This document shows, piece by piece, positions 1 through 64,000 of a DNA stretch of 64,000 nucleotides; the first letter of the stretch is position 1, and each line of letters begins with the position of its first letter. Origin of the DNA: Candidatus Micropelagos thuwalensis (GTDB taxonomy: Bacteria; Pseudomonadota; Alphaproteobacteria; RS24); NCBI RefSeq assembly GCF_000469155.1, contig NZ_AWXE01000005.1, forward strand, positions 22,501 to 86,500. Reading direction: 5' to 3'. Both the position numbers and the translations under genes were made by a program. Under the pieces are notes generated by a model. The model did not search any database. It was not told the DNA's origin and saw only the letters and a program-made list of their open reading frames with translations.

Positions 1-203
1 TTCTTTTATTTGCACACTACATACAGAAATCATGCAAAATCAGTAATTATTCGCTTTATTTGAGGGTTTTTAAGGGCGCAATCAGGGGGTGATAGTAACA
101 CATTAAGCCGGTTTCAAACCAAAACCATGCCTGATACATTCCGACTATGGTCATTGGTGACCCAATAAGATATGATTCTGTCACATAAATTTTTTGTGGA
201 AAA

Positions 204-1538
204 ATGCTAGATTCTGAAGAAGTTCGCATAAAAACGCGCCCGAGCCGTAACTTGTTTTATCTGACGGTAATCGTTTCTTTATTTTTCAGTTTCTGGGCCT
301 TCAGAAACTATGTGGAGGCGGATGCCAATCAGACACGTATTTCCGCACGCCCAGTGCCCGCAGCACCTTTTATCGACCCCATCTGGCTAGACAAAAAACC
401 CATGATGCGCACCTCAGAGACGGCGTCTCTCGTTAAAGGGGGTACACTCGCTGAATTACTGACAAATAAAGGGATTGATATTGTTACCGCAGACAGCGCG
501 CTTGACGCCTTGAAAACGATTCTGAACCCAAGAACCTTGAGAGAGGGTCAGGAACTCAGGCTTTTTTATGAATGGGATGCCGACGCCTCTAAAAAGACCG
601 CCTCATTTGCTGGGTTTGATTTGATACCCGCACCAACCAAACGTATCATCGTCCGCAAGTTGCAAGACGGCAGTTTCAAAGCGGTATCCGCAAATCGTCC
701 TTTGACGGAAAAGCACTTTCTCATCGACACAGAAATCACCTCAAGCCTCTATCAATCCGCAAGAAATGCGGGCATGGCTCCGTCGCAGGTGATTGAGCTT
801 ATCCGCATGTACTCGTTCACAGTTGATTTCCAGCGTGAAATTCGTGAAGGCGACCGGCTTGAAGTGCTTTATACCCGCCTGTTTGACCCGGACGGTAAAC
901 AGGCCGACACAGGAAAAATTCTCTATACCGGTCTGACCATTAAAGGCAAACGGCAAGCCTATTGGCATTATAAAACCCGCGATGATGACAAAACATATTA
1001 TCTCGATGAAAGCGGCAACAGTATTTCGCGACTATTGATGAAGACCCCACTCGACGGCGCACGACTTTCCTCGCGCTATGGCCTTCGCAAACACCCTATA
1101 CTTGGCTTCACGCGCCTGCATCGTGGGGTGGATTTTGCCGCCCGACGCGGCACGCCTGTCTTTGCTGCGGGTGATGGCGTGATTTCCGCCCTTGGCGTGG
1201 AAGGCAATCACGGCAAGCGCATCAGAATTAATCACGAGAATAATTACAAAACGCTTTACGCGCATCTCAACGGTTATGCCCGCGGTCTCAAAACCGGTTC
1301 GCCTGTTAAACAGGGTCAGGTAATTGGCTATGTCGGCGCAACGGGGCTAGCAACCGGCCCTCACCTGCATTATGAAATCACCTATGACGACAGATCCGTA
1401 AATCCGCTGACAATCGAGATGCCAGTTTTGACCAAGCTGGATGAAGAAGAAAAAGTCGAATTTGACCGAGTTCGACAGAACCTGACCCGCCTCGCTCAAG
1501 ACCTCGCTGCAGGCCTCGACCCCTCAGCGGTTGACTAG
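204..1538 (+). CDS. M23 family metallopeptidase (LytM-type), membrane-anchored
   Basis: A 444-residue protein with one N-terminal membrane segment (about residues 17-35) and a long periplasmic region. It ends in a LytM/peptidase M23 domain. The zinc-binding signature is visible: HRGVD (H306, D310) and HLH (H387, H389). Family members cut peptide cross-links in peptidoglycan or, when degenerate, activate amidases; an intact ligand set suggests an active endopeptidase. The middle part (about residues 80-270) resembles the OapA/LysM-like region that precedes M23 in MepM-type enzymes. The start follows an A-rich leader without a strong Shine-Dalgarno sequence. The 203 bases upstream show no gene. 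It is transcribed alone and converges on clpB. The family is sure; the exact cell-wall role is inferred. Confidence 0.93.
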   Translation: MLDSEEVRIKTRPSRNLFYLTVIVSLFFSFWAFRNYVEADANQTRISARPVPAAPFIDPIWLDKKPMMRTSETASLVKGGTLAELLTNKGIDIVTADSALDALKTILNPRTLREGQELRLFYEWDADASKKTASFAGFDLIPAPTKRIIVRKLQDGSFKAVSANRPLTEKHFLIDTEITSSLYQSARNAGMAPSQVIELIRMYSFTVDFQREIREGDRLEVLYTRLFDPDGKQADTGKILYTGLTIKGKRQAYWHYKTRDDDKTYYLDESGNSISRLLMKTPLDGARLSSRYGLRKHPILGFTRLHRGVDFAARRGTPVFAAGDGVISALGVEGNHGKRIRINHENNYKTLYAHLNGYARGLKTGSPVKQGQVIGYVGATGLATGPHLHYEITYDDRSVNPLTIEMPVLTKLDEEEKVEFDRVRQNLTRLAQDLAAGLDPSAVD

Positions 1539-1684
1539 GCTTTCGCAATTAACAAACTGAAGGAAAAATTGATAGCTCTCTAATCAATAGCAACAATATT
1601 TTATTTTTTATCATATGCATATTTTTTCCACTTCTCTGTTGGTGGGGCATGGAGAGAATATGTGCCCAATATCTGAGTGAGACA

Positions 1685-1703
1685 AACGAGTAATTAACTC
1701 GTT
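1685..1703. terminator. Hairpin between the convergent M23 and clpB genes
   Basis: A perfect 7-bp inverted repeat (AACGAGT / ACTCGTT, 5-base loop) lies about 40 bases beyond the clpB stop in the 205-base convergent gap. Neither side has a strong T-run, so it would be a weak or bidirectional terminator at best. A second AT-rich hairpin (ATTGAT / ATCAAT, 1568-1588), followed by T-rich sequence, lies just after the M23 stop. Confidence 0.35.
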
Positions 1704-1743
1704 AACCTCACATCTTTAATCTGTCGGACTAAATTTGCGTCAC

Positions 1744-4380
1744 TTAATTAGCCGATGGCGGGGTGGTGGAGAAGCTGAGCGTATCGCTATCAGCTTTGTT
1801 TTCGGCCTTAGCAACACCCAAATAAACAACACTGTTATCCATCACCTCACCGGCGAGAATTTTTTCCGCAAGCGGGTCTTGCACTTCTTTTTGAATGACA
1901 CGCTTTAAAGGGCGCGCACCAAACACAGGATCATATCCGGTACTGGCCAACCATGCCCGCGCATCATTCGATAATTCCAAATGAATGTCCCGGCTTTGCA
2001 GTATCGCTTCCAGCCGCGCCAGTTGCACTTCGACAATATCGCCCATCTGGTCTTCTTTCAGACGTTCGAACAAAATCATTTCATCAAGGCGGTTGATAAA
2101 TTCCGGGCGGAAGAAGCCATGTACCTCGTCTTGAACCTCCTGACGCACCTTATCGACAGTCTCACTATCATCCAGCGCCGCCAGATGCGATGCACCGAGA
2201 TTAGATGTCATAATGATGAGCGTATTGCTGAAATCAACCGTGCGCCCCTGCCCGTCTGTCAGTCGCCCGTCATCAAGCACCTGCAACAGCACATTGAAAA
2301 TATCTGGATGCGCTTTTTCTATCTCATCAAACAGAACAATTTGAAAAGGTCGCTGTCGGATTGATTCGCTCATCGCGCCGCCTTCTCCATAGCCCACATA
2401 ACCTGGTGGCGCGCCGATGAGCCGTGCCACCGAATGTTTCTCCATATATTCGGACATATCTATCCGGCAGATGGCATTTTCATTATCAAACAAAAACTCT
2501 GCCAGCGCTTTGGAAAGCTCGGTCTTGCCAACGCCCGTGGGCCCAAGAAACAAAAAAGAACCAATCGGCCGTGCCGGATCTTGCAGGCCTGCCCGCGCCC
2601 GGCGAACAGCTCTCGAAACAGACGCAATCGCCTCATCCTGACCGATGACACGCTTATGCAATGCGTCTTCCATGGTCAGTAATCTTTCCTTTTCGCCTGA
2701 CATTAATTTATCGACGGGCACACCCGTCCAGCGCGAGACAATTTGCGCGACATGCTCTTCCGTAACGGCTTCTTCGAGCATTAATGACGTGTTTTGAGTG
2801 GCCTCATCATCGGCGACATCAACCTCTAGTTGTTTTTCCAATTCGGGAATAATGCCATAGGACAATTCACTCGCGCGCTCCAACGCACCTTGACGTTGCG
2901 CCTGTTCCAACTCAATTCGCGCCGCGTCCAGTTGTTCTTTCAATTTCTGCATATCCGACAGTCGTGTTTTTTCATGCTCCCAACGGGCAGACAAAACCGA
3001 AACTTTTTCTTCCAAGTCCGATAACTCAACCTCAAGCTTGGCAAGACGATCGGCAGAATTTTTATCGGTTTCTTTTTTCAATGCCTCGCGCTCGATTTTC
3101 AACTGAATCATGCGCCGGTCCAACTCATCAAGTTCCTCAGGCTTGCTGTCTACCTGCATCCGCAAGCGGCTGGCCGCTTCATCCATCAGATCAATCGCTT
3201 TATCAGGCAAAAACCGATCATTAATATAACGATTAGACAGGGTGGTTGCCGCCACCAGAGCCGCATCTGTAATCCGCACACCATGGTGCAGTTCGTATTT
3301 TTCTTTCAGTCCGCGCAGAATAGAAATCGTGTCATCCACATGCGGTTCATCAACATAAACAGGCTGGAAGCGTCGCGCCAGCGCAGCATCTTTTTCAACA
3401 TGCTTGCGATATTCATCAAGTGTCGTCGCACCGATGCAATGTAACTCGCCGCGTGCCAAAGCAGGCTTAAGAAGATTCGACGCATCCATAGCGCCCTCCC
3501 CTGCACCAGCGCCCACAAGCGTGTGCATTTCATCAATAAACAAAACAATGCAACCTTCAGACTCCGTAACATCCTGCAAGACAGATTTCAGACGCTCCTC
3601 AAATTCGCCGCGATATTTCGCACCGGCAATCAACGCCCCCATATCCAGAGAAAGTAGTTTCTTACCCTTGAGACTTTCAGGCACATCACCATCAATAATG
3701 CGTAACGCCAGACCTTCAGCAATCGCGGTTTTACCGACACCCGGCTCACCAATAAGCACCGGATTGTTTTTCGTGCGGCGGGACAGCACTTGAATGGACC
3801 TGCGAATTTCCTCATCGCGTCCAATCACGGGGTCGAGCTTGCCATTGCGCGCATCATCGGTCAGATCACGGGTGTAGCGCTCCAACGACTCATAGCTTTG
3901 CTCGGCAGACGCCCTATCCGCCTGCCGCCCTTTTCTGAGCGCAGCAATGGCTTTTTCCAAATCATCTGCAGCAAGCCCCGCCTCTTTTAAAAATTTAGAT
4001 ACTTCCGTGTCGTCGGTCTTAAGCATGGCGAGAAGCATCAACTCCACCGAAATGAAACTATCACCACGTTTTTGAGCTAATTCTTCAGCCGTAGAAAAAA
4101 CCTTCACTGTTTCAGGGGACATCATGAGTTGAGACCCACCGCCACTGACTTTAGGCATTTTTCCTAAATGAGCATTAACACCACCGCGTATTTTCTCAGG
4201 ACTCGCACCCGTCACCTGAATAAGCCCCGAGGCGAGACCGTCAGGGTCATCCATAAAAACTTTTAAAATATGTATCGGCTCAAAACGCTGATGACCTTCC
4301 CTGAGGGCTAGGCCCTGTGCCGAACCGACAAACCCTTTTAACTTGTCTGTTAAATTCTCCGGCAACATTATTTGCTCCAT
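1744..4380 (-). CDS. clpB: ATP-dependent disaggregase ClpB
   Basis: An 878-residue Hsp100 chaperone of normal full length. It dissolves protein aggregates together with DnaK/DnaJ in the cytoplasm. Domain order: N-terminal Clp repeat domain (about 1-145), AAA module 1 with Walker A GEPGVGKT near residue 210, the coiled-coil middle domain (about 410-525) typical of ClpB rather than ClpA, AAA module 2 with GPTGVGKT near residue 610, and the C-terminal D2-small domain. It ends the minus-strand run that begins at lysC. A heat-shock-type promoter lies directly upstream (4415-4444), so it is probably transcribed from its own RpoH promoter. The second ATG (MLPENL, four codons in) is an alternative start. 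Confidence 0.98.
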
Positions 4381-4414
4381 AATTCCTGCCGCAATAGATA
4401 GCGGCCACAGATTT

Positions 4415-4444
4415 TATATGGGTAGACCAAATGCCAACTGCAAG
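4415..4444 (-). promoter_or_regulatory. Putative RpoH (sigma-32) promoter of clpB
   Basis: On the minus strand CTTGCAG (4444-4438) is followed after 15 bases by CCCATATA (4422-4415). This matches the heat-shock pattern CTTGAAA-N13-15-CCCCATNT closely. The predicted start lies about 25-30 bases before the clpB ATG at 4380. ClpB is a classical RpoH target, and rpoH is encoded at 40270-41169. Seen in sequence; function inferred. Confidence 0.65.
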
Positions 4445-4548
4445 ACCCTGCATGGGGACTTGTCAAAATCACATAGACGTATCGAGCAATTATTAAGTTT
4501 TTTAGGGATGGATGGGTTTAGCTAGGCCATCAATTATAAGGCAAATTA

Positions 4549-5142
4549 TTATGCGGAAGCGGCTTCATCATCTGAAGCATCGTTTGTAGGCGCTGTTGTG
4601 GGGGTAGCGATAGCTTCCATTTCAGAACTTTGATCAGCAGAAGCTGTTACCTCACCATTACCGGCATTTTCCGAACTGCCAATATTACCATTATCACCCC
4701 GATTACCATTGTCATCCCGACGCCGACGACGTAAAGGACCTCGACGGCGAGAATTTTTTTCTTCGCGGGCATCACCGTTCTCAGCACCGTTAGTTTTTGC
4801 AGAGGCTTCAGTATCCGCGCTTTCTTCATCACCTCTAAGGACAAGCGGCTCTACCGCATCATTATCATGCAATACGGGTGGTTGCCCATTTTCAACAGAT
4901 GTCTCTTCTTCCTGACGAACGGGCTGGTTTGCCTGAACGATGCGGAAATAATGCTCAGCATGCTGCAGATAATTTTCAGCAGTTATTAACTCACCAGATG
5001 ATAAGGCATCATGCGCAAGAGATTGGTATTTCTCGTAAATCGACTGTGCGTTGCCCCGGACTTTCAAATCAGGTCCGTTACTTTCGTAATTCCTGTTAGA
5101 CGAGTTACCTTGACGTCTTCCACGACCGCGTGAGCGTTTCAT
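4549..5142 (-). CDS. DUF4167 domain-containing protein
   Basis: A 197-residue hydrophilic protein. The N-terminus is very basic (KRSRGRGRRQG). It is followed by the conserved DUF4167 helical segment (about residues 25-75, containing AENYLQHAEHYFRI), an acidic stretch, another Arg-rich patch (RRRGPLRRRRR, about 132-142) and a low-complexity Asn/Gly/Ser/Ala tail. The family is restricted to Alphaproteobacteria and its function is unknown; the basic patches would suit RNA or ribosome association, which is inference. It lies 329 bases downstream of prmC and 168 bases upstream of clpB on the same strand, its usual position in this lineage. Confidence 0.85.
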   Translation of the reverse strand: MKRSRGRGRRQGNSSNRNYESNGPDLKVRGNAQSIYEKYQSLAHDALSSGELITAENYLQHAEHYFRIVQANQPVRQEEETSVENGQPPVLHDNDAVEPLVLRGDEESADTEASAKTNGAENGDAREEKNSRRRGPLRRRRRDDNGNRGDNGNIGSSENAGNGEVTASADQSSEMEAIATPTTAPTNDASDDEAASA

Positions 5143-5471
5143 ATTTTCATTCCTGTTAGCGATATTTAAATATTTTTAAATAGAACTTCTATCTTGTCCG
5201 TTCTTTCAGAAAGCTACATACACAACCTTTGGAAACTCCAAATGTGTTGGTCTTGATGAACAACGCATCTTTTGGCTGGTATACCCCACATCAAAGCGAT
5301 GAATGATAAAGACAAAACTTTTAATTTGGGGGTTGGCGGAAAACCCTTATTGAGTTTTTCTCTCCGATGAGGGGCAAGCTACTCAATCCCAGGCCTAATG
5401 CCAAGCCTAAACTTCAAAAATTTTAAAAAAAATTTATTATGAGATAAAATCTCACTCCTCCAAGAAACATC
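5143..5471. other. 329-base intergenic region between prmC and the DUF4167 gene
   Basis: No credible ORF is present; the longest candidates are about 20 codons. The prmC-proximal end holds an AT-rich hairpin with a T-run (listed separately). The rest should contain the promoter of the DUF4167 gene. A short palindrome TTTGG-AAACT-CCAAA lies near 5226-5240, and the 60 bases before the ATG are very AT-rich. I see no unambiguous -35/-10 pair. Confidence 0.5.
5425..5454 (-). terminator. Weak rho-independent terminator after prmC
   Basis: Reading the minus strand, TGAGAT-TTT-ATCTCA (5454-5440) is followed by an AT-rich stretch with eight consecutive T (5432-5425). The stem is only 6 bp with two G-C pairs, so termination would be inefficient. 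It begins 17 bases after the prmC stop. Confidence 0.4.
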
Positions 5472-6392
5472 TCAGCTGTTTATATCAAATTCCACCTGCA
5501 CAACCCGATTTAATCCAGAAAGGTCTGAAACATGACTGATTGTGACTTGTGGAGGTGTAACGATGACCTGCCGCACAAGATTAGTCACCAAAGCCGCCTG
5601 TTCCGAACCTATTTCGAAAAGGACACATCCCCCCGGCTGAATAAAGCTCATTATATTCGAAATAATGTTCCGATAAGCGTCTAGACCGTCCGTCCCACCG
5701 TCTAAAGCAGTTTTCGAGTCATACTTACTGACTTCGGGAGCCAATGCTTCAATCTCACCCGACGAAATATAAGGCGGATTGGAGATAATAATATCAAATC
5801 TACTGGAAACATTTTCAAACCAGTCGCTTTGTCTAAAATTTACGGAATCCGAAACACCATTAATGGCAGCATTAATGCGCGCTTGTCGCAAGGCATTTGC
5901 AGAAATATCTACACCAAGTCCTTTGACCTGAATAGCTCTTTGCTTGCAAGCATGGGCAAACGCAATCAGCAAACACCCAGACCCCGTGCCCAAATCAAGC
6001 ACTTTTAACGGTTTCGATTTTGATTTTGCAAGCTTTTCGGCAGCATTTAAGGCCGAGTCGACAAGACATTCACTATCCGGTCGCGGATCTAAGGTTGCCG
6101 GTGATATATGAAATGGCAAGCTGTAAAATTCCTTAACGCCAATAATTCGAGAGACTGGCTTGCCTTCCAACCTTGCCAGACAAACTTTTTCAAGAATCTT
6201 ATTTTCCTGTTCCGTAACACTACGTGACGCGTGCTTGATGAGACCAATATCATCCAAACTAAGTGCAAAGCCGGTTAAAACTCTGGCATCCAGCTCATAA
6301 GTGGAGATGTCGGCTTCTTTAAATCTGCCTCTAAGGTTTATTTGCGCTTGCTCCACGGTATGATACGCATGATGTTGCGCGTTCTGAGTCAT
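5472..6392 (-). CDS. prmC: Peptide chain release factor N5-glutamine methyltransferase
   Basis: A 306-residue SAM-dependent methyltransferase that methylates the glutamine of the GGQ motif in release factors. The N-terminal helical substrate-binding region (about 1-110) precedes the Rossmann methyltransferase fold. That fold has the SAM motif DLGTGSGCLL (about 131-140) and the diagnostic catalytic NPPYI (about 206-210). It sits 15 bases downstream of prfA, which encodes its substrate RF1, an arrangement conserved across bacteria. Length and motifs are normal. Confidence 0.96.
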   Translation of the reverse strand: MTQNAQHHAYHTVEQAQINLRGRFKEADISTYELDARVLTGFALSLDDIGLIKHASRSVTEQENKILEKVCLARLEGKPVSRIIGVKEFYSLPFHISPATLDPRPDSECLVDSALNAAEKLAKSKSKPLKVLDLGTGSGCLLIAFAHACKQRAIQVKGLGVDISANALRQARINAAINGVSDSVNFRQSDWFENVSSRFDIIISNPPYISSGEIEALAPEVSKYDSKTALDGGTDGLDAYRNIISNIMSFIQPGGCVLFEIGSEQAALVTNLVRQVIVTPPQVTISHVSDLSGLNRVVQVEFDINS

Positions 6393-6407
6393 AACCAGCT
6401 TCCTGTT

Positions 6408-7475
6408 TTAATCTGTCGTTGCTGCAAGTTGTCTGGACTGATCTTCGGCCAGAAGGGCATCAATCACATCATCAAGACTATCTCCGGCAACAATTTTTTC
6501 CAACTTATGTAATGTCAAATTTATACGGTGGTCTGTCACGCGCCCCTGGGGGTAATTATAAGTCCTAATGCGCTCCGAGCGATCACCCGATCCAACTTGA
6601 GACCGCCGATCTGCTGAGCGTTCGCTTTCCAAACGCTCTCTTTCCGCTTCAAAAAGGCGCGCACGAAGAACCTGCATGGCCTTTGCACGATTTTTATGTT
6701 GCGATTTTTCATCCTGCTGACTGACAACAATACCTGTCGGTAAATGCGTAATCCGCACCGCGCTATCAGTCGTGTTGACTGATTGTCCGCCGGGGCCTGA
6801 CGCCCTGAACACATCCACCCGCAAATCTTTGTCATCAATTTGCACATCAACTTCTTCAGGCTCAGGCAAAACAGCAACCGTCGCAGCAGAGGTATGAATG
6901 CGCCCACTACTTTCCGTTTCAGGTACGCGCTGAACCCTGTGAACACCACTTTCAAATTTAAGGCGGGCAAAAACTGAGTCGCCTCTAATGGCCGCGACAA
7001 CTTCTTTATAACCGCCAATATCGCCATCCGACGTACTAAGAATTTCCACTTTATAGCCATTAATTTCGGCATGACGACAATACATGCGAAACAAATCACC
7101 AGCGAATAAAGCCGCCTCATCGCCACCAGTTCCCGCGCGAACTTCAAGAATGACGTTCATATCATCCGCTTCATCTTTGGGTAGAAGCATGATTTCCAAT
7201 TCTTTTTGCACGTCAGGTAGTTTTTCTTCCAATTCAGTAAGCTCGGCTTCGGCAAGCTCCTTCATCTCCTCATCGCTACCACCAATGATAGATTTCAAAT
7301 CATCAATTTCTGCAATTAATTTTTGATATCTCGTGATGGCTGCGACAACAGGTTCAAGACGCGAATATTCCTTTGACAAGGAAACGAATTCCTGCGGTGG
7401 CAATTCACCGTTCATTTTTTCCTGCAAAATTTCAGCGCGCGCTAAAATAGCATCCAGACGGTCCTCAGGTAACAT
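6408..7475 (-). CDS. prfA: Peptide chain release factor 1
   Basis: A 355-residue RF1 that terminates translation at UAA and UAG. It has the N-terminal helical PCRF domain, the central decoding domain and the catalytic loop [12 protein letters not shown] with the universally conserved GGQ. The C-terminal [16 protein letters not shown]-type segment is also intact. It lies 2 bases downstream of ispG and 15 upstream of prmC, so the three are probably one transcript. Confidence 0.98.
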
Positions 7476-7477
7476 GA

Positions 7478-8611
7478 TTAAATCTCATTTTCGCTGGCAA
7501 CTGGGTTGTCCGGTTGATTGTCACGCATCATCTGAGCTTGGTTTTCAACGAGACCGACCAGATGGTCAACCATTTCTTCATTCGACATTTTATGATCAGG
7601 ACGACCAGAGACATAAACCATACCCGAGCCGGCACCCCCGCCGGTAAAGCCGAGATCAGTTTCGCGCGCTTCACCCGGCCCGTTCACCACACAGCCAATA
7701 ATCGACAGCGTTATCGGTTCCGACACGTGGGCCAATCTCTCTTCAAGCGTCTGGACAGTTTTTATCACATCGAAACCTTGCCGAGCACAAGACGGGCATG
7801 AAATTATCGTTACACCACGATGGCGCAGGCCTAAGGATTTGAGCATCTCAAACCCAACCCGCACCTCATCCACAGGGTCAGAAGAAAGCGACACTCTGAG
7901 CGTGTCCCCTATCCCCGCCCATAATAAAGATCCAATACCAATGGATGACTTCACCGTGCCGGAGGTGTACCCGCCCGCTTCCGTAATACCAATATGCAAC
8001 GGGCAATCCACTGCTTCTGCAAGTTGTTGATAGGCCGCAACCGACAAAAATACATCAGAGGCTTTAACACTGATTTTATATTCGTGATAGTCATGGTCTT
8101 GGAGAATTCGCACATGATCCAATGCGCTTTCCACCATTGCTTCAGGACATGGCTCACCATATTTTTCAAGCAAATGCTTCTCTAGCGATCCGGCATTGAC
8201 ACCTATACGCATTGAGCAACCGTGGTCTTTCGCGGCTTGAATTACATCGCGCACCCTCTCGGCATTACCGATATTCCCGGGGTTAATCCGCAGACATGCC
8301 GCCCCTGCCTCGGCAGCCTCAATAGCACGGGCGTGGTGAAAATGAATATCTGCGACTATCGGCACCGCTGCAGCTTTCACAATATCTTTTAACGCCGTAG
8401 TCGTTTCTTCATCGGGGCAGGAGACACGGACAATATCCGCGCCAGCTTCTTCAAGCTCTTTAATTTGGCTAATCGTAGCTTGCACGTCACTCGTAACGGT
8501 ATTCGTCATGGATTGAACGGATATAGGTGCATCACCACCCACGGGAACTGAGCCAACATGTATCTGACGTGACACGCGTCTATCTATATCTCGCCACGGA
8601 CGTAAACTCAT
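7478..8611 (-). CDS. ispG: 4-hydroxy-3-methylbut-2-en-1-yl diphosphate synthase (flavodoxin/ferredoxin)
   Basis: A 377-residue GcpE/IspG, the [4Fe-4S] enzyme that converts methylerythritol cyclodiphosphate to HMBPP in the MEP isoprenoid pathway. The N-terminal TIM barrel (SVQSMTNT near residue 32) and the C-terminal iron-sulfur domain are intact. Cluster cysteines are visible in [12 protein letters not shown] and in [11 protein letters not shown]. It sits between the RodZ-like gene (9 bases) and prfA (2 bases), suggesting co-transcription. The ferredoxin at 38857 is a conceivable but unproven electron donor. Confidence 0.97.
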
Positions 8612-8620
8612 GAAAATCGC

Positions 8621-9526
8621 CTATTGAATGCTGTCTAAAATGCTCTTAACGGAAATTGTCTTACCGCGCAAATTTTCGCCGTCTTTCCCGAGCCGAGGCC
8701 CTACTTTATCCTCGTAAAAATATTCAAGTTTGCCAGCATCAAATGTATCAATTTTGATAACACCGTCGAGCGGAAGTTGATAAGTCTCACCTTGTAGAAT
8801 GATACTTGAATACAAAACTTTACCGGTTCCATCGGAAATTCTTAGCCATGTCTGCCCAAGACCGCGAAGATAAAGAGGCGAACCGGCAATTTCCGGCAAG
8901 GGCTTCGTATCTACGACTGTGTCCGAAATGACCTCTTTTTCTCCCGCAGTGTCAGCTGTTCCTTCTATCACGGTATCTTTTTGTACTGATTTCTGTGACA
9001 TGATAGCTGTTGTTTCGTCCGACAGAGCTTCATCGTTCATGAGGGGCCTGTCCAAAGCTCTATCTTGAAATATTACTGACGCTTCATCGTCTTCACTTGT
9101 CTCTTCATAGGCGCTGATGGAGTTTGTCTTATCCATCACAATTTCCTCTGCATCAATCAAGAAAGCCCAAAAGAGATACGTAATGGTTGAGACAACCAGC
9201 AGGCCAGAAACAAGAATAAAACTTGGCAATTCGTAATCATCTTCGGTGACAGGAAAATCAAGACCATTACTGATACCTGAAGTCTGGCTTTTATATTGCG
9301 CGATGAGGCTTTCGGCATCTAACCCAAGATGGTCGGCATAACTTCTGATGAAACCCACAGCATAGGCCAGTCCGGGAAGACCATTTGCATTGTCTTCCTC
9401 AAGCGCTTTGAGATGCTCGTGGTTGATACGAAGGTTTTCCGATATCTCAGGTAGCTTTCCTTTTTGCGCAAGCCTTGCCTGACGCAAAAGCGAACCTACC
9501 GATTTATTTTTTAAATCATCTGACAT
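8621..9526 (-). CDS. RodZ-like protein: helix-turn-helix, one TM, DUF4115
   Basis: A 301-residue bitopic membrane protein. An N-terminal cytoplasmic helix-turn-helix of the RodZ/Xre type (about 10-72, with LRQARLAQKGKLPEISENL) precedes one transmembrane helix (about 101-123). A Ser/Glu/Asp-rich periplasmic linker follows, and then a C-terminal DUF4115 beta domain (about 215-295). RodZ couples MreB filaments to the cell envelope in rod-shaped cells. Alphaproteobacterial homologues occupy this place next to ispG. I leave the symbol blank because the DUF4115 match is by pattern only. Probably the first gene of a unit with ispG, prfA and prmC. Confidence 0.82.
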   Translation of the reverse strand: MSDDLKNKSVGSLLRQARLAQKGKLPEISENLRINHEHLKALEEDNANGLPGLAYAVGFIRSYADHLGLDAESLIAQYKSQTSGISNGLDFPVTEDDYELPSFILVSGLLVVSTITYLFWAFLIDAEEIVMDKTNSISAYEETSEDDEASVIFQDRALDRPLMNDEALSDETTAIMSQKSVQKDTVIEGTADTAGEKEVISDTVVDTKPLPEIAGSPLYLRGLGQTWLRISDGTGKVLYSSIILQGETYQLPLDGVIKIDTFDAGKLEYFYEDKVGPRLGKDGENLRGKTISVKSILDSIQ

Positions 9527-9585
9527 GGCACAAAGCCCTACCTTGCTTATTATTATAAATCTTGCTGCGTGGTAAATGCAAACGC

Positions 9586-11835
9586 TTAAAGCTTAACTCT
9601 TAAAAACTCTGCAAGGTTTTCAAACCCCTTACGGGAGTTGAGAGTAATATGTGGTGGCGGGTTTTTCATCAAACCTTGTAGTTTTTCAAGATTCAAAGAC
9701 CTTATCATTCTTTTTACGGGGCCGACAGATGTCGGCGGGACTGATAGTTTTGAAAACCCCAGCCCGAGCAAAGCCATCGCTTCCAACGGACGTCCGCCAT
9801 ATTCACCACAAATTGTTGCCGGCTTGTGATGACGCTTACATGTATCTGCAATATGCTTCATCATAGCTAGTGGGGCTGAAGAGAATAAATCATACCTCTC
9901 CCCGACCCTCGGATTCCCACGATCACTGGCAAAGAAAAACTGGAACAAATCATTCGTGCCGACACTGACAAAATCCAAATGTGGCAATAAATCATCTAAT
10001 TGCCAAATAAGCGAGGGTACTTCCAGCATGGCCCCCACTTTCAACGACTTTGGTGCTGTCTGACCGGATTTATTAAGCCGCGCCAACTCTTTATCAAGAA
10101 TGTCCCGCGCCGCCAGAAACTCATCAACGACAGCAATCATTGGAAACATAATTTGCAAATCCCTGCCTTGCGCCGCATTAAGTAGGGCGCGTATTTGTAT
10201 CCGCAAAAGACCGGGGCGATCCAGCGCAATACGAATCGCGCGCCATCCCATGGCAGGGTTTTCTTCTTGCATCTGACGCATATAAGGCAGCATTTTATCA
10301 CCACCAATATCAACGGTTCTGAAGATAATCGGTTGATCGCCAACCATATCCATAACGCGACTATAAAAAGCCGTTTGCTCTTTTGCTTTGGGAAGTTTGG
10401 CCGAAATCATAAATTGTAATTCCGTTCTGAAAAGACCAATACCCTCCGCACCGCTGTCCTTCATATTGCTGACATCGACCATAAGTCCTGCATTGACCGC
10501 AAGGTTAATTTTTTTGTGATCTCGCGTTACAGCCGGTTGCTTTCTAAGCCGCGCATATTGCTTTTGCCGACGCGCCATAAGCTTGATGCGCTCATTATAA
10601 GAGTCCAGCACTTCAGATGACGGATTGAGAAAACAGACACCCAAATCAGCATCGACCACAATTGACTGACCATCCGTTACAAGATTCACAATATTAACAA
10701 TCCGTCCAATCGTCGGAATACCCAAGGCACGCGCGACAATCGACACATGCGCGCTGGCAGTACCCTCTTCAATCACCAGCCCGCGCAGGTTTTGCCGCTC
10801 ATAATCCAAAAGCTCTGCAGGGCCCATATTCCGTGCAACAAGGATAGCGTTTTTTGGAAGCTTCTCAGCACTCGCCGTTAGGGTTTTGCCGACAAGCACC
10901 CGCAACAAACGATTTGAAAGATCCTCAAAATCGTGAAGGCGTTCCTGTAAGTACACATCACGCTGTCCGGTAAGACGGGCACGAATATCGTTCTGAACAC
11001 GTTCCACTGCGGCCTCTGCAGTAAGACCGGTCCGCACCGCTTCTCGCATTCTGGAAAACCACCCTTCATCATTGGCAAACATCCGATAGGTTTCCAGCAC
11101 ATCAAGATGATCACCCGCATGGGAGACATCTTCCGTGCGCAGCATTTCATCGACAGCACGGCGCAACTCATAAATTCCCGCCTCAAGACGGGAAAACTCA
11201 ACATCCATATCTTCAGCAATCAGGCTCTCCACCGCAACGCGCGGCTCATGCATCACCACCTGCCCAATTGCAAGCCCCTCTGTCAGCGGGTATCCGACAA
11301 GACGAGCTGGGCCTTGCGGGTTTTCGTCAACGGCACGAAACTGTCCTTCAGCAGCCAGCATTTCCGACAGCACCATGGCGACGGTTTGCAAGGCTTCAAT
11401 TTCTTCATCAACGAACGAGCGATGACTTGTATTTTGAACAACCAAAACACCAATGACCGTCCCGCCGCTGAGAATGGGCACACCTACAAAAGACTGGAAC
11501 GCTTCCTCCCCAGTTTCAGGAAGATAGACAAAGCGCGGGTGAGATTTTGCCTCAGCTAAATTTAACGGACGCGCATGTAAAGCAACATCACCGACAAGAC
11601 CCTGACCGATTTTCAAAGTGGTTTTATGAACGGATGAAGGATTCAACCCTTCGGTTGCACAAAGCTCAAGCGTATCTTCGTTACTTTTTAGATAAACCGA
11701 ACACACAGCCGTGTTCATGCTGGTGGCAATCAACTCAACGATTTTATCAAGTCGCGTTTGTCGATCAGCTCGGTCAGCCATGACCTGCCGCAAGCGGCGC
11801 AATAATACCCTTGGCCCCTCCATCGTTAGAGGCAT
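9586..11835 (-). CDS. ptsP: PTS-Ntr enzyme I (phosphoenolpyruvate-protein phosphotransferase)
   Basis: A 749-residue EI-Ntr. An N-terminal GAF domain (about 20-165) precedes the enzyme I core: N-terminal His domain, swivelling PEP-utiliser domain and C-terminal TIM barrel. The phosphorylatable histidine is in GTASAHVSIVARALGIP (about 366-382). The PEP-binding barrel shows GIGLFRTELQFM and VSVGTNDLFQF. It phosphorylates NPr with PEP and, through EIIA-Ntr, controls nitrogen/potassium homeostasis and in many alphaproteobacteria (p)ppGpp levels. NPr and EIIA are not in the window. It lies 27 bases downstream of lysC, the usual alphaproteobacterial order. Confidence 0.96.
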   Translation of the reverse strand: MPLTMEGPRVLLRRLRQVMADRADRQTRLDKIVELIATSMNTAVCSVYLKSNEDTLELCATEGLNPSSVHKTTLKIGQGLVGDVALHARPLNLAEAKSHPRFVYLPETGEEAFQSFVGVPILSGGTVIGVLVVQNTSHRSFVDEEIEALQTVAMVLSEMLAAEGQFRAVDENPQGPARLVGYPLTEGLAIGQVVMHEPRVAVESLIAEDMDVEFSRLEAGIYELRRAVDEMLRTEDVSHAGDHLDVLETYRMFANDEGWFSRMREAVRTGLTAEAAVERVQNDIRARLTGQRDVYLQERLHDFEDLSNRLLRVLVGKTLTASAEKLPKNAILVARNMGPAELLDYERQNLRGLVIEEGTASAHVSIVARALGIPTIGRIVNIVNLVTDGQSIVVDADLGVCFLNPSSEVLDSYNERIKLMARRQKQYARLRKQPAVTRDHKKINLAVNAGLMVDVSNMKDSGAEGIGLFRTELQFMISAKLPKAKEQTAFYSRVMDMVGDQPIIFRTVDIGGDKMLPYMRQMQEENPAMGWRAIRIALDRPGLLRIQIRALLNAAQGRDLQIMFPMIAVVDEFLAARDILDKELARLNKSGQTAPKSLKVGAMLEVPSLIWQLDDLLPHLDFVSVGTNDLFQFFFASDRGNPRVGERYDLFSSAPLAMMKHIADTCKRHHKPATICGEYGGRPLEAMALLGLGFSKLSVPPTSVGPVKRMIRSLNLEKLQGLMKNPPPHITLNSRKGFENLAEFLRVKL

Positions 11836-11862
11836 GCTAACCCTCCCGACGGGTTAAAGGCA

Positions 11863-13131
11863 TTATCCTGCACCCTCATTACCACCATCCAGATTAAAGG
11901 CGGCATGCAACGCACGCACACCAAGTTCGGTATAATCAGCATCCACCAGAACACTGATTTTGATTTCAGATGTAGAAATCACCTGAATATTAATGCTCTT
12001 ATCGGCCAATTCCGTAAACATTTTCTGGGCAACACCGGCATGACTTCGCATCCCAACACCCACAATAGAAATTTTGGCGAGCCCACTCGTACTTTCAACT
12101 TCCGAAAAACCGATATTTTCACGCATGGACTCAATCAACTGGTGAGCGCGCGCTAAATCATCATTTGGGACAGTAAAAGTCATATCTGTATAGCCACCAT
12201 CTGCGGAAATATTCTGAACAATCATATCCACATTAATCGCTGCATCTGCCAGCGGACCAAAAATCGCTGCCGCTGTTCCTGGGTGGTCAGCCACCCGTCG
12301 TAAGGTGATTTTCGCCTCATCTTTAGAATAGGCAATGCCGCTTACAATTTCCTGTTCCATAATCTCTTCCTCACTGCAGACCATTGTACCTGCAATACCG
12401 TCCTCAGAAACATCTTTCTTCTTGGCCGGGTCATCAAAACTTGATCGCACCTGCAATTTGACTTTATGCGCCATGGCTAGTTCAACAGATCTTGTCTGAA
12501 GCACTTTTGATCCCAAAGATGCCATTTCCAGCATCTCTTCGTAGCTTATTTTTTTTAATCTACGTGCATCCGGCACAAGGCGTGGATCTGTCGTGTAAAC
12601 CCCTTCAACATCAGTATAGATATCACATCTATCGGCATTGAGCGCTGCTGCCACTGCAACGGCAGAGGTATCAGACCCGCCCCGACCTAAAGTCGTGATT
12701 CTGTTTTCTTGCGATAGCCCCTGAAATCCAGCAATTACGGCAACGCGTCCATCCGCGAATTGCGCCTCAAGAGCGTCGGTAACAATATCCTGTATCCGCG
12801 CAGACCCGTGAACCGAGGATGTCAGAATCGGGAATTGCCAACCAAGCCAAGAACGCGCAGGTACATCAATTTTGTTCAAAGCCATCGCCAACAGTCCGAC
12901 ACTCACCTGTTCACCAGCAGAAACAACCACATCATATTCACGGGCGTCATGGAAAGCGGAAATATCTCGGCACAATGAAACCAGTCGATTGGTTTCACCC
13001 GACATAGCCGAAACAACCACCGCAACCTCATTGCCGGCGTCATATTCCTCTTTAACATGGGCTGCAACATTGTTGATGCGCTCAATGTCACCAACAGACG
13101 TGCCACCAAATTTCATGACGATACGCGCCAT
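11863..13131 (-). CDS. lysC: Aspartate kinase
   Basis: A 422-residue monofunctional aspartokinase, the first enzyme of the aspartate family (lysine, threonine, methionine, diaminopimelate). The N-terminal kinase begins [30 protein letters not shown] marks the ATP/aspartate site. Two C-terminal ACT domains (about 270-405) give feedback inhibition. It forms a unit with ptsP downstream and is divergent from ubiG across 179 bases. lysA, the last lysine step, is at 60058. Confidence 0.97.
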
Positions 13132-13310
13132 AATCCTTATCCTCGATTTTAAGCTACAACATCATCGCTTGAGCGATATTAAGTCTTCATCTGCCCATGA
13201 AGTGTTTAAAATGTCGCAGGTGCGGCATGCTTACACGAAAAAAGCCTATTGGTGCAAGTACCTACTAACTGTAAGATTGTCGTTATGTAAGTTTTGAGGT
13301 TTAATAAGTC

Positions 13311-14051
13311 ATGAATGCGTCAACGATAAATCCCGAGGAAGTCGCCAAGTTTGAAGCCATGGCTGCGGAGTGGTGGAATCCTGACGGGAAGTTCAAGCCT
13401 CTTCACAAGTTTAACCCGACGCGTCTCGACTATATCATCACACATATTTGCACGCAGTTTAACCGGCTAAGAAGCGCACCAGACAGCCTAAAGGGTGTGA
13501 ACATTCTTGATATTGGCTGTGGTGGAGGCTTGCTCTGCGAACCCCTCACGCGTCTGGGGGCAACAGTCACCGGCATTGACGTCACTGAGGCTAATATCAA
13601 AGTTGCCCGCCTTCATGCCGAACAAGAAGGTCTTGACATTGATTACAAAATTATCTCCTCCGAGGAGCTTGTCAAAAAGAAAATAACTTTTGATGTGGTG
13701 CTGAACATGGAAGTAGTGGAGCATGTTGGCGATGTCGATCTTTTCATGAAATCGTGCGGTCAACTCGTCAAACCCGGAGGATTGATGTTCTACGCAACCC
13801 TTAACCGCACAGCGAAGTCATATTTATTGGCGATTTTAGGGGCGGAATATATATTACGTTGGCTCCCTACCGGGACTCATGACTGGCATAAATTCCTTAC
13901 GCCACAAGAATTGACGGATTATCTGACCCTGAATGGCATGCATAATCTCGATACAGCCGGTATGAGCTTCATGCCGCTGACAGGTAAATGGCATTTATCA
14001 AAAGATCTCGGGGTCAATTATATCGGCCTTGCACAAAAACAATATGATTAA
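13311..14051 (+). CDS. ubiG: Ubiquinone biosynthesis O-methyltransferase
   Basis: A 246-residue class I SAM methyltransferase carrying out both O-methylations of ubiquinone synthesis. It has the UbiG N-terminus (EVAKFEAMAAEWWNPDGKFK), motif I DIGCGGGLLCEPL (about 67-79) and the conserved VVLNMEVVEHV (about 127-137). The last four bases overlap the stop of the convergent gene at 14048. COQ4 (46918) and Coq7 (51331) in this window belong to the same pathway. Confidence 0.97.
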   Translation: MNASTINPEEVAKFEAMAAEWWNPDGKFKPLHKFNPTRLDYIITHICTQFNRLRSAPDSLKGVNILDIGCGGGLLCEPLTRLGATVTGIDVTEANIKVARLHAEQEGLDIDYKIISSEELVKKKITFDVVLNMEVVEHVGDVDLFMKSCGQLVKPGGLMFYATLNRTAKSYLLAILGAEYILRWLPTGTHDWHKFLTPQELTDYLTLNGMHNLDTAGMSFMPLTGKWHLSKDLGVNYIGLAQKQYD

Positions 14052-14431
14052 TTCCGGTTGCCAATACCGAAGTGATTTTTCATAGTCCGCCAAAGGCCCT
14101 CCCCATCGCTATCATAAACAGACACCCCTGTTAAAGGTGTTGCAGCAACAACTCGCAGAACATTATCCCCCTCACTGACACCCGCATCCATTCGGACAAT
14201 CAAATCACTGGTCTGGATAATAAAATTATCCGTCGTTAAACCTGGCGCAATCATTCTATAAATCGTGCCATTTATTTCCAATGCGGGCGGCGCATAGTGC
14301 TCATCTTCTATTAAAACACCACGATCAGTTTCAAGGTTGTAAACAATTTCTCCACCAATCTTGTTTTGTAAATTAACGGGATTGCCTTTTGTTGCCAGCT
14401 CGATAAGTGCGGCTGAAATCATCAAGTCCAT
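14048..14431 (-). CDS. Conserved-looking protein of unknown function
   Basis: A 127-residue acidic, soluble-looking protein with alternating hydrophobic residues suggesting a beta-rich fold, and no signal peptide, membrane segment or cysteine. I do not recognise a family. It overlaps the 3' end of ubiG tail-to-tail by four bases, and its start is 57 bases downstream of the DUF1178 stop, so it may be the last gene of the minus-strand unit ComF-hydrolase-DUF1178. The start has AAAGGAACC a few bases upstream, an acceptable Shine-Dalgarno sequence. The long ORF, ribosome-binding site and tight packing support a real gene. Confidence 0.6.
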   Translation of the reverse strand: MDLMISAALIELATKGNPVNLQNKIGGEIVYNLETDRGVLIEDEHYAPPALEINGTIYRMIAPGLTTDNFIIQTSDLIVRMDAGVSEGDNVLRVVAATPLTGVSVYDSDGEGLWRTMKNHFGIGNRN

Positions 14432-14488
14432 GATGTGGTTCCTTTATTTTCAAAACGCGATGAAAACGAAACGGAACAAACGCAACGA

Positions 14489-14914
14489 TTAGTTTTTTAA
14501 CTTATCCGGAACCCCTGGAATAGGCGCAACGGGTATACCCTCTTCGACAAGCTCTTTCACATCCTGCAAAGTTGACTCGCCGTAAATATCTCTTTCTTCT
14601 GAGTCACCATAATGCATGGCACGGGCTTCGCTGGCAAATTTATCACCCACATAGTCAAAATTATTTTCAACATGTTCACGCATCTGGCTCATCATCTGCA
14701 TGATTTCTGCAGATTTACCAGTCTCAGTAAGCGCGTTAGGTGTGTTGGACTTTTTACCCAGATTAGGCGCCATGATGGATTTTGAAACTTGAGTAGATGC
14801 ACAATGAGGGCACGACAAATCACCTGAAGCCAATTGGTCATCAAAAGCCTGACTGTTTTTGAACCATGACTCAAATTCATGGTCATTGTCACATATTAAA
14901 GCGTATTTAATCAT
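14489..14914 (-). CDS. DUF1178 family protein
   Basis: A 141-residue protein beginning MIKYALICDNDHEFESWF, the canonical DUF1178 N-terminus. I therefore chose the ATG at 14914 rather than an in-frame start 53 codons earlier, which would overlap the hydrolase gene. A CPHC cysteine pair (about residues 36-39) and the early CDNDH form a small zinc-ribbon-like element. Function is unknown. It lies 13 bases downstream of the carbon-nitrogen hydrolase, its usual partner in Alphaproteobacteria. Confidence 0.85.
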   Translation of the reverse strand: MIKYALICDNDHEFESWFKNSQAFDDQLASGDLSCPHCASTQVSKSIMAPNLGKKSNTPNALTETGKSAEIMQMMSQMREHVENNFDYVGDKFASEARAMHYGDSEERDIYGESTLQDVKELVEEGIPVAPIPGVPDKLKN

Positions 14915-14927
14915 TGCCCTGTCATGG

Positions 14928-15752
14928 TTAAGCTGGTGGCTCAAAATGCCGACCATGTTCAAGTGCAGGTATTTGACGCCGCGCCATTTGTACCTGCTCG
15001 GTATTAATATCAGCATAAATGGTTTGTGTTTCAAGTCCTGCATCTGCGAGAATGCGCCCCCAAGGGCTAACAATCACACTATGACCATAGGTTTTTCGGC
15101 CATTTTCGTGGATGCCCACTTGGGCAGGTGCAAAAATAAAACAGCCAGTTTCTATCGCACGTGCGCGCAGTAAAACATGCCAATGCGCTTCACCTGTCAT
15201 TTTGGTAAAAGCCGCGGGCACAGAAATAAAATCTGCGCCATGCGATGCCAGCACATGATAGAGAGCCGGAAATCTTACATCATAGCAAACCGTCATTCCC
15301 AGTTTGCCAAAAGTCAAATCGGCAATTATGGCCTGCTGACCTGCTTCATAATGCGCCGACTCGCTGTGGCGTTCACCATTATCCAGTGAAACATCAAAAA
15401 GATGAATTTTGTCATAACGTGCCACCACCTCTCCAAGAGAATTGAAACAAATCGACCGATTTACTGCTTTATCGCCATCTCCAGCCAAAATTACCGACCC
15501 TGCAAGCAAGGTAATCTTCAGTTCTGCCGCCAGTGCGGCAAGAGATTTAACCACCTTATCCTCACTCTCGGGTAACATGGTGGCACAACGCGCCTGTTTA
15601 TTTTGCGGCATGAAATTGCAAGTTTCCGGCGTAAGAATAAACTCAGCACCCTCTCGAGCCGCTTCCGAGATGAGCGATGTCAACCCGATAAGATTATCTT
15701 CGGGGGTCGTCCCCGTGCATGTCTGAATACACGCTACACGAAATTCACTCAT
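14928..15752 (-). CDS. Carbon-nitrogen hydrolase (nitrilase superfamily, Nit1/Nit2-like)
   Basis: A 274-residue member of the nitrilase superfamily. The Glu-Lys-Cys triad is visible: Glu in LTPETCNF (about residue 42), Lys in RYDKIHLFDV (about 114) and Cys in MTVCYDVRFPALY (about 155). The last motif is typical of the Nit branch, which includes deaminated-glutathione amidase and omega-amidase. Substrate cannot be fixed from sequence alone; a metabolite-repair amidase is most likely. It is between comF and DUF1178 on the same strand. Confidence 0.92.
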   Translation of the reverse strand: MSEFRVACIQTCTGTTPEDNLIGLTSLISEAAREGAEFILTPETCNFMPQNKQARCATMLPESEDKVVKSLAALAAELKITLLAGSVILAGDGDKAVNRSICFNSLGEVVARYDKIHLFDVSLDNGERHSESAHYEAGQQAIIADLTFGKLGMTVCYDVRFPALYHVLASHGADFISVPAAFTKMTGEAHWHVLLRARAIETGCFIFAPAQVGIHENGRKTYGHSVIVSPWGRILADAGLETQTIYADINTEQVQMARRQIPALEHGRHFEPPA

Positions 15753-15778
15753 TTTGGTTTCCTGAAACTAAGTTGTGA

Positions 15779-16567
15779 TTATACCGCGACAGACTCATGC
15801 ATGACAACCCGCGCCACGCTCAGCACATCAATACGTGCAACCCCGACCTTTCGCAGCGTTTTAGCACAGGCCGTCATCGTCGATCCGGTGGTAATGACAT
15901 CATCGATAAGAACAACTTTTTTACCCTCCAGTGCAGCGACCTTATTGGGTATCACTTCAAAAGCACCCTTGAGATTCTTTTGCCGCATATCGCGGGTCAT
16001 GCCCACCTGTTGCGAGGTCTTTTTGACCCGTCTTAGCCATTCGACTTTCATCGGCACACCACTTAACTGTGAGAGCCTGCGCGCCAGTTCAGCCGATTGA
16101 TTATAACGACGACTAACAAGACGAAACAAATGTAAGGGCACAGGGATGAGATAATCAGCATCATGCAGTAGATCTTGCCCAGAAGCCTGCAGCCACGGAG
16201 CGAGGAGCGCAGCAATTTCAGGTCGATTATGGAATTTGAACCCATGGATAAGCTGACGCGCTGTGCCATTATAAATGAGCGCACTGCGCGCACGGTCATA
16301 AGCGGGTGGAAATCTCATCGCAGAAAGCGATACGCTTTGAGGCCCCAAGTCAAAGGGGAGCGGGACACCTGTTCGGGCGCATATCGGGCTTTTGAAAAAA
16401 TGCAAATCCTTCCAACATGTCGGGCATAAAGCCTGAGCTGTTGCGAGTTCAGCCATAAAGACCGAACATCGGTGTGGTAACAGAAAGTCCACCACATGCT
16501 CACAGTGAGACAAAGCTGAATGGTTAAAATTTCGTGCAAAAGGCATAACTTTGGAAGTGACTATCAT
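15779..16567 (-). CDS. ComF family protein (phosphoribosyltransferase-like)
   Basis: A 262-residue ComF homologue. The N-terminal double zinc-finger region is partly degenerate here: cysteines at HRC, CPTC and ICAR. A type I phosphoribosyltransferase domain follows, with the PRPP loop VVLIDDVITTGSTMTAC (about 215-231). ComF proteins are needed for DNA uptake in competent species, but the family is widespread in non-competent Alphaproteobacteria and its enzymatic activity is unsettled. The start may be the internal ATG (MPFARNF) seven codons in. It heads the minus-strand unit that includes the hydrolase and DUF1178. Confidence 0.9.
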   Translation of the reverse strand: MIVTSKVMPFARNFNHSALSHCEHVVDFLLPHRCSVFMAELATAQALCPTCWKDLHFFKSPICARTGVPLPFDLGPQSVSLSAMRFPPAYDRARSALIYNGTARQLIHGFKFHNRPEIAALLAPWLQASGQDLLHDADYLIPVPLHLFRLVSRRYNQSAELARRLSQLSGVPMKVEWLRRVKKTSQQVGMTRDMRQKNLKGAFEVIPNKVAALEGKKVVLIDDVITTGSTMTACAKTLRKVGVARIDVLSVARVVMHESVAV

Positions 16568-16643
16568 TTTATTTTTATTCTTTTAAAAGATTTACAGTTC
16601 AAACATGCATTTGTCATACTGACTGCATGATGAGTGTGCCGCA

Positions 16644-17516
16644 ATGAAAAACTCAGTTCCAGAAATTTTTGACCGACAGCTCTATCTCAACAGACGCGAA
16701 AGGCTTCTGCAAAACCCAAAAAGGGAAGATTTTCTTTGGCGCCATATGGCTGAGTCCATCGATACCTCTTTGCAGGATGTGGCCTATAATTTTGATAAGT
16801 GCCTGCTGACACTCCCTGATCCCGCCATTGCCGAACACATGCCGACACTTATGAAGAAAACCCAAAACCGTGTCATTGGCGGGCCGACCCAAAACTCTTT
16901 CGATATATTTCTTGATGAAGAAAACATGGCGATTGAACCGGAATCTTTTGACCTGATTATTTCCATTGGCGGCCTTCATGTCGTGAATGACCTCCCTGGC
17001 AGTCTGGCTAATTATCGGCGCGCCCTAAAGCCAAATGGGCTTTTTTTGACTGTAATGGTGGGCGGTGAAAGCCTCAAGGAATTACGCCAATCTTTTTCGC
17101 AAGCCGAAGCAGAATGTGAAAATGGTATCAAGCCGCATATCCACCCCTTCGCTGAACTCTCCGACCTTGCAGGATTACTCCAGCGTGCGGGTTTCGCGCT
17201 CCCTGTTGCGGATACAGAAAGACTTAAAATCAGATATCAAAATCCGTTGAAACTGCTTCATGACCTCCGGCTTATGGGCGAAACCAACACACTAAAGGCT
17301 CGACATAAAAAATTCATGCGACGCGAAACTTTTTTTCGTGCCATGGAAATTTATCACGATTTATTTGCGGAGGCTGATGGCAAAGTAACAGCCCGCTTTG
17401 ATTTGCATAGCTTATCGGGGTGGGCACCGCATGAAAGCCAGCAAAAACCCCTAAAACCCGGCAGTGCCAAGGCGCGGCTGGCAGATGCCTTAAACACGGA
17501 TGAGAAAAAACTCTAA
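16644..17516 (+). CDS. NDUFAF5/BioC-like SAM methyltransferase
   Basis: A 290-residue class I methyltransferase. The N-terminal signature FDRQLYLNRRERLL and the segment FDLIISIGGLHVVNDLPGSL (about 108-127) match the NDUFAF5 group. Its mitochondrial member hydroxylates an arginine of complex I subunit NDUFS7; others are annotated as BioC-like. The usual glycine-rich SAM loop near residue 60 is poorly conserved, as is common in this group. It is transcribed divergently from comF and overlaps the convergent mutT by four bases. Role in complex I assembly is inference. Confidence 0.85.
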   Translation: MKNSVPEIFDRQLYLNRRERLLQNPKREDFLWRHMAESIDTSLQDVAYNFDKCLLTLPDPAIAEHMPTLMKKTQNRVIGGPTQNSFDIFLDEENMAIEPESFDLIISIGGLHVVNDLPGSLANYRRALKPNGLFLTVMVGGESLKELRQSFSQAEAECENGIKPHIHPFAELSDLAGLLQRAGFALPVADTERLKIRYQNPLKLLHDLRLMGETNTLKARHKKFMRRETFFRAMEIYHDLFAEADGKVTARFDLHSLSGWAPHESQQKPLKPGSAKARLADALNTDEKKL

Positions 17517-17944
17517 ACCATATCGCGTAGCATAGCGATAAGCGGCACATCTGCTTCGGGCATATCGAGGTTTCTCATCTCGTATGGCTTTAACCATTTC
17601 GAGTCGGTTGCCTCATTAAGCACAATTTGCCCGTCCCATTTTCGGCAAACATAAAGCGGCATGAGCAAATGAAAATCGTCATAAGAATGGCTGGCAAAGG
17701 TCAGAGGCGCGAGGCAATTAGCGGTAACATCAATCGAGATTTCTTCTTTGAGTTCCCTGATGAGTGCTTGCTCCGGGCGCTCTCCCTTTTCAACTTTGCC
17801 GCCGGGAAACTCCCACAACCCAGCCATAGGCTTACCGGGTGGGCGTTTTACGACCAGCACCCGTCCGTCAATATCGACCAGCGCGCAGGCCACAACAAGT
17901 TTTATATCAGCTTCGGTAATCGGCATTGATAGAAATGTATTCAT
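17513..17944 (-). CDS. mutT: MutT-type Nudix hydrolase (8-oxo-dGTP diphosphatase)
   Basis: A 143-residue Nudix protein. The Nudix box GX5EX7REXXEEX is intact: GKVEKGERPEQALIRELKEE (about 49-68). The short N-terminus and ELPGG/EFPGG-type lead fit MutT, which sanitises the nucleotide pool by hydrolysing 8-oxo-dGTP. The annotated start overlaps the argJ stop by 38 bases; the internal ATG at 17926 (MPITEAD) would shorten the overlap to 20. argJ-mutT is a frequent alphaproteobacterial pair. Confidence 0.93.
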   Translation of the reverse strand: MNTFLSMPITEADIKLVVACALVDIDGRVLVVKRPPGKPMAGLWEFPGGKVEKGERPEQALIRELKEEISIDVTANCLAPLTFASHSYDDFHLLMPLYVCRKWDGQIVLNEATDSKWLKPYEMRNLDMPEADVPLIAMLRDMV

Positions 17945-19181
17945 GAGTCAAATCTGATGTCCAAACTCTGGAACTCCCCTTACCAATGCCTACATCGACA
18001 GAAATAACAATTTCACGCCCTTTCATATATTTAGCAACAGGACGTTCATCATAATTGGCTATCACGCGCCCGTTTTTAGCAATATTAAAATCACCGATTT
18101 TAACTTTTAATCTGTCCCGGTTCGCTGGTTCACCAGACTTGCCGACAGCCATAACAACACGCCCCCAATTCGGGTCTTCGCCAGCTATTGCGGTTTTAAC
18201 CAGCGGCGAGTTGGCAATAGCCAACGCGATGAGTCTGGCTGAAGCATCATCTGCGGCTCCGCTGACATTGACTGTGATGAATTTAGTCGCGCCCTCACCA
18301 TCACGCACAATCTGCTGAGCCAATTCCTGCATCGCTTCTTTAAGCGATTGATTAAACCCTTTGAGACGCGGGTCTTTGATGGACCTTATCGGCTTACCGG
18401 AAAGCTTGCGCGCACCAGTCGCAATCAGCAAGACCGTGTCGGAGGTTGAGGTGTCACTATCCACCGTGATGGCATTAAAGCTTGACGGGAGATTATCGTT
18501 TACAAGTTGCCTTAAGACGGATGGTGGCAAATCCGCATCCGTGAAAAAGAACGCCAACATCGTTGCCATATCTGGCGCAATCATGCCTGACCCTTTGGCG
18601 ATGCCATTAAGATTGACCTCAACAGAACCTATTTTGGTAGTGCGGGTCACGCCTTTCGGGAATGTATCCGTTGTCATTATAGCCCGGGCACAATTTTGCC
18701 ATGCTGTTGGGGAAAGACCACCATCTGCAAGATTTGCAATGGTTTTGAGCAAAGCTGGGGTTTTCAAATCCTCACCAATCACACCCGTCGAAGCAACAAA
18801 CACCTCCTCAGGTAAAACATTCAGCGCTTTTGCAGCGCCTGCAGCCAATTGGTAATTAGCCTTATCGCCTGTCTTTCCGGTAAAAGCATTTGCATTACCG
18901 GCATTTACTACCACCCCCCGAACCACGCCTTTCGGTAAAAGAGTTCGACACCATTCTACCGCCGCAGACGGCATGGATGATTTTGTAAGCGCACCGGCAA
19001 TAACAGATTTCTTCTCCACCGCAACCAGCATCACATCGGGACGATCTTTATATTTTGTCCCGCTTTCGCCAGCACCAAGCCACAGCCCGTCAATAGGAGG
19101 CATTTTTGGAAATGACTTAGGTGCCAAAGGTGATTTTTTTGGCATTGGTTTTTTTGAGGTTTTGGGTGTCTGTTTGGGCAT
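17907..19181 (-). CDS. argJ: Bifunctional ornithine acetyltransferase/N-acetylglutamate synthase
   Basis: A 424-residue ArgJ, which recycles the acetyl group between acetylornithine and glutamate in arginine synthesis. The self-cleavage site is seen in KGSGMIAPDMATMLAFF (about 210-226), where the Thr of ATML becomes the N-terminus of the beta chain. A Lys/Pro-rich N-terminal stretch of about 25 residues precedes the conserved PPIDGLWLGAG. It sits one base downstream of the parvulin gene. argH is at 58488. Confidence 0.97.
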   Translation of the reverse strand: MPKQTPKTSKKPMPKKSPLAPKSFPKMPPIDGLWLGAGESGTKYKDRPDVMLVAVEKKSVIAGALTKSSMPSAAVEWCRTLLPKGVVRGVVVNAGNANAFTGKTGDKANYQLAAGAAKALNVLPEEVFVASTGVIGEDLKTPALLKTIANLADGGLSPTAWQNCARAIMTTDTFPKGVTRTTKIGSVEVNLNGIAKGSGMIAPDMATMLAFFFTDADLPPSVLRQLVNDNLPSSFNAITVDSDTSTSDTVLLIATGARKLSGKPIRSIKDPRLKGFNQSLKEAMQELAQQIVRDGEGATKFITVNVSGAADDASARLIALAIANSPLVKTAIAGEDPNWGRVVMAVGKSGEPANRDRLKVKIGDFNIAKNGRVIANYDERPVAKYMKGREIVISVDVGIGKGSSRVWTSDLTHEYISINADYRS

Positions 19182-19182
19182 A

Positions 19183-20097
19183 TTAATCTTTTAACGGCAC
19201 ATCATCATCAAATTCTGGCAACATAGAAGTTTCCTCACCATAGACTTGAAAATCATATGATGTAAGCAATTCATCAAAAAACAGATTGCGTTCTTGCTGT
19301 TCCAGAAACGCACGAATTTGTTCACTCAAATCTTCAAAACTTGGCGGCGGTACAACCCGTCTGTCTTCTAGACGAATAACATGCCATCCGAATTCGGTTT
19401 CTACGGGGGCAGAAAGTTCCCCGGGCTGTAAAGCAAAGGCGGCATCACTGAAAGCTTGCACCATTTCTTCTGCAAGAAAATAACCCAAATCCCCCCCCCG
19501 ACTGGCGCTAGGGCCTAAAGACAACTCACCTGCCAGCGCGGCAAAACCCTCGCCCTTTTCAAGTCGCTTAATCACGGTTTCAGCTTCACCTTCTGTCGCA
19601 ACTAAAATATGGCGTGCCTGAACTTCTTCTACATTTTCGTTTTGTTTTGCAAGTTCAGGCGCTACATAGGTATCGAAGTAAGCGCGAATATCGTTTTCAG
19701 TTACACGCGCATGAATCTGCTCTGCGACCCAGATATCTTGAAGAATTTTCTCTTTTTGGTAGGCCAACCTTTGCTGAACCACATCACTATTTGCTAAGCC
19801 TTCTGATATGGCATTTCGTGCGGCAATTTTCTGAATTGCAACCAGGCTTGAGAGAAAAAACGCCTGCTGAGCTTCTGGAACTTGTATCAAGGTTTCAAAA
19901 TTATCCTCGGCAGCGCGGTCAATCTCATCACGCGTGATATTGATACCGTCAATACTGGCAACAATCTCGACATTACTGTCATTTTGGCTCGGAGAAAACC
20001 TCTTCCCCCCGCCAAAATCCAGAGGACTAGTTACAAGCAATGCGACAAGCAAAATAGGCGCTATAAAACCCGTAAATATCAAAATAAAAAGTCGCAA
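19183..20097 (-). CDS. Parvulin-type peptidyl-prolyl isomerase, membrane-anchored
   Basis: A 304-residue SurA/PpiC-like foldase. An N-terminal hydrophobic segment (about 3-24) acts as signal or anchor, a SurA-like helical domain follows, and a parvulin domain runs from about 160 to 255: QARHILVATEGEAE, SRGGDLGYF, ETEFGWHVIRLEDRR. It probably assists folding of secreted or outer-membrane proteins in the periplasm. No lipobox cysteine is visible. It is upstream of argJ and divergent from secA, a pairing common in this group. Confidence 0.93.
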   Translation of the reverse strand: MRLFILIFTGFIAPILLVALLVTSPLDFGGGKRFSPSQNDSNVEIVASIDGINITRDEIDRAAEDNFETLIQVPEAQQAFFLSSLVAIQKIAARNAISEGLANSDVVQQRLAYQKEKILQDIWVAEQIHARVTENDIRAYFDTYVAPELAKQNENVEEVQARHILVATEGEAETVIKRLEKGEGFAALAGELSLGPSASRGGDLGYFLAEEMVQAFSDAAFALQPGELSAPVETEFGWHVIRLEDRRVVPPPSFEDLSEQIRAFLEQQERNLFFDELLTSYDFQVYGEETSMLPEFDDDVPLKD

Positions 20098-20226
20098 AAC
20101 AAATCCTCCAGCTTGACCATAATTGTTTTGTGCATGTTATGGCAGAAAGCTTCAAGAGGGAAATATCGTTTGATGTGAGGAAATCACGATTATTGAATAA
20201 AAACGTCAATCAGGTAATACCTACAA

Positions 20227-20255
20227 TTGACACTGACGAGCGCGATGCTTACATG
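20227..20255 (+). promoter_or_regulatory. Putative sigma-70 promoter of secA
   Basis: TTGACA (20227-20232) is followed after 17 bases by TACATG (20250-20255). The -35 is perfect and the -10 is weak. The implied start is about 85 bases before the secA ATG, leaving a leader that could carry translational control. The rest of the 250-base divergent gap (20098-20347) shows no gene. Confidence 0.45.
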
Positions 20256-20347
20256 ACAGATGTGCAGTGCTCGTGCAGTAGCAGTAATCAAGTGAAGAAC
20301 TAGTAACAGACTGAGTTTTTCTCTTTTGACCGACCCGCGGAGGAAAC

Positions 20348-23014
20348 ATGCTCGGACTGGATTTCATTACCAGAAATTTCTTCGGGAATTTGAATGAACG
20401 CAAATTAAAACCCTATGCGAAGCGGTTAGAACGCATTAACGCGCTAGAACCGGAGTTTGAACAACTCACGGATGAGCAGTTAAGAGCGAAAACAGATTTT
20501 TTCAAACAGCAATATGCAGAAGGTCAAAACCTTGATGATCTTCTTGAACCTGCATTTGCCACCGTTCGCGAGGCGGCACGTCGGACACTTGGGCAGCGGC
20601 ATTTTGATGTCCAACTCATTGGTGGCATGGCTCTCCATGACGGCAAAATAGCAGAAATGAAAACCGGTGAAGGTAAGACCCTTGTCGCAACCTTACCCTG
20701 TTATCTCAATGCCATTACCGGTCGGGGCGTGCATGTTGTCACTGTTAACGATTATCTTGCCCTCAGAGACTCAAAATGGATGGGTCAGGTACACGCTGCG
20801 TTAGGATTAACCGTCGGTTGTATTATTAATGATATTGACGATGACGCGCGCCTTGCCGCCTATCAAGCCGACATAACATATGGCACCAATAATGAATTCG
20901 GTTTTGATTATCTAAGAGATAATATGAAGCTGTCTCCCAGCCAGATGGTGCAGCGTGATCATGCCTATGCGATTGTCGATGAGGTTGACTCTATTCTGAT
21001 TGACGAAGCAAGGACGCCGCTGATTATATCCGGCCCCGTAGAGGATAAGACCGAGCTTTACACGGCAGTTGACAAACTCATCCCGGATCTTCGTGACGAG
21101 GATTACGAAATTGACGAAAAAACCCGCACGATTTCTCTTACTGATGAAGGCAATGACAAGGTTGAAGTCTGGCTCCATGAAAAAGGTCTGATGGATGAAC
21201 AATCTTCAATCTACGATATTGGCAATGTTACCCTTGTTCATCATGTCACCAATGCTCTTCGTGCTCATAAATTATTCGCCCGGGACACTGAATATATTGT
21301 TAGAAACAATCAGGTCATTCTAATTGACGAATTTACTGGCAGAATGATGGAAGGACGCCGCTTTTCTGATGGCTTGCATCAGGCGCTTGAAGCAAAAGAA
21401 AACACCTTTATTCAGCCAGAAAACCAAACGCTCGCTTCTATTACTTTTCAAAATTATTTCCGGCTTTATGACAAACTTTCCGGCATGACAGGCACGGCCT
21501 CAACCGAAGCTGATGAATTTATGGATATTTACGGGCTGGATGTGCTCGAAATACCAACAAACACGCCAGTTGCGCGTGAAGACCATGACGATGAAATCTA
21601 TCGTACCCTTGAAGAAAAAATGAATGCTGTGATTGATTTAATCGAAGATTGCCGTGGACGGAAACAACCCGTTCTCGTCGGCACTACCAGCATTGAGAAA
21701 TCTGAGGCACTCGCAGATATGCTGAAGAAAAAGAAAATTCCGCATAATGTTCTCAATGCCCGTTATCACGAACAAGAAGCTCAGATTATCGCTCAAGCGG
21801 GAGTTCCGGGCGCAGTGACCATTGCCACCAATATGGCTGGTCGCGGAACAGATATTCAACTCGGCGGTAATTTAGATATGCGGCTCGCGACCGAAATAGA
21901 CACTGACCTTGCCGAAGATAAAGCGCAGGCATTAACCGCCAAAATCACTCAAGAAGTCGAAACAGCCAAACAAGAAGCCCTTGCGGCAGGTGGTTTGTGC
22001 GTGGTTGGCACGGAGAGACATGAAAGCCGACGCATTGATAATCAGCTCAGAGGACGGTCAGGGCGTCAGGGAGATCCAGGGCGGTCACATTTCTTCCTAA
22101 GTCTCGAAGATGATTTGATGAGGATTTTCGGAACCGACAGAATGGACGGCATGTTACAACGCCTCGGCCTGCAAGAAGGTGAAGCAATAGTTCATCCTTG
22201 GATCAACAAAGCACTCGAACGCGCACAGAAAAAAGTTGAAGCCCGTAATTTCGATATTCGAAAAAATATTCTCAAATTTGACGATGTCATGAATGACCAG
22301 AGAAAGGTCGTTTTTGAACAAAGACTCGAATTTATGAATAGTGAGAATTTAAGCGACACGATTGAGGAAATGCGACACAGCGTCATTGATGACATGATTG
22401 CGGCACATATCCCTCCACGCGCCTATCCCGAACAGTGGGATATTGAAGGACTGTCCAATCAAATCAATCTAACCTTCAATAAAGATCTTCCCGTTCAGGA
22501 ATGGGCGAATGAAGAGGGCATTGCTGAGGAAGAAATCCACTCAAGACTGATTGAGGAGACAGATAAAATGTCTGCGGCACGCGCCGCTAATATCGGACCG
22601 GAGATTATGCGGCAGGTTGAAAAAAGCCTGATGTTGCAAATTCTCGACCAGCATTGGCGCGACCACCTTTTAACTTTGGAGCATCTTCGTCAGGTTGTCG
22701 GATTGCGCGGATACGGACAAAGAGACCCGCTTTCCGAATATAAGCTGGAAGGGTTCACATTATTTTCTAACATGCTGGATAACCTCAGGCAGGATGTCAC
22801 CCGTCTTGTAATGACGGTAGATGTTATGCCTGAACCCGTTGACCCCCCAAAAGAAACCTTCGAAAGCAGTGGCGGGCCAAAACAAAGCCAAGAACAGAAG
22901 CAATCTGAAAATTCTACCGAGACACAAGCCTTCGGAGGCAAAATACCCAGAAACGCTCCTTGCCCATGTGGATCAGGCAAGAAGTATAAACACTGCCATG
23001 GGCGCGCCTACTAG
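20348..23014 (+). CDS. secA: Preprotein translocase ATPase SecA
   Basis: An 888-residue SecA of normal length that drives Sec-dependent export. The nucleotide-binding fold shows Walker A MKTGEGKT (about 102-109), [19 protein letters not shown] and the second RecA-like domain with [13 protein letters not shown]. Preprotein cross-linking, helical scaffold and wing domains follow. It ends with the SecB/lipid-binding zinc motif [14 protein letters not shown] after an acidic/Gln-rich linker. A Shine-Dalgarno GGAGGAA lies six bases before the ATG. It is monocistronic and converges on accA. Confidence 0.99.
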
Positions 23015-23042
23015 ATTAAATGATGATACGATGGTGCGGCTT

Positions 23043-24002
23043 TTAGGCTAAACCTTGGCGTCCCATATCCAGGAATTTCTGACGTCTATCGCGACGTAAC
23101 TCGTCTGAAGATAACTGTGACAAGTCATCAAGTTCCTCAATCACGGCATCGCCGACCTGATTAATAATAAGATCGCGCTCACGATGCGCCCCACCAACCG
23201 GCTCTTTCAGAATACGGTCAATAACGCCTAAATCATTGAGGCTATCAGCTGTGACTTTCAGTGCTTCAGCAGCTTCCTTGGCTTTTTCACGGGACCGCCA
23301 CAAAATAGAAGCACAAGCCTCAGGCGATGCAACGGAATAAATCGAATGTTCCAGCATTAAAATACGGTTAGCTGTTGCCAGCGCGAGTGCACCGCCCGAC
23401 CCGCCTTCACCAACAATAACAGAAACAAAAGGTACCCCGATTTGGAGGCATTTTTCAGTACATCGAGCAATGGCTTCGGACTGACCGCGTTCTTCAGCAC
23501 CAATTCCCGGATAAGCACCGGATGTATCAACAAGGGTTACGACTGGAATGTTAAAACGTTCTGCCAATTCCATAACCCTGATGGCTTTACGATAGCCTTC
23601 AGGTCGTGCCATACCGAAATTATGCTTTAATCTTGCCTGAGTATTTGCCCCTTTTTCATGCCCCATAATTGCTACGCGTCGGCCCTGCCAACGCCCAAGC
23701 CCGGCAATAATCGCCTGATCATCAGAATAAAGGCGATCACCGGATAAAGGGGTGAAATCTTCAACAAGATGGTCGATATAATCTACAAAATGCGGACGCG
23801 CCGGATGACGGGCAACAAGCGTCTTCTGCCATGGGTCGAGGCTCTTATATGTTTTCTCCAACTGGGAAGCCACTTTCTCCTCAAGCCGGGTCACCTCATT
23901 AAGAATATTGACCTCCGGATCATCTTTGGAAATGGCGCGCAATTCAGCAATCTTGCCTTCCATTTCAGCGATTGGCTTTTCAAATTCCAGGTAAACTTGC
24001 AT
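23043..24002 (-). CDS. accA: Acetyl-CoA carboxylase carboxyltransferase subunit alpha
   Basis: A 319-residue AccA, which with AccD transfers carboxyl from biotin-BCCP to acetyl-CoA to make malonyl-CoA. It has the conserved N-terminus [15 protein letters not shown], the crotonase-fold core with [19 protein letters not shown] and the oxyanion region [13 protein letters not shown]. Length is normal. It is downstream of xerD across 131 bases, and xerD-accA order is common in Alphaproteobacteria. Confidence 0.98.
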
Positions 24003-24133
24003 TTTTATCTCCGGATAATCGTCTTATGACAAATCGTGACACAAATTAATATATCAAATTCGACGCTTGCGGAATATTTTTTACCCTCATCACGTCGTGC
24101 TTCTAAGAACTCTGCTCAGCTGAACTAAAAACC

Positions 24134-25105
24134 TCAATCAATTTTTTTATTTACCAGTGGGTGCTTCTCGCGCACAAGCCGCTGAGCACGCTCTTGTAAG
24201 ACATGCGTATAAATCTGGGTCGTCGAAATATCAGAATGACCGAGCATTTTTTGAACAGCGCGTAAATCAGCGCCATGAGACAATAAATGTGTCGCAAAGG
24301 CGTGGCGCAACACATGAGGCGAGATTTTAGCTTTATCCAGTCCAGCCTTCTCAGCAAGATCGTCCAGAATTTGGGCAAACCGTTGGCGCGTTAAATGCCC
24401 CACCTTGCCTCTAGAAGGGAATAAAAAAGGAGAATGACGGTCTGTAACGTCCGCATCGCGTTGCCGCATCCATTGCGTTAAAGCTTCTATAGCAGGGTCA
24501 TTCAACGGCACCAAACGCTCTTTGCCGCCCTTGCCCGAAATAGCAATAAAGCGTTGCATCTCCCGAACTTGCGAACGCTTTAACGAAATCATCTCACTTA
24601 CACGCATGCCAGTCGCATAAAGAATTTCAAGTAAGCAGATTGTTCGACATTTTGCATAAATATCAGAGGGGGTTTTTTCTGGCAGACGCTGAGTGGCCTC
24701 AAGCAAATGTCCTGTATCTTCCTCAGACAATATTTTTGGCATAGGACGAATTGTCTTAGGTCGTTTCAGCGATTGCATCGGATTATCCGGGCGCAAATTT
24801 TCAGAAACCAAAAAACGATAATACCCCACAAGTGACGAGAATTTACGTGCGCGGGATGCGTCTTTCCACATCGGCTCACCTGTGGGTTTTTCGGCAGTTC
24901 TTAAATAGGTCAGATACGCACTCAAAGCGTTCTCATCGGCGGTTTCTGCAGAGGATCCAATACCAATTAGATAGGTTTGAAAATCCAATATGTCTCGTCG
25001 ATAAGCTGAGAGCGTGTTTTTCGACGCACCAAGTTCGGCGCTTTGCATTTCCAGAAACAAATCCAGATAGGGCATATCTTTAGGTTTGGGTTTTTCTGAT
25101 GTCAT
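24134..25105 (-). CDS. xerD: Site-specific tyrosine recombinase XerD
   Basis: A 323-residue tyrosine recombinase that resolves chromosome dimers at dif with XerC. It has an N-terminal SAM-like core-binding domain (about 12-110). The catalytic domain has Arg in ATGMRVSEM (about 172), HVLRHAFATHLL (His-x-x-Arg, about 267-270), a later His in MLGHSDI and the nucleophilic Tyr in TTQIYTHV (about 302). It lies among housekeeping genes, with no excisionase or attachment repeats nearby, so it is the chromosomal XerD and not a phage integrase. The start is one base after the stop of the upstream 668-residue gene. Confidence 0.95.
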   Translation of the reverse strand: MTSEKPKPKDMPYLDLFLEMQSAELGASKNTLSAYRRDILDFQTYLIGIGSSAETADENALSAYLTYLRTAEKPTGEPMWKDASRARKFSSLVGYYRFLVSENLRPDNPMQSLKRPKTIRPMPKILSEEDTGHLLEATQRLPEKTPSDIYAKCRTICLLEILYATGMRVSEMISLKRSQVREMQRFIAISGKGGKERLVPLNDPAIEALTQWMRQRDADVTDRHSPFLFPSRGKVGHLTRQRFAQILDDLAEKAGLDKAKISPHVLRHAFATHLLSHGADLRAVQKMLGHSDISTTQIYTHVLQERAQRLVREKHPLVNKKID

Positions 25106-25106
25106 C

Positions 25107-27113
25107 TTAGCTTTGCGGTAGCGTGACAGCCTGCAAGATTAAAACTTCGAGCGCAATTCTGCGCGCATGGTCATGCAAACCAATCTCGTTTAACCCCAGC
25201 AAAATTTGTTGCATTGCCAGCATATTAAATTCTGTTTGCGACTGATGGCTGATTGCAGCAAGACCGTGCAAAATTACCTCGCCTTGGCGGTCATTTTCTA
25301 GGGCTTCCTGCATCAGGTCGAGCATTTGCCGAAGCCTTACATCATCAATGGACGGGAGTGACTCCGTCAAAAATAGCGGCACGTCGTAACTTAAAACAGG
25401 TAAAAGAGCGATTTCACTGAGCGCATAGGCTTTTTCAGCATCTGTACCGGTTTCAAGCACAGCCCCAAGAAGCATTGTTTCTGTTGGCGGCAAATCGCGT
25501 ATTGCGGATCTTTCAGCCGAAATGTCATCAATTTCTGACGCATCGGTAACTGACGTATCGGAAATTAATGAAGCGGTTTGCGGTTTCTCAAGATTATCCT
25601 CTCGTGCATCATAGCTCCGTGCAACACGGATAAGCCCCTGCATGCGCCTTGTTAAGGCCGTCGGAAAACCGCTATGGCGTTCAACCAGCGCGGTTTGCCA
25701 AACCTGAGCAGCAGCAATTTCATCTAACCACAGTAAAGCCGGAATAATTTTGTCAGCATAAATAATGTTATTTACATCTGGACGACTTGCTGTCAGTGCA
25801 GGGGAAACCGACTTCACAATACCGGGCCAAACGGTCATATTAGCGCTCATATCCAAAAGCGTGTAAAGAGTTTCATATGGGTCATTTTCTGGAGATAGCT
25901 GATTTAAGTTTTTAAGCGTCTGGGCACGTGTCAAATAATCCTGCACAACTGTTTCGTTATCTTCAGAGGTATCACGCTCAGACACATCATAAGAAGGCCC
26001 GTCCAAAAGCTGAGATGCGTTATTGTCGGTGATACTATTCACAAGGCTTCTGTAAACATCTTCATTTGCGAAAACGCGGTTCAACTTGAACTCAGCCATG
26101 CGTAATTTTAAATCCGGTGTCAGATAATCCGCTTTCAAAAATTGTTCTGTCATCGCTAAGGGCAAAAAGGGAATATCATCGTTATAAATCTCGGCCCTAG
26201 CATGAAGCATTAAGGCACCGCTCAGGGAAGAAACTGGGTTACTCAAAGCCACTCCTTGGCGTTCATAATCAATTGAAGCCGTCGCCGCAAACATGATGTC
26301 AGAGAAGATTGTGTCTTTCACGCCTGTTTCATAGGCAAGGTCAAGCGTTAAGGACGCTGCTGGTAAATTATTATCGATAAGTTGACAATAGCCTCGCAAT
26401 TTTAACGCATAACGCGCTTGCTCTGCATTGAGGCTCAACCTGTTAAAACTTTTTAAACCGTCACATGCCGCAGGTATATTATTTTGCGCCAGCCGCGCTT
26501 CCGTTGCAGAAATAATCACATCTGCATCACGGTTATCCGCGCCGGTTAGAGCAACTAGTTCAAGAACTGACTCTGCGTCGCCAAAGCGCAATAGATTATT
26601 GAGGCGCATGGCAAAAAAACTTGCACCATCGCTCACGCCCGGAGGTGGAGAAGCGCGATTGAGGAGCAAATCCTGCGCCAAGATATACGCGGATGGTAAC
26701 CCGAGTTGCACTGGCATTCTGCTAAAGTGGCGTGAAACTTCTGACATTCGACTGGGGAGCCATAAATCAGAGGCCATTGCCGAGCGCAAGCCAATATCTG
26801 TTTCCTCAAGCACGCTAAGTGTGCCAACTTGCACCAATCCCTTGCCACCTGGCAAAGCTGCCACATTTCTTATCGGACGCTTAATACTTAGTCCCCCGGG
26901 GGCCAGCTTTGGGAGTACAGTTTCAGATATATTGTTCATGCGCGCCTTGCGATCAGTCGCCGCAACAACCTCGATCGGTTTAGGAATAATATTCAACGGT
27001 GCACGCCGCGCGATTTCCTTCGCATCGACAGTTGTAATACTGAGAGTTGTCAAAATAACAACGACCAGCGTAAACACAGATGAAAAAACAAAAGCTGACC
27101 TTAAAGGCATCAT
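25107..27113 (-). CDS. Large secreted alpha-helical protein of unknown function
   Basis: A 668-residue protein with a clear signal peptide (hydrophobic 8-29, cleavage near VDA-KEIA). The mature part is mostly alpha-helical and rich in Ala, Leu, Asp and Ser. Helix pairs near 195-290 (DVIISATEARLAQNNIPAAC) look TPR-like. No catalytic motif is recognised. It is packed between a 43-residue membrane protein (25 bases upstream) and xerD (one base downstream) and must be transcribed with both. I infer a periplasmic scaffold or assembly factor. Homologues next to aroK/xerD occur in related Alphaproteobacteria by my recollection of gene order only. Confidence 0.8.
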   Translation of the reverse strand: MMPLRSAFVFSSVFTLVVVILTTLSITTVDAKEIARRAPLNIIPKPIEVVAATDRKARMNNISETVLPKLAPGGLSIKRPIRNVAALPGGKGLVQVGTLSVLEETDIGLRSAMASDLWLPSRMSEVSRHFSRMPVQLGLPSAYILAQDLLLNRASPPPGVSDGASFFAMRLNNLLRFGDAESVLELVALTGADNRDADVIISATEARLAQNNIPAACDGLKSFNRLSLNAEQARYALKLRGYCQLIDNNLPAASLTLDLAYETGVKDTIFSDIMFAATASIDYERQGVALSNPVSSLSGALMLHARAEIYNDDIPFLPLAMTEQFLKADYLTPDLKLRMAEFKLNRVFANEDVYRSLVNSITDNNASQLLDGPSYDVSERDTSEDNETVVQDYLTRAQTLKNLNQLSPENDPYETLYTLLDMSANMTVWPGIVKSVSPALTASRPDVNNIIYADKIIPALLWLDEIAAAQVWQTALVERHSGFPTALTRRMQGLIRVARSYDAREDNLEKPQTASLISDTSVTDASEIDDISAERSAIRDLPPTETMLLGAVLETGTDAEKAYALSEIALLPVLSYDVPLFLTESLPSIDDVRLRQMLDLMQEALENDRQGEVILHGLAAISHQSQTEFNMLAMQQILLGLNEIGLHDHARRIALEVLILQAVTLPQS

Positions 27114-27138
27114 TTTATATCCATTAACACCAAGGGGA

Positions 27139-27270
27139 TTACTTGTTTAATTTTTCAGAAGGAATGATTTCAACCGTTGTTTCAATTTCCGGCTGAATGG
27201 CCTGTGCCATATAAACAGTAATACCGATCAGAGTAACAAGCAGAACAACAGCACCAATAGCAATGCGCAT
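27139..27270 (-). CDS. 43-residue single-pass membrane protein
   Basis: A small ORF on the minus strand with one N-terminal hydrophobic helix (about residues 4-22, AIGAVVLLVTLIGITVYMA) and a short acidic tail ending SEKLNK. It is preceded by AAAGGA at good Shine-Dalgarno spacing and is followed 25 bases later by the 668-residue secreted protein gene, so it is probably the first gene of the unit that continues into xerD. I do not recognise it. The ribosome-binding site, clean helix-tail design and operon placement support a genuine protein. Confidence 0.65.
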   Translation of the reverse strand: MRIAIGAVVLLVTLIGITVYMAQAIQPEIETTVEIIPSEKLNK

Positions 27271-27447
27271 TTTATTTTCCTTTAAAAAACCGAATATATG
27301 GTTTCAGACTAATTCAATTTTCATATCACCACAATCAGCGCAATGATGCCCGCCAATTAAGGCATGAGCATGGCACATAAGAATAGAGCAGCTTTTATGA
27401 TAATATTTAAGTGGACGGGAAAATTCAGCAAAGCTAGATAAGGTTAT

Positions 27448-28032
27448 ATGACCCGAAAGAAAGAGGACAAAATACCCAAACCCGACGGAAAACTTGAAAA
27501 ACCAGTTATTCTCATCGGTATGATGGGTGCTGGCAAATCCAGCATTGGAAAAATGCTTGCCGCACATATTGGCGCGCGTTTTATCGACTCGGATACCGAG
27601 ATTGAAAAAGCTGCCAAAATGACCATTCCGGAAATCTTTAAACTACATGGCGAAGCATATTTCCGAGACGGGGAAAAGCGGGTTATTAAACGATTGCTTG
27701 AGGGACAACCCGCTATCATCGCCGCAGGAGGGGGCGCTTTTGCATATACCCCAACTCGCGAGATTATTTTGGAGTCCGGCTTCTCAATCTGGCTCAAGGT
27801 CAACCGCGAAACGCTTATCAGACGGGTCAGCAAAAGACCTGAAAAACGCCCCCTATTGGCAAAAGGCAATATCGAACAAACCATCTACCGATTAATGGAA
27901 GAGCGTTACCCGGTTTATGCCGAAGCAGATATAATGGTTGAGAGTGATGATGGAGAGCGTCCACAGACGGTCAAAGTCATATCTGAAATACTCGCAAATC
28001 AGGGTATTCTTAACAGGTCGGATGAAACATAA
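27448..28032 (+). CDS. aroK: Shikimate kinase
   Basis: A 194-residue shikimate kinase (shikimate pathway step 5). It has the P-loop GMMGAGKSSIGK (about 27-38), shikimate-binding DSDTEIEKAAKM, the lid region with SKRPEKRPLL, and GGGAFAYTP. About 18 extra N-terminal residues (basic, MTRKKEDKIPKPDGK) precede the core, as is common in Alphaproteobacteria. AAGG precedes the ATG. The aroB start follows the stop codon directly, so the two are translationally coupled. Confidence 0.97.
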   Translation: MTRKKEDKIPKPDGKLEKPVILIGMMGAGKSSIGKMLAAHIGARFIDSDTEIEKAAKMTIPEIFKLHGEAYFRDGEKRVIKRLLEGQPAIIAAGGGAFAYTPTREIILESGFSIWLKVNRETLIRRVSKRPEKRPLLAKGNIEQTIYRLMEERYPVYAEADIMVESDDGERPQTVKVISEILANQGILNRSDET

Positions 28033-29163
28033 ATGAGTGAAACCGGTTTTAAAAAAGTGAATGTGAACCTTCCTGGTTCAGGAAGCCCCAACATAAGTTA
28101 CGATATCCATATCGGTGCGGGATTATTGCGGTCTTGTGCACCATTCCTGTCGCCATTATTGAAACGCCCTTTCGTCGCCATTGTAACTGACGAAAACGTT
28201 GCTCAGGCACATCTTGAAAGTTTGACTCAAACGCTGGACAGCGCAGGCATTTCGCATGTCACAAAAATTATGCCACCCGGTGAGGCCAGCAAAAGCTTTA
28301 CAGGGCTGGAAACACTTTTCGACTGGTTGCTGGACAATAAAGTCGAGCGACAGGATATGGTGATTGCTCTTGGTGGCGGTGTGATTGGTGATTTAACTGG
28401 CTTTGCCGCGTCAACTTTGCGTCGCGGCGTACGGTTTACTCAAATTCCCACGACATTACTTGCACAAGTTGACAGTTCAGTAGGTGGCAAAACCGGAATT
28501 AATGTGCCCCAGGGGAAAAATCTGGTTGGTGCTTTTCACCAACCGTCACTGGTCATAGCTGACCTTGATGTTCTCCAAACATTGCCGGATAGGGAATTCA
28601 GAGCAGGCTATGCAGAGATTGTTAAATACGCTGCCATTTGTGACCGGCCTTTCTTCGATTGGCTTGAAAGTAATCTCGACGCGCTCAAAAGCCGAGACAG
28701 CCAAGCTTTGAGTTACGCCATTGCAAAAAGCTGTCAAACCAAAGCTGATATTGTTGCTCAGGATGAAAAAGAACATGGCGCGCGTGCTTTACTCAATCTG
28801 GGACACACATTCGCACATGCTTATGAAAATCTGACAGGCTATTCAGACAATTTATTGCATGGCGAAGCTGTCGGCCTCGGCATGGCTCAAGCGGCACGCC
28901 TATCTGTAGATTTGGGTCTATGTCCTGAAACGGACGCACAAGCATTGGTAAATCATCTCGCCTCAGCAGGCCTCCCTATCTCACAAACAGATGTAAAGGG
29001 TGGCCCTTTTGAAGCAACTAACCTCGTTAATGCCATGGCTCAGGACAAGAAAGTCAGTCAGGGGGTAATGACGTTTATTCTTATGAAAGCGATTGGCAAG
29101 GCATTTATTACCAATGATGTATCAGCCAAACAGATAACAACGTTTTTACAAAATCAGGGATAA
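28033..29163 (+). CDS. aroB: 3-dehydroquinate synthase
   Basis: A 376-residue DHQ synthase (shikimate pathway step 2; NAD- and metal-dependent). Landmarks are GGGVIGDLTGFAASTLRRG (about 116-134), TTLLAQVDSSVGGKTG, and metal ligands in KYAAICD, NLGHTFAHAYE and HGEAVGLG. The ATG follows the aroK stop codon immediately. Confidence 0.98.
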   Translation: MSETGFKKVNVNLPGSGSPNISYDIHIGAGLLRSCAPFLSPLLKRPFVAIVTDENVAQAHLESLTQTLDSAGISHVTKIMPPGEASKSFTGLETLFDWLLDNKVERQDMVIALGGGVIGDLTGFAASTLRRGVRFTQIPTTLLAQVDSSVGGKTGINVPQGKNLVGAFHQPSLVIADLDVLQTLPDREFRAGYAEIVKYAAICDRPFFDWLESNLDALKSRDSQALSYAIAKSCQTKADIVAQDEKEHGARALLNLGHTFAHAYENLTGYSDNLLHGEAVGLGMAQAARLSVDLGLCPETDAQALVNHLASAGLPISQTDVKGGPFEATNLVNAMAQDKKVSQGVMTFILMKAIGKAFITNDVSAKQITTFLQNQG

Positions 29164-29165
29164 TC

Positions 29166-30449
29166 ATGGTCTCTTCTTTTCTTATTCTTGGACTGGTGAT
29201 TCTGGTTCTCATTTTGTTGTCTGGCTTTTTTTCAGGATCAGAAACCGCACTGACCGCCACATCGCGCGCGCGTATGTATCAGTTGGCAAAAGAAAATGAT
29301 AAACGGGCCAAATGGGTTAATAGTCTGTTAGAGCAACATGAAAGATTGCTGAGTGCGATTTTGCTCGGAAACAATCTCGTCAATATTATGGCCTCTGCGC
29401 TGGCGACATCTTTGTTCTTGAAACTTTTCGGGGATACAGGTGTCCTCTATGCCACGCTTGTTATGACCTGTATTGTTGTTATATTCGCAGAAGTACTTCC
29501 CAAGACCTACGCCATTCTAAATCCTGATAATACGTCCTTGCGTGTCGCTGGGGTCATGCGTTTTGTTGTCTGGGTTTTTGCACCTTTCACTCTTGGTCTA
29601 AATTTCATTGCGCGAGGGATCATGCGGCTTCTCGGTTTCAATGCCGATGATGCCGGCAACATTTTGCCTGCTCATGAAGAAATTAGAGGCGCGATAGACA
29701 TGCATCACAGCACGGATGCCGTGACGAAAGGCGACCGCGACATGTTAGGCGGTATTCTGGATTTGAAAGACCTCACTTTAGAAGATGTCATGGTTCACCG
29801 CAAAGGCATGATGATGATTAATATCAGCCTCAAAACCGAAGAAATTGTTCGGCAGGTTCTGGATAGTCCGCATACTCGTATCCCATTTTGGGAAAATGAG
29901 ATTGAAAATATTATCGGCATTCTACATGCCAAAGACTTATTGCGCGCACTCGCCGCCTCCCCAGAAGGTGCCCGGGGTCTAGAGATACGTTCACTCATCT
30001 CACCCCCCTGGTTTGTCCCCGAAACAACCTCCCTCGCTGAACAGCTAAACGCATTTCGAGCACGAAAGGCACATTTCGCGCTCGTCGTGGATGAATATGG
30101 CGGCTTAATGGGTCTTGTGACACTTGAGGATATACTTGAGGAAATTGTCGGGCAGATTGATGACGAGCATGACAATAAAGAAAAAATTCTCATTCCTGCG
30201 GCAGACGGCAGTCTGCTTATTGACGGTAGCATGACAGTAAGGGATTTAAACCGTGAAACGGGGTGGGATTTACCGGAAAATGAAGCCATTACAATTGCCG
30301 GGCTGGTCATTCATGAAGCCCGAGCCATCCCCAAACCGGGGCAAGTTTTTGTGTATTACGGGTTTAGAATTCGTATTATCTCGCGTCATCGCAATCAGAT
30401 TACGCAACTGGAAATAAAATCAGACAAAACGCTCTCTGATGAAACCTAG
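29166..30449 (+). CDS. CNNM/CorC-type transporter (DUF21 - CBS - CorC_HlyC)
   Basis: A 427-residue membrane protein. The N-terminal DUF21/CNNM domain has four hydrophobic segments (about 3-160) and a conserved FFSGSETALTATSRARM. A pair of CBS domains (about 200-320) and a C-terminal CorC_HlyC domain follow (VVDEYGGLMGLVTLEDILEE, about 302-321). Family members are Mg2+/Co2+ efflux or resistance proteins; the haemolysin label is historical. It starts two bases after aroB and shares its transcript, an arrangement common in Rhodospirillales-like genomes. Confidence 0.92.
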   Translation: MVSSFLILGLVILVLILLSGFFSGSETALTATSRARMYQLAKENDKRAKWVNSLLEQHERLLSAILLGNNLVNIMASALATSLFLKLFGDTGVLYATLVMTCIVVIFAEVLPKTYAILNPDNTSLRVAGVMRFVVWVFAPFTLGLNFIARGIMRLLGFNADDAGNILPAHEEIRGAIDMHHSTDAVTKGDRDMLGGILDLKDLTLEDVMVHRKGMMMINISLKTEEIVRQVLDSPHTRIPFWENEIENIIGILHAKDLLRALAASPEGARGLEIRSLISPPWFVPETTSLAEQLNAFRARKAHFALVVDEYGGLMGLVTLEDILEEIVGQIDDEHDNKEKILIPAADGSLLIDGSMTVRDLNRETGWDLPENEAITIAGLVIHEARAIPKPGQVFVYYGFRIRIISRHRNQITQLEIKSDKTLSDET

Positions 30450-30451
30450 GT

Positions 30452-30733
30452 TTAAGAGTTGTCTTTATCCTCAAACGGGGTTCTGGCTCTCAAGTTAAGC
30501 GCATGAATAGGGCCAGCTAATTCCTCTGCCAGACAGTCATTAATCAGTCTGTGCCTTTCAATACGGGTTAACCCGTCAAATTCCGCTGAGGTAATTTTCA
30601 CCAAGAAATGAGTCTCCCCACCCGGCCGAGCGCCTGCATGGCCCTTATGGCGGTGTGACTCATCTAATACATCTAGCCGTTCGGGTGCAAAACGCTCTTC
30701 AAGTTTCTTGATAATCGTATCAACTACTGCCAT
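30452..30733 (-). CDS. BolA family protein
   Basis: A 93-residue BolA-like protein with the helix-turn-helix-like KH fold. The conserved core HRHKGHAGARPGGETHF and the C-terminal RHRLINDCLAEEL...IHALNLRARTP are present. BolA proteins bind [2Fe-2S] clusters with monothiol glutaredoxins and act in iron-sulfur trafficking and envelope gene regulation. The His in the AGARPGGETHF region and a Cys in NDCLAEEL could serve as cluster ligands. It is divergent from the J-domain gene; the two are neighbours in many Alphaproteobacteria. Confidence 0.92.
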   Translation of the reverse strand: MAVVDTIIKKLEERFAPERLDVLDESHRHKGHAGARPGGETHFLVKITSAEFDGLTRIERHRLINDCLAEELAGPIHALNLRARTPFEDKDNS

Positions 30734-30776
30734 AAAGCTTCCTTCATCGTCTTTATCTCAGAAACAATCCAAATTG

Positions 30777-30805
30777 TTGAGACAAAAGACTGTTTTTTTT
30801 ATCTA
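30777..30805 (+). promoter_or_regulatory. Putative sigma-70 promoter of the J-domain/cobS/cobT unit
   Basis: TTGAGA (30777-30782), a 17-base spacer containing eight T, and TATCTA (30800-30805). The ATG of the J-domain gene follows 23 bases later, leaving a very short leader. Confidence 0.5.
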
Positions 30806-30828
30806 CTGCAAACTAGATTATCAGTGTA

Positions 30829-31410
30829 ATGAACCTGAAATCAAAATATTTTGACTCAATACGCATTAGCAAAACCGGCAGCAACGAAGTTGAAGCACAG
30901 GTTACCTGTGACTGGCCCGATTGCAGTGAGGTGGGTTCCTATCCGGCACCCGCCGCCGAGGGGAGTTCGGAGAAGCGTTATTTCTGTCTCGAGCATATAA
31001 GAACCTATAATCAGAGCTTCAACTTTTTTGAAGGCATGAGCGAGGCTGATATTGCGGCGTTTCAAAGAAGTGCACGGACGGGCCACCGTCCCACTTGGAC
31101 GATGGGCGCAAACCGGAACACTCCCGGTCAAAGCGGGAACTGGCAATGGCAAGACCCACTGGACCTTGTTTCGGAAGTCTCTGACGGAAAAGCGCGTGCA
31201 CCCGTTAAGCGCGCCTCATCCGGTCAAATACGCGCGCTCGAAGTTTTAGAATTAGATGAGAACGCAACAGCAGAAGAAGTAAAAACGCGCTATAAAGCCC
31301 GAATAAAAAAGTTTCACCCTGATGCCAATAATGGCGATCGTAGCTATGAAGAAAAACTTAATAAGGTCATTCAAGCGTATAACTATTTAAAGGCTTCGGG
31401 CTTTTGTTAA
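30829..31410 (+). CDS. J-domain (DnaJ-like) protein
   Basis: A 193-residue protein. The N-terminal region has a Cys pair and His (VTCDWPDCSEVG...YFCLEHI), suggesting a small zinc site. The J domain is C-terminal (about 138-193: ALEVLELDENATAEEVKTRYKARIKKFHPDANNGD), with the HPD tripeptide present. It would stimulate DnaK-type ATPases. It is 60 bases upstream of cobS, and this J-protein/cobS/cobT order is conserved in Alphaproteobacteria, suggesting a chaperone role in assembling the CobST complex (inference). Confidence 0.9.
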   Translation: MNLKSKYFDSIRISKTGSNEVEAQVTCDWPDCSEVGSYPAPAAEGSSEKRYFCLEHIRTYNQSFNFFEGMSEADIAAFQRSARTGHRPTWTMGANRNTPGQSGNWQWQDPLDLVSEVSDGKARAPVKRASSGQIRALEVLELDENATAEEVKTRYKARIKKFHPDANNGDRSYEEKLNKVIQAYNYLKASGFC

Positions 31411-31470
31411 GCTCCTAGTGACCTAAATCATAAATTAGTAATTTCTCGCGTTAAAGATAAGGAAATCTAA

Positions 31471-32460
31471 ATGACTGCCGAAAGTAATTCCGACATGCCC
31501 AACGAACCCGACATTGAAGTAAATGTCGGAGAAACTTTCGGGTTTGAAAGCTCGCTTAAAGTGCCAGCATTCTCTCAATCATGCGAATATGTTCCTGAAC
31601 TAGACGAGGATTACCTGTTAGACCCTCAGACAACCCGTGCATTACTTGCCGGTTTTGCAAATAACCGACGCGTCATGGTTCAGGGTTATCACGGAACCGG
31701 AAAATCCACTCATATTGAACAAATCGCCGCGCGGTTGAATTGGCCATGTATCCGCATCAATTTGGATAGTCATGTCAGCCGAATTGATTTGATTGGTAAA
31801 GAAGCCATTGTTTTGCGCGATGGCAAACAAGTTACCGAGTTTAAGGAAGGTATCCTGCCATGGGCACTGCAAAGACCTGTGGCTTTGGTTTTTGATGAAT
31901 ATGATGCTGGTCGCCCTGATGTTATGTTCGTTATCCAGCGTATTCTGGAAGTCTCAGGCAAACTAACTTTACTCGACCAAAATAAAGTCATCCGCCCACA
32001 TCCATGGTTCAGACTTTTTGCAACAACCAACACAATTGGTCTCGGCGATACCTCAGGTCTGTATCATGGTACCCAGCAGATTAACCAAGGCCAGATGGAC
32101 AGATGGAATATTGTCACCAGCCTGAATTACCTCCCGCATGAGGAGGAGGTTAAGATTATTCTTTCCAAGGAAAAAGATTTCAATAACGAGGAAGGCCAAA
32201 AAACGGTTGCTTCTATGGTGCAAGTTGCCGACCTCACCCGTGCTGCATTTATTAATGGTGATATTTCAACCGTCATGTCACCACGGACTGTCCTAACATG
32301 GGCTGAAAATTCACGTATTTTTGATGATATTGGCCTCGCTTTCCAACTGACTTTCCTGAATAAATGCGACGAGCTTGAGCGCCCGACCGTAGCCGAGTTT
32401 TACCAAAGATGCTTTGGTGAAGACCTTCCTGAAAAGGCCGTTAACATTTTAGCTTCCTAA
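31471..32460 (+). CDS. cobS: Cobaltochelatase subunit CobS (AAA+ ATPase)
   Basis: A 329-residue AAA+ MoxR-like ATPase. It has the CobS N-terminus ([13 protein letters not shown]), Walker [14 protein letters not shown] (about 72-84), Walker [12 protein letters not shown] (about 137-147) and sensor region [11 protein letters not shown]. With CobT it forms the ATPase ring that drives CobN to insert cobalt into hydrogenobyrinate a,c-diamide in aerobic B12 synthesis. The stop overlaps the cobT start by one base (TAATG). AAGGAAAT precedes its own start. Confidence 0.96.
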
Positions 32461-34379
32461 TGACAGAAGAAACGATTGACAGGTTCAAAAGAGCTATCAG
32501 CCAGACCATGCGGTCACTGGCTGAGAATGACGAATTGGATGTCACTTTCGGAACTGAAACGCCGTCAGTCGTTGGTAATCGCGTGCGCCTGCCGCTTCCG
32601 CCTCGGGATTTACCTAAAAAAGATCGCACACTTCTTCGTGGTCAAGCTGACAGCATAGCTTTGCAACTGGCGCATCATGACAAGCCTCTCAGTGCCAAAA
32701 ACAGACCTGTCGAACTAGATGCGCGTGCAATTTTCGATCGGTTGGAGAATGTTCGCTATGAGTCGATTGGTGCTAACCAAATGCCCGGTGTCGCAGAAAA
32801 TTTACAACTTATGCATCAAACCATTTGCGAGAAAGAGGGCTTGGCGAATTTAACCGAGCGCGAAGATGCGCCAATGGATGTCGCACTGGCCTATCTCGTA
32901 CGTGAACGACTCTCCGGTCAACACCCCCCAGCAGCTGCCGCACCTACTGTTGCAGCATGGAAGGAATGGATTGAAGAACGCATTGGCGACGGCCTGGATG
33001 ACCTTGTTGAAATTATGAATGACCAAGAGGCATTTGCCGCGAAAACCCGACAGCTTTTAGCCGACCTCGAACTTGTTGACTCCGAAGGCACAGACGCCTC
33101 AGAAGAAGGTGAGGATGAAGGCGAAGACAATAATAATGAAAATGATGAGAATGATGGCGAAGACGGTACTGCTGATCAAGAAGAAGGTAGCGGATCGGAA
33201 GATATGGAAACCGGCAGTGAAATGCCGGAGGGCGAAGAACAAACCGTCCAGATGGATAGCGAAGAAATTGATATGGATGCCGAGGGTGAGGAAGCTGGCG
33301 AGGCTGTCAGGTCTCAACGCCCTGACAGTTCGCCGGATTCGACGAAATCCAACTATCAAGTTTTCACAACACGTTTTGATGAAACTGTTGAGGCAGAGGA
33401 TTTGTGCGATGGTGAAGAACTTAATCGCCTACGTACCTATCTAGACCAACAACTTAGTCATTTACAGGGAGCTGTTTCCAGACTTGCAAACAGACTACAA
33501 CGCCGCCTGCAAGCCAAGCAAAACAGATCTTGGGATTTCGATCTTGAGGAAGGTTATCTAGATGCCGCACGTCTATCGCGTGTGGTTGTTGACCCCAGCA
33601 ATCCCCTATCGTTCAAAATGGAACGTGACATGGATTTTAGGGACACTGTCGTTACTCTATTGATTGACAACTCTGGCTCAATGCGGGGGCGTCCGATAAC
33701 CGTTGCTGCCATGAGTGCCGACATTCTTGCCAGAACATTGGAAAGATGCGGCGTGAAAACTGAAATTCTTGGGTTTACAACGCGCGCTTGGAAAGGTGGG
33801 CAGGCCAGAGAGTCATGGATGGCAGATGGCAAACCCGCACATCCCGGCAGACTGAATGATTTACGCCATATTGTTTACAAACAAGCTGATATACCATGGC
33901 GTCGAGCACGACGTAATTTAGGCCTTATGATGCGCGAAGGTCTGCTGAAAGAAAATATTGACGGTGAGGCTCTCGTCTGGGCTTATCAACGTCTTTTAGC
34001 ACGTCCGGAACAGCGCCGGATATTGATGGTTATATCGGACGGCGCGCCGGTCGATGACAGCACATTAAGCGTCAATGCAGGCAATTATTTGGAAAAACAT
34101 CTGCGGCAGGTAATTGAAGAAATCGAAAGTCGTTCTCCGGTGGAACTCATTGCCATCGGCATTGGTCACGATGTGACACGCTACTACCGTCGGGCAGTGA
34201 CGATTGTCGATGCCGAACAATTGGGTGGTGTGATGACTGAAAAACTAGCAGAACTTTTTGATGACACACTGCCTGCCAATAAACCCGAAAAGCGCTTACC
34301 GGCCATGCCAAAGACCCATAGCATGTTACAAACCACGTCGGGCTTAAGCACCAAAATGGATAAGACGCCAGTAAGATAA
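32460..34379 (+). CDS. cobT: Cobaltochelatase subunit CobT
   Basis: A 639-residue CobT with an N-terminal CobT domain, an extremely acidic low-complexity linker (about residues 205-285, mostly Glu/Asp/Asn/Gly) and a C-terminal VWA domain. The VWA domain carries the MIDAS motif DNSGSM (about 401-406) and ISDGAPVDD (about 527-535). The acidic linker is typical of CobT. Stop-start overlap with cobS implies coupled translation. A cobN gene is not in the window. Confidence 0.96.
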
Positions 34380-34453
34380 TCAGTAATTATTTCAACTGAA
34401 TGGGAAGCGACATGTTTTATAAGCGGTTCACCGCATAATTTTTTCTATTTTTT

Positions 34454-34471
34454 AAAATGCGGCAAGCCGCA
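34454..34471 (-). terminator. Rho-independent terminator of rpmB
   Basis: Six bases after the rpmB stop the minus strand reads TGCGG-CTTG-CCGCA followed by TTTT and A-rich sequence. The palindrome covers 34458-34471. GC-rich stem, tetraloop and T-run fit an intrinsic terminator. Confidence 0.6.
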
Positions 34472-34476
34472 GAGTT

Positions 34477-34776
34477 CTATGATGTAGCGAGACGCAGAGC
34501 GATTTGCTTTTTAAGTTTTAGAGCGCGCGGAGAAAGCTGAGCATCTTTGGCCTTCAAAAGGAAAGCATCAATACCACCAACATGCTCAACAGTCCGAAGC
34601 GCATGTGCGCTAATCCGGAACTTGAGCGCTTTACCAAGCTTTTCACTTGGCAAGCTGACCTGCTGTAAATTGGGAAGAAACTTCCGCCGTGTTTTGTTAA
34701 CGGCATGACTCACATTGTTACCTGACATTACTGCTTTGCCGGTTAATTCACAAACACGAGACATCATCTTCTCCAA
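34477..34776 (-). CDS. rpmB: 50S ribosomal protein L28
   Basis: A 99-residue L28, beginning [21 protein letters not shown] after three extra codons (MEKM in the longest reading; the ATG at 34767 is the conventional start). The C-terminal extension (about 65-99) is typical of Alphaproteobacteria. A Shine-Dalgarno GGAGAAG lies just upstream. It is monocistronic with a near-consensus promoter (34824-34852) and a terminator (34454-34471). Confidence 0.97.
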
Positions 34777-34823
34777 AAAAGGGTTAACACGTTATTTTCA
34801 AACGCATTGGTTTCAAGGTCGGT

Positions 34824-34852
34824 TTTATATGGGGGAGATCCCTCTCCGTCAA
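34824..34852 (-). promoter_or_regulatory. Sigma-70 promoter of rpmB
   Basis: On the minus strand TTGACG (34852-34847), a 17-base spacer and TATAAA (34829-34824). Near-consensus hexamers with ideal spacing, about 40 bases of leader before the rpmB start. Confidence 0.7.
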
Positions 34853-35048
34853 GCCCCTCTGTGGCCTATATAGAAAAAACCTGCACCGGAGTGAAAATAA
34901 TGAAACATGAGAATAAAAAAAACCGCCGGGAGCAACTAACTTAAGAGGGGGAGGGAGAAGTTTTATGGTGTTGCTACCGACGGTTAAAACAGCAATCTGT
35001 TTAAGTAGACTATCCCAGAAAAATACCTCAACTGCCAAACACGTCTGT

Positions 35049-35062
35049 TCACATAAATGTGA
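35049..35062. promoter_or_regulatory. 14-bp perfect palindrome, possible operator
   Basis: TCACAT-AA-ATGTGA is perfectly symmetric and lies in the divergent rpmB/helicase region. It resembles a CRP/FNR-type half-site pair in inverted orientation, but the spacing differs from the usual TGTGA-N6-TCACA. No other copy was noticed in the window. Confidence 0.3.
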
Positions 35063-35281
35063 GGGCTATTCATCCCCTGTTTGATTTCAAAAATGCGAGA
35101 ATCAATACATAAATTAAAAGCTTCAATAACGCTAAACTAGCGTAAACACACCACATTTAGTCGTGAACGAATGGGGAAGTGCTACTATGTAAGTGATTCG
35201 GACACTTTATGTTCGATTTATGTTCTTTTTCTCCTATTTTTTCGGTTTTGCACGCATCACACTTGCAAATTCCCCCCTCCT

Positions 35282-38023
35282 ATGACCAGATTGTCTTTCA
35301 TGTCTTCCTACTCTTCTCATGTGTCTAGTCCTGTAACGGCTGTATTGGGTCCGACTAATACAGGCAAAACCCACTTAGCTATTGAGCGTATGCTCGGTTA
35401 TGAAACTGGCATGATTGGTTTTCCCCTGCGTCTACTGGCGCGGGAAGTTTATGACCGTATTGTAAAGCTAAAAGGCGCTGGTCAAGTTGCATTGATTACG
35501 GGTGAAGAAAAGATATTACCGCCAGATCCGGCCTATTATATCTGCACCGTAGAGGCCATGCCCATTAGTAAGTCGGTTGATTTTATGGCAATTGATGAAA
35601 TTCAACTCGCGGCTGATGCCGAGAGGGGGCATATTTTTACCGACCGCTTACTTCATGCGCGCGGTAATCAAGAGACCATGCTGCTCGGTGCGGCGACGAT
35701 GGTTCCTATGATTAAGCAACTTCTCCCAAAGGCACATATTATCTCCCGACCCCGGCTGTCCACACTCAGCTATGCCGGCTCGAAAAAACTATCCCGTCTC
35801 CCCCGACGCACCGCTATCACCTCTTTCTCGGTAGATAGTGTTTACGCGATAGCCGAAGTTGTGCGCCAGCAAAAAGGTGGCGCAGCAGTTGTTATGGGGG
35901 CTTTAAGCCCACGGACACGAAATGCCCAAGTCGAAATGTATCAGTCGGGGGAAGTTGACTTCATGGTTGCCACTGATGCGATTGGCATGGGGCTTAATAT
36001 GGATGTGGATCATGTCGCATTTGCACAGACGCGAAAATTCGACGGCAGAAACCACCGCGAATTGGTAGCCTCAGAACTCGCTCAAGTTGCCGGACGCGCC
36101 GGACGCCATACTTCTGACGGTACTTTTGGTGTGACGGGCGAAATGCCGGCGCTTGAGGAGTCATTGGTCGAGCAAATTGAAAACAACATATTTGAACCAA
36201 TACGACGGCTTATGTGGCGTAACCCCAATCTGGATTTCTCCTCAGTTGAAGCGTTGAAAATTTCTCTTGAAGCATCACCTCCCACCAGAGGGCTTATACG
36301 TGTCCCCATTACGATTGATATGCAGGCTCTGAATATGATGACGACTGACCCCTCTATCAAAGACCGTGCTGTGGACGAAAACAGCATTCGGTTACTCTGG
36401 GAAGTGGCTCAAATTCCTGACTTTAGAAAAACAATTATTGGGGAACACGCTTCCATTTTAGGCGATATATTTTTGTTCTTATCTGGTGATCAAGCCATAC
36501 TCCCTGCAAAATGGATAGAAGAACGCATCGCCAGATGCGACAGAACTGACGGCGACCTTGATACGCTTGGTTCCCGTCTTGCACATATCCGAACCTGGAC
36601 TTATGTCACCCAAAAAAATGGATGGGTTGAAAACCAGCGTTACTGGCAGGCACAGGCACGCCAGGTAGAAGACAAACTCTCTGATGCCTTGCACCAGGGC
36701 TTGATGAAACAATTTGTGGACACAAGGTCATCCATTTTATTAAAACGATTACAGGGACGCGATGAAGCCGAGGCTGAAATTGATGCTATGGGTGATGTGC
36801 ATGTTGAAGGTGAATATGCAGGCCGTATTGAAGGGTTACACTTTACGAAAGACAATCGTATGACCAACTCCCCGCCCCGAACTGTAAGAGCAGCTATCGA
36901 AAAAGTCGTCGGACAAGAACTCCGTAACCGCGCTAGCGAGCTTGCGGCCTGTCCGGATGATGAATTAAAGCTCAATGAACAAGGCGAAATCTTCTGGCAC
37001 CAATCCTGTATTGCTAAACTCGTCGCTGGGCGTAACTTGCTGTCGCCTGAAATCAAATTGCTCGCTGATGAAAGCCTTGTCGGTACACCGCGCAATCAAA
37101 TTGAAGCAAGATTGGCAGCTTTTGTAAGACGCCATCTGGATACATTACTCGCGCCGCTTATCACCATGAAAGATGACGAAAGTCTCAACGGGTTGGCCCG
37201 AGGGCTAGCGTTCCAAATTGTTGAACATGGGGGGCACATTCCCCGCGCCAACATCGCAGAAACATTATCAGAAACAGACCAGCCTGCACGAGCAGGATTA
37301 AGAAAGCTCGGCCTGCGTTTTGGCACTTATGATGTTTTTATGCCTGCGCTCTTAAAACCGGGTCCCGCCCGAGGACTGGCTATGCTTTGGTCCCATTTCA
37401 ATAACCGCAATGCTGTGGAGGATCTGGCACTTGCACCTGCACCGGGGTTAACCTCCTGTGTGCGTCAGGGCGAGCTCCCCGACGGGTTTTATCGATCTCT
37501 GGGCTTCAGGATTTATGGCAAACGTGCCATCCGGCTGGATATGCTGGAAAGATTGGCAGACCTTATTCGCAAGGCTATTGAAGCTAATAACGAAAATAAT
37601 GAATTCGAAATAACAGCAGATATGGTGTCCCTCATGGGGTGCAGTCACGATGAAATGGCGGAAATTCTCAAAGGACTTGGCTATGGTTCCAAGCCAAAAC
37701 CTCAAAAGGAAACCAAATCAGTTAATGAAGATGCCGACAATCAAACCCCAAATGGTGGCTTAGTTGAAAATGATGCAGGTGAAGAAAAACCAAAAGAAGA
37801 CAACGAACAAAAAGTCACCTTGCTTTGGTTTCCTAAAAAGCGGCCTACACGCAAAGCTAAATCTAAAAAGAAGACCACGAAAAATCAAAATGCAGTTAAA
37901 AAAAGCGGACAAACACAGGATAAAAGACGTAACAAATCCACCTCAAAACAAAACTATGAAAAGAAAATGGATCCCAATTCACCTTTTGCCGTTCTCCAAA
38001 GTCTCAAGGACAATAATAAGTGA
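35282..38023 (+). CDS. SUV3-like ATP-dependent RNA helicase
   Basis: About 913 residues from the ATG at 35282. An in-frame ATG at 35171 would add 37 hydrophobic, poorly conserved-looking residues, and ATG 35300 is another option; none has a clear Shine-Dalgarno sequence. Domain 1 has Walker A GPTNTGKTHLAIERM and DEIQ in MAIDEIQLAADAERG; domain 2 ends with LAQVAGRAGRH. This is the pattern of mitochondrial SUV3, the helicase of the RNA degradosome, whose bacterial relatives are common in Alphaproteobacteria. The last 90 residues are a strongly basic Lys/Arg tail that probably binds RNA. The stop overlaps the GTG start of the S4 gene (GTGA). Confidence 0.9.
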   Translation: MTRLSFMSSYSSHVSSPVTAVLGPTNTGKTHLAIERMLGYETGMIGFPLRLLAREVYDRIVKLKGAGQVALITGEEKILPPDPAYYICTVEAMPISKSVDFMAIDEIQLAADAERGHIFTDRLLHARGNQETMLLGAATMVPMIKQLLPKAHIISRPRLSTLSYAGSKKLSRLPRRTAITSFSVDSVYAIAEVVRQQKGGAAVVMGALSPRTRNAQVEMYQSGEVDFMVATDAIGMGLNMDVDHVAFAQTRKFDGRNHRELVASELAQVAGRAGRHTSDGTFGVTGEMPALEESLVEQIENNIFEPIRRLMWRNPNLDFSSVEALKISLEASPPTRGLIRVPITIDMQALNMMTTDPSIKDRAVDENSIRLLWEVAQIPDFRKTIIGEHASILGDIFLFLSGDQAILPAKWIEERIARCDRTDGDLDTLGSRLAHIRTWTYVTQKNGWVENQRYWQAQARQVEDKLSDALHQGLMKQFVDTRSSILLKRLQGRDEAEAEIDAMGDVHVEGEYAGRIEGLHFTKDNRMTNSPPRTVRAAIEKVVGQELRNRASELAACPDDELKLNEQGEIFWHQSCIAKLVAGRNLLSPEIKLLADESLVGTPRNQIEARLAAFVRRHLDTLLAPLITMKDDESLNGLARGLAFQIVEHGGHIPRANIAETLSETDQPARAGLRKLGLRFGTYDVFMPALLKPGPARGLAMLWSHFNNRNAVEDLALAPAPGLTSCVRQGELPDGFYRSLGFRIYGKRAIRLDMLERLADLIRKAIEANNENNEFEITADMVSLMGCSHDEMAEILKGLGYGSKPKPQKETKSVNEDADNQTPNGGLVENDAGEEKPKEDNEQKVTLLWFPKKRPTRKAKSKKKTTKNQNAVKKSGQTQDKRRNKSTSKQNYEKKMDPNSPFAVLQSLKDNNK

Positions 38024-38346
38024 GCAAAATGACGGAGCAAGATAGTCTCAGAGTGGATAAGTATCTCTGGTTTGCACGCTTCTTCAAAACTCGGTCACTC
38101 GCCACAAAACGCGCCAATGGAGGTCGTATCCGCATAAACGGAAATAAAATAAAAAAATCAAGCGACACTGTAAGGATTGGCGATATTTTAACTTTTGCGC
38201 AGGGCAATGAGATACGGGTTATTCGGGTGCTTAATTTGGGAACCCGACGGGGACCAGCTCAAGAAGCGCAAAGTTTGTATGAAGACATAACCCCAAATGA
38301 GGACACAGATGAGGCGACAAGAGATAAACTGCTTGCCAAAATGTAA
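38020..38346 (+). CDS. S4-domain RNA-binding protein (Hsp15-like)
   Basis: A 108-residue protein with an N-terminal S4 domain (about 9-60: LRVDKYLWFARFFKTRSLATKR then NGGRIRINGNKIKKSS). It resembles Hsp15, which recycles 50S subunits carrying nascent chains after heat shock. The likely start is GTG at 38020, overlapping the helicase stop; an ATG three codons on (38029) is possible. Translational coupling to the SUV3-like helicase suggests a shared RNA-quality role, which is inference. Confidence 0.9.
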   Translation: MSKMTEQDSLRVDKYLWFARFFKTRSLATKRANGGRIRINGNKIKKSSDTVRIGDILTFAQGNEIRVIRVLNLGTRRGPAQEAQSLYEDITPNEDTDEATRDKLLAKM

Positions 38347-38367
38347 AAATGACAATATTTCAACTGC

Positions 38368-38817
38368 ATGTTTAATCGCCTGAAAAGCTTATTTGAAAGC
38401 CCTGAAGCCTCGCCGGAGACGGAAGATAAATTATCTATCGCAGCCGCCGCATTACTTACCCATGCCGCACGGCTGGACGGACAGGCCGACGGCATTGAAA
38501 TAAACACCTTGCGTCACATCTTGCAGGACGGATTCAGCCTTTCCGAAGATGAGACGCAAGAGCTAATGACACTGGCTGACACCCTCGAGTCCGAAGCCAA
38601 TGATCTATATCGATGGACTAAGGTGATTAACGCACATTACGAACTTCCCCAGAAAATTGTTCTGGTGGAAAAACTTTGGATGGTTGTTCTTTCTGATGGC
38701 AGGCTAGATGATTACGAAGCGAACTTGCTTCGTCGCATTTCCGGGCTTATACATGTCCCAGATATTGAAACCGGAGCAGCACGGCAAAGAGCGGCAACTA
38801 ATCTGGGCCTTAATTAG
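38368..38817 (+). CDS. TerB-like family protein
   Basis: A 149-residue all-helical protein with the TerB/DjlA-N fold: repeated acidic helix pairs around AALLTHAARLDGQADGIE (about 27-44) and VLSDGRLDDYEANLLRRIS (about 107-125). These DG-x-x-D/E motifs bind metal in TerB. In Alphaproteobacteria this gene sits between the S4-domain gene and the ferredoxin; tellurite resistance is not implied. Function unknown. Confidence 0.85.
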   Translation: MFNRLKSLFESPEASPETEDKLSIAAAALLTHAARLDGQADGIEINTLRHILQDGFSLSEDETQELMTLADTLESEANDLYRWTKVINAHYELPQKIVLVEKLWMVVLSDGRLDDYEANLLRRISGLIHVPDIETGAARQRAATNLGLN

Positions 38818-38856
38818 CTGTAAGACCGCCAAAACGATAGTAAGAATGGATAAAGC

Positions 38857-39195
38857 ATGACTTATATTGTGACCGATGCCTGTATTAAGTGTAAATACAC
38901 AGATTGTGTTGAGGTTTGCCCTGTTGACTGTTTTTATGAGGGTGAAAACATGCTCGTCATCAGTCCCGATGAATGTATTGATTGCGGTGTTTGCGAACCT
39001 GAATGCCCAGCGGAAGCCATTAAACCCGATACTGAAGACGGGTTGGAAAAATGGCTAGAAGTGAATACTAAATTTGCAGATATATGGCCAAATATTACAC
39101 TCAAAAAAGATGCCCCGGCTGATGCAGATGATTTTTTGAAACAAACTGATAAGTTTGATAAGTTTTTCAGCGAGGCTCCTGGCGAGGGCGACTAG
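38857..39195 (+). CDS. fdxA: Seven-iron ferredoxin (FdxA type)
   Basis: A 112-residue ferredoxin with [18 protein letters not shown] (cluster I, consistent with a [3Fe-4S] plus [4Fe-4S] arrangement) and [12 protein letters not shown] (cluster II). The C-terminal extension of about 50 residues is typical of FdxA. It is a soluble electron carrier whose partner is unknown. It is 72 bases upstream of carD, a gene order conserved in Alphaproteobacteria. Confidence 0.95.
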
Positions 39196-39267
39196 GTTTG
39201 AGGCTCTTATCAAGCAAGTAAGATGACTCAATTGGTAAGCGGTAAACTTCTAAAGGATTAAGAGACA

Positions 39268-40152
39268 ATGGCAACAACCAGAAAACCAACTTTAAAATCA
39301 ACTGCTAAAAAACCTGCTGCCAAAACCGCCGCAAAAAAGCCTGCCGCCAAAACAACATCCAAGAAACCAGCAACCAAAGCACCAGCTAAGGCCTCTGCAG
39401 CCAAAAAACCTGCGGCTAAAACTTCGGCTAAAAAACCTGCCGCCAAAAAGCCTGCTGCCACAAAAGCACAGGCCAAAAAACCTGCGGCTAAAACAGCCAC
39501 TAAAAAAAATGCTACTAAAGCAGCTGTTAGCAAGACTACTACTAAAAGAGCACCGTCAAAAACCGCACCCAAACCCGCTGCCAAAGCACGTTCAAAACCC
39601 AAGCAGGTTGACCGGAAAGCTGCCAAAGGGTTTCGTGTAAATGAATTTATCGTCTACCCATCTCACGGTGTCGGGCAAATTTCAGAGATTTCCAACCAGC
39701 AATTCGGTGATACAGAGCTTGAGTTGTTCGTTATAAATTTTGATAAAGAAAAAATGACACTTCTTTTACCACTTGATAAAGCCTTAGAAAACGGCATGCG
39801 TAAATTGGCTGACAAAACTATGATGACGGGTGCAATGAAAACCTTACGCGGTCGCGCACGTATCAAACGCACCATGTGGAGCCGCAGAGCCCAGGAATAT
39901 GAAGCCAAAATCAATTCAGGTGATTTGGTCGCCACTGCAGAAGTCGTTCGTGATCTGTACAGAAACGAAAACCAGCCGGAACAGTCTTATTCTGAACGTC
40001 AACTTTATGAATCGGCTTTAGACAGAATGGCGCGCGAAGTTGCGGCTATTAATAAAACTGAACTTGATGTTGCAACCGCCAATCTTGAAGATGTGTTGTC
40101 TAAAGCAACCTCTAAAACGAGTATCGTTGATGAGGCTCCCGAGGAAGAATAA
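39268..40152 (+). CDS. CarD-family regulator with histone-H1-like N-terminal extension
   Basis: A 294-residue protein in two parts. Residues 1 to about 115 are a low-complexity Lys/Ala/Pro tract built of repeated KKPAAK units, resembling the C-terminal tail of histone H1 and bacterial AlgP/Hc1-type proteins. From about 118 a normal CarD/CdnL domain follows (GFRVNEFIVYPSHGVGQISEI) with its helical DNA-binding half (MRKLADKTMM, RRAQEYEAKINSGDLV). CarD binds RNA polymerase beta and stabilises open promoter complexes, notably at rRNA promoters. The extension should bind DNA non-specifically. AAGGATTAAGAGACA precedes the start. It lies between fdxA and rpoH. Confidence 0.93.
   Translation: MATTRKPTLKSTAKKPAAKTAAKKPAAKTTSKKPATKAPAKASAAKKPAAKTSAKKPAAKKPAATKAQAKKPAAKTATKKNATKAAVSKTTTKRAPSKTAPKPAAKARSKPKQVDRKAAKGFRVNEFIVYPSHGVGQISEISNQQFGDTELELFVINFDKEKMTLLLPLDKALENGMRKLADKTMMTGAMKTLRGRARIKRTMWSRRAQEYEAKINSGDLVATAEVVRDLYRNENQPEQSYSERQLYESALDRMAREVAAINKTELDVATANLEDVLSKATSKTSIVDEAPEEE
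39292..39610 (+). repeat. Degenerate tandem repeat encoding KKPAAK units
   Basis: Within the carD-like gene, a degenerate unit of roughly 15-24 bases (AAAAAACCTGCxGCCAAA and variants) recurs about ten times. Third positions vary between copies, showing selection on the Lys-Ala-Pro protein repeat rather than recent DNA duplication. Such a tract could expand or contract by slippage. Confidence 0.8.
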
Positions 40153-40203
40153 CCTGTGCGCCAATACCACTCTTTTAGTCTGTAAAAAATAGATAAATTT
40201 TCT

Positions 40204-40264
40204 TCCTAATTCCCATTTTCTGGTGAACCAGTCACCATTTTTCTGCGTAAAGGGAATTAGGAGA
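40204..40264 (+). promoter_or_regulatory. Ribosome-binding-site-sequestering helix upstream of rpoH (candidate RNA thermometer)
   Basis: TCCTAATTCCC (40204-40214) and GGGAATTAGGA (40252-40262) are perfect 11-bp complements. The 3' arm contains the rpoH Shine-Dalgarno (TTAGGAGA, 40257-40264). Between them sits a 6-bp hairpin TGGTGA-ACCAG-TCACCA (40221-40237). The ATG is at 40270. Folded mRNA would hide the ribosome-binding site; melting would expose it. There is no T-run, so a terminator for the upstream carD gene is unlikely. Structure is seen in sequence; thermosensing is inference. Confidence 0.6.
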
Positions 40265-40269
40265 TAAAA

Positions 40270-41169
40270 ATGACCCATATTGACACGCAGGAAACACTCG
40301 CAGCGAATCGAAGATACTTCAAAGGGGCTATGAAAGTGCCGCTTCTTGAACAAGAGCGTGAACTTGAGTTAGCACGTCTTTGGCGTCAGGAACAAAATGA
40401 AAAAGCGCTGCATGAGCTTACGTCTGCTCACCTCCGCCTCGTCATTGCGATGGCGACGAAATTTCGTCATTACGGTCTTCCGATGGGTGATCTTGTACAA
40501 GAAGGCAATATTGGCCTTATGCAAGCCGCTGACAGATTTGATATTGAACGTGGGGTGCGTTTCTCAACCTATGCTTCATGGTGGATCAGAGCATCTATAC
40601 AGGATTTTATTTTAAGAAATTGGTCAATTGTGCGTACTGGCACAACCGCAGCCCAGAAATCCCTTTTCTTCAACCTTCGACGCCTTCGTGCCCGCATTAA
40701 TGATGGCGGTCAGAACAACATGACCCATGAAAGCCGTCTTTACATTGCTAAAGAGCTTGGTGTGAGACTTGAAGATGTTGAAACTATGGAAGGTCGTCTA
40801 TCAGGGAATGATAGAAGCCTGAACGCCCCTATGTCAGAGGCTGATGGTGAGGCCAATAGCCTTGAATGGCAAGACTTATTGGTTTGTGACAGTCCTCTTC
40901 CTGACGAGGTTGTCAGTGAAGACAAAGACAGTGAAGTGCGGAGTAACTGGATTAAAGATGCCATGGAAACCCTGAATGAGCGTGAATATCGTATTATTTG
41001 CGAGCGTCGCTTGGGCGAAGAAAATGTAACGCTTGAATGCCTTGGGAAAAAATTAGGCATTTCAAAAGAACGAGTTCGCCAGATTGAACATCAGGCGCTT
41101 GATAAGTTGAAACTTGCATTGACCAAGACGACGAATGGTGATCCGGTAGGCTCAGGCCTGCTTCCATAG
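40270..41169 (+). CDS. rpoH: RNA polymerase heat-shock sigma factor RpoH (sigma-32)
   Basis: A 299-residue sigma-32 homologue that directs transcription of chaperone and protease genes. Region 2 is intact (HLRLVIAMATKFRHYGLPMGDLVQEGNIGLMQAADRF then FSTYASWWIRASIQDFILRNWSIVR). The RpoH box lies around TTAAQKSLFFNLRR, and region 4 (LGISKERVRQIEHQALDKL) is present. The 5' leader has an 11-bp helix that sequesters the Shine-Dalgarno. A likely target promoter is at clpB (4415-4444). It converges on the M48 protease gene with one base between stops. Confidence 0.97.
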   Translation: MTHIDTQETLAANRRYFKGAMKVPLLEQERELELARLWRQEQNEKALHELTSAHLRLVIAMATKFRHYGLPMGDLVQEGNIGLMQAADRFDIERGVRFSTYASWWIRASIQDFILRNWSIVRTGTTAAQKSLFFNLRRLRARINDGGQNNMTHESRLYIAKELGVRLEDVETMEGRLSGNDRSLNAPMSEADGEANSLEWQDLLVCDSPLPDEVVSEDKDSEVRSNWIKDAMETLNEREYRIICERRLGEENVTLECLGKKLGISKERVRQIEHQALDKLKLALTKTTNGDPVGSGLLP

Positions 41170-41170
41170 G

Positions 41171-42631
41171 CTAAAACATCTGTGAGTCAGTAATAATTTT
41201 TACTTTGGTTCCCGAAACAAGTGCCTCTGTCAGACCCAATCCATTCAAAATCCGGAACATTTCTTCTGGCGCCTCTACGCCTTTCATTTGTTCTACAAAG
41301 TCTTGAACCGTATCATTTTCCCTCACTGTGAGAATTTTAATTTTTAACGGTTTAAGCTTTCCTGCTTCCACGACTGACAGTCTTTTAAAACCTCTTGCTG
41401 TGGCCTTAAATCCTTCATCAAGTGCCCCAAAGTCAGATGCCGGACTTTGCATAACAAACCGGTAAACCCGCCCTTCCCCGGCGCGCAACACAACGAGCCT
41501 CGAAATCTTACCCGATTGCTCATGAATGGCTGTTACACCATCAAGAGTTGAATTTATTTCTTTAATGCCTCTAAGGCGCAGACCCTCCGCCCATATGTCC
41601 GTCAGATAAGAACGCGTTGAGCCATCGGCATCCGCCATATCAAATTTTATCACAGCGCCATCTGGGGCTTTAGCGAAGACGGCTTGCGAACTATTTATCA
41701 GCTTAAAATCTTCCGGAACAGAAAAGCGAAACCGCAATATCGGATGCATAAAGTCTTGACCGCGAATAAAGCCCTCGTCGGGCGCGTCGCCATAGAGCAT
41801 GCCGTCAATAGCCGCCAAATGCGCTGCGCGTCCATGATTTCGTTGCCAACTGGTATTAGAAACGAGTCCATCAGCAATTTTATGCGCCCTTGACACCCTG
41901 TCACCTGTATCTGGATGGGTTGATAACCAGCCCGGTATAGGACTACCCCCGCTTAACCTTGCCTCGCGTTCACTCAATCGTCCCATAGCGGCGAGAAAAT
42001 CACCGCCTGCATAAGGGTCATATCCGGCACGATAAAGAGACCGTACACCTAAATCATCAGCTTCATACTCCTGCTTACGGCTATAACCAGCCATTAATCC
42101 GGTTGCACCAATATCTATGATTTGATTGGCAACACGGCTGTTCATCACATTGCCTAAGACCGAAGCAAGTATCGCCGCACCAATGGAGGTTCTCTGGCGT
42201 TCAGTGCCGTGCGCAGCTGTAACATGGGCAATTTCATGCCCCATAACTGCAGCCACTTCAGCTTCATTATTGGCAAGAGCTAAGAGGCCACGTGTTACAT
42301 AAGTATAGCCGCCTGGCATAGCAAAAGCATTCACTTGTGGGCTATCAAGAACCGTGACCCGATATTTTGACACTGGATCATCGGAGGATTTAGCAATTTT
42401 CAGGCTTAAACCAGCGACATAACTACCAACCTCAAAATCTTCATATACACCTCCAAAGGCTTGGATAATTTTTTTATGTTCTGGATTGTTTACAGAATTT
42501 TGCTTTTGCGCCGAAGCCTGATGAGCAGGGGTGCATGCTAAGAGTGACGCAATAGAGATTATCAGGCAAAAAAACCATGGCAGATATGTCACAAAAATAC
42601 GTCTAATAGGCATAATTTTTGATACTACCAT
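41171..42631 (-). CDS. M48-family metalloprotease, putative lipoprotein (BepA/LoiP-like)
   Basis: A 486-residue protease with an N-terminal signal and lipobox (ASLLAC, cysteine about residue 33), so probably anchored in the outer or inner membrane facing the periplasm. The zinc site is HEIAHVTAAHG (about 128-138), with the third ligand Glu in YEADDLG. The C-terminal half includes a LysM-like segment (KILTVRENDTVQDFVEQMKG, about 433-452). BepA-like enzymes remove misassembled outer-membrane proteins. The internal ATG at 42613 may be the true start. It sits 33 bases downstream of the CoA-transferase. Confidence 0.9.
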   Translation of the reverse strand: MVVSKIMPIRRIFVTYLPWFFCLIISIASLLACTPAHQASAQKQNSVNNPEHKKIIQAFGGVYEDFEVGSYVAGLSLKIAKSSDDPVSKYRVTVLDSPQVNAFAMPGGYTYVTRGLLALANNEAEVAAVMGHEIAHVTAAHGTERQRTSIGAAILASVLGNVMNSRVANQIIDIGATGLMAGYSRKQEYEADDLGVRSLYRAGYDPYAGGDFLAAMGRLSEREARLSGGSPIPGWLSTHPDTGDRVSRAHKIADGLVSNTSWQRNHGRAAHLAAIDGMLYGDAPDEGFIRGQDFMHPILRFRFSVPEDFKLINSSQAVFAKAPDGAVIKFDMADADGSTRSYLTDIWAEGLRLRGIKEINSTLDGVTAIHEQSGKISRLVVLRAGEGRVYRFVMQSPASDFGALDEGFKATARGFKRLSVVEAGKLKPLKIKILTVRENDTVQDFVEQMKGVEAPEEMFRILNGLGLTEALVSGTKVKIITDSQMF

Positions 42632-42664
42632 AAAACAAAAAACAACATCATTAAGAATCTTGCT

Positions 42665-43791
42665 TTAAAGTATTTGATCCGACCTTAAAGCCTCAACCTC
42701 TTCATCCGTGAACCCCCAGTCCTTAAGAGCCGTTTCATTATGCTGTCCAGGCGTCACAGGTGGCCCTTGGATTGCACTTGGTGTTCTACTGAAACGGGGC
42801 GCAACATTTGGCTGCACCACCCCATCATTAACAATCAAGGTATCCCGATCTTTATTATGCGGATGCGTAATGGCTTCATCCAATGTTAAGACAGGCGCAT
42901 AACACACATCCGTACCGCTCAAGATTTTATCCCATTCATCTCGTGTTTTAGTTTTAAAGACCGCTGCTAATTTTTCTTTTAAGTCTGGCCAACCAGCCGC
43001 TTCATGCTGTTGGTCGAAATCTTTATCCGTCAGCCCAACACGTTCCCTTAACTCCGCATAAAATTGGGGCTCAATAGAGCCGATAGAAATGAATTTTCCA
43101 TCCGACGTCTCGTAAGTATTGTAATAATGTGCGCCCCCATCGAGCATATTGCTCTCGCGTTGCGGGTGATATAAGCCCTGCGCCATAAAATTAAAAAAGA
43201 AAGTCATGAGAGATGCCGATCCATCCGTCATAGCGCAATCAATAACCTGACCTTTGCCAGATCGCTCGGCCTCAAAAAAGGCGGCACACATGCCCATAGC
43301 CAGAAACATGGCGCCACCGCCAAAATCACCAACTAAATTAAGTGGCGGTATGGGTCTATCGGTAGGCCCTATGGCTGCTAGAGCCCCGGTGAGTGAAATA
43401 TAATTAATATCATGCCCCGCGGCATGCGATAACGAGCCTGTTTGACCCCAGCCGGTCATACGTCCGTAAACGAGTTTTTTATAACCGCCTTACAGTCATC
43501 CGGGCCCAGCCCAAGACGTTCCATAACACCGGGTCGGAACCCCTCTATCAGCCCATCAGCCTCAGCAACCAAACGCATCATAACGGCATGGCCTTCAGAA
43601 GTTTTCACATCAAGCGTAATTGATTTGCGCCCCCGTGAGGCAATGTCTGGTATTGCGCTTTTTTCTGCACCCTTGCGGTGAATGCTTAAAACCTCTGCCC
43701 CCATATCAGTTAGGAGCATGGATGCATATGGGCCAGGGCCAATACCGACAAATTCGATAATCCTTAATCCGTTTAATGGTCCCTGCCCCAT
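42665..43791 (-). pseudogene. CaiB/BaiF family CoA-transferase (alpha-methylacyl-CoA racemase-like), split by a one-base frameshift
   Basis: Two overlapping ORFs encode the two parts of one protein. The first (43456-43791, 111 residues, [21 protein letters not shown]) is the N-terminal part. The second (42665-43459, 264 residues, [17 protein letters not shown]) is the rest. Family members read continuously through [13 protein letters not shown]; here those residues lie in the -1 frame just after a run of six A. Restoring one base gives a normal 375-residue chain. Explanations are a homopolymer sequencing error, a real recent mutation, or -1 ribosomal slippage at A AAA AAC (43474-43480). The ATGA overlap could also allow coupled translation of two fragments. 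Otherwise the gene looks intact, including [14 protein letters not shown]. Confidence 0.85.
43474..43480 (-). other. In-frame A AAA AAC slippery heptamer at the CoA-transferase frame break
   Basis: In the zero frame the codons read ATA AAA AAC; a -1 slip re-reads AAA AAA then CTC GTT TAC, giving KKLVYGR and entering the downstream frame. It is the canonical X XXY YYZ arrangement, positioned exactly where the homologous frame breaks. Confidence 0.6.
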
Positions 43792-43835
43792 CTAAAGTTT
43801 CCTTCTCATTTTTTATCTAACTGATTGGATGTGCA

Positions 43836-44318
43836 TTAACCCGCGGGTGTTATCAGTGCCCAAGTGGCATAACATACCCATATAGCCGGTAGCACCATAA
43901 GCGCTGATGCCGGGCGTGAGATATCCCGCAAAACCCCTGTCAGATATGATGACCATACGATACATAATAAATTGCCGGAAAATACCAAAAAATGGACGCT
44001 AAAACCCATTGTGAAAATTGGATATGACAAACAAAATATTGCGAATGCCAGCACCTCTCCGGCTTTGCGTCTTGAGGTAATTTCTGTGGATGAGGCAAGC
44101 AGCCAGAATGCGCTTGCCATACCAATAAACAAAATTGTCCAGACTAAGCCAATGATCCAACCGGGCGGCAATCGATTCGGCCCCTCAGTAAAACGAGTTT
44201 CACCGCCTTCCCATCCTATCAGCGCAATAAGACCATTAATCACCATGGTCACAGCTATAAAAACCGTTACGCATATCAGCCAATTCTTCAAATTTCTTTC
44301 AAAATTGAATTTTTCCAT
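43836..44318 (-). CDS. TspO/MBR family (tryptophan-rich sensory) protein
   Basis: A 160-residue integral membrane protein with five predicted helices. Signature residues are NRLPPGWIIGLVWTILFIGMA (about 48-68) and the terminal helix LPAIWVCYATWALI. TspO proteins bind porphyrins and sterol-like ligands; in Rhodobacter TspO tunes photosynthesis-gene expression with oxygen and tetrapyrroles. There are no photosynthesis genes here. The N-terminus is longer than usual. It is transcribed alone or as the first gene before the CoA-transferase (44 bases). Confidence 0.82.
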   Translation of the reverse strand: MEKFNFERNLKNWLICVTVFIAVTMVINGLIALIGWEGGETRFTEGPNRLPPGWIIGLVWTILFIGMASAFWLLASSTEITSRRKAGEVLAFAIFCLSYPIFTMGFSVHFLVFSGNLLCIVWSSYLTGVLRDISRPASALMVLPAIWVCYATWALITPAG

Positions 44319-44382
44319 GTCTTACTCCAAAATATTCTGAATTAGCCTCGCCTGTTGCCTTTAAAAAAACTATATCAAGACC

Positions 44383-44991
44383 ATGTCCAAACAAACCAAA
44401 ATACCCCCTGCGCCTCTCTCATGCTATGACAATCTTGAGGACACGCTGGGCTATGCATGGTCGTTACTTGCCCGCGGTGTAAAAGATCGCAAATCTGCTT
44501 TTCATACCCCAACCGTTGCAACCATCGGCATAGACGATGCCCCTCATTTAAGAACCGTGGTTCTTCGCGGATGTGATGTTGAACAACAGCGCCTGCGGTT
44601 TCATACGGATAAGCGCTCCGCTAAAGTTTTGGAAATGAGCGCCAAGCCTGACGCGGCAATTCATTGCTATGATGCCGGTTTAAAAATCCAACTCCGCCTC
44701 GGTGTTGAACTCAAACTGATTGACGGGACAGGTTTTGATGAGGCATGGACAGCTACCCGCCCGATGAGCCGGGAATGTTATCAAGTCACTACCGCCCCAG
44801 GCACGCCAATTGAGGATCCTTACGAGGCAATTTTCGATGCCAGCACCACGCAAGATGGTGAAATTAATTTTGCGCCTGTTGCGGCTGAAGTGAAAACGAT
44901 GGAGTGGCTCTATCTCGCGGCAAAAGGTCATAGACGCGCCTATTTTGACCTCACGCAAACACCTGTTAAAATGGCTTGGCTTGTTCCTTAA
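44383..44991 (+). CDS. Pyridoxamine 5'-phosphate oxidase family flavoprotein
   Basis: A 202-residue split-barrel FMN protein. FMN-binding strand residues are seen in HLRTVVLRGCD (about 55-65) and FHTDKRSAKVLEM (about 73-85), as in PdxH-like and Alr4036-type proteins. It lacks the complete C-terminal PNPOx dimerisation signature (RLSDR-type ending), so it is probably not PdxH itself. The substrate is unknown. It is followed 62 bases later by the cytochrome c gene. Confidence 0.82.
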   Translation: MSKQTKIPPAPLSCYDNLEDTLGYAWSLLARGVKDRKSAFHTPTVATIGIDDAPHLRTVVLRGCDVEQQRLRFHTDKRSAKVLEMSAKPDAAIHCYDAGLKIQLRLGVELKLIDGTGFDEAWTATRPMSRECYQVTTAPGTPIEDPYEAIFDASTTQDGEINFAPVAAEVKTMEWLYLAAKGHRRAYFDLTQTPVKMAWLVP

Positions 44992-45053
44992 AGCGTAATC
45001 TTAAAGTGGCCCATTCATTATTCAATGAGTTTCAATTCATAAGGAGAAAATCG

Positions 45054-45470
45054 ATGAAAATAACATCGTTCGCTTTTTACAGTTTTTTATTAGGCGCGCT
45101 CGTCAGTTTACCATTTGCAAATCAAGCAAGCGCTGAAGATTATCCTGCGGGTGACGCAGTAGCCGGTGCCAAAGTATTCAAAAAATGCAAATCCTGTCAC
45201 ATTGTTGGCGCAGGGGCGAAAAATCGTGTCGGCCCCCATCTCAACAATATTATCGGTCGGAATATAGGTGCTATTGACGGCTTTAAATATTCCAAGGGAC
45301 TCATGGCTTTTGCAGAGGAAAACCCTGTCTGGACCGAGAGTCTGCTGGATGCGTATCTCTTAAATCCGCGTCAAGTGATTAAAGGCGGACGCATGGCTTT
45401 TGCTGGCCTTCGTAAAGAAAAAGATCGCCATAATGTTATTGCTTATCTGAAAGAGGCCTCGACCGAATAA
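45054..45470 (+). CDS. Class I c-type cytochrome, secreted
   Basis: A 138-residue monohaem cytochrome c. The start at 45054 is set by a perfect Shine-Dalgarno AAGGAG nine bases upstream and by the signal peptide (about 1-27, ending ASA-EDYPAG). Haem-binding CKSCH is at about 45-49, preceded by the cytochrome c2-like GDAVAGAKVFKKC. The distal Met ligand is in GGRMAFAG (about residue 114). It is a periplasmic electron carrier, probably between the bc1 complex and oxidases. Confidence 0.93.
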   Translation: MKITSFAFYSFLLGALVSLPFANQASAEDYPAGDAVAGAKVFKKCKSCHIVGAGAKNRVGPHLNNIIGRNIGAIDGFKYSKGLMAFAEENPVWTESLLDAYLLNPRQVIKGGRMAFAGLRKEKDRHNVIAYLKEASTE

Positions 45471-45589
45471 ATTTTCAATCATAAAATTTTCTTAAAGGTA
45501 TGGAACTCGCGTTTTACCTAAATGATGGGTTTGCATAAGTTTTCGAACTATTTTAAGACCTTAATCATTAAAATTTATGAAGAGTTCAT

Positions 45590-46333
45590 ATGACGCAGAC
45601 TGTTATCTGCATAAAATGGGGCACACGTTACGGGTCGGAATATGTTAACCGTATGAACCGAGCCATTAAACGGTTTAATAAGCGCCCCACACGTCTTATA
45701 TGCTTCACAGACGACGTGAGTGGCATAGATGAAGATGTGATTACCCGTGACATCCCGCCTGTCAATTTACCCGATTACAAGCACAGCCCTCCATTCCGCA
45801 AAGTTACACTCTGGCAATATCCTCTCGGCGATCTTGAGGGGGATGTGCTTTATCTTGATTTGGATATTGTGATTTGCGGTGATTTAGACCGCTTTTTTGA
45901 TTATGAAAAAGGCGAATATTGCGTTGCCGAAAATTGGACACAAATTGGCAAAAATATTGGCAACACGTCTTGCTATCGTTTTCCTGTGGGTCGCTACAAG
46001 CATATCTTTGATGATTTCAATGCTGACCCTGCAAAAATTGAACAAAAATACGGCATCTCCCAGAAATACATCAGTGATGCTGTCGGCAAAATGGTTTACT
46101 GGCCTGCAGATTGGGTTGTGAGTTTCAAACACACCCTATTACCGCCATGGCCATTAAATTTTTTCAAAACATCCAAGCCCGGGCCGAACACATCGGTTGT
46201 TGCCTTTACCGGAAAACCCGACCCCGACGAGGCAATGGTTGGGGAATGGCCAGTTGAAGGGGAGCACTGGAAAAAAATCTATAAATTCACAAAGTCGTGC
46301 CCTTGGATTGAAGATTACTGGCTTGATAACTAA
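45590..46333 (+). CDS. Glycosyltransferase-like protein (GT-A fold, DxD motif)
   Basis: A 247-residue cytosolic protein. A Rossmann-like N-terminus is followed by VLYLDLDIVICGDLDRFF (about 86-103), which resembles the DxD nucleotide-sugar/metal site of glycosyltransferase families such as GT8. WPADWVVSFKHTLLPP and the conserved DPDEAMVG are typical of uncharacterised glycosyltransferase-like proteins in Alphaproteobacteria. It is an orphan with no sugar or LPS genes nearby. The tusA start follows ten bases after its stop, so the two may be co-transcribed. Substrate unknown. Confidence 0.75.
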   Translation: MTQTVICIKWGTRYGSEYVNRMNRAIKRFNKRPTRLICFTDDVSGIDEDVITRDIPPVNLPDYKHSPPFRKVTLWQYPLGDLEGDVLYLDLDIVICGDLDRFFDYEKGEYCVAENWTQIGKNIGNTSCYRFPVGRYKHIFDDFNADPAKIEQKYGISQKYISDAVGKMVYWPADWVVSFKHTLLPPWPLNFFKTSKPGPNTSVVAFTGKPDPDEAMVGEWPVEGEHWKKIYKFTKSCPWIEDYWLDN

Positions 46334-46343
46334 CCTCTCTGAC

Positions 46344-46571
46344 ATGTCAGAAAAAACGATACTAGATGCAACAGGGTTGAAGTGTCCTTTACCTGTTTTA
46401 AAACTCCGCAAAGCTCTCGAAGGGTTATCCATTGGGGAAAAGATTATTCTTCATGCCGATGACCCCGTCGCACCGCTAGATGTGGAGCATTTCTGCAAAA
46501 CTGCGGGGCATGATTTGCTTAATATTAATCAAAAAGAAAATTATGTAGAGTTTCTTATTTCAAAGAACTAA
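46344..46571 (+). CDS. TusA-family sulfurtransferase
   Basis: A 75-residue SirA/TusA-fold protein. The catalytic Cys is in GLKCPLPVLKLRKAL (Cys about residue 13). TusA relays persulfide sulfur from IscS to tRNA thiolation and molybdopterin synthesis. I chose the ATG at 46344, which gives the canonical N-terminus; a longer in-frame reading overlaps the upstream gene. The 3' end overlaps the convergent ArsC-like gene by four bases. Confidence 0.93.
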   Translation: MSEKTILDATGLKCPLPVLKLRKALEGLSIGEKIILHADDPVAPLDVEHFCKTAGHDLLNINQKENYVEFLISKN

Positions 46572-46918
46572 AGAGATTTCAAAATATCTTGTTGTTCATT
46601 CCTGAAGCCACATAGCACAAGCTTTTTGCCATCGTCAAAAATCGGGCGCTTCATCAAAGCCGGCTCGCTCATCACCAAAGACGCAGCATTTACCTCACTC
46701 AGACTTTCCTGAATAGAGGGGTCAATTTTGCGCCAGCTTGTGCCGCGACGATTAATAAGTTGCTCATGATCCAAAACAGAAAGCCAACGATTTAAATCTG
46801 ACTCAGAAAATCCGTCTTTTCTAATATCAAGGAATTGATGTTCAATATTTTCAGACTGCAACCAGTTCAGTGCTTTACGGCATGTATCACAATTTTTCAG
46901 ACCGTAAACTTTGAGCAT
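46568..46918 (-). CDS. ArsC/Spx-family thioredoxin-fold protein (YffB-like)
   Basis: A 116-residue protein with the ArsC/Spx fold. The N-terminal CxxC is in YGLKNCDTCRKALNWL (about 5-20). The C-terminal ALMKRPIFDDGKKLVLCGF matches the YffB/Spx subgroup, which binds glutathione and has no proven arsenate reductase activity. Its start overlaps the COQ4 stop by one base, so it is co-transcribed with COQ4. An arsenic role is not supported by neighbours. Confidence 0.88.
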   Translation of the reverse strand: MLKVYGLKNCDTCRKALNWLQSENIEHQFLDIRKDGFSESDLNRWLSVLDHEQLINRRGTSWRKIDPSIQESLSEVNAASLVMSEPALMKRPIFDDGKKLVLCGFRNEQQDILKSL

Positions 46919-47682
46919 TATTCAGCAGCGCTCAATTGCTCGCCAAAATGAATACCACCCTGACTCTGCGTGGTTTTAATAATATCGTGATAGATTTCAG
47001 GCGTCTGAATGTTCAGCATGCTTCGAACTTCATCAATCGGACGCGGTAAAACTTCTTTCCAGTCGACGCCTGGTAGCCAAACCATCTGACGCCCATGGCG
47101 GAAGCCTTCTCTGATTGCCGACCAAAATTTAAAACCTGGATTAAGTTTCTTAATATGCCGCCCGCCGAAAAGAATAATGAGTAAAAGCCCCGGATTGCCG
47201 AGCAGACGATACGTTACCGCCAACAGACATAATTCGCCTAACGCATCGCGCCCATATCCGGTCAATACATGCCATAAATCATGGGCATCGCGTTGCCGCT
47301 GGTGAAATTCGACTTCTTCATTTGTTAACTCACGCAATCCGCTCAGACCCTTTTCACTGGCGTCAACCAGACCTTCGGCGGAAATATTTTCACTCTTTAG
47401 AAAATCATAATAATGGTGGCCTAGACTTCCCTTCGGTAGAGAGGATAACCATTTTTGATCACACAAAAAATTCATCAAAGGCGGCTGTTCACGCAACGTG
47501 GAATAATTCGGATGCTTTTTGAATTTTTGCCAGCTTTTAGCGGATGACCGCTTCCCCAAAGCTTCGAGAATAATAAAAACTTGCGACGTATCTTCCTTAT
47601 CAGCAATGAGGCGCTTAACAGCCACAAAAGCGTCATAAAGACCTGGGACTTTGCCGGCGGACTTTGGGGAATTCCTATCCAT
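46918..47682 (-). CDS. COQ4-family ubiquinone biosynthesis protein
   Basis: A 254-residue COQ4 homologue. The metal-binding HDLWHVLTGYGRDALGE (about 136-152) matches the conserved HDxxH-x11-E motif. COQ4 organises the ubiquinone complex in mitochondria and was reported to act in C1 decarboxylation/hydroxylation of the ring. It is found in many Alphaproteobacteria. It forms a two-gene unit with the ArsC-like gene and is divergent from the FAD monooxygenase. UbiG and Coq7 are elsewhere in this window. Confidence 0.9.
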   Translation of the reverse strand: MDRNSPKSAGKVPGLYDAFVAVKRLIADKEDTSQVFIILEALGKRSSAKSWQKFKKHPNYSTLREQPPLMNFLCDQKWLSSLPKGSLGHHYYDFLKSENISAEGLVDASEKGLSGLRELTNEEVEFHQRQRDAHDLWHVLTGYGRDALGELCLLAVTYRLLGNPGLLLIILFGGRHIKKLNPGFKFWSAIREGFRHGRQMVWLPGVDWKEVLPRPIDEVRSMLNIQTPEIYHDIIKTTQSQGGIHFGEQLSAAE

Positions 47683-47811
47683 AACGAGCCTCTAAAGTTT
47701 TGTTAACGACAATTTAAGTGTTACGCGAAGAATTTCAATCAATTATCATGCAAGTTGGAGTTTTAATAAGGGTCAAATGCGCGCACCAATTTGGTCAAAG
47801 GTTTCGGGAAC

Positions 47812-48999
47812 GTGTCAAAATCTCAAAAACATAAAATCATGATCGTCGGCGCTGGTATTGCCGGCTTAACAGCTGCTTTATGTTTACGCCAATCGGGACA
47901 TGATGTGACCATTCTGGAACAAGCCTCCGCCATACAAGATATTGGCGCAGGGATTCAACTCAGCCCCAACGCATTACATGTACTGAACGCGATAGGCATC
48001 GGCGACAGGCTCGCGACCAAAGCCGATATTCCAGCAGAATTATCCATACGCGATTTCAAATCCGGCACACCCTTGCTCACCGAAAAAATGGGGTCAAGGT
48101 TTAACCACCGATACGGAGCAAGCTATTGGCATTGCCACCGTGCCGATTTAATCGAAACCCTTTTCAACGCAACTCAAAAAGCCGGAATCCAGATTTTATT
48201 CAACGAAAAAACCGAAAGCTATGAAGAAACCCCCGAGACAACTAGCATCAAAACCCATGCAGGAAAAAGCTTTACAGCAGACCTCCTTATCGGGGCAGAT
48301 GGCATATCCTCAAAAATTCGTGCCACACTTCTCCCCAATAGCATAGTTGATTTTACCGGCCAGATTGCCTGGCGGGGACTGGTACCAACCGAACGGTTAC
48401 AGACGCAGCCCCCCGAAGGGGTAAGCGTCTGGGTAGGGCCTGGAAAACATTTTGTTGGCTATCGCTTACGTCAAGCATCTCTGATGAATTTCATCGCCGT
48501 GGAAGAACGCGACGAATGGACGGAAGAAAACTGGATGCTTTTAGGCGACATCGAAAAATTGCGGACTGCTTTTGCGGGGTGGGACACCCCTGTCCAGGAT
48601 ATTCTCGCGGCCTGTGATGACACCTATCTATGGGGGCTGTTTGACAGACCTCCACCAAAAACATGGCATAGTTCCCGCGCGGTTTTGATTGGCGATGCCT
48701 GCCACCCCATTTTGCCGTTTATGGCGCAGGGCGCGGCCATGGCGATAGAAGACGCTTATGTTCTCGCTGCCTCTTTGGAAAACAACACATCCATTGCCGC
48801 CGCCCTTAAACTGTTTCAACAACAACGCCAAAAACGCGTAAGGAGTCTTTACGATATATCCCGCCGCAACGCCGCGCTTTATCACGCATCCGGTACCAAG
48901 GCCGTTGCCCGTAACTTCTTATTTGCCGGCACACGCATGTTTCCAAGGACACTTTCATTTCAGTTGGATAGGGTCTATGCCTATAATGTTACCGCGTGA
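47812..48999 (+). CDS. FAD-dependent monooxygenase (salicylate/3-hydroxybenzoate hydroxylase-like)
   Basis: A 395-residue group A flavoprotein hydroxylase. FAD-binding GxGxxG is in IMIVGAGIAGLTAALCLRQ (about 9-27), DG motif LLIGADGISSKIRATL (about 159-174), and the second FAD motif LIGDACHPILPFMAQGAAMAIED (about 292-314). DIGAGIQLSPNALHVL is typical of salicylate and 3-hydroxybenzoate 6-hydroxylase types rather than UbiH. The start is GTG 47812 with AAAGG upstream; TTG 47791 is an alternative. It is divergent from COQ4; a ring-hydroxylating role in ubiquinone synthesis is possible but unproven. Confidence 0.88.
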   Translation: MSKSQKHKIMIVGAGIAGLTAALCLRQSGHDVTILEQASAIQDIGAGIQLSPNALHVLNAIGIGDRLATKADIPAELSIRDFKSGTPLLTEKMGSRFNHRYGASYWHCHRADLIETLFNATQKAGIQILFNEKTESYEETPETTSIKTHAGKSFTADLLIGADGISSKIRATLLPNSIVDFTGQIAWRGLVPTERLQTQPPEGVSVWVGPGKHFVGYRLRQASLMNFIAVEERDEWTEENWMLLGDIEKLRTAFAGWDTPVQDILAACDDTYLWGLFDRPPPKTWHSSRAVLIGDACHPILPFMAQGAAMAIEDAYVLAASLENNTSIAAALKLFQQQRQKRVRSLYDISRRNAALYHASGTKAVARNFLFAGTRMFPRTLSFQLDRVYAYNVTA

Positions 49000-49054
49000 A
49001 GCACCTATTGAAGCGCGCTCGTCATTTTTTTATATTTGTGAAAAATAAGCGTCA

Positions 49055-49131
49055 GGTCCCGTAGCTCAGTAGGATAGAGCACCAGATTCCTAATCTGGGG
49101 GTCGCAGGTTCGAATCCTGCCGGGATCACCA
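49055..49131 (+). tRNA. tRNA-Arg (CCT anticodon)
   Basis: A 77-base cloverleaf. The acceptor stem GGTCCCG pairs with CGGGATC (one G-T). D arm has AGCTCAGTAGGATAGAGC; the anticodon stem CCAGA/TCTGG flanks a TTCCTAA loop giving anticodon CCT; the T arm contains GGTTCGAATCC; CCA is encoded. There is no intron. Confidence 0.97.
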
Positions 49132-49160
49132 ACGTTAAAGTGGGCTAAACTTCCCAAAAA

Positions 49161-49188
49161 TTGACCAGTATACATGATGCGTGATAAT
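49161..49188 (+). promoter_or_regulatory. Sigma-70-like promoter of the structured RNA / small membrane protein unit
   Basis: TTGACC (49161-49166), a 16-base spacer and GATAAT (49183-49188, within TGATAAT). Transcription would start near 49195, about 230 bases before the ATG at 49425. It lies 30 bases after the tRNA-Arg end. Confidence 0.6.
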
Positions 49189-49194
49189 TCTGAT

Positions 49195-49424
49195 TAAGGG
49201 CTAGTCAATGGCAAGCTCCGGGGCTTCAAAACCTCTTGCAGACCGGCAGCGGTGACATCTGCCGATATCAAACTGTCACCTCGACTATCTTGTCGGGGTG
49301 GCGGCGTTATAAAACAACCGCTCGCGGTAAAAGCGCTGCGGTCATGTCTGCATGACTTTTGAACACCCCGGCACCAGTGCGAAAGCGTTGGTGACGTTTG
49401 TTTTAACTTCAAGCAGAGGCCGCA
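49195..49424 (+). ncRNA. Candidate structured RNA (independent ncRNA or long 5' leader)
   Basis: No coding potential is convincing here, but several nested helices are present. P0 GGTGACA/TGTCACC (49251-49257/49274-49280). P1 TGTCGGGGTG/CACCCCGGCA, 10 bp (49291-49300/49364-49373). Inside it, P2 GCGGCG/CGCTGC (49301-49306/49334-49339) enclosing hairpin ACCG-CTCG-CGGT (49317-49328), and P4 GTCATG-TCTG-CATGAC (49341-49356). P5 CACCAGTGC-GAAA-GCGTTGGTG (49372-49393) is a 9-bp stem with a GNRA tetraloop that shares two bases with P1. A good promoter precedes it and a membrane-protein ORF follows 31 bases after P5. I cannot match it to tmRNA, RNase P, SRP, 6S or a known riboswitch by eye. Confidence 0.5.
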
Positions 49425-49607
49425 ATGGACGACTACAAATTTTCAGCCGACTTACTCAATAAATACACTCAACTTACACCTTGGGTGCAAGCATTTATCG
49501 GATTAGGGGTGTGTGGCGTATTTTTGGGATTTTTCTATTTCTTTAAAGAGACAATGATTGCTGTAACAAAACCATTCTACAAAAAGCTGGAGACGCCACA
49601 AAAGTAA
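49425..49607 (+). CDS. 60-residue single-pass membrane protein, unknown
   Basis: A short ORF with one strong hydrophobic helix (about 25-43, FIGLGVCGVFLGFFYFFKE) and a basic C-terminal tail. The N-terminal part is soluble and contains YTQLTPWVQ. AGAGG lies about eight bases before the ATG. It is preceded by the structured region 49195-49424, whose promoter could serve it. I do not recognise a family; a phage holin-like or toxin-like protein is conceivable, but no phage genes are nearby. Confidence 0.6.
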   Translation: MDDYKFSADLLNKYTQLTPWVQAFIGLGVCGVFLGFFYFFKETMIAVTKPFYKKLETPQK

Positions 49608-49629
49608 GAGCTATAAGACGGAAAAAAGG

Positions 49630-49944
49630 TCAGCACTTGACCGTACCGGGACAGTTAAAACCAGGTTCCATGGTCATTTTCTTATCCATCAGTTTCCACC
49701 CAGCGCGTTTATAAACACAATTCCAGAGACCATCTTTTTTGGACTTGTCTTTTAATCTGCACAGAGAAGGTTTTGAGGAGGGTGTCACGGCGCGACGCCG
49801 GCAATAGCGTCTGCCATCATCATTTTTATCATCTGACCATAATTCGCAATGCGTTGTTGCCGTACCGACAAAAGTTATACCCCCAGCAATAACGGATTGT
49901 GGGAAATATAGTGCAAGAATAAAAAACAAAATGAATCGACGCAT
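49630..49944 (-). CDS. Small secreted cysteine-rich protein, unknown
   Basis: A 104-residue protein from the ATG at 49944 (MRRFILFFILALYF), giving a classical signal peptide cut near residue 20 (VIA-GGITF). The mature chain of about 85 residues is basic and has six cysteines (HCELW, RYCRR, LCRL, WNCVY, FNCPG and a terminal KC), probably three disulfides in the periplasm or outside. I do not recognise a family. A longer reading adds 11 residues (49977). It is an orphan gene converging on the 60-residue gene. Confidence 0.65.
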   Translation of the reverse strand: MRRFILFFILALYFPQSVIAGGITFVGTATTHCELWSDDKNDDGRRYCRRRAVTPSSKPSLCRLKDKSKKDGLWNCVYKRAGWKLMDKKMTMEPGFNCPGTVKC

Positions 49945-50098
49945 AACTGTACCTATCTGGTAACTAATATAGGCCAATTAGATTAAGGAACTATTAAATA
50001 TTAGGATTATGCGTAAATTAATCGCCAAATCTGGCGCTTATCATGATTTTTATCCACTTTAGACATTTAAAACCGGATTTATGGCTTCAATATTAAAA

Positions 50099-50185
50099 TG
50101 GTGCCCTCGGCCAGACTCGAACTGGCACGCCCGTGAAGGCAACGGATTTTGAATCCGTCGCGTCTACCAATTCCGCCACGAGGGC
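50099..50185 (-). tRNA. tRNA-Leu (CAA anticodon)
   Basis: An 87-base class II tRNA on the minus strand. The acceptor stem GCCCTCG pairs with CGAGGGC. The anticodon stem ACGGA/TCCGT flanks a loop with anticodon CAA. There is a long variable arm (TGCCTTCACGGGCGT), the T arm has GTTCGAGTC, and CCA is encoded. A weak hairpin CGCCA-GATT-TGGCG (50023-50036) about 60 bases downstream may end its transcript. Confidence 0.96.
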
Positions 50186-50341
50186 CGTGCAGGCGTGCAA
50201 TATAACAGAAAGTTTCTTCACGTCCAGAATCACTTTCAGATGCCCTGCCCCCATTATTTTCTCGATAAAATCATCCCTTCTCACACCCTCAATTCTCTAA
50301 ATTATCTTTGCAAATCCTTGATAAATGATTAGGTTCTGGGC

Positions 50342-51334
50342 ATGCGACAGACGATGAAAAGGCTCTATGAATGGTGTCGGTCTCTAGCCAACCACGCTTA
50401 CGCCAAATGGGCTTTGGCAGGTATTTCATTCATTGAAAGCTCGTTCTTTCCTGTGCCACCGGATGTGATGCTCGCGCCTATGGTGCTGGCTGATAAATCA
50501 CGCGCATGGTCTTACGCTTTTATCTGCACACTCGCCTCTGTTTTGGGCGCCATTCTCGGTTATATCATCGGGCGTTATCTTTTTGAGTTTATTGGGACGC
50601 CAATTCTGGGAGCTTATAGCGCCCAAGCCGCATTTGAAAAATTCACCGGTTTTTATGCCGACTGGGGGTTCTGGATTGTGATTATCAGTGCCATCAGCTT
50701 TGTTCCTTTTAAAGTTGCCACCATTGCAAGCGGCGTTGTCGCTATGGAACCGATAAGTTTTTTGGTGGCCTGTATTGTCGGACGCGCCATAAGATTTTAT
50801 GGGGTGACGGCTGCTTTAATGGTCGATCTTCGCCTTTGGTTATTTCAACCTTTGCGCCGTGGCATTATGATCAGCCTAGGTAGTTTTGGTATCCTCGCGG
50901 TTGTTTTCGCTTTTGAACATCTTATAGGGCTCGCCCCGTGTCCGCTGTGCCTTAATCAGCGTATTGCTTTTTATCTGGCTATGCCACTCGGGCTTTTGGC
51001 CGCTTTGTCAGCAACAAAAAAACCAAGCCTCTCAACCGTCAGCTTTATCGCTCTGACGCTCATATTCTTAGCCAATTCAGCCTATGGGGGTTATCACGCA
51101 GGCATTGAGTGGGGCTACTGGCCCGGACCTGCCTCATGTGCGGGCAACACTTTCGAAGTCACAAATATTGAAGAGCTGATTTTATCGCTTGAAAAGGGTG
51201 CGCCCCCTTCATGCAGTGAAGCCCCATGGCGGTTATTTGGTTTGTCTCTGGCGGGATATAATATGCTAGCAAGTCTGGGCCTTGCTTTGCTGGCTGGTTT
51301 TCCTATTTTATATAGGAGTCAGGAAACATCATGA
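50342..51334 (+). CDS. Fusion of a DedA/YqaA-type membrane domain with DsbB
   Basis: A 330-residue polytopic membrane protein in two parts. Residues 1-165 are a YqaA/DedA (VTT) domain: SFIESSFFPVPPDVMLAPMVL, internal GYIIGRY and FVPFKVATIASG, ending GRAIRFYGVTAALM. Residues from about 170 are DsbB: helix 1 then GLAPCPLCLNQRIAFYL (redox CxxC about 201-204), and the second Cys pair in GPASCAGN and PPSCSEAPWRLFGLSLAGYN. DsbB reoxidises DsbA and passes electrons to ubiquinone. In relatives these are usually separate adjacent genes. The last YqaA helix seems missing or merged into DsbB helix 1. The stop overlaps the coq7 start (ATGA). Confidence 0.88.
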   Translation: MRQTMKRLYEWCRSLANHAYAKWALAGISFIESSFFPVPPDVMLAPMVLADKSRAWSYAFICTLASVLGAILGYIIGRYLFEFIGTPILGAYSAQAAFEKFTGFYADWGFWIVIISAISFVPFKVATIASGVVAMEPISFLVACIVGRAIRFYGVTAALMVDLRLWLFQPLRRGIMISLGSFGILAVVFAFEHLIGLAPCPLCLNQRIAFYLAMPLGLLAALSATKKPSLSTVSFIALTLIFLANSAYGGYHAGIEWGYWPGPASCAGNTFEVTNIEELILSLEKGAPPSCSEAPWRLFGLSLAGYNMLASLGLALLAGFPILYRSQETS

Positions 51335-51876
51335 ATATGGCAACATCTAAATCCAGCAAAACAGAACAAATGATCCGCGTCGATCATGCCGGTGAGCATG
51401 GCGCTGTCAGTATTTATCGCGGACAACTGGCTGTATTTGGTAAAGCCGACTCGAAAGCGCAAATCGCAGAACTCGTCAAACATATGGCTGAACAAGAGCA
51501 AACGCACATGGACAGCTTTGACAAGCTCATCCTAGAAAATAACATACGTCCTACGGTCCTCGCACCATTATGGGATGCGGCTGGATTTACCCTTGGCGCT
51601 GTGACAGCTCTGATGGGTGAAAAAGCAGCCATGGCTTGCACTGCGGCTGTTGAGGAAGTCATCGACACCCATTACGCCGATCAGATTGAAGAGCTTGAAA
51701 GAACCGGCGACGAAACCGAGCTATGTGACATGATTAAAGAGTTTCGCGCAGATGAAGCCGAGCATCGTCATACCGCAATCGAACATGGCGCTGAAGATAT
51801 GAAAGGATATGAAGTCTTGAGATCCTTGATACGTTTTGGCTGTCGCTCAGCAATTAAAATTTCTGAAAAAATTTAA
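51331..51876 (+). CDS. coq7: Demethoxyubiquinone hydroxylase (Coq7/UbiF-type di-iron monooxygenase)
   Basis: A 181-residue carboxylate-bridged di-iron hydroxylase of the Coq7 family, adding the C6 hydroxyl in ubiquinone synthesis. Iron ligands are visible: VDHAGEHGAV (Glu about 21), EQEQTHMD (Glu and His about 53-56), AAVEEVIDTHY (about 106-116) and ADEAEHRHTA (about 141-150). ATGA overlap with the DedA-DsbB gene implies coupled translation, linking a quinone-using oxidoreductase with quinone synthesis. Confidence 0.95.
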   Translation: MNMATSKSSKTEQMIRVDHAGEHGAVSIYRGQLAVFGKADSKAQIAELVKHMAEQEQTHMDSFDKLILENNIRPTVLAPLWDAAGFTLGAVTALMGEKAAMACTAAVEEVIDTHYADQIEELERTGDETELCDMIKEFRADEAEHRHTAIEHGAEDMKGYEVLRSLIRFGCRSAIKISEKI

Positions 51877-52482
51877 CTACGGCTGAAGCTCACTATCCCA
51901 ATAGAGATAATCTTGCCAACTTTCGTGCAGAAAGTTTGGCGGAAACCGCCTGCCAATATCGTGCAATTCATAAACGGTTGGCTGGCGTGGTTTTTGCTTC
52001 GGGAACATTGAAGCTTCTTTGCAAAGCCGCCCACCCTTTTTGAGATTACATGGCGAGCAAGCTGCAACAACATTTTCCCATGTGGTTTGCCCACCAACCC
52101 GGCGCGGCACAACATGATCAAATGTTAAATCCTGATCTGAACCGCAATATTGACAAGCAAAGCCATCGCGTAAAAAGACATTAAATCTCGTAAAGGCCGG
52201 ATATTGCGGCGGCTTTACATAGTTTTTAAGCGAAACAACGCTCGGCAAGCTTATGGCTGTCGTTGGGGAGTGAACTTTGGTTTCGTATTCGGAAACAATA
52301 TTCACCCGATCGAGAAACACGGCTTTAAGTGTATCCTGCCATGCCCAAAGTGAGAGTGGGTAATAGCTTAGGGGGCGGTAATCTGCATTGAGAACCAGTG
52401 CAGGACAACTTTCTGGATTTTGAAAACGACTGTGATCGGAAGTGAGAAAAGTCAGGGACTTTCTATCCATCAAGCGCTGCAT
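51877..52482 (-). CDS. HNH endonuclease family protein
   Basis: A 201-residue HNH nuclease. The zinc ribbon and ββα-metal core read CQYCGSDQDLTFDHVVPRR and AACSPCNLKKGGR (about 119-160). The N-terminal PALVLNADYRPLSYYPLSLW is diagnostic of a widespread chromosomal family found in most Alphaproteobacteria as a single gene, not part of a restriction system. Its stop is adjacent to the coq7 stop. Biological role unknown. Confidence 0.9.
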   Translation of the reverse strand: MQRLMDRKSLTFLTSDHSRFQNPESCPALVLNADYRPLSYYPLSLWAWQDTLKAVFLDRVNIVSEYETKVHSPTTAISLPSVVSLKNYVKPPQYPAFTRFNVFLRDGFACQYCGSDQDLTFDHVVPRRVGGQTTWENVVAACSPCNLKKGGRLCKEASMFPKQKPRQPTVYELHDIGRRFPPNFLHESWQDYLYWDSELQP

Positions 52483-52661
52483 AACCTTAAAACTCCCTCT
52501 TTGTATGACCGATGTCGTAAGACTGAAGACGAATCAATGTCTCCTTATGATTATAGAAGACTTAACAAACATGTCATTATTCTTACAAATTTCAAACAAA
52601 ATGCAAAATTTCCACCCATTTTGTAATTTGCCTGGTTTTGTGCGCCCTATATAGTGTCTGG

Positions 52662-53549
52662 ATGACAACGCAAGACACGGCTCATATCACCCGATTTGCC
52701 CCGAGCCCGAACGGCAGGTTGCATCTCGGACATGCTTATTCGGCATTAATGGCTCATAAACTCGCCGGGTCAGGTCGATTTATTCTGCGTATTGAAGATA
52801 TTGATTTGGGGCGGCGGCGACAGCATTTCATCGATGCCATTTATGAAGATTTAGCTTGGCTGGGACTTTCATGGCCAACCCCTGTGATGATTCAATCCAG
52901 TCGCTTTGATATTTACAAGACAGCACTCAACCGGCTGAGAGAGATGGAGGTTGTCTACCCGTGCTGGGCAAGCCGGGCAGATATTCGGGATTACATCAAT
53001 ACCCAACAAGGTGGTCGTGAAGCATGGCCTGTAGATCCAGATGGGGCGGCGATTTATCCAGGCTTATACAAAGATATTTCTCCCTCAAAAAGAGACGCCA
53101 TGATGTGGGAAGGCGGCAATTATGCATGGCGGCTGGACAGCGAAAAAGCTGCCGCAATTGCCAGACAGAAAAACGGGGTTCTTAGTTATTTTGAAGCCTC
53201 TCAACAAGAAAATGTTGACATCAACCCTGGCCTCTATGGTGATGTTATTCTTGCGCGTAAAGATATACCGACCAGCTATCATCTAAGTGTTGTTGTGGAT
53301 GACGCCGCCCAAGACATTTCTTTGGTCACGCGTGGGATGGATTTACAGGGAGCGACCCATATTCATCGTATTTTGCAAATCTTGCTGGAATATCCTGAAC
53401 CAGAGTATTATCACCATGAGCTTGTTCGGGAAGCAGATGGTCGCCGCTTGTCAAAGCGCGCCGGTGATATAGGTATTGATTATTACCGAGACCAGGGGTA
53501 TGGACCGGAGCAACTTATTGGCGAGTGCCTACCCCCACTTACGGGATAA
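52662..53549 (+). CDS. gluQ: tRNA glutamyl-Q(34) synthetase (GluQRS)
   Basis: A 295-residue glutamyl-tRNA synthetase paralogue lacking the anticodon-binding domain. It attaches glutamate to queuosine 34 of tRNA-Asp. HIGH-type motif is RFAPSPNGRLHLGHAYSAL (HLGH), and the KMSKS-type motif is LSKRAGD near residue 275. A CW/Cys site (YPCWASR) is present. I chose the ATG at 52662, giving MTTQDTAHITRF; eight upstream codons are an alternative. It is followed 16 bases later by the HIG1-like gene. Confidence 0.94.
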   Translation: MTTQDTAHITRFAPSPNGRLHLGHAYSALMAHKLAGSGRFILRIEDIDLGRRRQHFIDAIYEDLAWLGLSWPTPVMIQSSRFDIYKTALNRLREMEVVYPCWASRADIRDYINTQQGGREAWPVDPDGAAIYPGLYKDISPSKRDAMMWEGGNYAWRLDSEKAAAIARQKNGVLSYFEASQQENVDINPGLYGDVILARKDIPTSYHLSVVVDDAAQDISLVTRGMDLQGATHIHRILQILLEYPEPEYYHHELVREADGRRLSKRAGDIGIDYYRDQGYGPEQLIGECLPPLTG

Positions 53550-53565
53550 AAAAAAGGATACGACA

Positions 53566-53751
53566 GTGACGATTTTCAACTATCTTATTCCAGCTGGTTT
53601 GGTGGCTGTGAGCCTCGTGTTACTTGCTGGTCTGGCAAATATGCTCAGAAATGGGAGTCCAAATACCTCTCAACGCTTGATGCGGTGGCGCGTCGGACTT
53701 CAGCTTTTCACAATTATTGTTGTCATGTGTGGCGTCTATTTGAGTAATTAA
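53566..53751 (+). CDS. Twin-transmembrane HIG1-domain protein
   Basis: A 61-residue protein with two membrane helices (about 6-24 and 42-60). They are joined by the conserved loop RNGSPNTSQRLMRWRVGLQ, matching the alphaproteobacterial HIG1_N family (respiratory supercomplex-associated in mitochondria). The start is GTG at 53566, chosen because AAAAGGA lies at correct spacing and the sequence then begins TIFNYLIPAG; the longer reading overlaps gluQ. It precedes the PagL-like gene and lies near the PduO gene, its frequent neighbour. Confidence 0.88.
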   Translation: MTIFNYLIPAGLVAVSLVLLAGLANMLRNGSPNTSQRLMRWRVGLQLFTIIVVMCGVYLSN

Positions 53752-53785
53752 TTAAGCTTGCCTAAAAGCGATAAATACCTAGTAT

Positions 53786-54370
53786 ATGCATAATAATTCT
53801 AACACGGTGTCTAAAATGCCTTTCTTTGCTCTTGGACTTTTTATAGCTCTTTCCCTTATTTCTCAGCCTGTTTCTGCAGAAACAAAAGCTTTAAACTCTG
53901 GAATAGATAGCTTTACTTTCGGTATCATGCAGCAGGATGTAGAGTCCAACCCAATTGAAGACAGTATCAGCATTAACCTTGAAGTTTTATTTGCCACAAA
54001 ACTCAAGAGCCTCCCGTGGTCTCCTCACCCGGTAATTGGCGCAACCATAAACACTGACAATGATACAAACCAACTTTATGGTGGCATGGCGTGGCAATAT
54101 GATTTTTCAGAAAGATTTTTTACCGAGATTTTTCTTGGTGGCGCCATTCATGACGGTGAAGAAGACCCCGATACACCCCTAGCTGGCAATCGTGAAGCTC
54201 ACCGCGCTTATGGGTGTCCTTTAAACTTCAGAGAAAGCCTCTCATTTGGATGGCGTCTCAGTTCCCAATACAGCCTTATGGCTACTGTTTCCCACATGTC
54301 CAATGCAAGTTTGTGTGACGAGAATGACGGATTAACGAATGCTGGGATTAGAGTCAGCCGAAGATACTAA
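53786..54370 (+). CDS. Acyloxyacyl hydrolase / lipid A 3-O-deacylase (PagL-like)
   Basis: A 194-residue outer-membrane beta-barrel protein with a signal peptide ending near VSAETK (start at MHNN or the in-frame MPFF at 53816). The C-terminal SHMSNASLCDENDGLTNAGI (about 171-190) and the terminal aromatic Tyr match PagL, whose catalytic His-Ser pair lies in HxSN. PagL removes the 3-O acyl chain from lipid A. A Cys pair (GCPLNF, SLC) could form a disulfide in the barrel. No strong ribosome-binding site is seen. Confidence 0.85.
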   Translation: MHNNSNTVSKMPFFALGLFIALSLISQPVSAETKALNSGIDSFTFGIMQQDVESNPIEDSISINLEVLFATKLKSLPWSPHPVIGATINTDNDTNQLYGGMAWQYDFSERFFTEIFLGGAIHDGEEDPDTPLAGNREAHRAYGCPLNFRESLSFGWRLSSQYSLMATVSHMSNASLCDENDGLTNAGIRVSRRY

Positions 54371-54437
54371 AATATTATAATCTTGCTATAAAACGCCTGT
54401 CACTGTTAAATCATTTAAGACATTTTTGAAGGTCAAA

Positions 54438-55028
54438 ATGGTTACCTTAAACAAAATTTATACCCGAACTGGGGATGACGGAACCACAGCCCTTGCGGAT
54501 GGCTCTCGTCGCGTAAAATATGATTTAAGAATTGAAAGTTACGGCGCGGTTGACGAAGCCAATGCCGCAATAGGCTTAGCGCGGTTACATACAAAAGGGA
54601 CAACACTAGACGACATTTTAGCGCGTCTGCAGAACGACTTATTTGACCTGGGTGCAGATTTGGCTACGCCAAATACTGAAGAGGATAAGAATAGCTCTTT
54701 TCAGGCTCTCCGCATTCTCCCTGAGCAAGTGACGCGTATTGAGCAAGAAATAGACCTACTGAATGCTGATCTGACCCCGCTAACATCCTTTGTCCTGCCA
54801 GGCGGAGAACCGGCTGCAGCTTTTTTGCATCTCGCACGAACAATCATACGGCGTGCAGAGCGTAATCTGATAAGACTTTCGGATGAAAGGAACGCAGACG
54901 AAATCAATGAGGTTACCAAAAGGTATATAAACCGTGCGTCAGATCTTCTCTTCGTTGCTGGACGGGTAGCAAATAATAACGGTTCGGCAGATGTTTTGTG
55001 GCAACCAGGCGCAACGAGAGGCGCTTAA
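54438..55028 (+). CDS. Cob(I)yrinic acid a,c-diamide adenosyltransferase (PduO type)
   Basis: A 196-residue ATP:cob(I)alamin adenosyltransferase. The N-terminal KIYTRTGDDGTTAL (ATP-binding, about 4-17) and FVLPGGEPAAAFLHLARTIIRRAER (about 115-139) are diagnostic of the PduO family. It makes adenosylcobalamin for B12-dependent enzymes. The ATG at 54438 is preceded by GAAGG; a TTG four codons earlier is less likely. It complements cobS/cobT, and in many Alphaproteobacteria it is next to etfBA, as here. Confidence 0.93.
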   Translation: MVTLNKIYTRTGDDGTTALADGSRRVKYDLRIESYGAVDEANAAIGLARLHTKGTTLDDILARLQNDLFDLGADLATPNTEEDKNSSFQALRILPEQVTRIEQEIDLLNADLTPLTSFVLPGGEPAAAFLHLARTIIRRAERNLIRLSDERNADEINEVTKRYINRASDLLFVAGRVANNNGSADVLWQPGATRGA

Positions 55029-55180
55029 AAGCAGTTTTTTGGTCTTTTTAACTAGGCCAATTCGTCGCGGTTGCTCATAAATGTAATAATTGACGGTTTT
55101 ACGCCAGATGGCTATTTTCCGCATTAAATAAAGTGTCAGGTTTGTATTTGAACCTGAAATTGAAAATTAAGGACTTTACG

Positions 55181-55933
55181 ATGAAAATCTTAGTGCCCGT
55201 CAAACGTGTCGTTGACTACAATGTGAAGATTCGCGTCAAACCCGATCAAACTGGTGTTGATTTGGCGAATGTCAAAATGTCAATAAACCCATTTTGTGAA
55301 ATTGCTGTTGAAGAGGCTGTCCGCCTTCAAGAAGCAGGTACAGCTACCGAAGTAATCGCCGTTTCTATTGGCCCTGCACAAGCGCAAGAGACAATCAGAA
55401 CAGCTCTAGCTATGGGCGCCGATAGAGGTATCCTCATCCAAACAGATGTTGAGGTGGAACCTCTCGCCATTGCCAAACTGCTAAAAGGTGTCGTGGAAGC
55501 TGAAAGCCCAGATCTTGTAATCCTTGGAAAGCAAGCGATTGACGGTGACAATAATCAGACCGGCCAGATGCTGGCTGCATTATTGGGCTGGCCACAAGGG
55601 ACTTTCGCTTCTGAAATCAAACCCGAAGCTGGAAATATTGGCGTGACCCGTGAGATTGATGGTGGTCTCCAAACGATCAAACTCAACCTCCCGGCTATTG
55701 TAACGACAGATTTGCGCCTGAACGAGCCACGATACGCATCATTACCGAATATTATGAAAGCCAAAAAGAAGCCTATTGATGAGAAAACACCAGAAGATTT
55801 CGGCGTTGATGTCGCCCCTCAGCTGGAAATCGTTAAAGTCGCTGAACCACCCGTGCGGGAAGCCGGGGTTAAAGTCGAAACCATTCAGGAATTAGTTGAT
55901 AAACTGAAAAATGAAGCAGGAGTCCTGTCATGA
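55181..55933 (+). CDS. etfB: Electron transfer flavoprotein beta subunit
   Basis: A 250-residue EtfB. It begins [27 protein letters not shown] and has [19 protein letters not shown] (about 125-143). EtfAB carries electrons from acyl-CoA and other dehydrogenases to ETF:ubiquinone oxidoreductase. The ATG at 55181 has AAGGA upstream and the canonical N-terminus; a longer reading of 16 codons is rejected. Its stop overlaps the etfA start (ATGA). Confidence 0.96.
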
Positions 55934-56865
55934 ACACTCTCGTAATTGCAGAACATGATAACCAGACCATTGCAGACGCAACCAAAAAAGCTCTTTCAGC
56001 CGCAATAGCCCTCGGCAATGAGGTACATCTGCTTGTCGCCGGTGAAAACTGTGCGGACGCTGTTGCTGATGCAGCAAATATTGATGGTGTCGCCAAAGTA
56101 CTGAAAGCTGATGATGCGGCCTTTGCAAAATTGCTGGCCGAGCCGCTTGCGGATCTCGTCGTGAGTCTTGCGGATGGCTATAGCGCGATTATTACAGCAG
56201 CAACAACGAATGGCAAAAACTTCATGCCGCGCATTGCCGCACTTCTGGATATGCCTCAGCTTTCTGACATCACCGCCGTTATTGACGCGAACACATTTGA
56301 GCGTCCGATTTATGCGGGTAATGCCATTCAGACGGTTAAAGTTTCTAGCCCTACAAAAATCATGACTGTGCGCGCCACAGCCTTCCCGTTAATTGGTGAA
56401 GGGGGTTCGGCCAGCATTGAAGATTTAACCAGCACTGGCGATAAGGGCATTTCTGAATATGTAGGCGAAGAGCTGACCGTTTCTGACCGTCCCGAATTGA
56501 CTTCTGCCAAAATCGTTATTTCTGGCGGACGTGGCATGCAATCTGGTGATAATTTTACAATTTTAGAAAGCGTTGCCGATAAGCTGGGGGCCGCTGTTGG
56601 TGCGTCTCGCGCGGCAGTGGATGCCGGTTTTGTTCCCAATGACTATCAAGTCGGGCAAACAGGTAAAGTGGTTGCCCCTGAACTGTATATTGCCGTCGGC
56701 ATTTCTGGTGCCATTCAGCATCTGGCAGGCATGAAGGACTCGAAAGTCATCGTTGCCATTAATAAAGATGAAGAAGCGCCGATTTTCCAAGTCGCGGATT
56801 ATGGTCTTGTAGCAGACCTTTTCACCGCCGTGCCTGAACTGGACAGCGCCCTAGGAAACGCCTAA
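55930..56865 (+). CDS. etfA: Electron transfer flavoprotein alpha subunit
   Basis: A 311-residue EtfA. The C-terminal FAD site is intact: [14 protein letters not shown] (about 197-210), [22 protein letters not shown] (about 224-245) and [14 protein letters not shown]. It forms the FAD-binding dimer with EtfB. It is translationally coupled to etfB and followed 42 bases later by the 3-hydroxybutyryl-CoA dehydrogenase, giving a beta-oxidation electron module. Confidence 0.97.
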
Positions 56866-56907
56866 CATCAAAGCATCTTTTCACGGATCGCCCATAGGGG
56901 GAATTTT

Positions 56908-57783
56908 ATGAGCATCCAAAGGGTTGCAATCATCGGTGCTGGACAAATGGGGAGTGGCATTGCACATGTCTTTGCCTTAGCCGGATACGATGTTTTACTC
57001 AACGACATATCTGTCGATCGGATAGAAGCCGGCATCGCATCTATAACCGGCAATCTCAATCGTCAGGCCGCAAAAAGCAAAATTACAGAAGCGGAAAGAG
57101 AAAAAGCGCTTGGGCAAATTCATATTGCTGCCAGCCTCAACAATATCGCAGATGTGGATATGGTTATTGAAGCGGCAACTGAAAATGAAGAACTAAAAGT
57201 ATCTATCCTAAAAGAAGTCTGCGCCGTAATAGGCCCTGATACGATTATCGCTTCCAACACATCATCAATTTCCATCACGCGGTTGGCTTCAGCAACGGAT
57301 AGACCAGAAAAGTTTATCGGCATGCATTTCATGAATCCGGTGCCGGTGATGCAACTTGTTGAGATAATCCGAGGCATTGCCACATCGGACGAAACCTATG
57401 AAAGTTGCAATGCGCTTGTGGAACGGATTGGTAAAACTTCTGCGGTATCCGAAGACTTTCCTGCCTTTATCGTCAACCGTGTGCTCCTGCCTATGATTAA
57501 TGAAGCCGTGTTTGCACTCTATGAGGGTGTTGGCACAGTCGACAGTATCGACAAGGCCATGAAACTGGGTGCGAATCATCCAATGGGCCCATTACAACTT
57601 GCCGATTTTATCGGGCTTGATACATGTCTCAGCATCATGCAAGTGCTTTATGAGGGGCTTGGTGACAGCAAATATCGCCCATGTCCTCTCCTGACCAAAT
57701 ACGTCGAAGCGGGCTGGTTGGGTGTCAAGACCGATAAAGGATTCTATGATTATTCAGGTGAAAGTCCGGTTGCAACACGCTAA
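56908..57783 (+). CDS. 3-hydroxybutyryl-CoA dehydrogenase
   Basis: A 291-residue NAD(P)-dependent hydroxyacyl-CoA dehydrogenase. Nucleotide-binding [20 protein letters not shown] (about 9-28) and catalytic-region [19 protein letters not shown] (about 137-155, active-site His in MHFMNP). It interconverts acetoacetyl-CoA and 3-hydroxybutyryl-CoA in butanoate/PHB metabolism. It is the third gene of the etfBA unit in this lineage. It converges on the TlpA gene, overlapping by four bases. Confidence 0.95.
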
Positions 57784-58457
57784 GGCTTAGATGCCTCGAC
57801 ATTCATTGCTAAATCACCCGATATTAACGCTTCAAGAAACACTTTTACTTCCTCCGCATCCCAAACTGCTTCCCCTGAGAGCCTGCCTATTTCACGTCCC
57901 TGCATATCGAGTAGCAACGTTGTTGGCAGGCCAAAAAGCCCTGTATCCCGTGCTGCCTGGCTTTTCGGATCATGGAAAAATGCCAGCTCCGTAATATTCA
58001 ATTCCTTGAGAAATTTTTTCGGCTTATCAGCGCTACCTCGGTCTGTACTCAGCGCTACGACTTTAAGTGGTTGACCGTTAAAATGTTTTTGAAGCGCATC
58101 AAGCGAAGGCATTTCCTCTCGACATGGTACGCACCATGTTGCCCAGAAATTCAACACCACATAATTGCCTGCAAATACATCCAGCCCTACGCTTTCTCCT
58201 GCCGCATTTATGAATGACAATTCTTTATGAATTTTAGGTGTTTTGTGGAACACCATTTTCTTTAAATTACCCGTCGCGTAGCTTGCATAGCGCGTGTCTG
58301 CAATGCCGGTGCTGGAAACCTTATCTTCTTGCCCTGATACTGTATCATCAGGGTTGCCAGAGGGGGGGGTGGTCATGTAGAAAGCCGCAACGCCGCTTAG
58401 GAATGCAATAACGATAATTATTGGCAAAAGTCTTATTTTTGATGTCGGTTTTGTCAT
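57780..58457 (-). CDS. TlpA-family thioredoxin-like disulfide reductase
   Basis: A 225-residue membrane-anchored thioredoxin-fold protein. The ATG at 58457 ([12 protein letters not shown]) gives an N-terminal anchor (about 11-28). A longer ORF reading overlaps the argH start and is rejected. The active site is [12 protein letters not shown] (about 131-142, CxxC). The family reduces apocytochrome c and cytochrome oxidase copper sites in the periplasm. It is divergent from argH across 30 bases, a conserved alphaproteobacterial arrangement. Confidence 0.93.
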
Positions 58458-58487
58458 GTTTCTATATGCTTCCCTTAGGAGTTTATT

Positions 58488-59873
58488 ATGAGCCAAAAAA
58501 TGTGGGGCGGTCGGTTTGGTGACGGGCCCGATGATATTATGGAAGAAATAAATGCTTCCATCGGATTTGACAAGCAACTTGCACATCAAGATGTTGCAGG
58601 ATCCATGGCGCATTGCCAAATGCTCATGGATACCGGCATCTTGTCTCAAGAAGACGGCAAGGCCATCTTAAACGGTCTAAACCAGATAGAGAAAGAAATT
58701 TCTGACGGCACATTTACCTTTTCAAGAGCTCTTGAGGATATTCATATGAATATTGAGGCGCGGCTGTCTGATATTATCGGCCCGGCTGGGGGCAGATTGC
58801 ATACTGCCAGATCCAGAAATGATCAGGTCGCGACTGATTTCAAACTCTATATCAGAGATACAATTGATCATCTGCACCAACAAATTCAAAACCTGCAAAC
58901 CATTCTCGCGCAAACTGCGCTGAACCATGCAGAAACGCTCATGCCGGGCTTTACGCATCTACAAATTGCCCAGCCAGTTTCTTACGGGCACCATTTGCTT
59001 GCCTATGTCGAAATGCTGGAACGCGACATAGGCAGATTGCAGGATGCACGGGCCAGATTAAATCAATCCCCTCTCGGTGCGGCGGCGCTGGCAGGAACAT
59101 CTTTCCCTATTGACCGGCATCAGACAGCAAAGACACTAGGTTTTGATAAACCTACGGATAATTCCATAGACAGTGTATCAGACAGAGACTTTGTTCTGGA
59201 AACGCTGTCCGCTGGCGCGATTTGTATGACGCATCTATCGCGGCTTGCCGAGGAAATTGTTGTTTTTGCTTCTTCGCCTTTCGGGTTTTTTATTTTACCG
59301 GATGCGTTTTCAACTGGCTCGTCCATCATGCCGCAAAAACGTAACCCTGACGCGGCTGAACTAATCAGAGCCAAAACCGGAAATCTTATCGGTCATCTGA
59401 CCGCACTGCTGGTAGTTATGAAGGGTCTACCCCTCGCTTATTCGAAAGATATGCAGGAAGATAAGAAAGGTACGTTTGAAGCGCTTGATAATCTATCACT
59501 TTGCCTCGCGGCGATGTCCGGCATGATGCAAGTCATGGAAATCAACGCCGAGGCCATGGCCAGCAGAGCGCAAGAAGGTTTTTCAACGGCAACAGATCTT
59601 GCGGATTGGCTGGTAAGGGTCGGAAATGTGCCCTTCCGTGAGGCGCATCATATCACAGGTCAGATTGTCCAACTCGCCGAGACAAAAGCTTGCAGACTGG
59701 ATGAGCTATCACTTGAAAGCATGCAGGAAGTTGACACCCGTATCACCGCGGATATTTTTGATGTGTTGAGCATAAATAGTTCCGTTGCCAGCCGAACCAG
59801 CCATGGCGGCACGGCGCCTGAAAATGTCAAAGCTGCTGCACAACTATGGCTCGAGAAACTAAATAAAGCTTAG
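58488..59873 (+). CDS. argH: Argininosuccinate lyase
   Basis: A 461-residue ASL/fumarase-superfamily enzyme, last step of arginine synthesis. It has [11 protein letters not shown] at the N-terminus, [13 protein letters not shown] (about 105-117), the catalytic-loop signature [12 protein letters not shown] (about 280-291) and [22 protein letters not shown] precedes the ATG. It is followed by lptM and lysA. Confidence 0.98.
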
Positions 59874-59907
59874 ATGAAGAGCAAGATTAAGTTTGGACAG
59901 TAATTAT

Positions 59908-60045
59908 ATGACGTATTTTGCACGACGATTTATATATCTGATGACTGGTAGCGCGCTTTTCCTGTCTGCCTGTGGTGTTAAAGGCGATTTATATTTACCC
60001 ACGCAGGCAAATATGGTCGATAACATCATAAACGAGTCACAATAG
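59908..60045 (+). CDS. lptM: LPS translocon maturation chaperone LptM (YifL-type lipoprotein)
   Basis: A 45-residue lipoprotein. The signal ends in the lipobox LSAC (Cys22), followed by the family signature GVKGDLYLP, as in CGxKGxLYxP proteins. LptM binds the LptDE outer-membrane LPS translocon and promotes its correct disulfide pairing. Its place between argH and lysA is conserved across Proteobacteria. The lysA ATG follows 12 bases after the stop. Confidence 0.88.
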   Translation: MTYFARRFIYLMTGSALFLSACGVKGDLYLPTQANMVDNIINESQ

Positions 60046-60057
60046 GATACCCAATCC

Positions 60058-61326
60058 ATGCATCATTTCAACAGGCGCGAGGACAGGCTTTTTGCAGAAA
60101 ATGTAGATGTGACAGCATTAGCTGAACACATTGGCACGCCTTTTTACTGCTATTCCACAGCAACACTCAGGCAGCATTACACCCGGCTCAAAGATGCTTT
60201 TGCGCAAAATGAAGTCACTATTTGCTATTCTGTGAAAGCCAATTCCAATCTTGGTGTTATCGCAACACTTGCTGATTTGGGTTCTGGCGCGGATGTGGTC
60301 TCCGAGGGGGAATTGAGACGCGCTTTGCTGTCTGGCATTCCCGCCGGGAAAATCGTTTTTTCTGGTGTTGGCAAAACCGAAGCTGAGATGACCTATGCGC
60401 TCAATGCCGACATTGCACAATTTAATGTCGAAAGCCGCGCTGAGCTTGAACAGCTTTCTGAGGTTGCAACCAAGCAAGGTAAGACAGCGCGGATTTCACT
60501 CCGTGTTAATCCTGATATTGATGCGGGAACGCACGAGAAAATTTCTACCGGCAAGGCTGAAAATAAATTTGGCATTGCCTGGGACGAAGCAGAGGCCAGC
60601 TATGCAAAAGCCGCAACACTCCCCGGCCTGGAGATTGTCGGCATTGATATTCATATTGGCAGTCAAATTACCGAGTTAACGCCCTTCAGAAATGCTTTTA
60701 CTAAAGTAGCCGATCTGCTCGAAAAACTGACAGATGCCGGACACAATATTACAACGCTAGATTTAGGCGGCGGGTTGGGTATTCCCTATGGACCCGAAGA
60801 CGCTCCCCCACCTTCACCAGAAGATTACGCCAATTTAATTGACGAGATTTTCGGCGATAGTGGATGCCGAATTTTTCTTGAACCTGGGCGGCTCATTGCG
60901 GGCAATGCAGGTATTCTGGTGACCTCAGTTATCAGAACAAAAAAAGGGGAAGCTAAAAACTTTATTATCGTCGATGCTGCCATGACAGAATTAATGCGCC
61001 CGACGCTTTACGGGGCATATCATGATATTCAACCTGTCATTACGAACGGCAATGTTCAAGACGTTTGGGATGTTGTTGGGCCAGTATGTGAAACCGGGGA
61101 TTTTTTAGGCTCTGAGAGAAGCCTGCCTGAACCGCAAAAAGGAGATTTGCTTGCCATTTTTACCTGCGGTGCTTATAGCGCGTCACTTGGCTCTAGCTAT
61201 AATACCCGATTAAGCGCACCAGAAGTTTTGGTTGATAATGAAAAATTTGAAATTATCAGAGCCCGCCCGCAATATGATGATATATTAGCCCTTGAAAAAG
61301 TTCCTGACTGGCTCAAAAAGGCTTGA
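60058..61326 (+). CDS. lysA: Diaminopimelate decarboxylase
   Basis: A 422-residue PLP enzyme making L-lysine from meso-DAP. The PLP lysine is in TICYSVKANSNLGVI (about 55-69), with SEGELRRAL, DIHIGSQIT, and the phosphate-binding DLGGGLGIPYG (about 236-246). The C-terminal catalytic Cys is in VGPVCETGDFLG. It is the terminal lysine step begun by lysC at 11863. It is followed by ftsE, the usual order in Alphaproteobacteria. Confidence 0.98.
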   Translation: MHHFNRREDRLFAENVDVTALAEHIGTPFYCYSTATLRQHYTRLKDAFAQNEVTICYSVKANSNLGVIATLADLGSGADVVSEGELRRALLSGIPAGKIVFSGVGKTEAEMTYALNADIAQFNVESRAELEQLSEVATKQGKTARISLRVNPDIDAGTHEKISTGKAENKFGIAWDEAEASYAKAATLPGLEIVGIDIHIGSQITELTPFRNAFTKVADLLEKLTDAGHNITTLDLGGGLGIPYGPEDAPPPSPEDYANLIDEIFGDSGCRIFLEPGRLIAGNAGILVTSVIRTKKGEAKNFIIVDAAMTELMRPTLYGAYHDIQPVITNGNVQDVWDVVGPVCETGDFLGSERSLPEPQKGDLLAIFTCGAYSASLGSSYNTRLSAPEVLVDNEKFEIIRARPQYDDILALEKVPDWLKKA

Positions 61327-61371
61327 GCCTAAAGAATATAGGAAACGGAGTCATGAAATGTGGAGGCAGGT

Positions 61372-62040
61372 TTGATTCGGTTTGAAAATGTATCTCTGCG
61401 TTACGATAACAATACGGACGTTTTGCAGGACATAAACTTTGAACTCAAACCCGGATCGTTTCACTTTCTTACCGGTTCTTCAGGCGCAGGTAAAACATCC
61501 TTACTCAAACTGATTTTCCTTGCGGGAAAACCCAGTGGTGGAAAGGTGTTTCTGTTTAACCAGGACTCTGCCAGCTTACCTCGTGCGGCATTACCCGAAA
61601 TTCGCCGACGAATTGGTGTGGTCTTTCAAGAATTTCGCCTGCTGGATCATTTAACGCTCTACGAAAATGTGTCACTACCCTTGCGGGTTTGCAATATCAA
61701 GGAAACTCAATACCGCAGTAATATTTTGGAATTGATGAATTGGGTTGGTCTTGGCGACCGAGTTAACGCATTTCCCACAACTCTATCCGGTGGGGAGCAA
61801 CAACGTGCCGCAATTGCCCGCGCCGTCGTCGGGCGTCCCAATGTAATTATCGCGGATGAGCCAACCGGGAATGTGGATACAGAAATCGGCATGCGCCTGA
61901 TGCGCCTATTTGCTGAATTAAATAAGCAAGGCACGACTATTATAATTGCAACACATGATAAGCAATTATGGGAAGGATCGCCCTATCCACGCTTACATCT
62001 GGAACAAGGCAGTCTTGTCTCCACCTATGGGGATTATTAA
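61372..62040 (+). CDS. ftsE: Cell division ATP-binding protein FtsE
   Basis: A 222-residue ABC ATPase that with FtsX controls septal peptidoglycan hydrolysis. Walker A GSSGAGKTSLLKL (about 35-47), signature LSGGEQQRAAIARA (about 136-149) and Walker B VIIADEPTGNVD are intact. I chose the TTG start at 61372 because GGAGG lies five bases upstream and the sequence then reads MIRFENVSLRY, the canonical FtsE N-terminus. The GTG at 61360 would add four residues. TAATG overlap joins it to ftsX. Confidence 0.96.
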   Translation: MIRFENVSLRYDNNTDVLQDINFELKPGSFHFLTGSSGAGKTSLLKLIFLAGKPSGGKVFLFNQDSASLPRAALPEIRRRIGVVFQEFRLLDHLTLYENVSLPLRVCNIKETQYRSNILELMNWVGLGDRVNAFPTTLSGGEQQRAAIARAVVGRPNVIIADEPTGNVDTEIGMRLMRLFAELNKQGTTIIIATHDKQLWEGSPYPRLHLEQGSLVSTYGDY

Positions 62041-62888
62041 TGGCTGGCAACTCCCAAATATTACCCCGCAATTCTGTTGCAGGACCTGCACTTGGCGCAG
62101 TAACAGCAACCATGTGCTTTTTGGCCTGTCTTGCCCTTGGCGCCGTTTTAACCGTCAATAAAGCTGCTCATAATTGGCTGACACAAGCTACCGGTGCTGT
62201 GACGGTGCAAATTACCGATACAAAGAGTCTAACATCAGGAGACCAGCTTCAGGCGGTTGAGCGCGTCCTTAAAAGAACGCGCGGTATTGAAACTTACGAA
62301 ATTATTCCAGAAGAAAAATTAGTAGGACTACTCGAACCATGGCTTGGCACAGGTAATGTGACCGCCGACTTGCCCATCCCGATTATGATTGATGTCACGC
62401 TTAACCCTGAACAGAGATTTAACGAAAAAGGACTCCGCATCGAATTAACGGCAGTTGCGCCAGGCGCAAAACTCGACACACATGGGCGGTGGCGACAGAA
62501 TCTTGAACGTGGTGTTCAAACCCTGAGATTACTTGCAGGGTTGATTTTGATTCTCGTAACGATTGCGACGGCAACAGTTATCATATTTGCTACCCGCGCT
62601 GGCCTCGGTACAAATAAAGAGACTGTTGAGGTTCTGCATCTTATTGGTGCAAGAGATAAATTCATTTCGCGTCAGTTCGAAAGGCAATTTCTGACACTTT
62701 CTCTGCTTTCTTGCGCGATTGGCTATGCCGCCGCCGCAGGTATTTTTCATATGTTCTTCACACTGATGACAGATATGGAAGATATACAATTTTATCTTCT
62801 ACTTTTAGGCGTCCCTGTTCTTTCTATTTTAATGACATGGCTGATTATCAGAAATTTTGTTATTCGCACGCTGGCGAAAGCGCTGTGA
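62040..62888 (+). CDS. ftsX: Cell division protein FtsX
   Basis: A 282-residue permease with four predicted membrane helices. The first (about 20-42) precedes an extracytoplasmic loop (about 43-160) and three C-terminal helices follow (about 165-280). It partners FtsE at the divisome. It starts inside the ftsE stop (TAATG), so translation is coupled. In Alphaproteobacteria the FtsX loop recruits amidase activators such as EnvC-like M23 proteins; whether the M23 protein at 204 is a partner is speculation. Confidence 0.92.
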   Translation: MAGNSQILPRNSVAGPALGAVTATMCFLACLALGAVLTVNKAAHNWLTQATGAVTVQITDTKSLTSGDQLQAVERVLKRTRGIETYEIIPEEKLVGLLEPWLGTGNVTADLPIPIMIDVTLNPEQRFNEKGLRIELTAVAPGAKLDTHGRWRQNLERGVQTLRLLAGLILILVTIATATVIIFATRAGLGTNKETVEVLHLIGARDKFISRQFERQFLTLSLLSCAIGYAAAAGIFHMFFTLMTDMEDIQFYLLLLGVPVLSILMTWLIIRNFVIRTLAKAL

Positions 62889-62906
62889 ATTCGATGAGAC
62901 TTCGTT

Positions 62907-63536
62907 ATGAAACTTGACAAACCTCAAGAAGACAGACTCTGGTTAAGTGCGCTTCTCTATTTCGCTTTTGGCTTAACAATATTGTTCATTGTTAGTTTCT
63001 TATTATTCGCGCAAGGCAGACGCCATGATGCAATGAACGCACCTGAAAAACCCACGGCTGATGGAATAGTAATTTTAACAGGCATGTCCGATGAACGTAT
63101 CCGCCAAGGACTTGCTTTACTGGGTGAAGGCTATGCAAAACGCGCATTGGTTTCGGGTGTTCACAAATCTGCCGATATGGATAGGATTTTAAGCTTTGCC
63201 GAATTTGACCCAGCCAGGATTTCTTGTTGTGTTGATCTTGATTACCGCGCCACGAATACAGTAGGCAATGCCGGAGAGACCGCTATGTGGGTGCGGACTC
63301 ATGGGTATCGATCCATCATAATGGTGACAAGCACGCATCACATCCCGCGCAGTTTAATAGAGCTTCGGCGCGTAATTCCTAACGTCTTAATTCACCCCTA
63401 TGCTGTCAACGCACCGGGCGTACAAATACAATCATGGTGGCGTTATCCCGGCACGCTTGGCCTTTTGCTCGGCGAATATGTGCGATATTTACTCTCTCTG
63501 TTCGATCTAACCGGGGATCATATGGTGTTATCCTGA
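62907..63536 (+). CDS. YdcF/ElyC-family (DUF218) protein
   Basis: A 209-residue membrane-anchored protein with one N-terminal helix (about 15-36) and a DUF218 domain: DGIVILTGMSDERIRQGLALL (about 52-72), ALVSGVH and MVTSTHHIPRSLIELRRVIP (about 146-165). ElyC/YdcF relatives influence envelope assembly at undecaprenyl-phosphate level. It lies downstream of ftsEX and its stop overlaps the DUF2125 start (TGATG), so the four form one unit. Confidence 0.88.
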   Translation: MKLDKPQEDRLWLSALLYFAFGLTILFIVSFLLFAQGRRHDAMNAPEKPTADGIVILTGMSDERIRQGLALLGEGYAKRALVSGVHKSADMDRILSFAEFDPARISCCVDLDYRATNTVGNAGETAMWVRTHGYRSIIMVTSTHHIPRSLIELRRVIPNVLIHPYAVNAPGVQIQSWWRYPGTLGLLLGEYVRYLLSLFDLTGDHMVLS

Positions 63537-64000
63537 TGTCTGGCATCCCTATAAAAACGAAACTTGCCGTCCTCTGGCCTTATTTGGCTTTGCTGGCGCT
63601 TGCACTCACAGCTTCAGGCTTCTGGTATTTAGGAGCCGCAAAGATTAAGAAATCACTATATGAAAGCCCTGACATCAGTTTCAACAACATCTCTGTGCGT
63701 GGTTTTCCCAGCCAGTTTCGGGTGATTTTAGAGAATTATAGCATCCAGCTACCACAGGGAAATCTATCAGGCGAAAAACTGACCGCCGTGCGGATGTTTT
63801 ACGACTTTAATCATACAATTATCTGGGCAGAGGGAAGTTTGCAGTTTCAAGGGAAATCCGGCGATCAACTTACCCTCACCGGAGATGCAATGCAGGCCAG
63901 CCATGTCATGAGCAAAGACGGCGATGATTATTTTGCTGATGCGCGGATATCTGTTGACCTGCAAAACCCCCATATTCAAGTTCGTCCGGTTTTTGTTGAA
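63536..64000 (+). CDS. DUF2125 domain-containing protein, cut by the window edge
   Basis: At least 155 residues, with no stop before the window end. It has an N-terminal membrane anchor (about 10-31), then an extracytoplasmic beta-rich region with ISVRGFPSQFRVILENY (about 51-67), as in DUF2125 proteins, which resemble AsmA-like periplasmic lipid-handling proteins in layout. Function unknown. The ATG overlaps the ydcF stop. In Alphaproteobacteria DUF2125 genes often follow lysA-ftsEX. Confidence 0.8.
   Translation, partial: MSGIPIKTKLAVLWPYLALLALALTASGFWYLGAAKIKKSLYESPDISFNNISVRGFPSQFRVILENYSIQLPQGNLSGEKLTAVRMFYDFNHTIIWAEGSLQFQGKSGDQLTLTGDAMQASHVMSKDGDDYFADARISVDLQNPHIQVRPVFVE

Follow-up and report, generated by a model that had tools for sequence, protein, structure and literature searches.

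One close described counterpart of the locus analyzed here is C4, the antisense RNA of phages P1 and P7 (Rfam RF01695, clan CL00128). In the phage P1 record, the parts follow one another as promoters, a1, b1, c4 RNA (77 nt), a2, b2, icd (73 aa) and ant1. The c4 RNA folds into P1, a short P2 and P3; b' occupies the loop of P3, and a' the linker. According to a later study that refers back to the original work, RNase P releases C4 from a longer transcript by cutting where P1 begins at its 5' end, and the a' segment determines the specificity of C4 (PMC5320573, citing Hartmann 1995 and Citron and Schuster 1990). In Acinetobacter baumannii, a single genome carries many C4-like Group 1 sRNAs, which match the Rfam C4 motif and differ in the a' segment (PMC5320573).

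A second described RNA is sRNA-Xcc1 (RF02221), an 88-nt RNA of Xanthomonas campestris, which Rfam 15 places outside the C4 clan. Previous work has treated it as an RNA linked to virulence and controlled by HrpG/HrpX, and as vesicle cargo (PMC12189769). A 2025 study lists Xylella matches to sRNA-Xcc1, C4 and isrK next to one another and treats sRNA-Xcc1 as a vesicle RNA with plant targets.

We analyzed a 64,000-nt stretch of Candidatus Micropelagos thuwalensis DNA (hereafter the window; all positions refer to it). A sequence-only reading had singled out a structured region between tRNA-Arg and a gene for a 60-residue membrane protein, proposed that it was either an independent small RNA or a long regulatory leader, and named no class. 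Our analysis favors both at once: the region is probably the leader of the 60-aa membrane-protein gene and carries within it a small C4-type antisense RNA of the sRNA-Xcc1 group. The missing class is supported as sRNA-Xcc1, C4-like in layout.

Locus organization

The locus runs from tRNA-Arg through a promoter-like sequence, a hairpin, a1/b1, the RNA core, T2 and a ribosome-binding site to the 60-aa ORF (Table 1). The promoter noticed by eye is where it was described. It is weak taken alone, since the 1.4-kb region has 4 such sites compared with 2.6 in shuffles; transcription would be expected to start near 49195. A coding function for 49195–49424 was rejected: as the sequence-only reading had held, there is no convincing ORF there. 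Reading the ORFs of 46000–53000, we recognized no prophage genes.

Table 1. Parts of the leader and its surroundings, in window coordinates
Feature	Position	Strand	Basis or remark
Promoter-like TTGACC-N16-GATAAT	49161–49188	+	Consensus match only (10/12 positions)
5' hairpin of leader	49198–49218	+	Fold
a1/b1 element	49220–49243	+	G-rich hairpin 49220–49235, then b1
a1 TTCAAAA	49225–49231	+	In loop of G-rich hairpin
b1 TGCAGAC	49237–49243	+	3' of G-rich hairpin
Anti-P1 hairpin, 13 bp, alternative to P1/P2	49273–49304	+	Lowest-energy fold
Antisense RNA core, about 81 nt	49292–49372	+	RF02221 match, model R1, covariation
Core P1	49292–49300/49364–49372	+	Helix of antisense RNA core
Core P2	49301–49306/49334–49339	+	Helix of antisense RNA core
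Core inner hairpin	49317–49328	+	Within antisense RNA core
Core P3	49341–49345/49352–49356	+	Helix of antisense RNA core
b' GTCTGCA	49346–49352	+	P3 loop and next base; complementary to b1
a' TTTTGAA	49357–49363	+	Linker between P3 and P1; complementary to a1
ACCA, directly 3' of P1	49373–49376	+	RCCA motif (putative role)
T2: terminator-like hairpin 49372–49393 and T-rich tail	49372–49402	+	Overlaps P1 end
Ribosome-binding region CTTCAAGCAGAGG	49407–49419	+	Candidate a2/b2 TTCAA, GCAGA; not above chance
60-aa ORF, one hydrophobic segment	49425–49607	+	Presumed controlled gene

Inspection of the sequence finds every stem of the earlier description in place. P1, drawn there as 49291–49300 with 49364–49373, has 10 bp with one G-T; P2 begins at the next base, 49301; and P5 (49372–49393) has 9 bp, a GAAA loop and two bases in common with P1. 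The stems had been called compatible or nearly so, which holds only in part: all are present, but not all are compatible, and the leader as a whole reaches its lowest energy with a different set.

The ACCA that follows P1 may act as an RCCA motif of the kind recognized by RNase P. RCC follows P1 in 76 of 155 alphaproteobacterial copies, and RCCA in 43. T2-like hairpins stand behind the core in 52 of 154 alphaproteobacterial copies (2.2 in shuffles), compared with 1 of 49 others. The overlap of T2 with the end of P1 and ACCA may couple termination to processing.

Membership and distribution of the family

An Rfam search, as had been suggested for identifying the region, returns only tRNA-Arg and tRNA-Leu at gathering thresholds. 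With permissive filters, RF02221 matches 49292–49380 at 47.6 bits (E 2.6e-7), below the curated cut-off of 53 bits. The match is full-length (model positions 1–87 of 87) and includes P1, P2 and P3. We classify the window element from this match as a divergent member of the sRNA-Xcc1 family. The two have the same P1/P2/P3 order and a1/b1 upstream, and the model begins at the first base of P1, as does the window core.

Of 61 related genomes, 22 have below-cut-off matches to RF02221; the 14 control genomes have none. Across the phylum, 55 of 398 genomes have matches, above the cut-off in 39 of those. A covariance model built from an alignment of 39 copies (model R1) scores the window element at 69.6 bits. 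R1 detects the element in 21 of the 28 genomes of the family (6 copies in the genome of the window) and, class-wide, in 35 of 289 genomes, which have up to 16 copies each. We collected 204 copies with their flanks. A loose pattern search of genome contigs gave four scattered matches, and a pattern scan of viral contigs for the alphaproteobacterial form of P2 gave none.

Several observations concern the genomic setting of the copies. Cores occur in tandem or close succession, about 100–500 bases apart, in G022, G027, G008 and G026 (L011/L048, L133, L137, L127). In several genomes of the family, copies adjoin the same aminotransferase gene (L018, L019, L021, L022, L023, L025, L037, L050); the small genes there differ, as though genes were being exchanged at this place. 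We also considered an integron attC site: by eye, some T1 hairpins carry GTTAGGC-like boxes, and Xanthomonas copies lie in integron cassettes.

Relation to C4

Phages carry the family too. An RF02221 copy lies directly upstream of the antirepressor gene ant in Escherichia phage Rac-SA53 (78.1 bits), and another in Vibrio phage VPBES (61.4 bits) precedes an 80-residue ORF and a DNA-binding gene; a1/b1 and a2/b2 are legible in both. BLAST of a SymE-linked copy against phages gave no match.

The likeness of the window to C4 lies in its layout. Both have the order a1, b1, RNA and small ORF, with the ORF directly downstream (60 aa at 49425 here, 73 aa for icd in P1), and both RNAs consist of three helices, the P3 loop carrying b' and the linker that leads into the 3' strand of P1 carrying a'. 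As in the family described here, a'/b' of C4 are copy-specific (PMC5320573). The window element differs from C4 in its shorter P1 and longer P2 with an A-rich internal loop. It also lies outside any recognizable prophage, and no antirepressor gene follows it in the window.

Covariance models do not bridge the two groups. RF01695 has no match in 701 bases around the element at E 10, none in the window's genome at E 1 and none above cut-off in the family of genomes; as a positive control, it scores P1 c4 at 68.8 bits. Model R1 in turn fails to detect P1 c4 (6.2 bits). C4 and the sRNA-Xcc1 group therefore cannot be joined by these models alone. That the element works like C4 is well supported in layout, whereas by the Rfam definition it is not a C4. 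Common descent of the two is plausible. The present copies likewise differ from Group 1 sRNAs of A. baumannii, in that they go with sRNA-Xcc1 and precede identifiable genes, with matching a1/b1.

Two sub-threshold matches were seen along the way. One is a c4-2 match of 34.8 bits (L101 2890–2958, minus strand), roughly 1.3 kb away from an sRNA-Xcc1 copy with a P22_AR_N antirepressor gene behind it. The other is to the isrK model (RF01394), which scores 35.1 bits over the stretch from b1 to the terminator in phage P1 (L232 331–412); this suggests isrK as a leader of the a1/b1 type.

Covariation and folding

The sequence-only reading had named a lack of covariation in relatives as a refuting result; the covariation is in fact strong. 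In the alignment of 39 copies, 98% of cells in P1 and P2 are paired, and of the 15 pairs in these two helices 11 vary at both positions. Counting P3 as well, 13 of 19 pairs do so, a level that none of 500 shuffles reaches; structures slid along the alignment are 32–51% paired. Because the covariance model first used to collect the relatives includes P1 and P2, these figures are biased towards intact stems; the long-range a/b pairings lie outside that model.

The strong structure suspected by eye is borne out on the plus strand. Positions 49195–49424 fold at -95.5 kcal/mol, compared with -73.1 ± 4.8 for dinucleotide shuffles (z -4.7, with no shuffle of 200 folding as well); for the minus strand, z is -2.75. 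In the lowest-energy fold of the whole leader, a1 pairs with a' and b1 with b', the anti-P1 hairpin forms and the probability of P1 is about 0. The predicted pairing probabilities of a1/b1 with a'/b' in the uncut leader are 0.84–1.0. Enforcing the core fold on the leader gives -82.2 kcal/mol, a cost of 13.3 kcal/mol; the core alone folds at -38.7 kcal/mol. The switch that had been suspected is thus present at the level of sequence, because a1/b1 and the P1/P3 fold compete for a'/b'.

Copy-specific pairing

A small G-rich hairpin stands upstream of the core in 172 of 200 copies, compared with 96 in shuffles. Its loop (a1) and the bases that follow (b1) are complementary to the linker (a') and the P3 loop (b'). 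The window pairings comprise 7 + 7 bp, the top score of 103 leaders for the window core.

To score complementarity across copies, we used a two-block test that sets the cognate leader against all other leaders. At least 12 matched bases were found for 70 of 103 dereplicated alphaproteobacterial copies, compared with 5.4% of non-cognate pairs, and for 25 of 31 other copies, compared with 8.4%. Within genomes, a copy's own leader is strictly best in 95 of 144 cases (33 expected), in 91 of 145 by an independent scoring and in 15 of 17 in the copy-richest genome. Several scorings were used, all with the same direction. The first relied on RNA duplex energies; its result was significant but driven mainly by G+C content, and alignment-type and two-block tests took its place.

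The ortholog of the window element in a sister species (G003) is 81% identical. Its a1/a' reads TTAAGAA/TTCTTAA where the window has TTCAAAA/TTTTGAA; b1/b' also differ, and both still pair. Because own leaders fit best and pairing survives these changes, the a/b code is copy-specific on a constant scaffold, which sets the element apart from an ordinary leader.

These results bear on a purely cis-acting attenuator or riboswitch, which would release no separate RNA: alternative folds would set termination at T2 or access to the ribosome-binding site, perhaps with the A-rich internal loop of P2 sensing a ligand. The uncut leader is indeed strongly bistable, and T2, which overlaps P1, is typical of the alphaproteobacterial branch. 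However, a ligand sensor does not explain why a'/b' vary among copies of one genome while the scaffold is constant, and the downstream genes belong to unrelated families, ill-suited to one ligand. In other proteobacteria, 36 of 48 copies have a terminator, T1, between a1/b1 and the core (2.4 in shuffles), so the two can sit on separate RNAs; a similar hairpin and T run follows b1 in phage P1. sRNA-Xcc1 itself is a discrete RNA (PMC2996969). We therefore regard the cis-acting alternative as unlikely, a riboswitch being disfavored by the unrelated genes and the divergent specificity segments.

Downstream genes and their ribosome-binding sites

In phages and other proteobacteria, the next gene (antirepressor, SymE) has the a1/b1 targets repeated at its ribosome-binding site. 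The repeats in other proteobacteria surround the Shine-Dalgarno sequence, as in CCGAAAA-GGAG-CAAACAG-CC-ATG at L110, and 14 of 31 copies match, compared with 1.7% of non-cognates (z 10.1 in the site itself). Alphaproteobacterial copies differ from sRNA-Xcc1 elsewhere in often having T2 and in a weaker site match, shifted to the linker/P1 edge (z 6.7; P3/linker z 5.4; control segment 1.3). The 3' strand of P1 alone matches the Shine-Dalgarno sequence weakly, and the match becomes clear once the linker edge is included. The window site has 10 matched bases, not above non-cognate sites, and 25 of 500 shuffles reach 10. We therefore make no claim to a2/b2 in the window, whose site lacks the support seen for C4, and infer control of the 60-aa protein; whether its gene is the controlled one we would call evenly balanced.

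For 60 of 204 copies, the criteria of this analysis identify no clear ORF downstream, which counts against the leader interpretation. SymE, Bro-N, KilA-N, P22_AR_N and Rha genes lie downstream of some copies. In one genome (G047), 13 of 17 copies precede paralogs of a single family whose N-terminus, GSITVEAIVMLGLIASLTPILYKHV, looks prepilin-like (L017, L041, L056, L162–L166, L168–L172); each of these copies has a private a/b code.

The 60-aa protein has one hydrophobic segment, no Pfam match and no convincing relative in PHROGs. The locus might be a type I toxin–antitoxin module in which the antisense RNA restrains this protein as a toxin; such a reading narrows the main explanation and does not oppose it. 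Such loci, symE/symR among them, share antisense control of a small protein, although SymR is encoded opposite its target and the window RNA lies upstream on the same strand. The single hydrophobic segment would suit a toxin, Pfam names SymE, found after some copies, as a type I toxin, and in integron cassettes of Xanthomonas symE is preceded by sRNA-Xcc1 (PMC12444791). Against this, known toxins are a minority of downstream genes, just 25 of 77 small downstream ORFs look membrane-spanning, and the window protein has no known relative. On balance we find the toxin reading doubtful.

RNA and ORF also share their fate within the genus, which speaks for the main explanation and would suit a toxin–antitoxin pair as well. 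G000 and G003 have both in intact form. Stop codons interrupt the ORF of G004, whose RNA is degenerate (28.2 bits), and G001 has a broken ORF and no longer has the RNA. This decay, the adjoining tRNA gene and fast change of the ORF (13 synonymous differences between G000 and G003, compared with 28 in amino-acid-changing codons) could instead mark a remnant that arrived with a mobile element beside the tRNA gene and is now functionless in the window species. With RNA and ORF intact in two genomes and a1:a' and b1:b' still pairing despite changed letters, a functionless remnant is quite improbable.

Two neighboring observations concern other ORFs. G003 encodes a second protein, 50% identical to the 60-aa protein, at C30:44083–44238 (L241), with no RNA model match nearby. 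On the minus strand of the window, 49630–49977 holds a 115-residue ORF with a signal-like N-terminus, several cysteines and no Pfam match; it persists in members of the genus in which the RNA and the 60-aa ORF are decaying.

Proposed mechanism

For the leader with an embedded antisense RNA, we propose the following. A single transcript would start near 49195 and carry a1/b1 (49225–49243), then the RNA of about 81 nt (49292–49372). RNase P would free this RNA at the 5' end of P1, as in phage P1, and the freed RNA would pair in trans with a1/b1 of new transcripts. In many relatives, it would also pair with the ribosome-binding site of the next gene. The next gene would thus be kept off unless the antisense RNA runs short. 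In the uncut leader, a1/b1 would pair with a'/b' in cis and block P1, making the leader bistable and letting a1/b1 in cis control the folding of the core. Of this scheme, computation establishes the structure and its covariation, the copy-specific complementarity and the occurrence of the layout in phages and chromosomes; transcription, RNase P processing, action in trans, the sign of regulation and the 60-aa ORF as target are predictions.

Implications

The sRNA-Xcc1 family is already known, and its C4-like layout appears to have gone unstated, although it may have been noticed earlier. We found no statement of it in the literature searched, mostly outside the subscription journals, and no paper there uses both 'sRNA-Xcc1' and 'antirepressor'.

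Each sRNA-Xcc1 copy gains a testable target in the a1/b1 upstream of it, and often a second one in the ribosome-binding site of the following gene, and genes of unknown function gain a predicted regulator. Together the copies would provide an extensive collection of antisense pairs, naturally orthogonal and built on a common scaffold, spread over chromosomes and phages. More tentatively, it is possible, though we think it the less probable outcome, that in small-genome alphaproteobacteria a phage-type antisense immunity RNA became a set of orthogonal locks, one per gene, each with its own a/b code. If this is true, sRNA-Xcc1 would be an RNA of the same orthogonal-lock kind, and with such RNAs a cell could switch individual members of a gene family off or on independently of one another.
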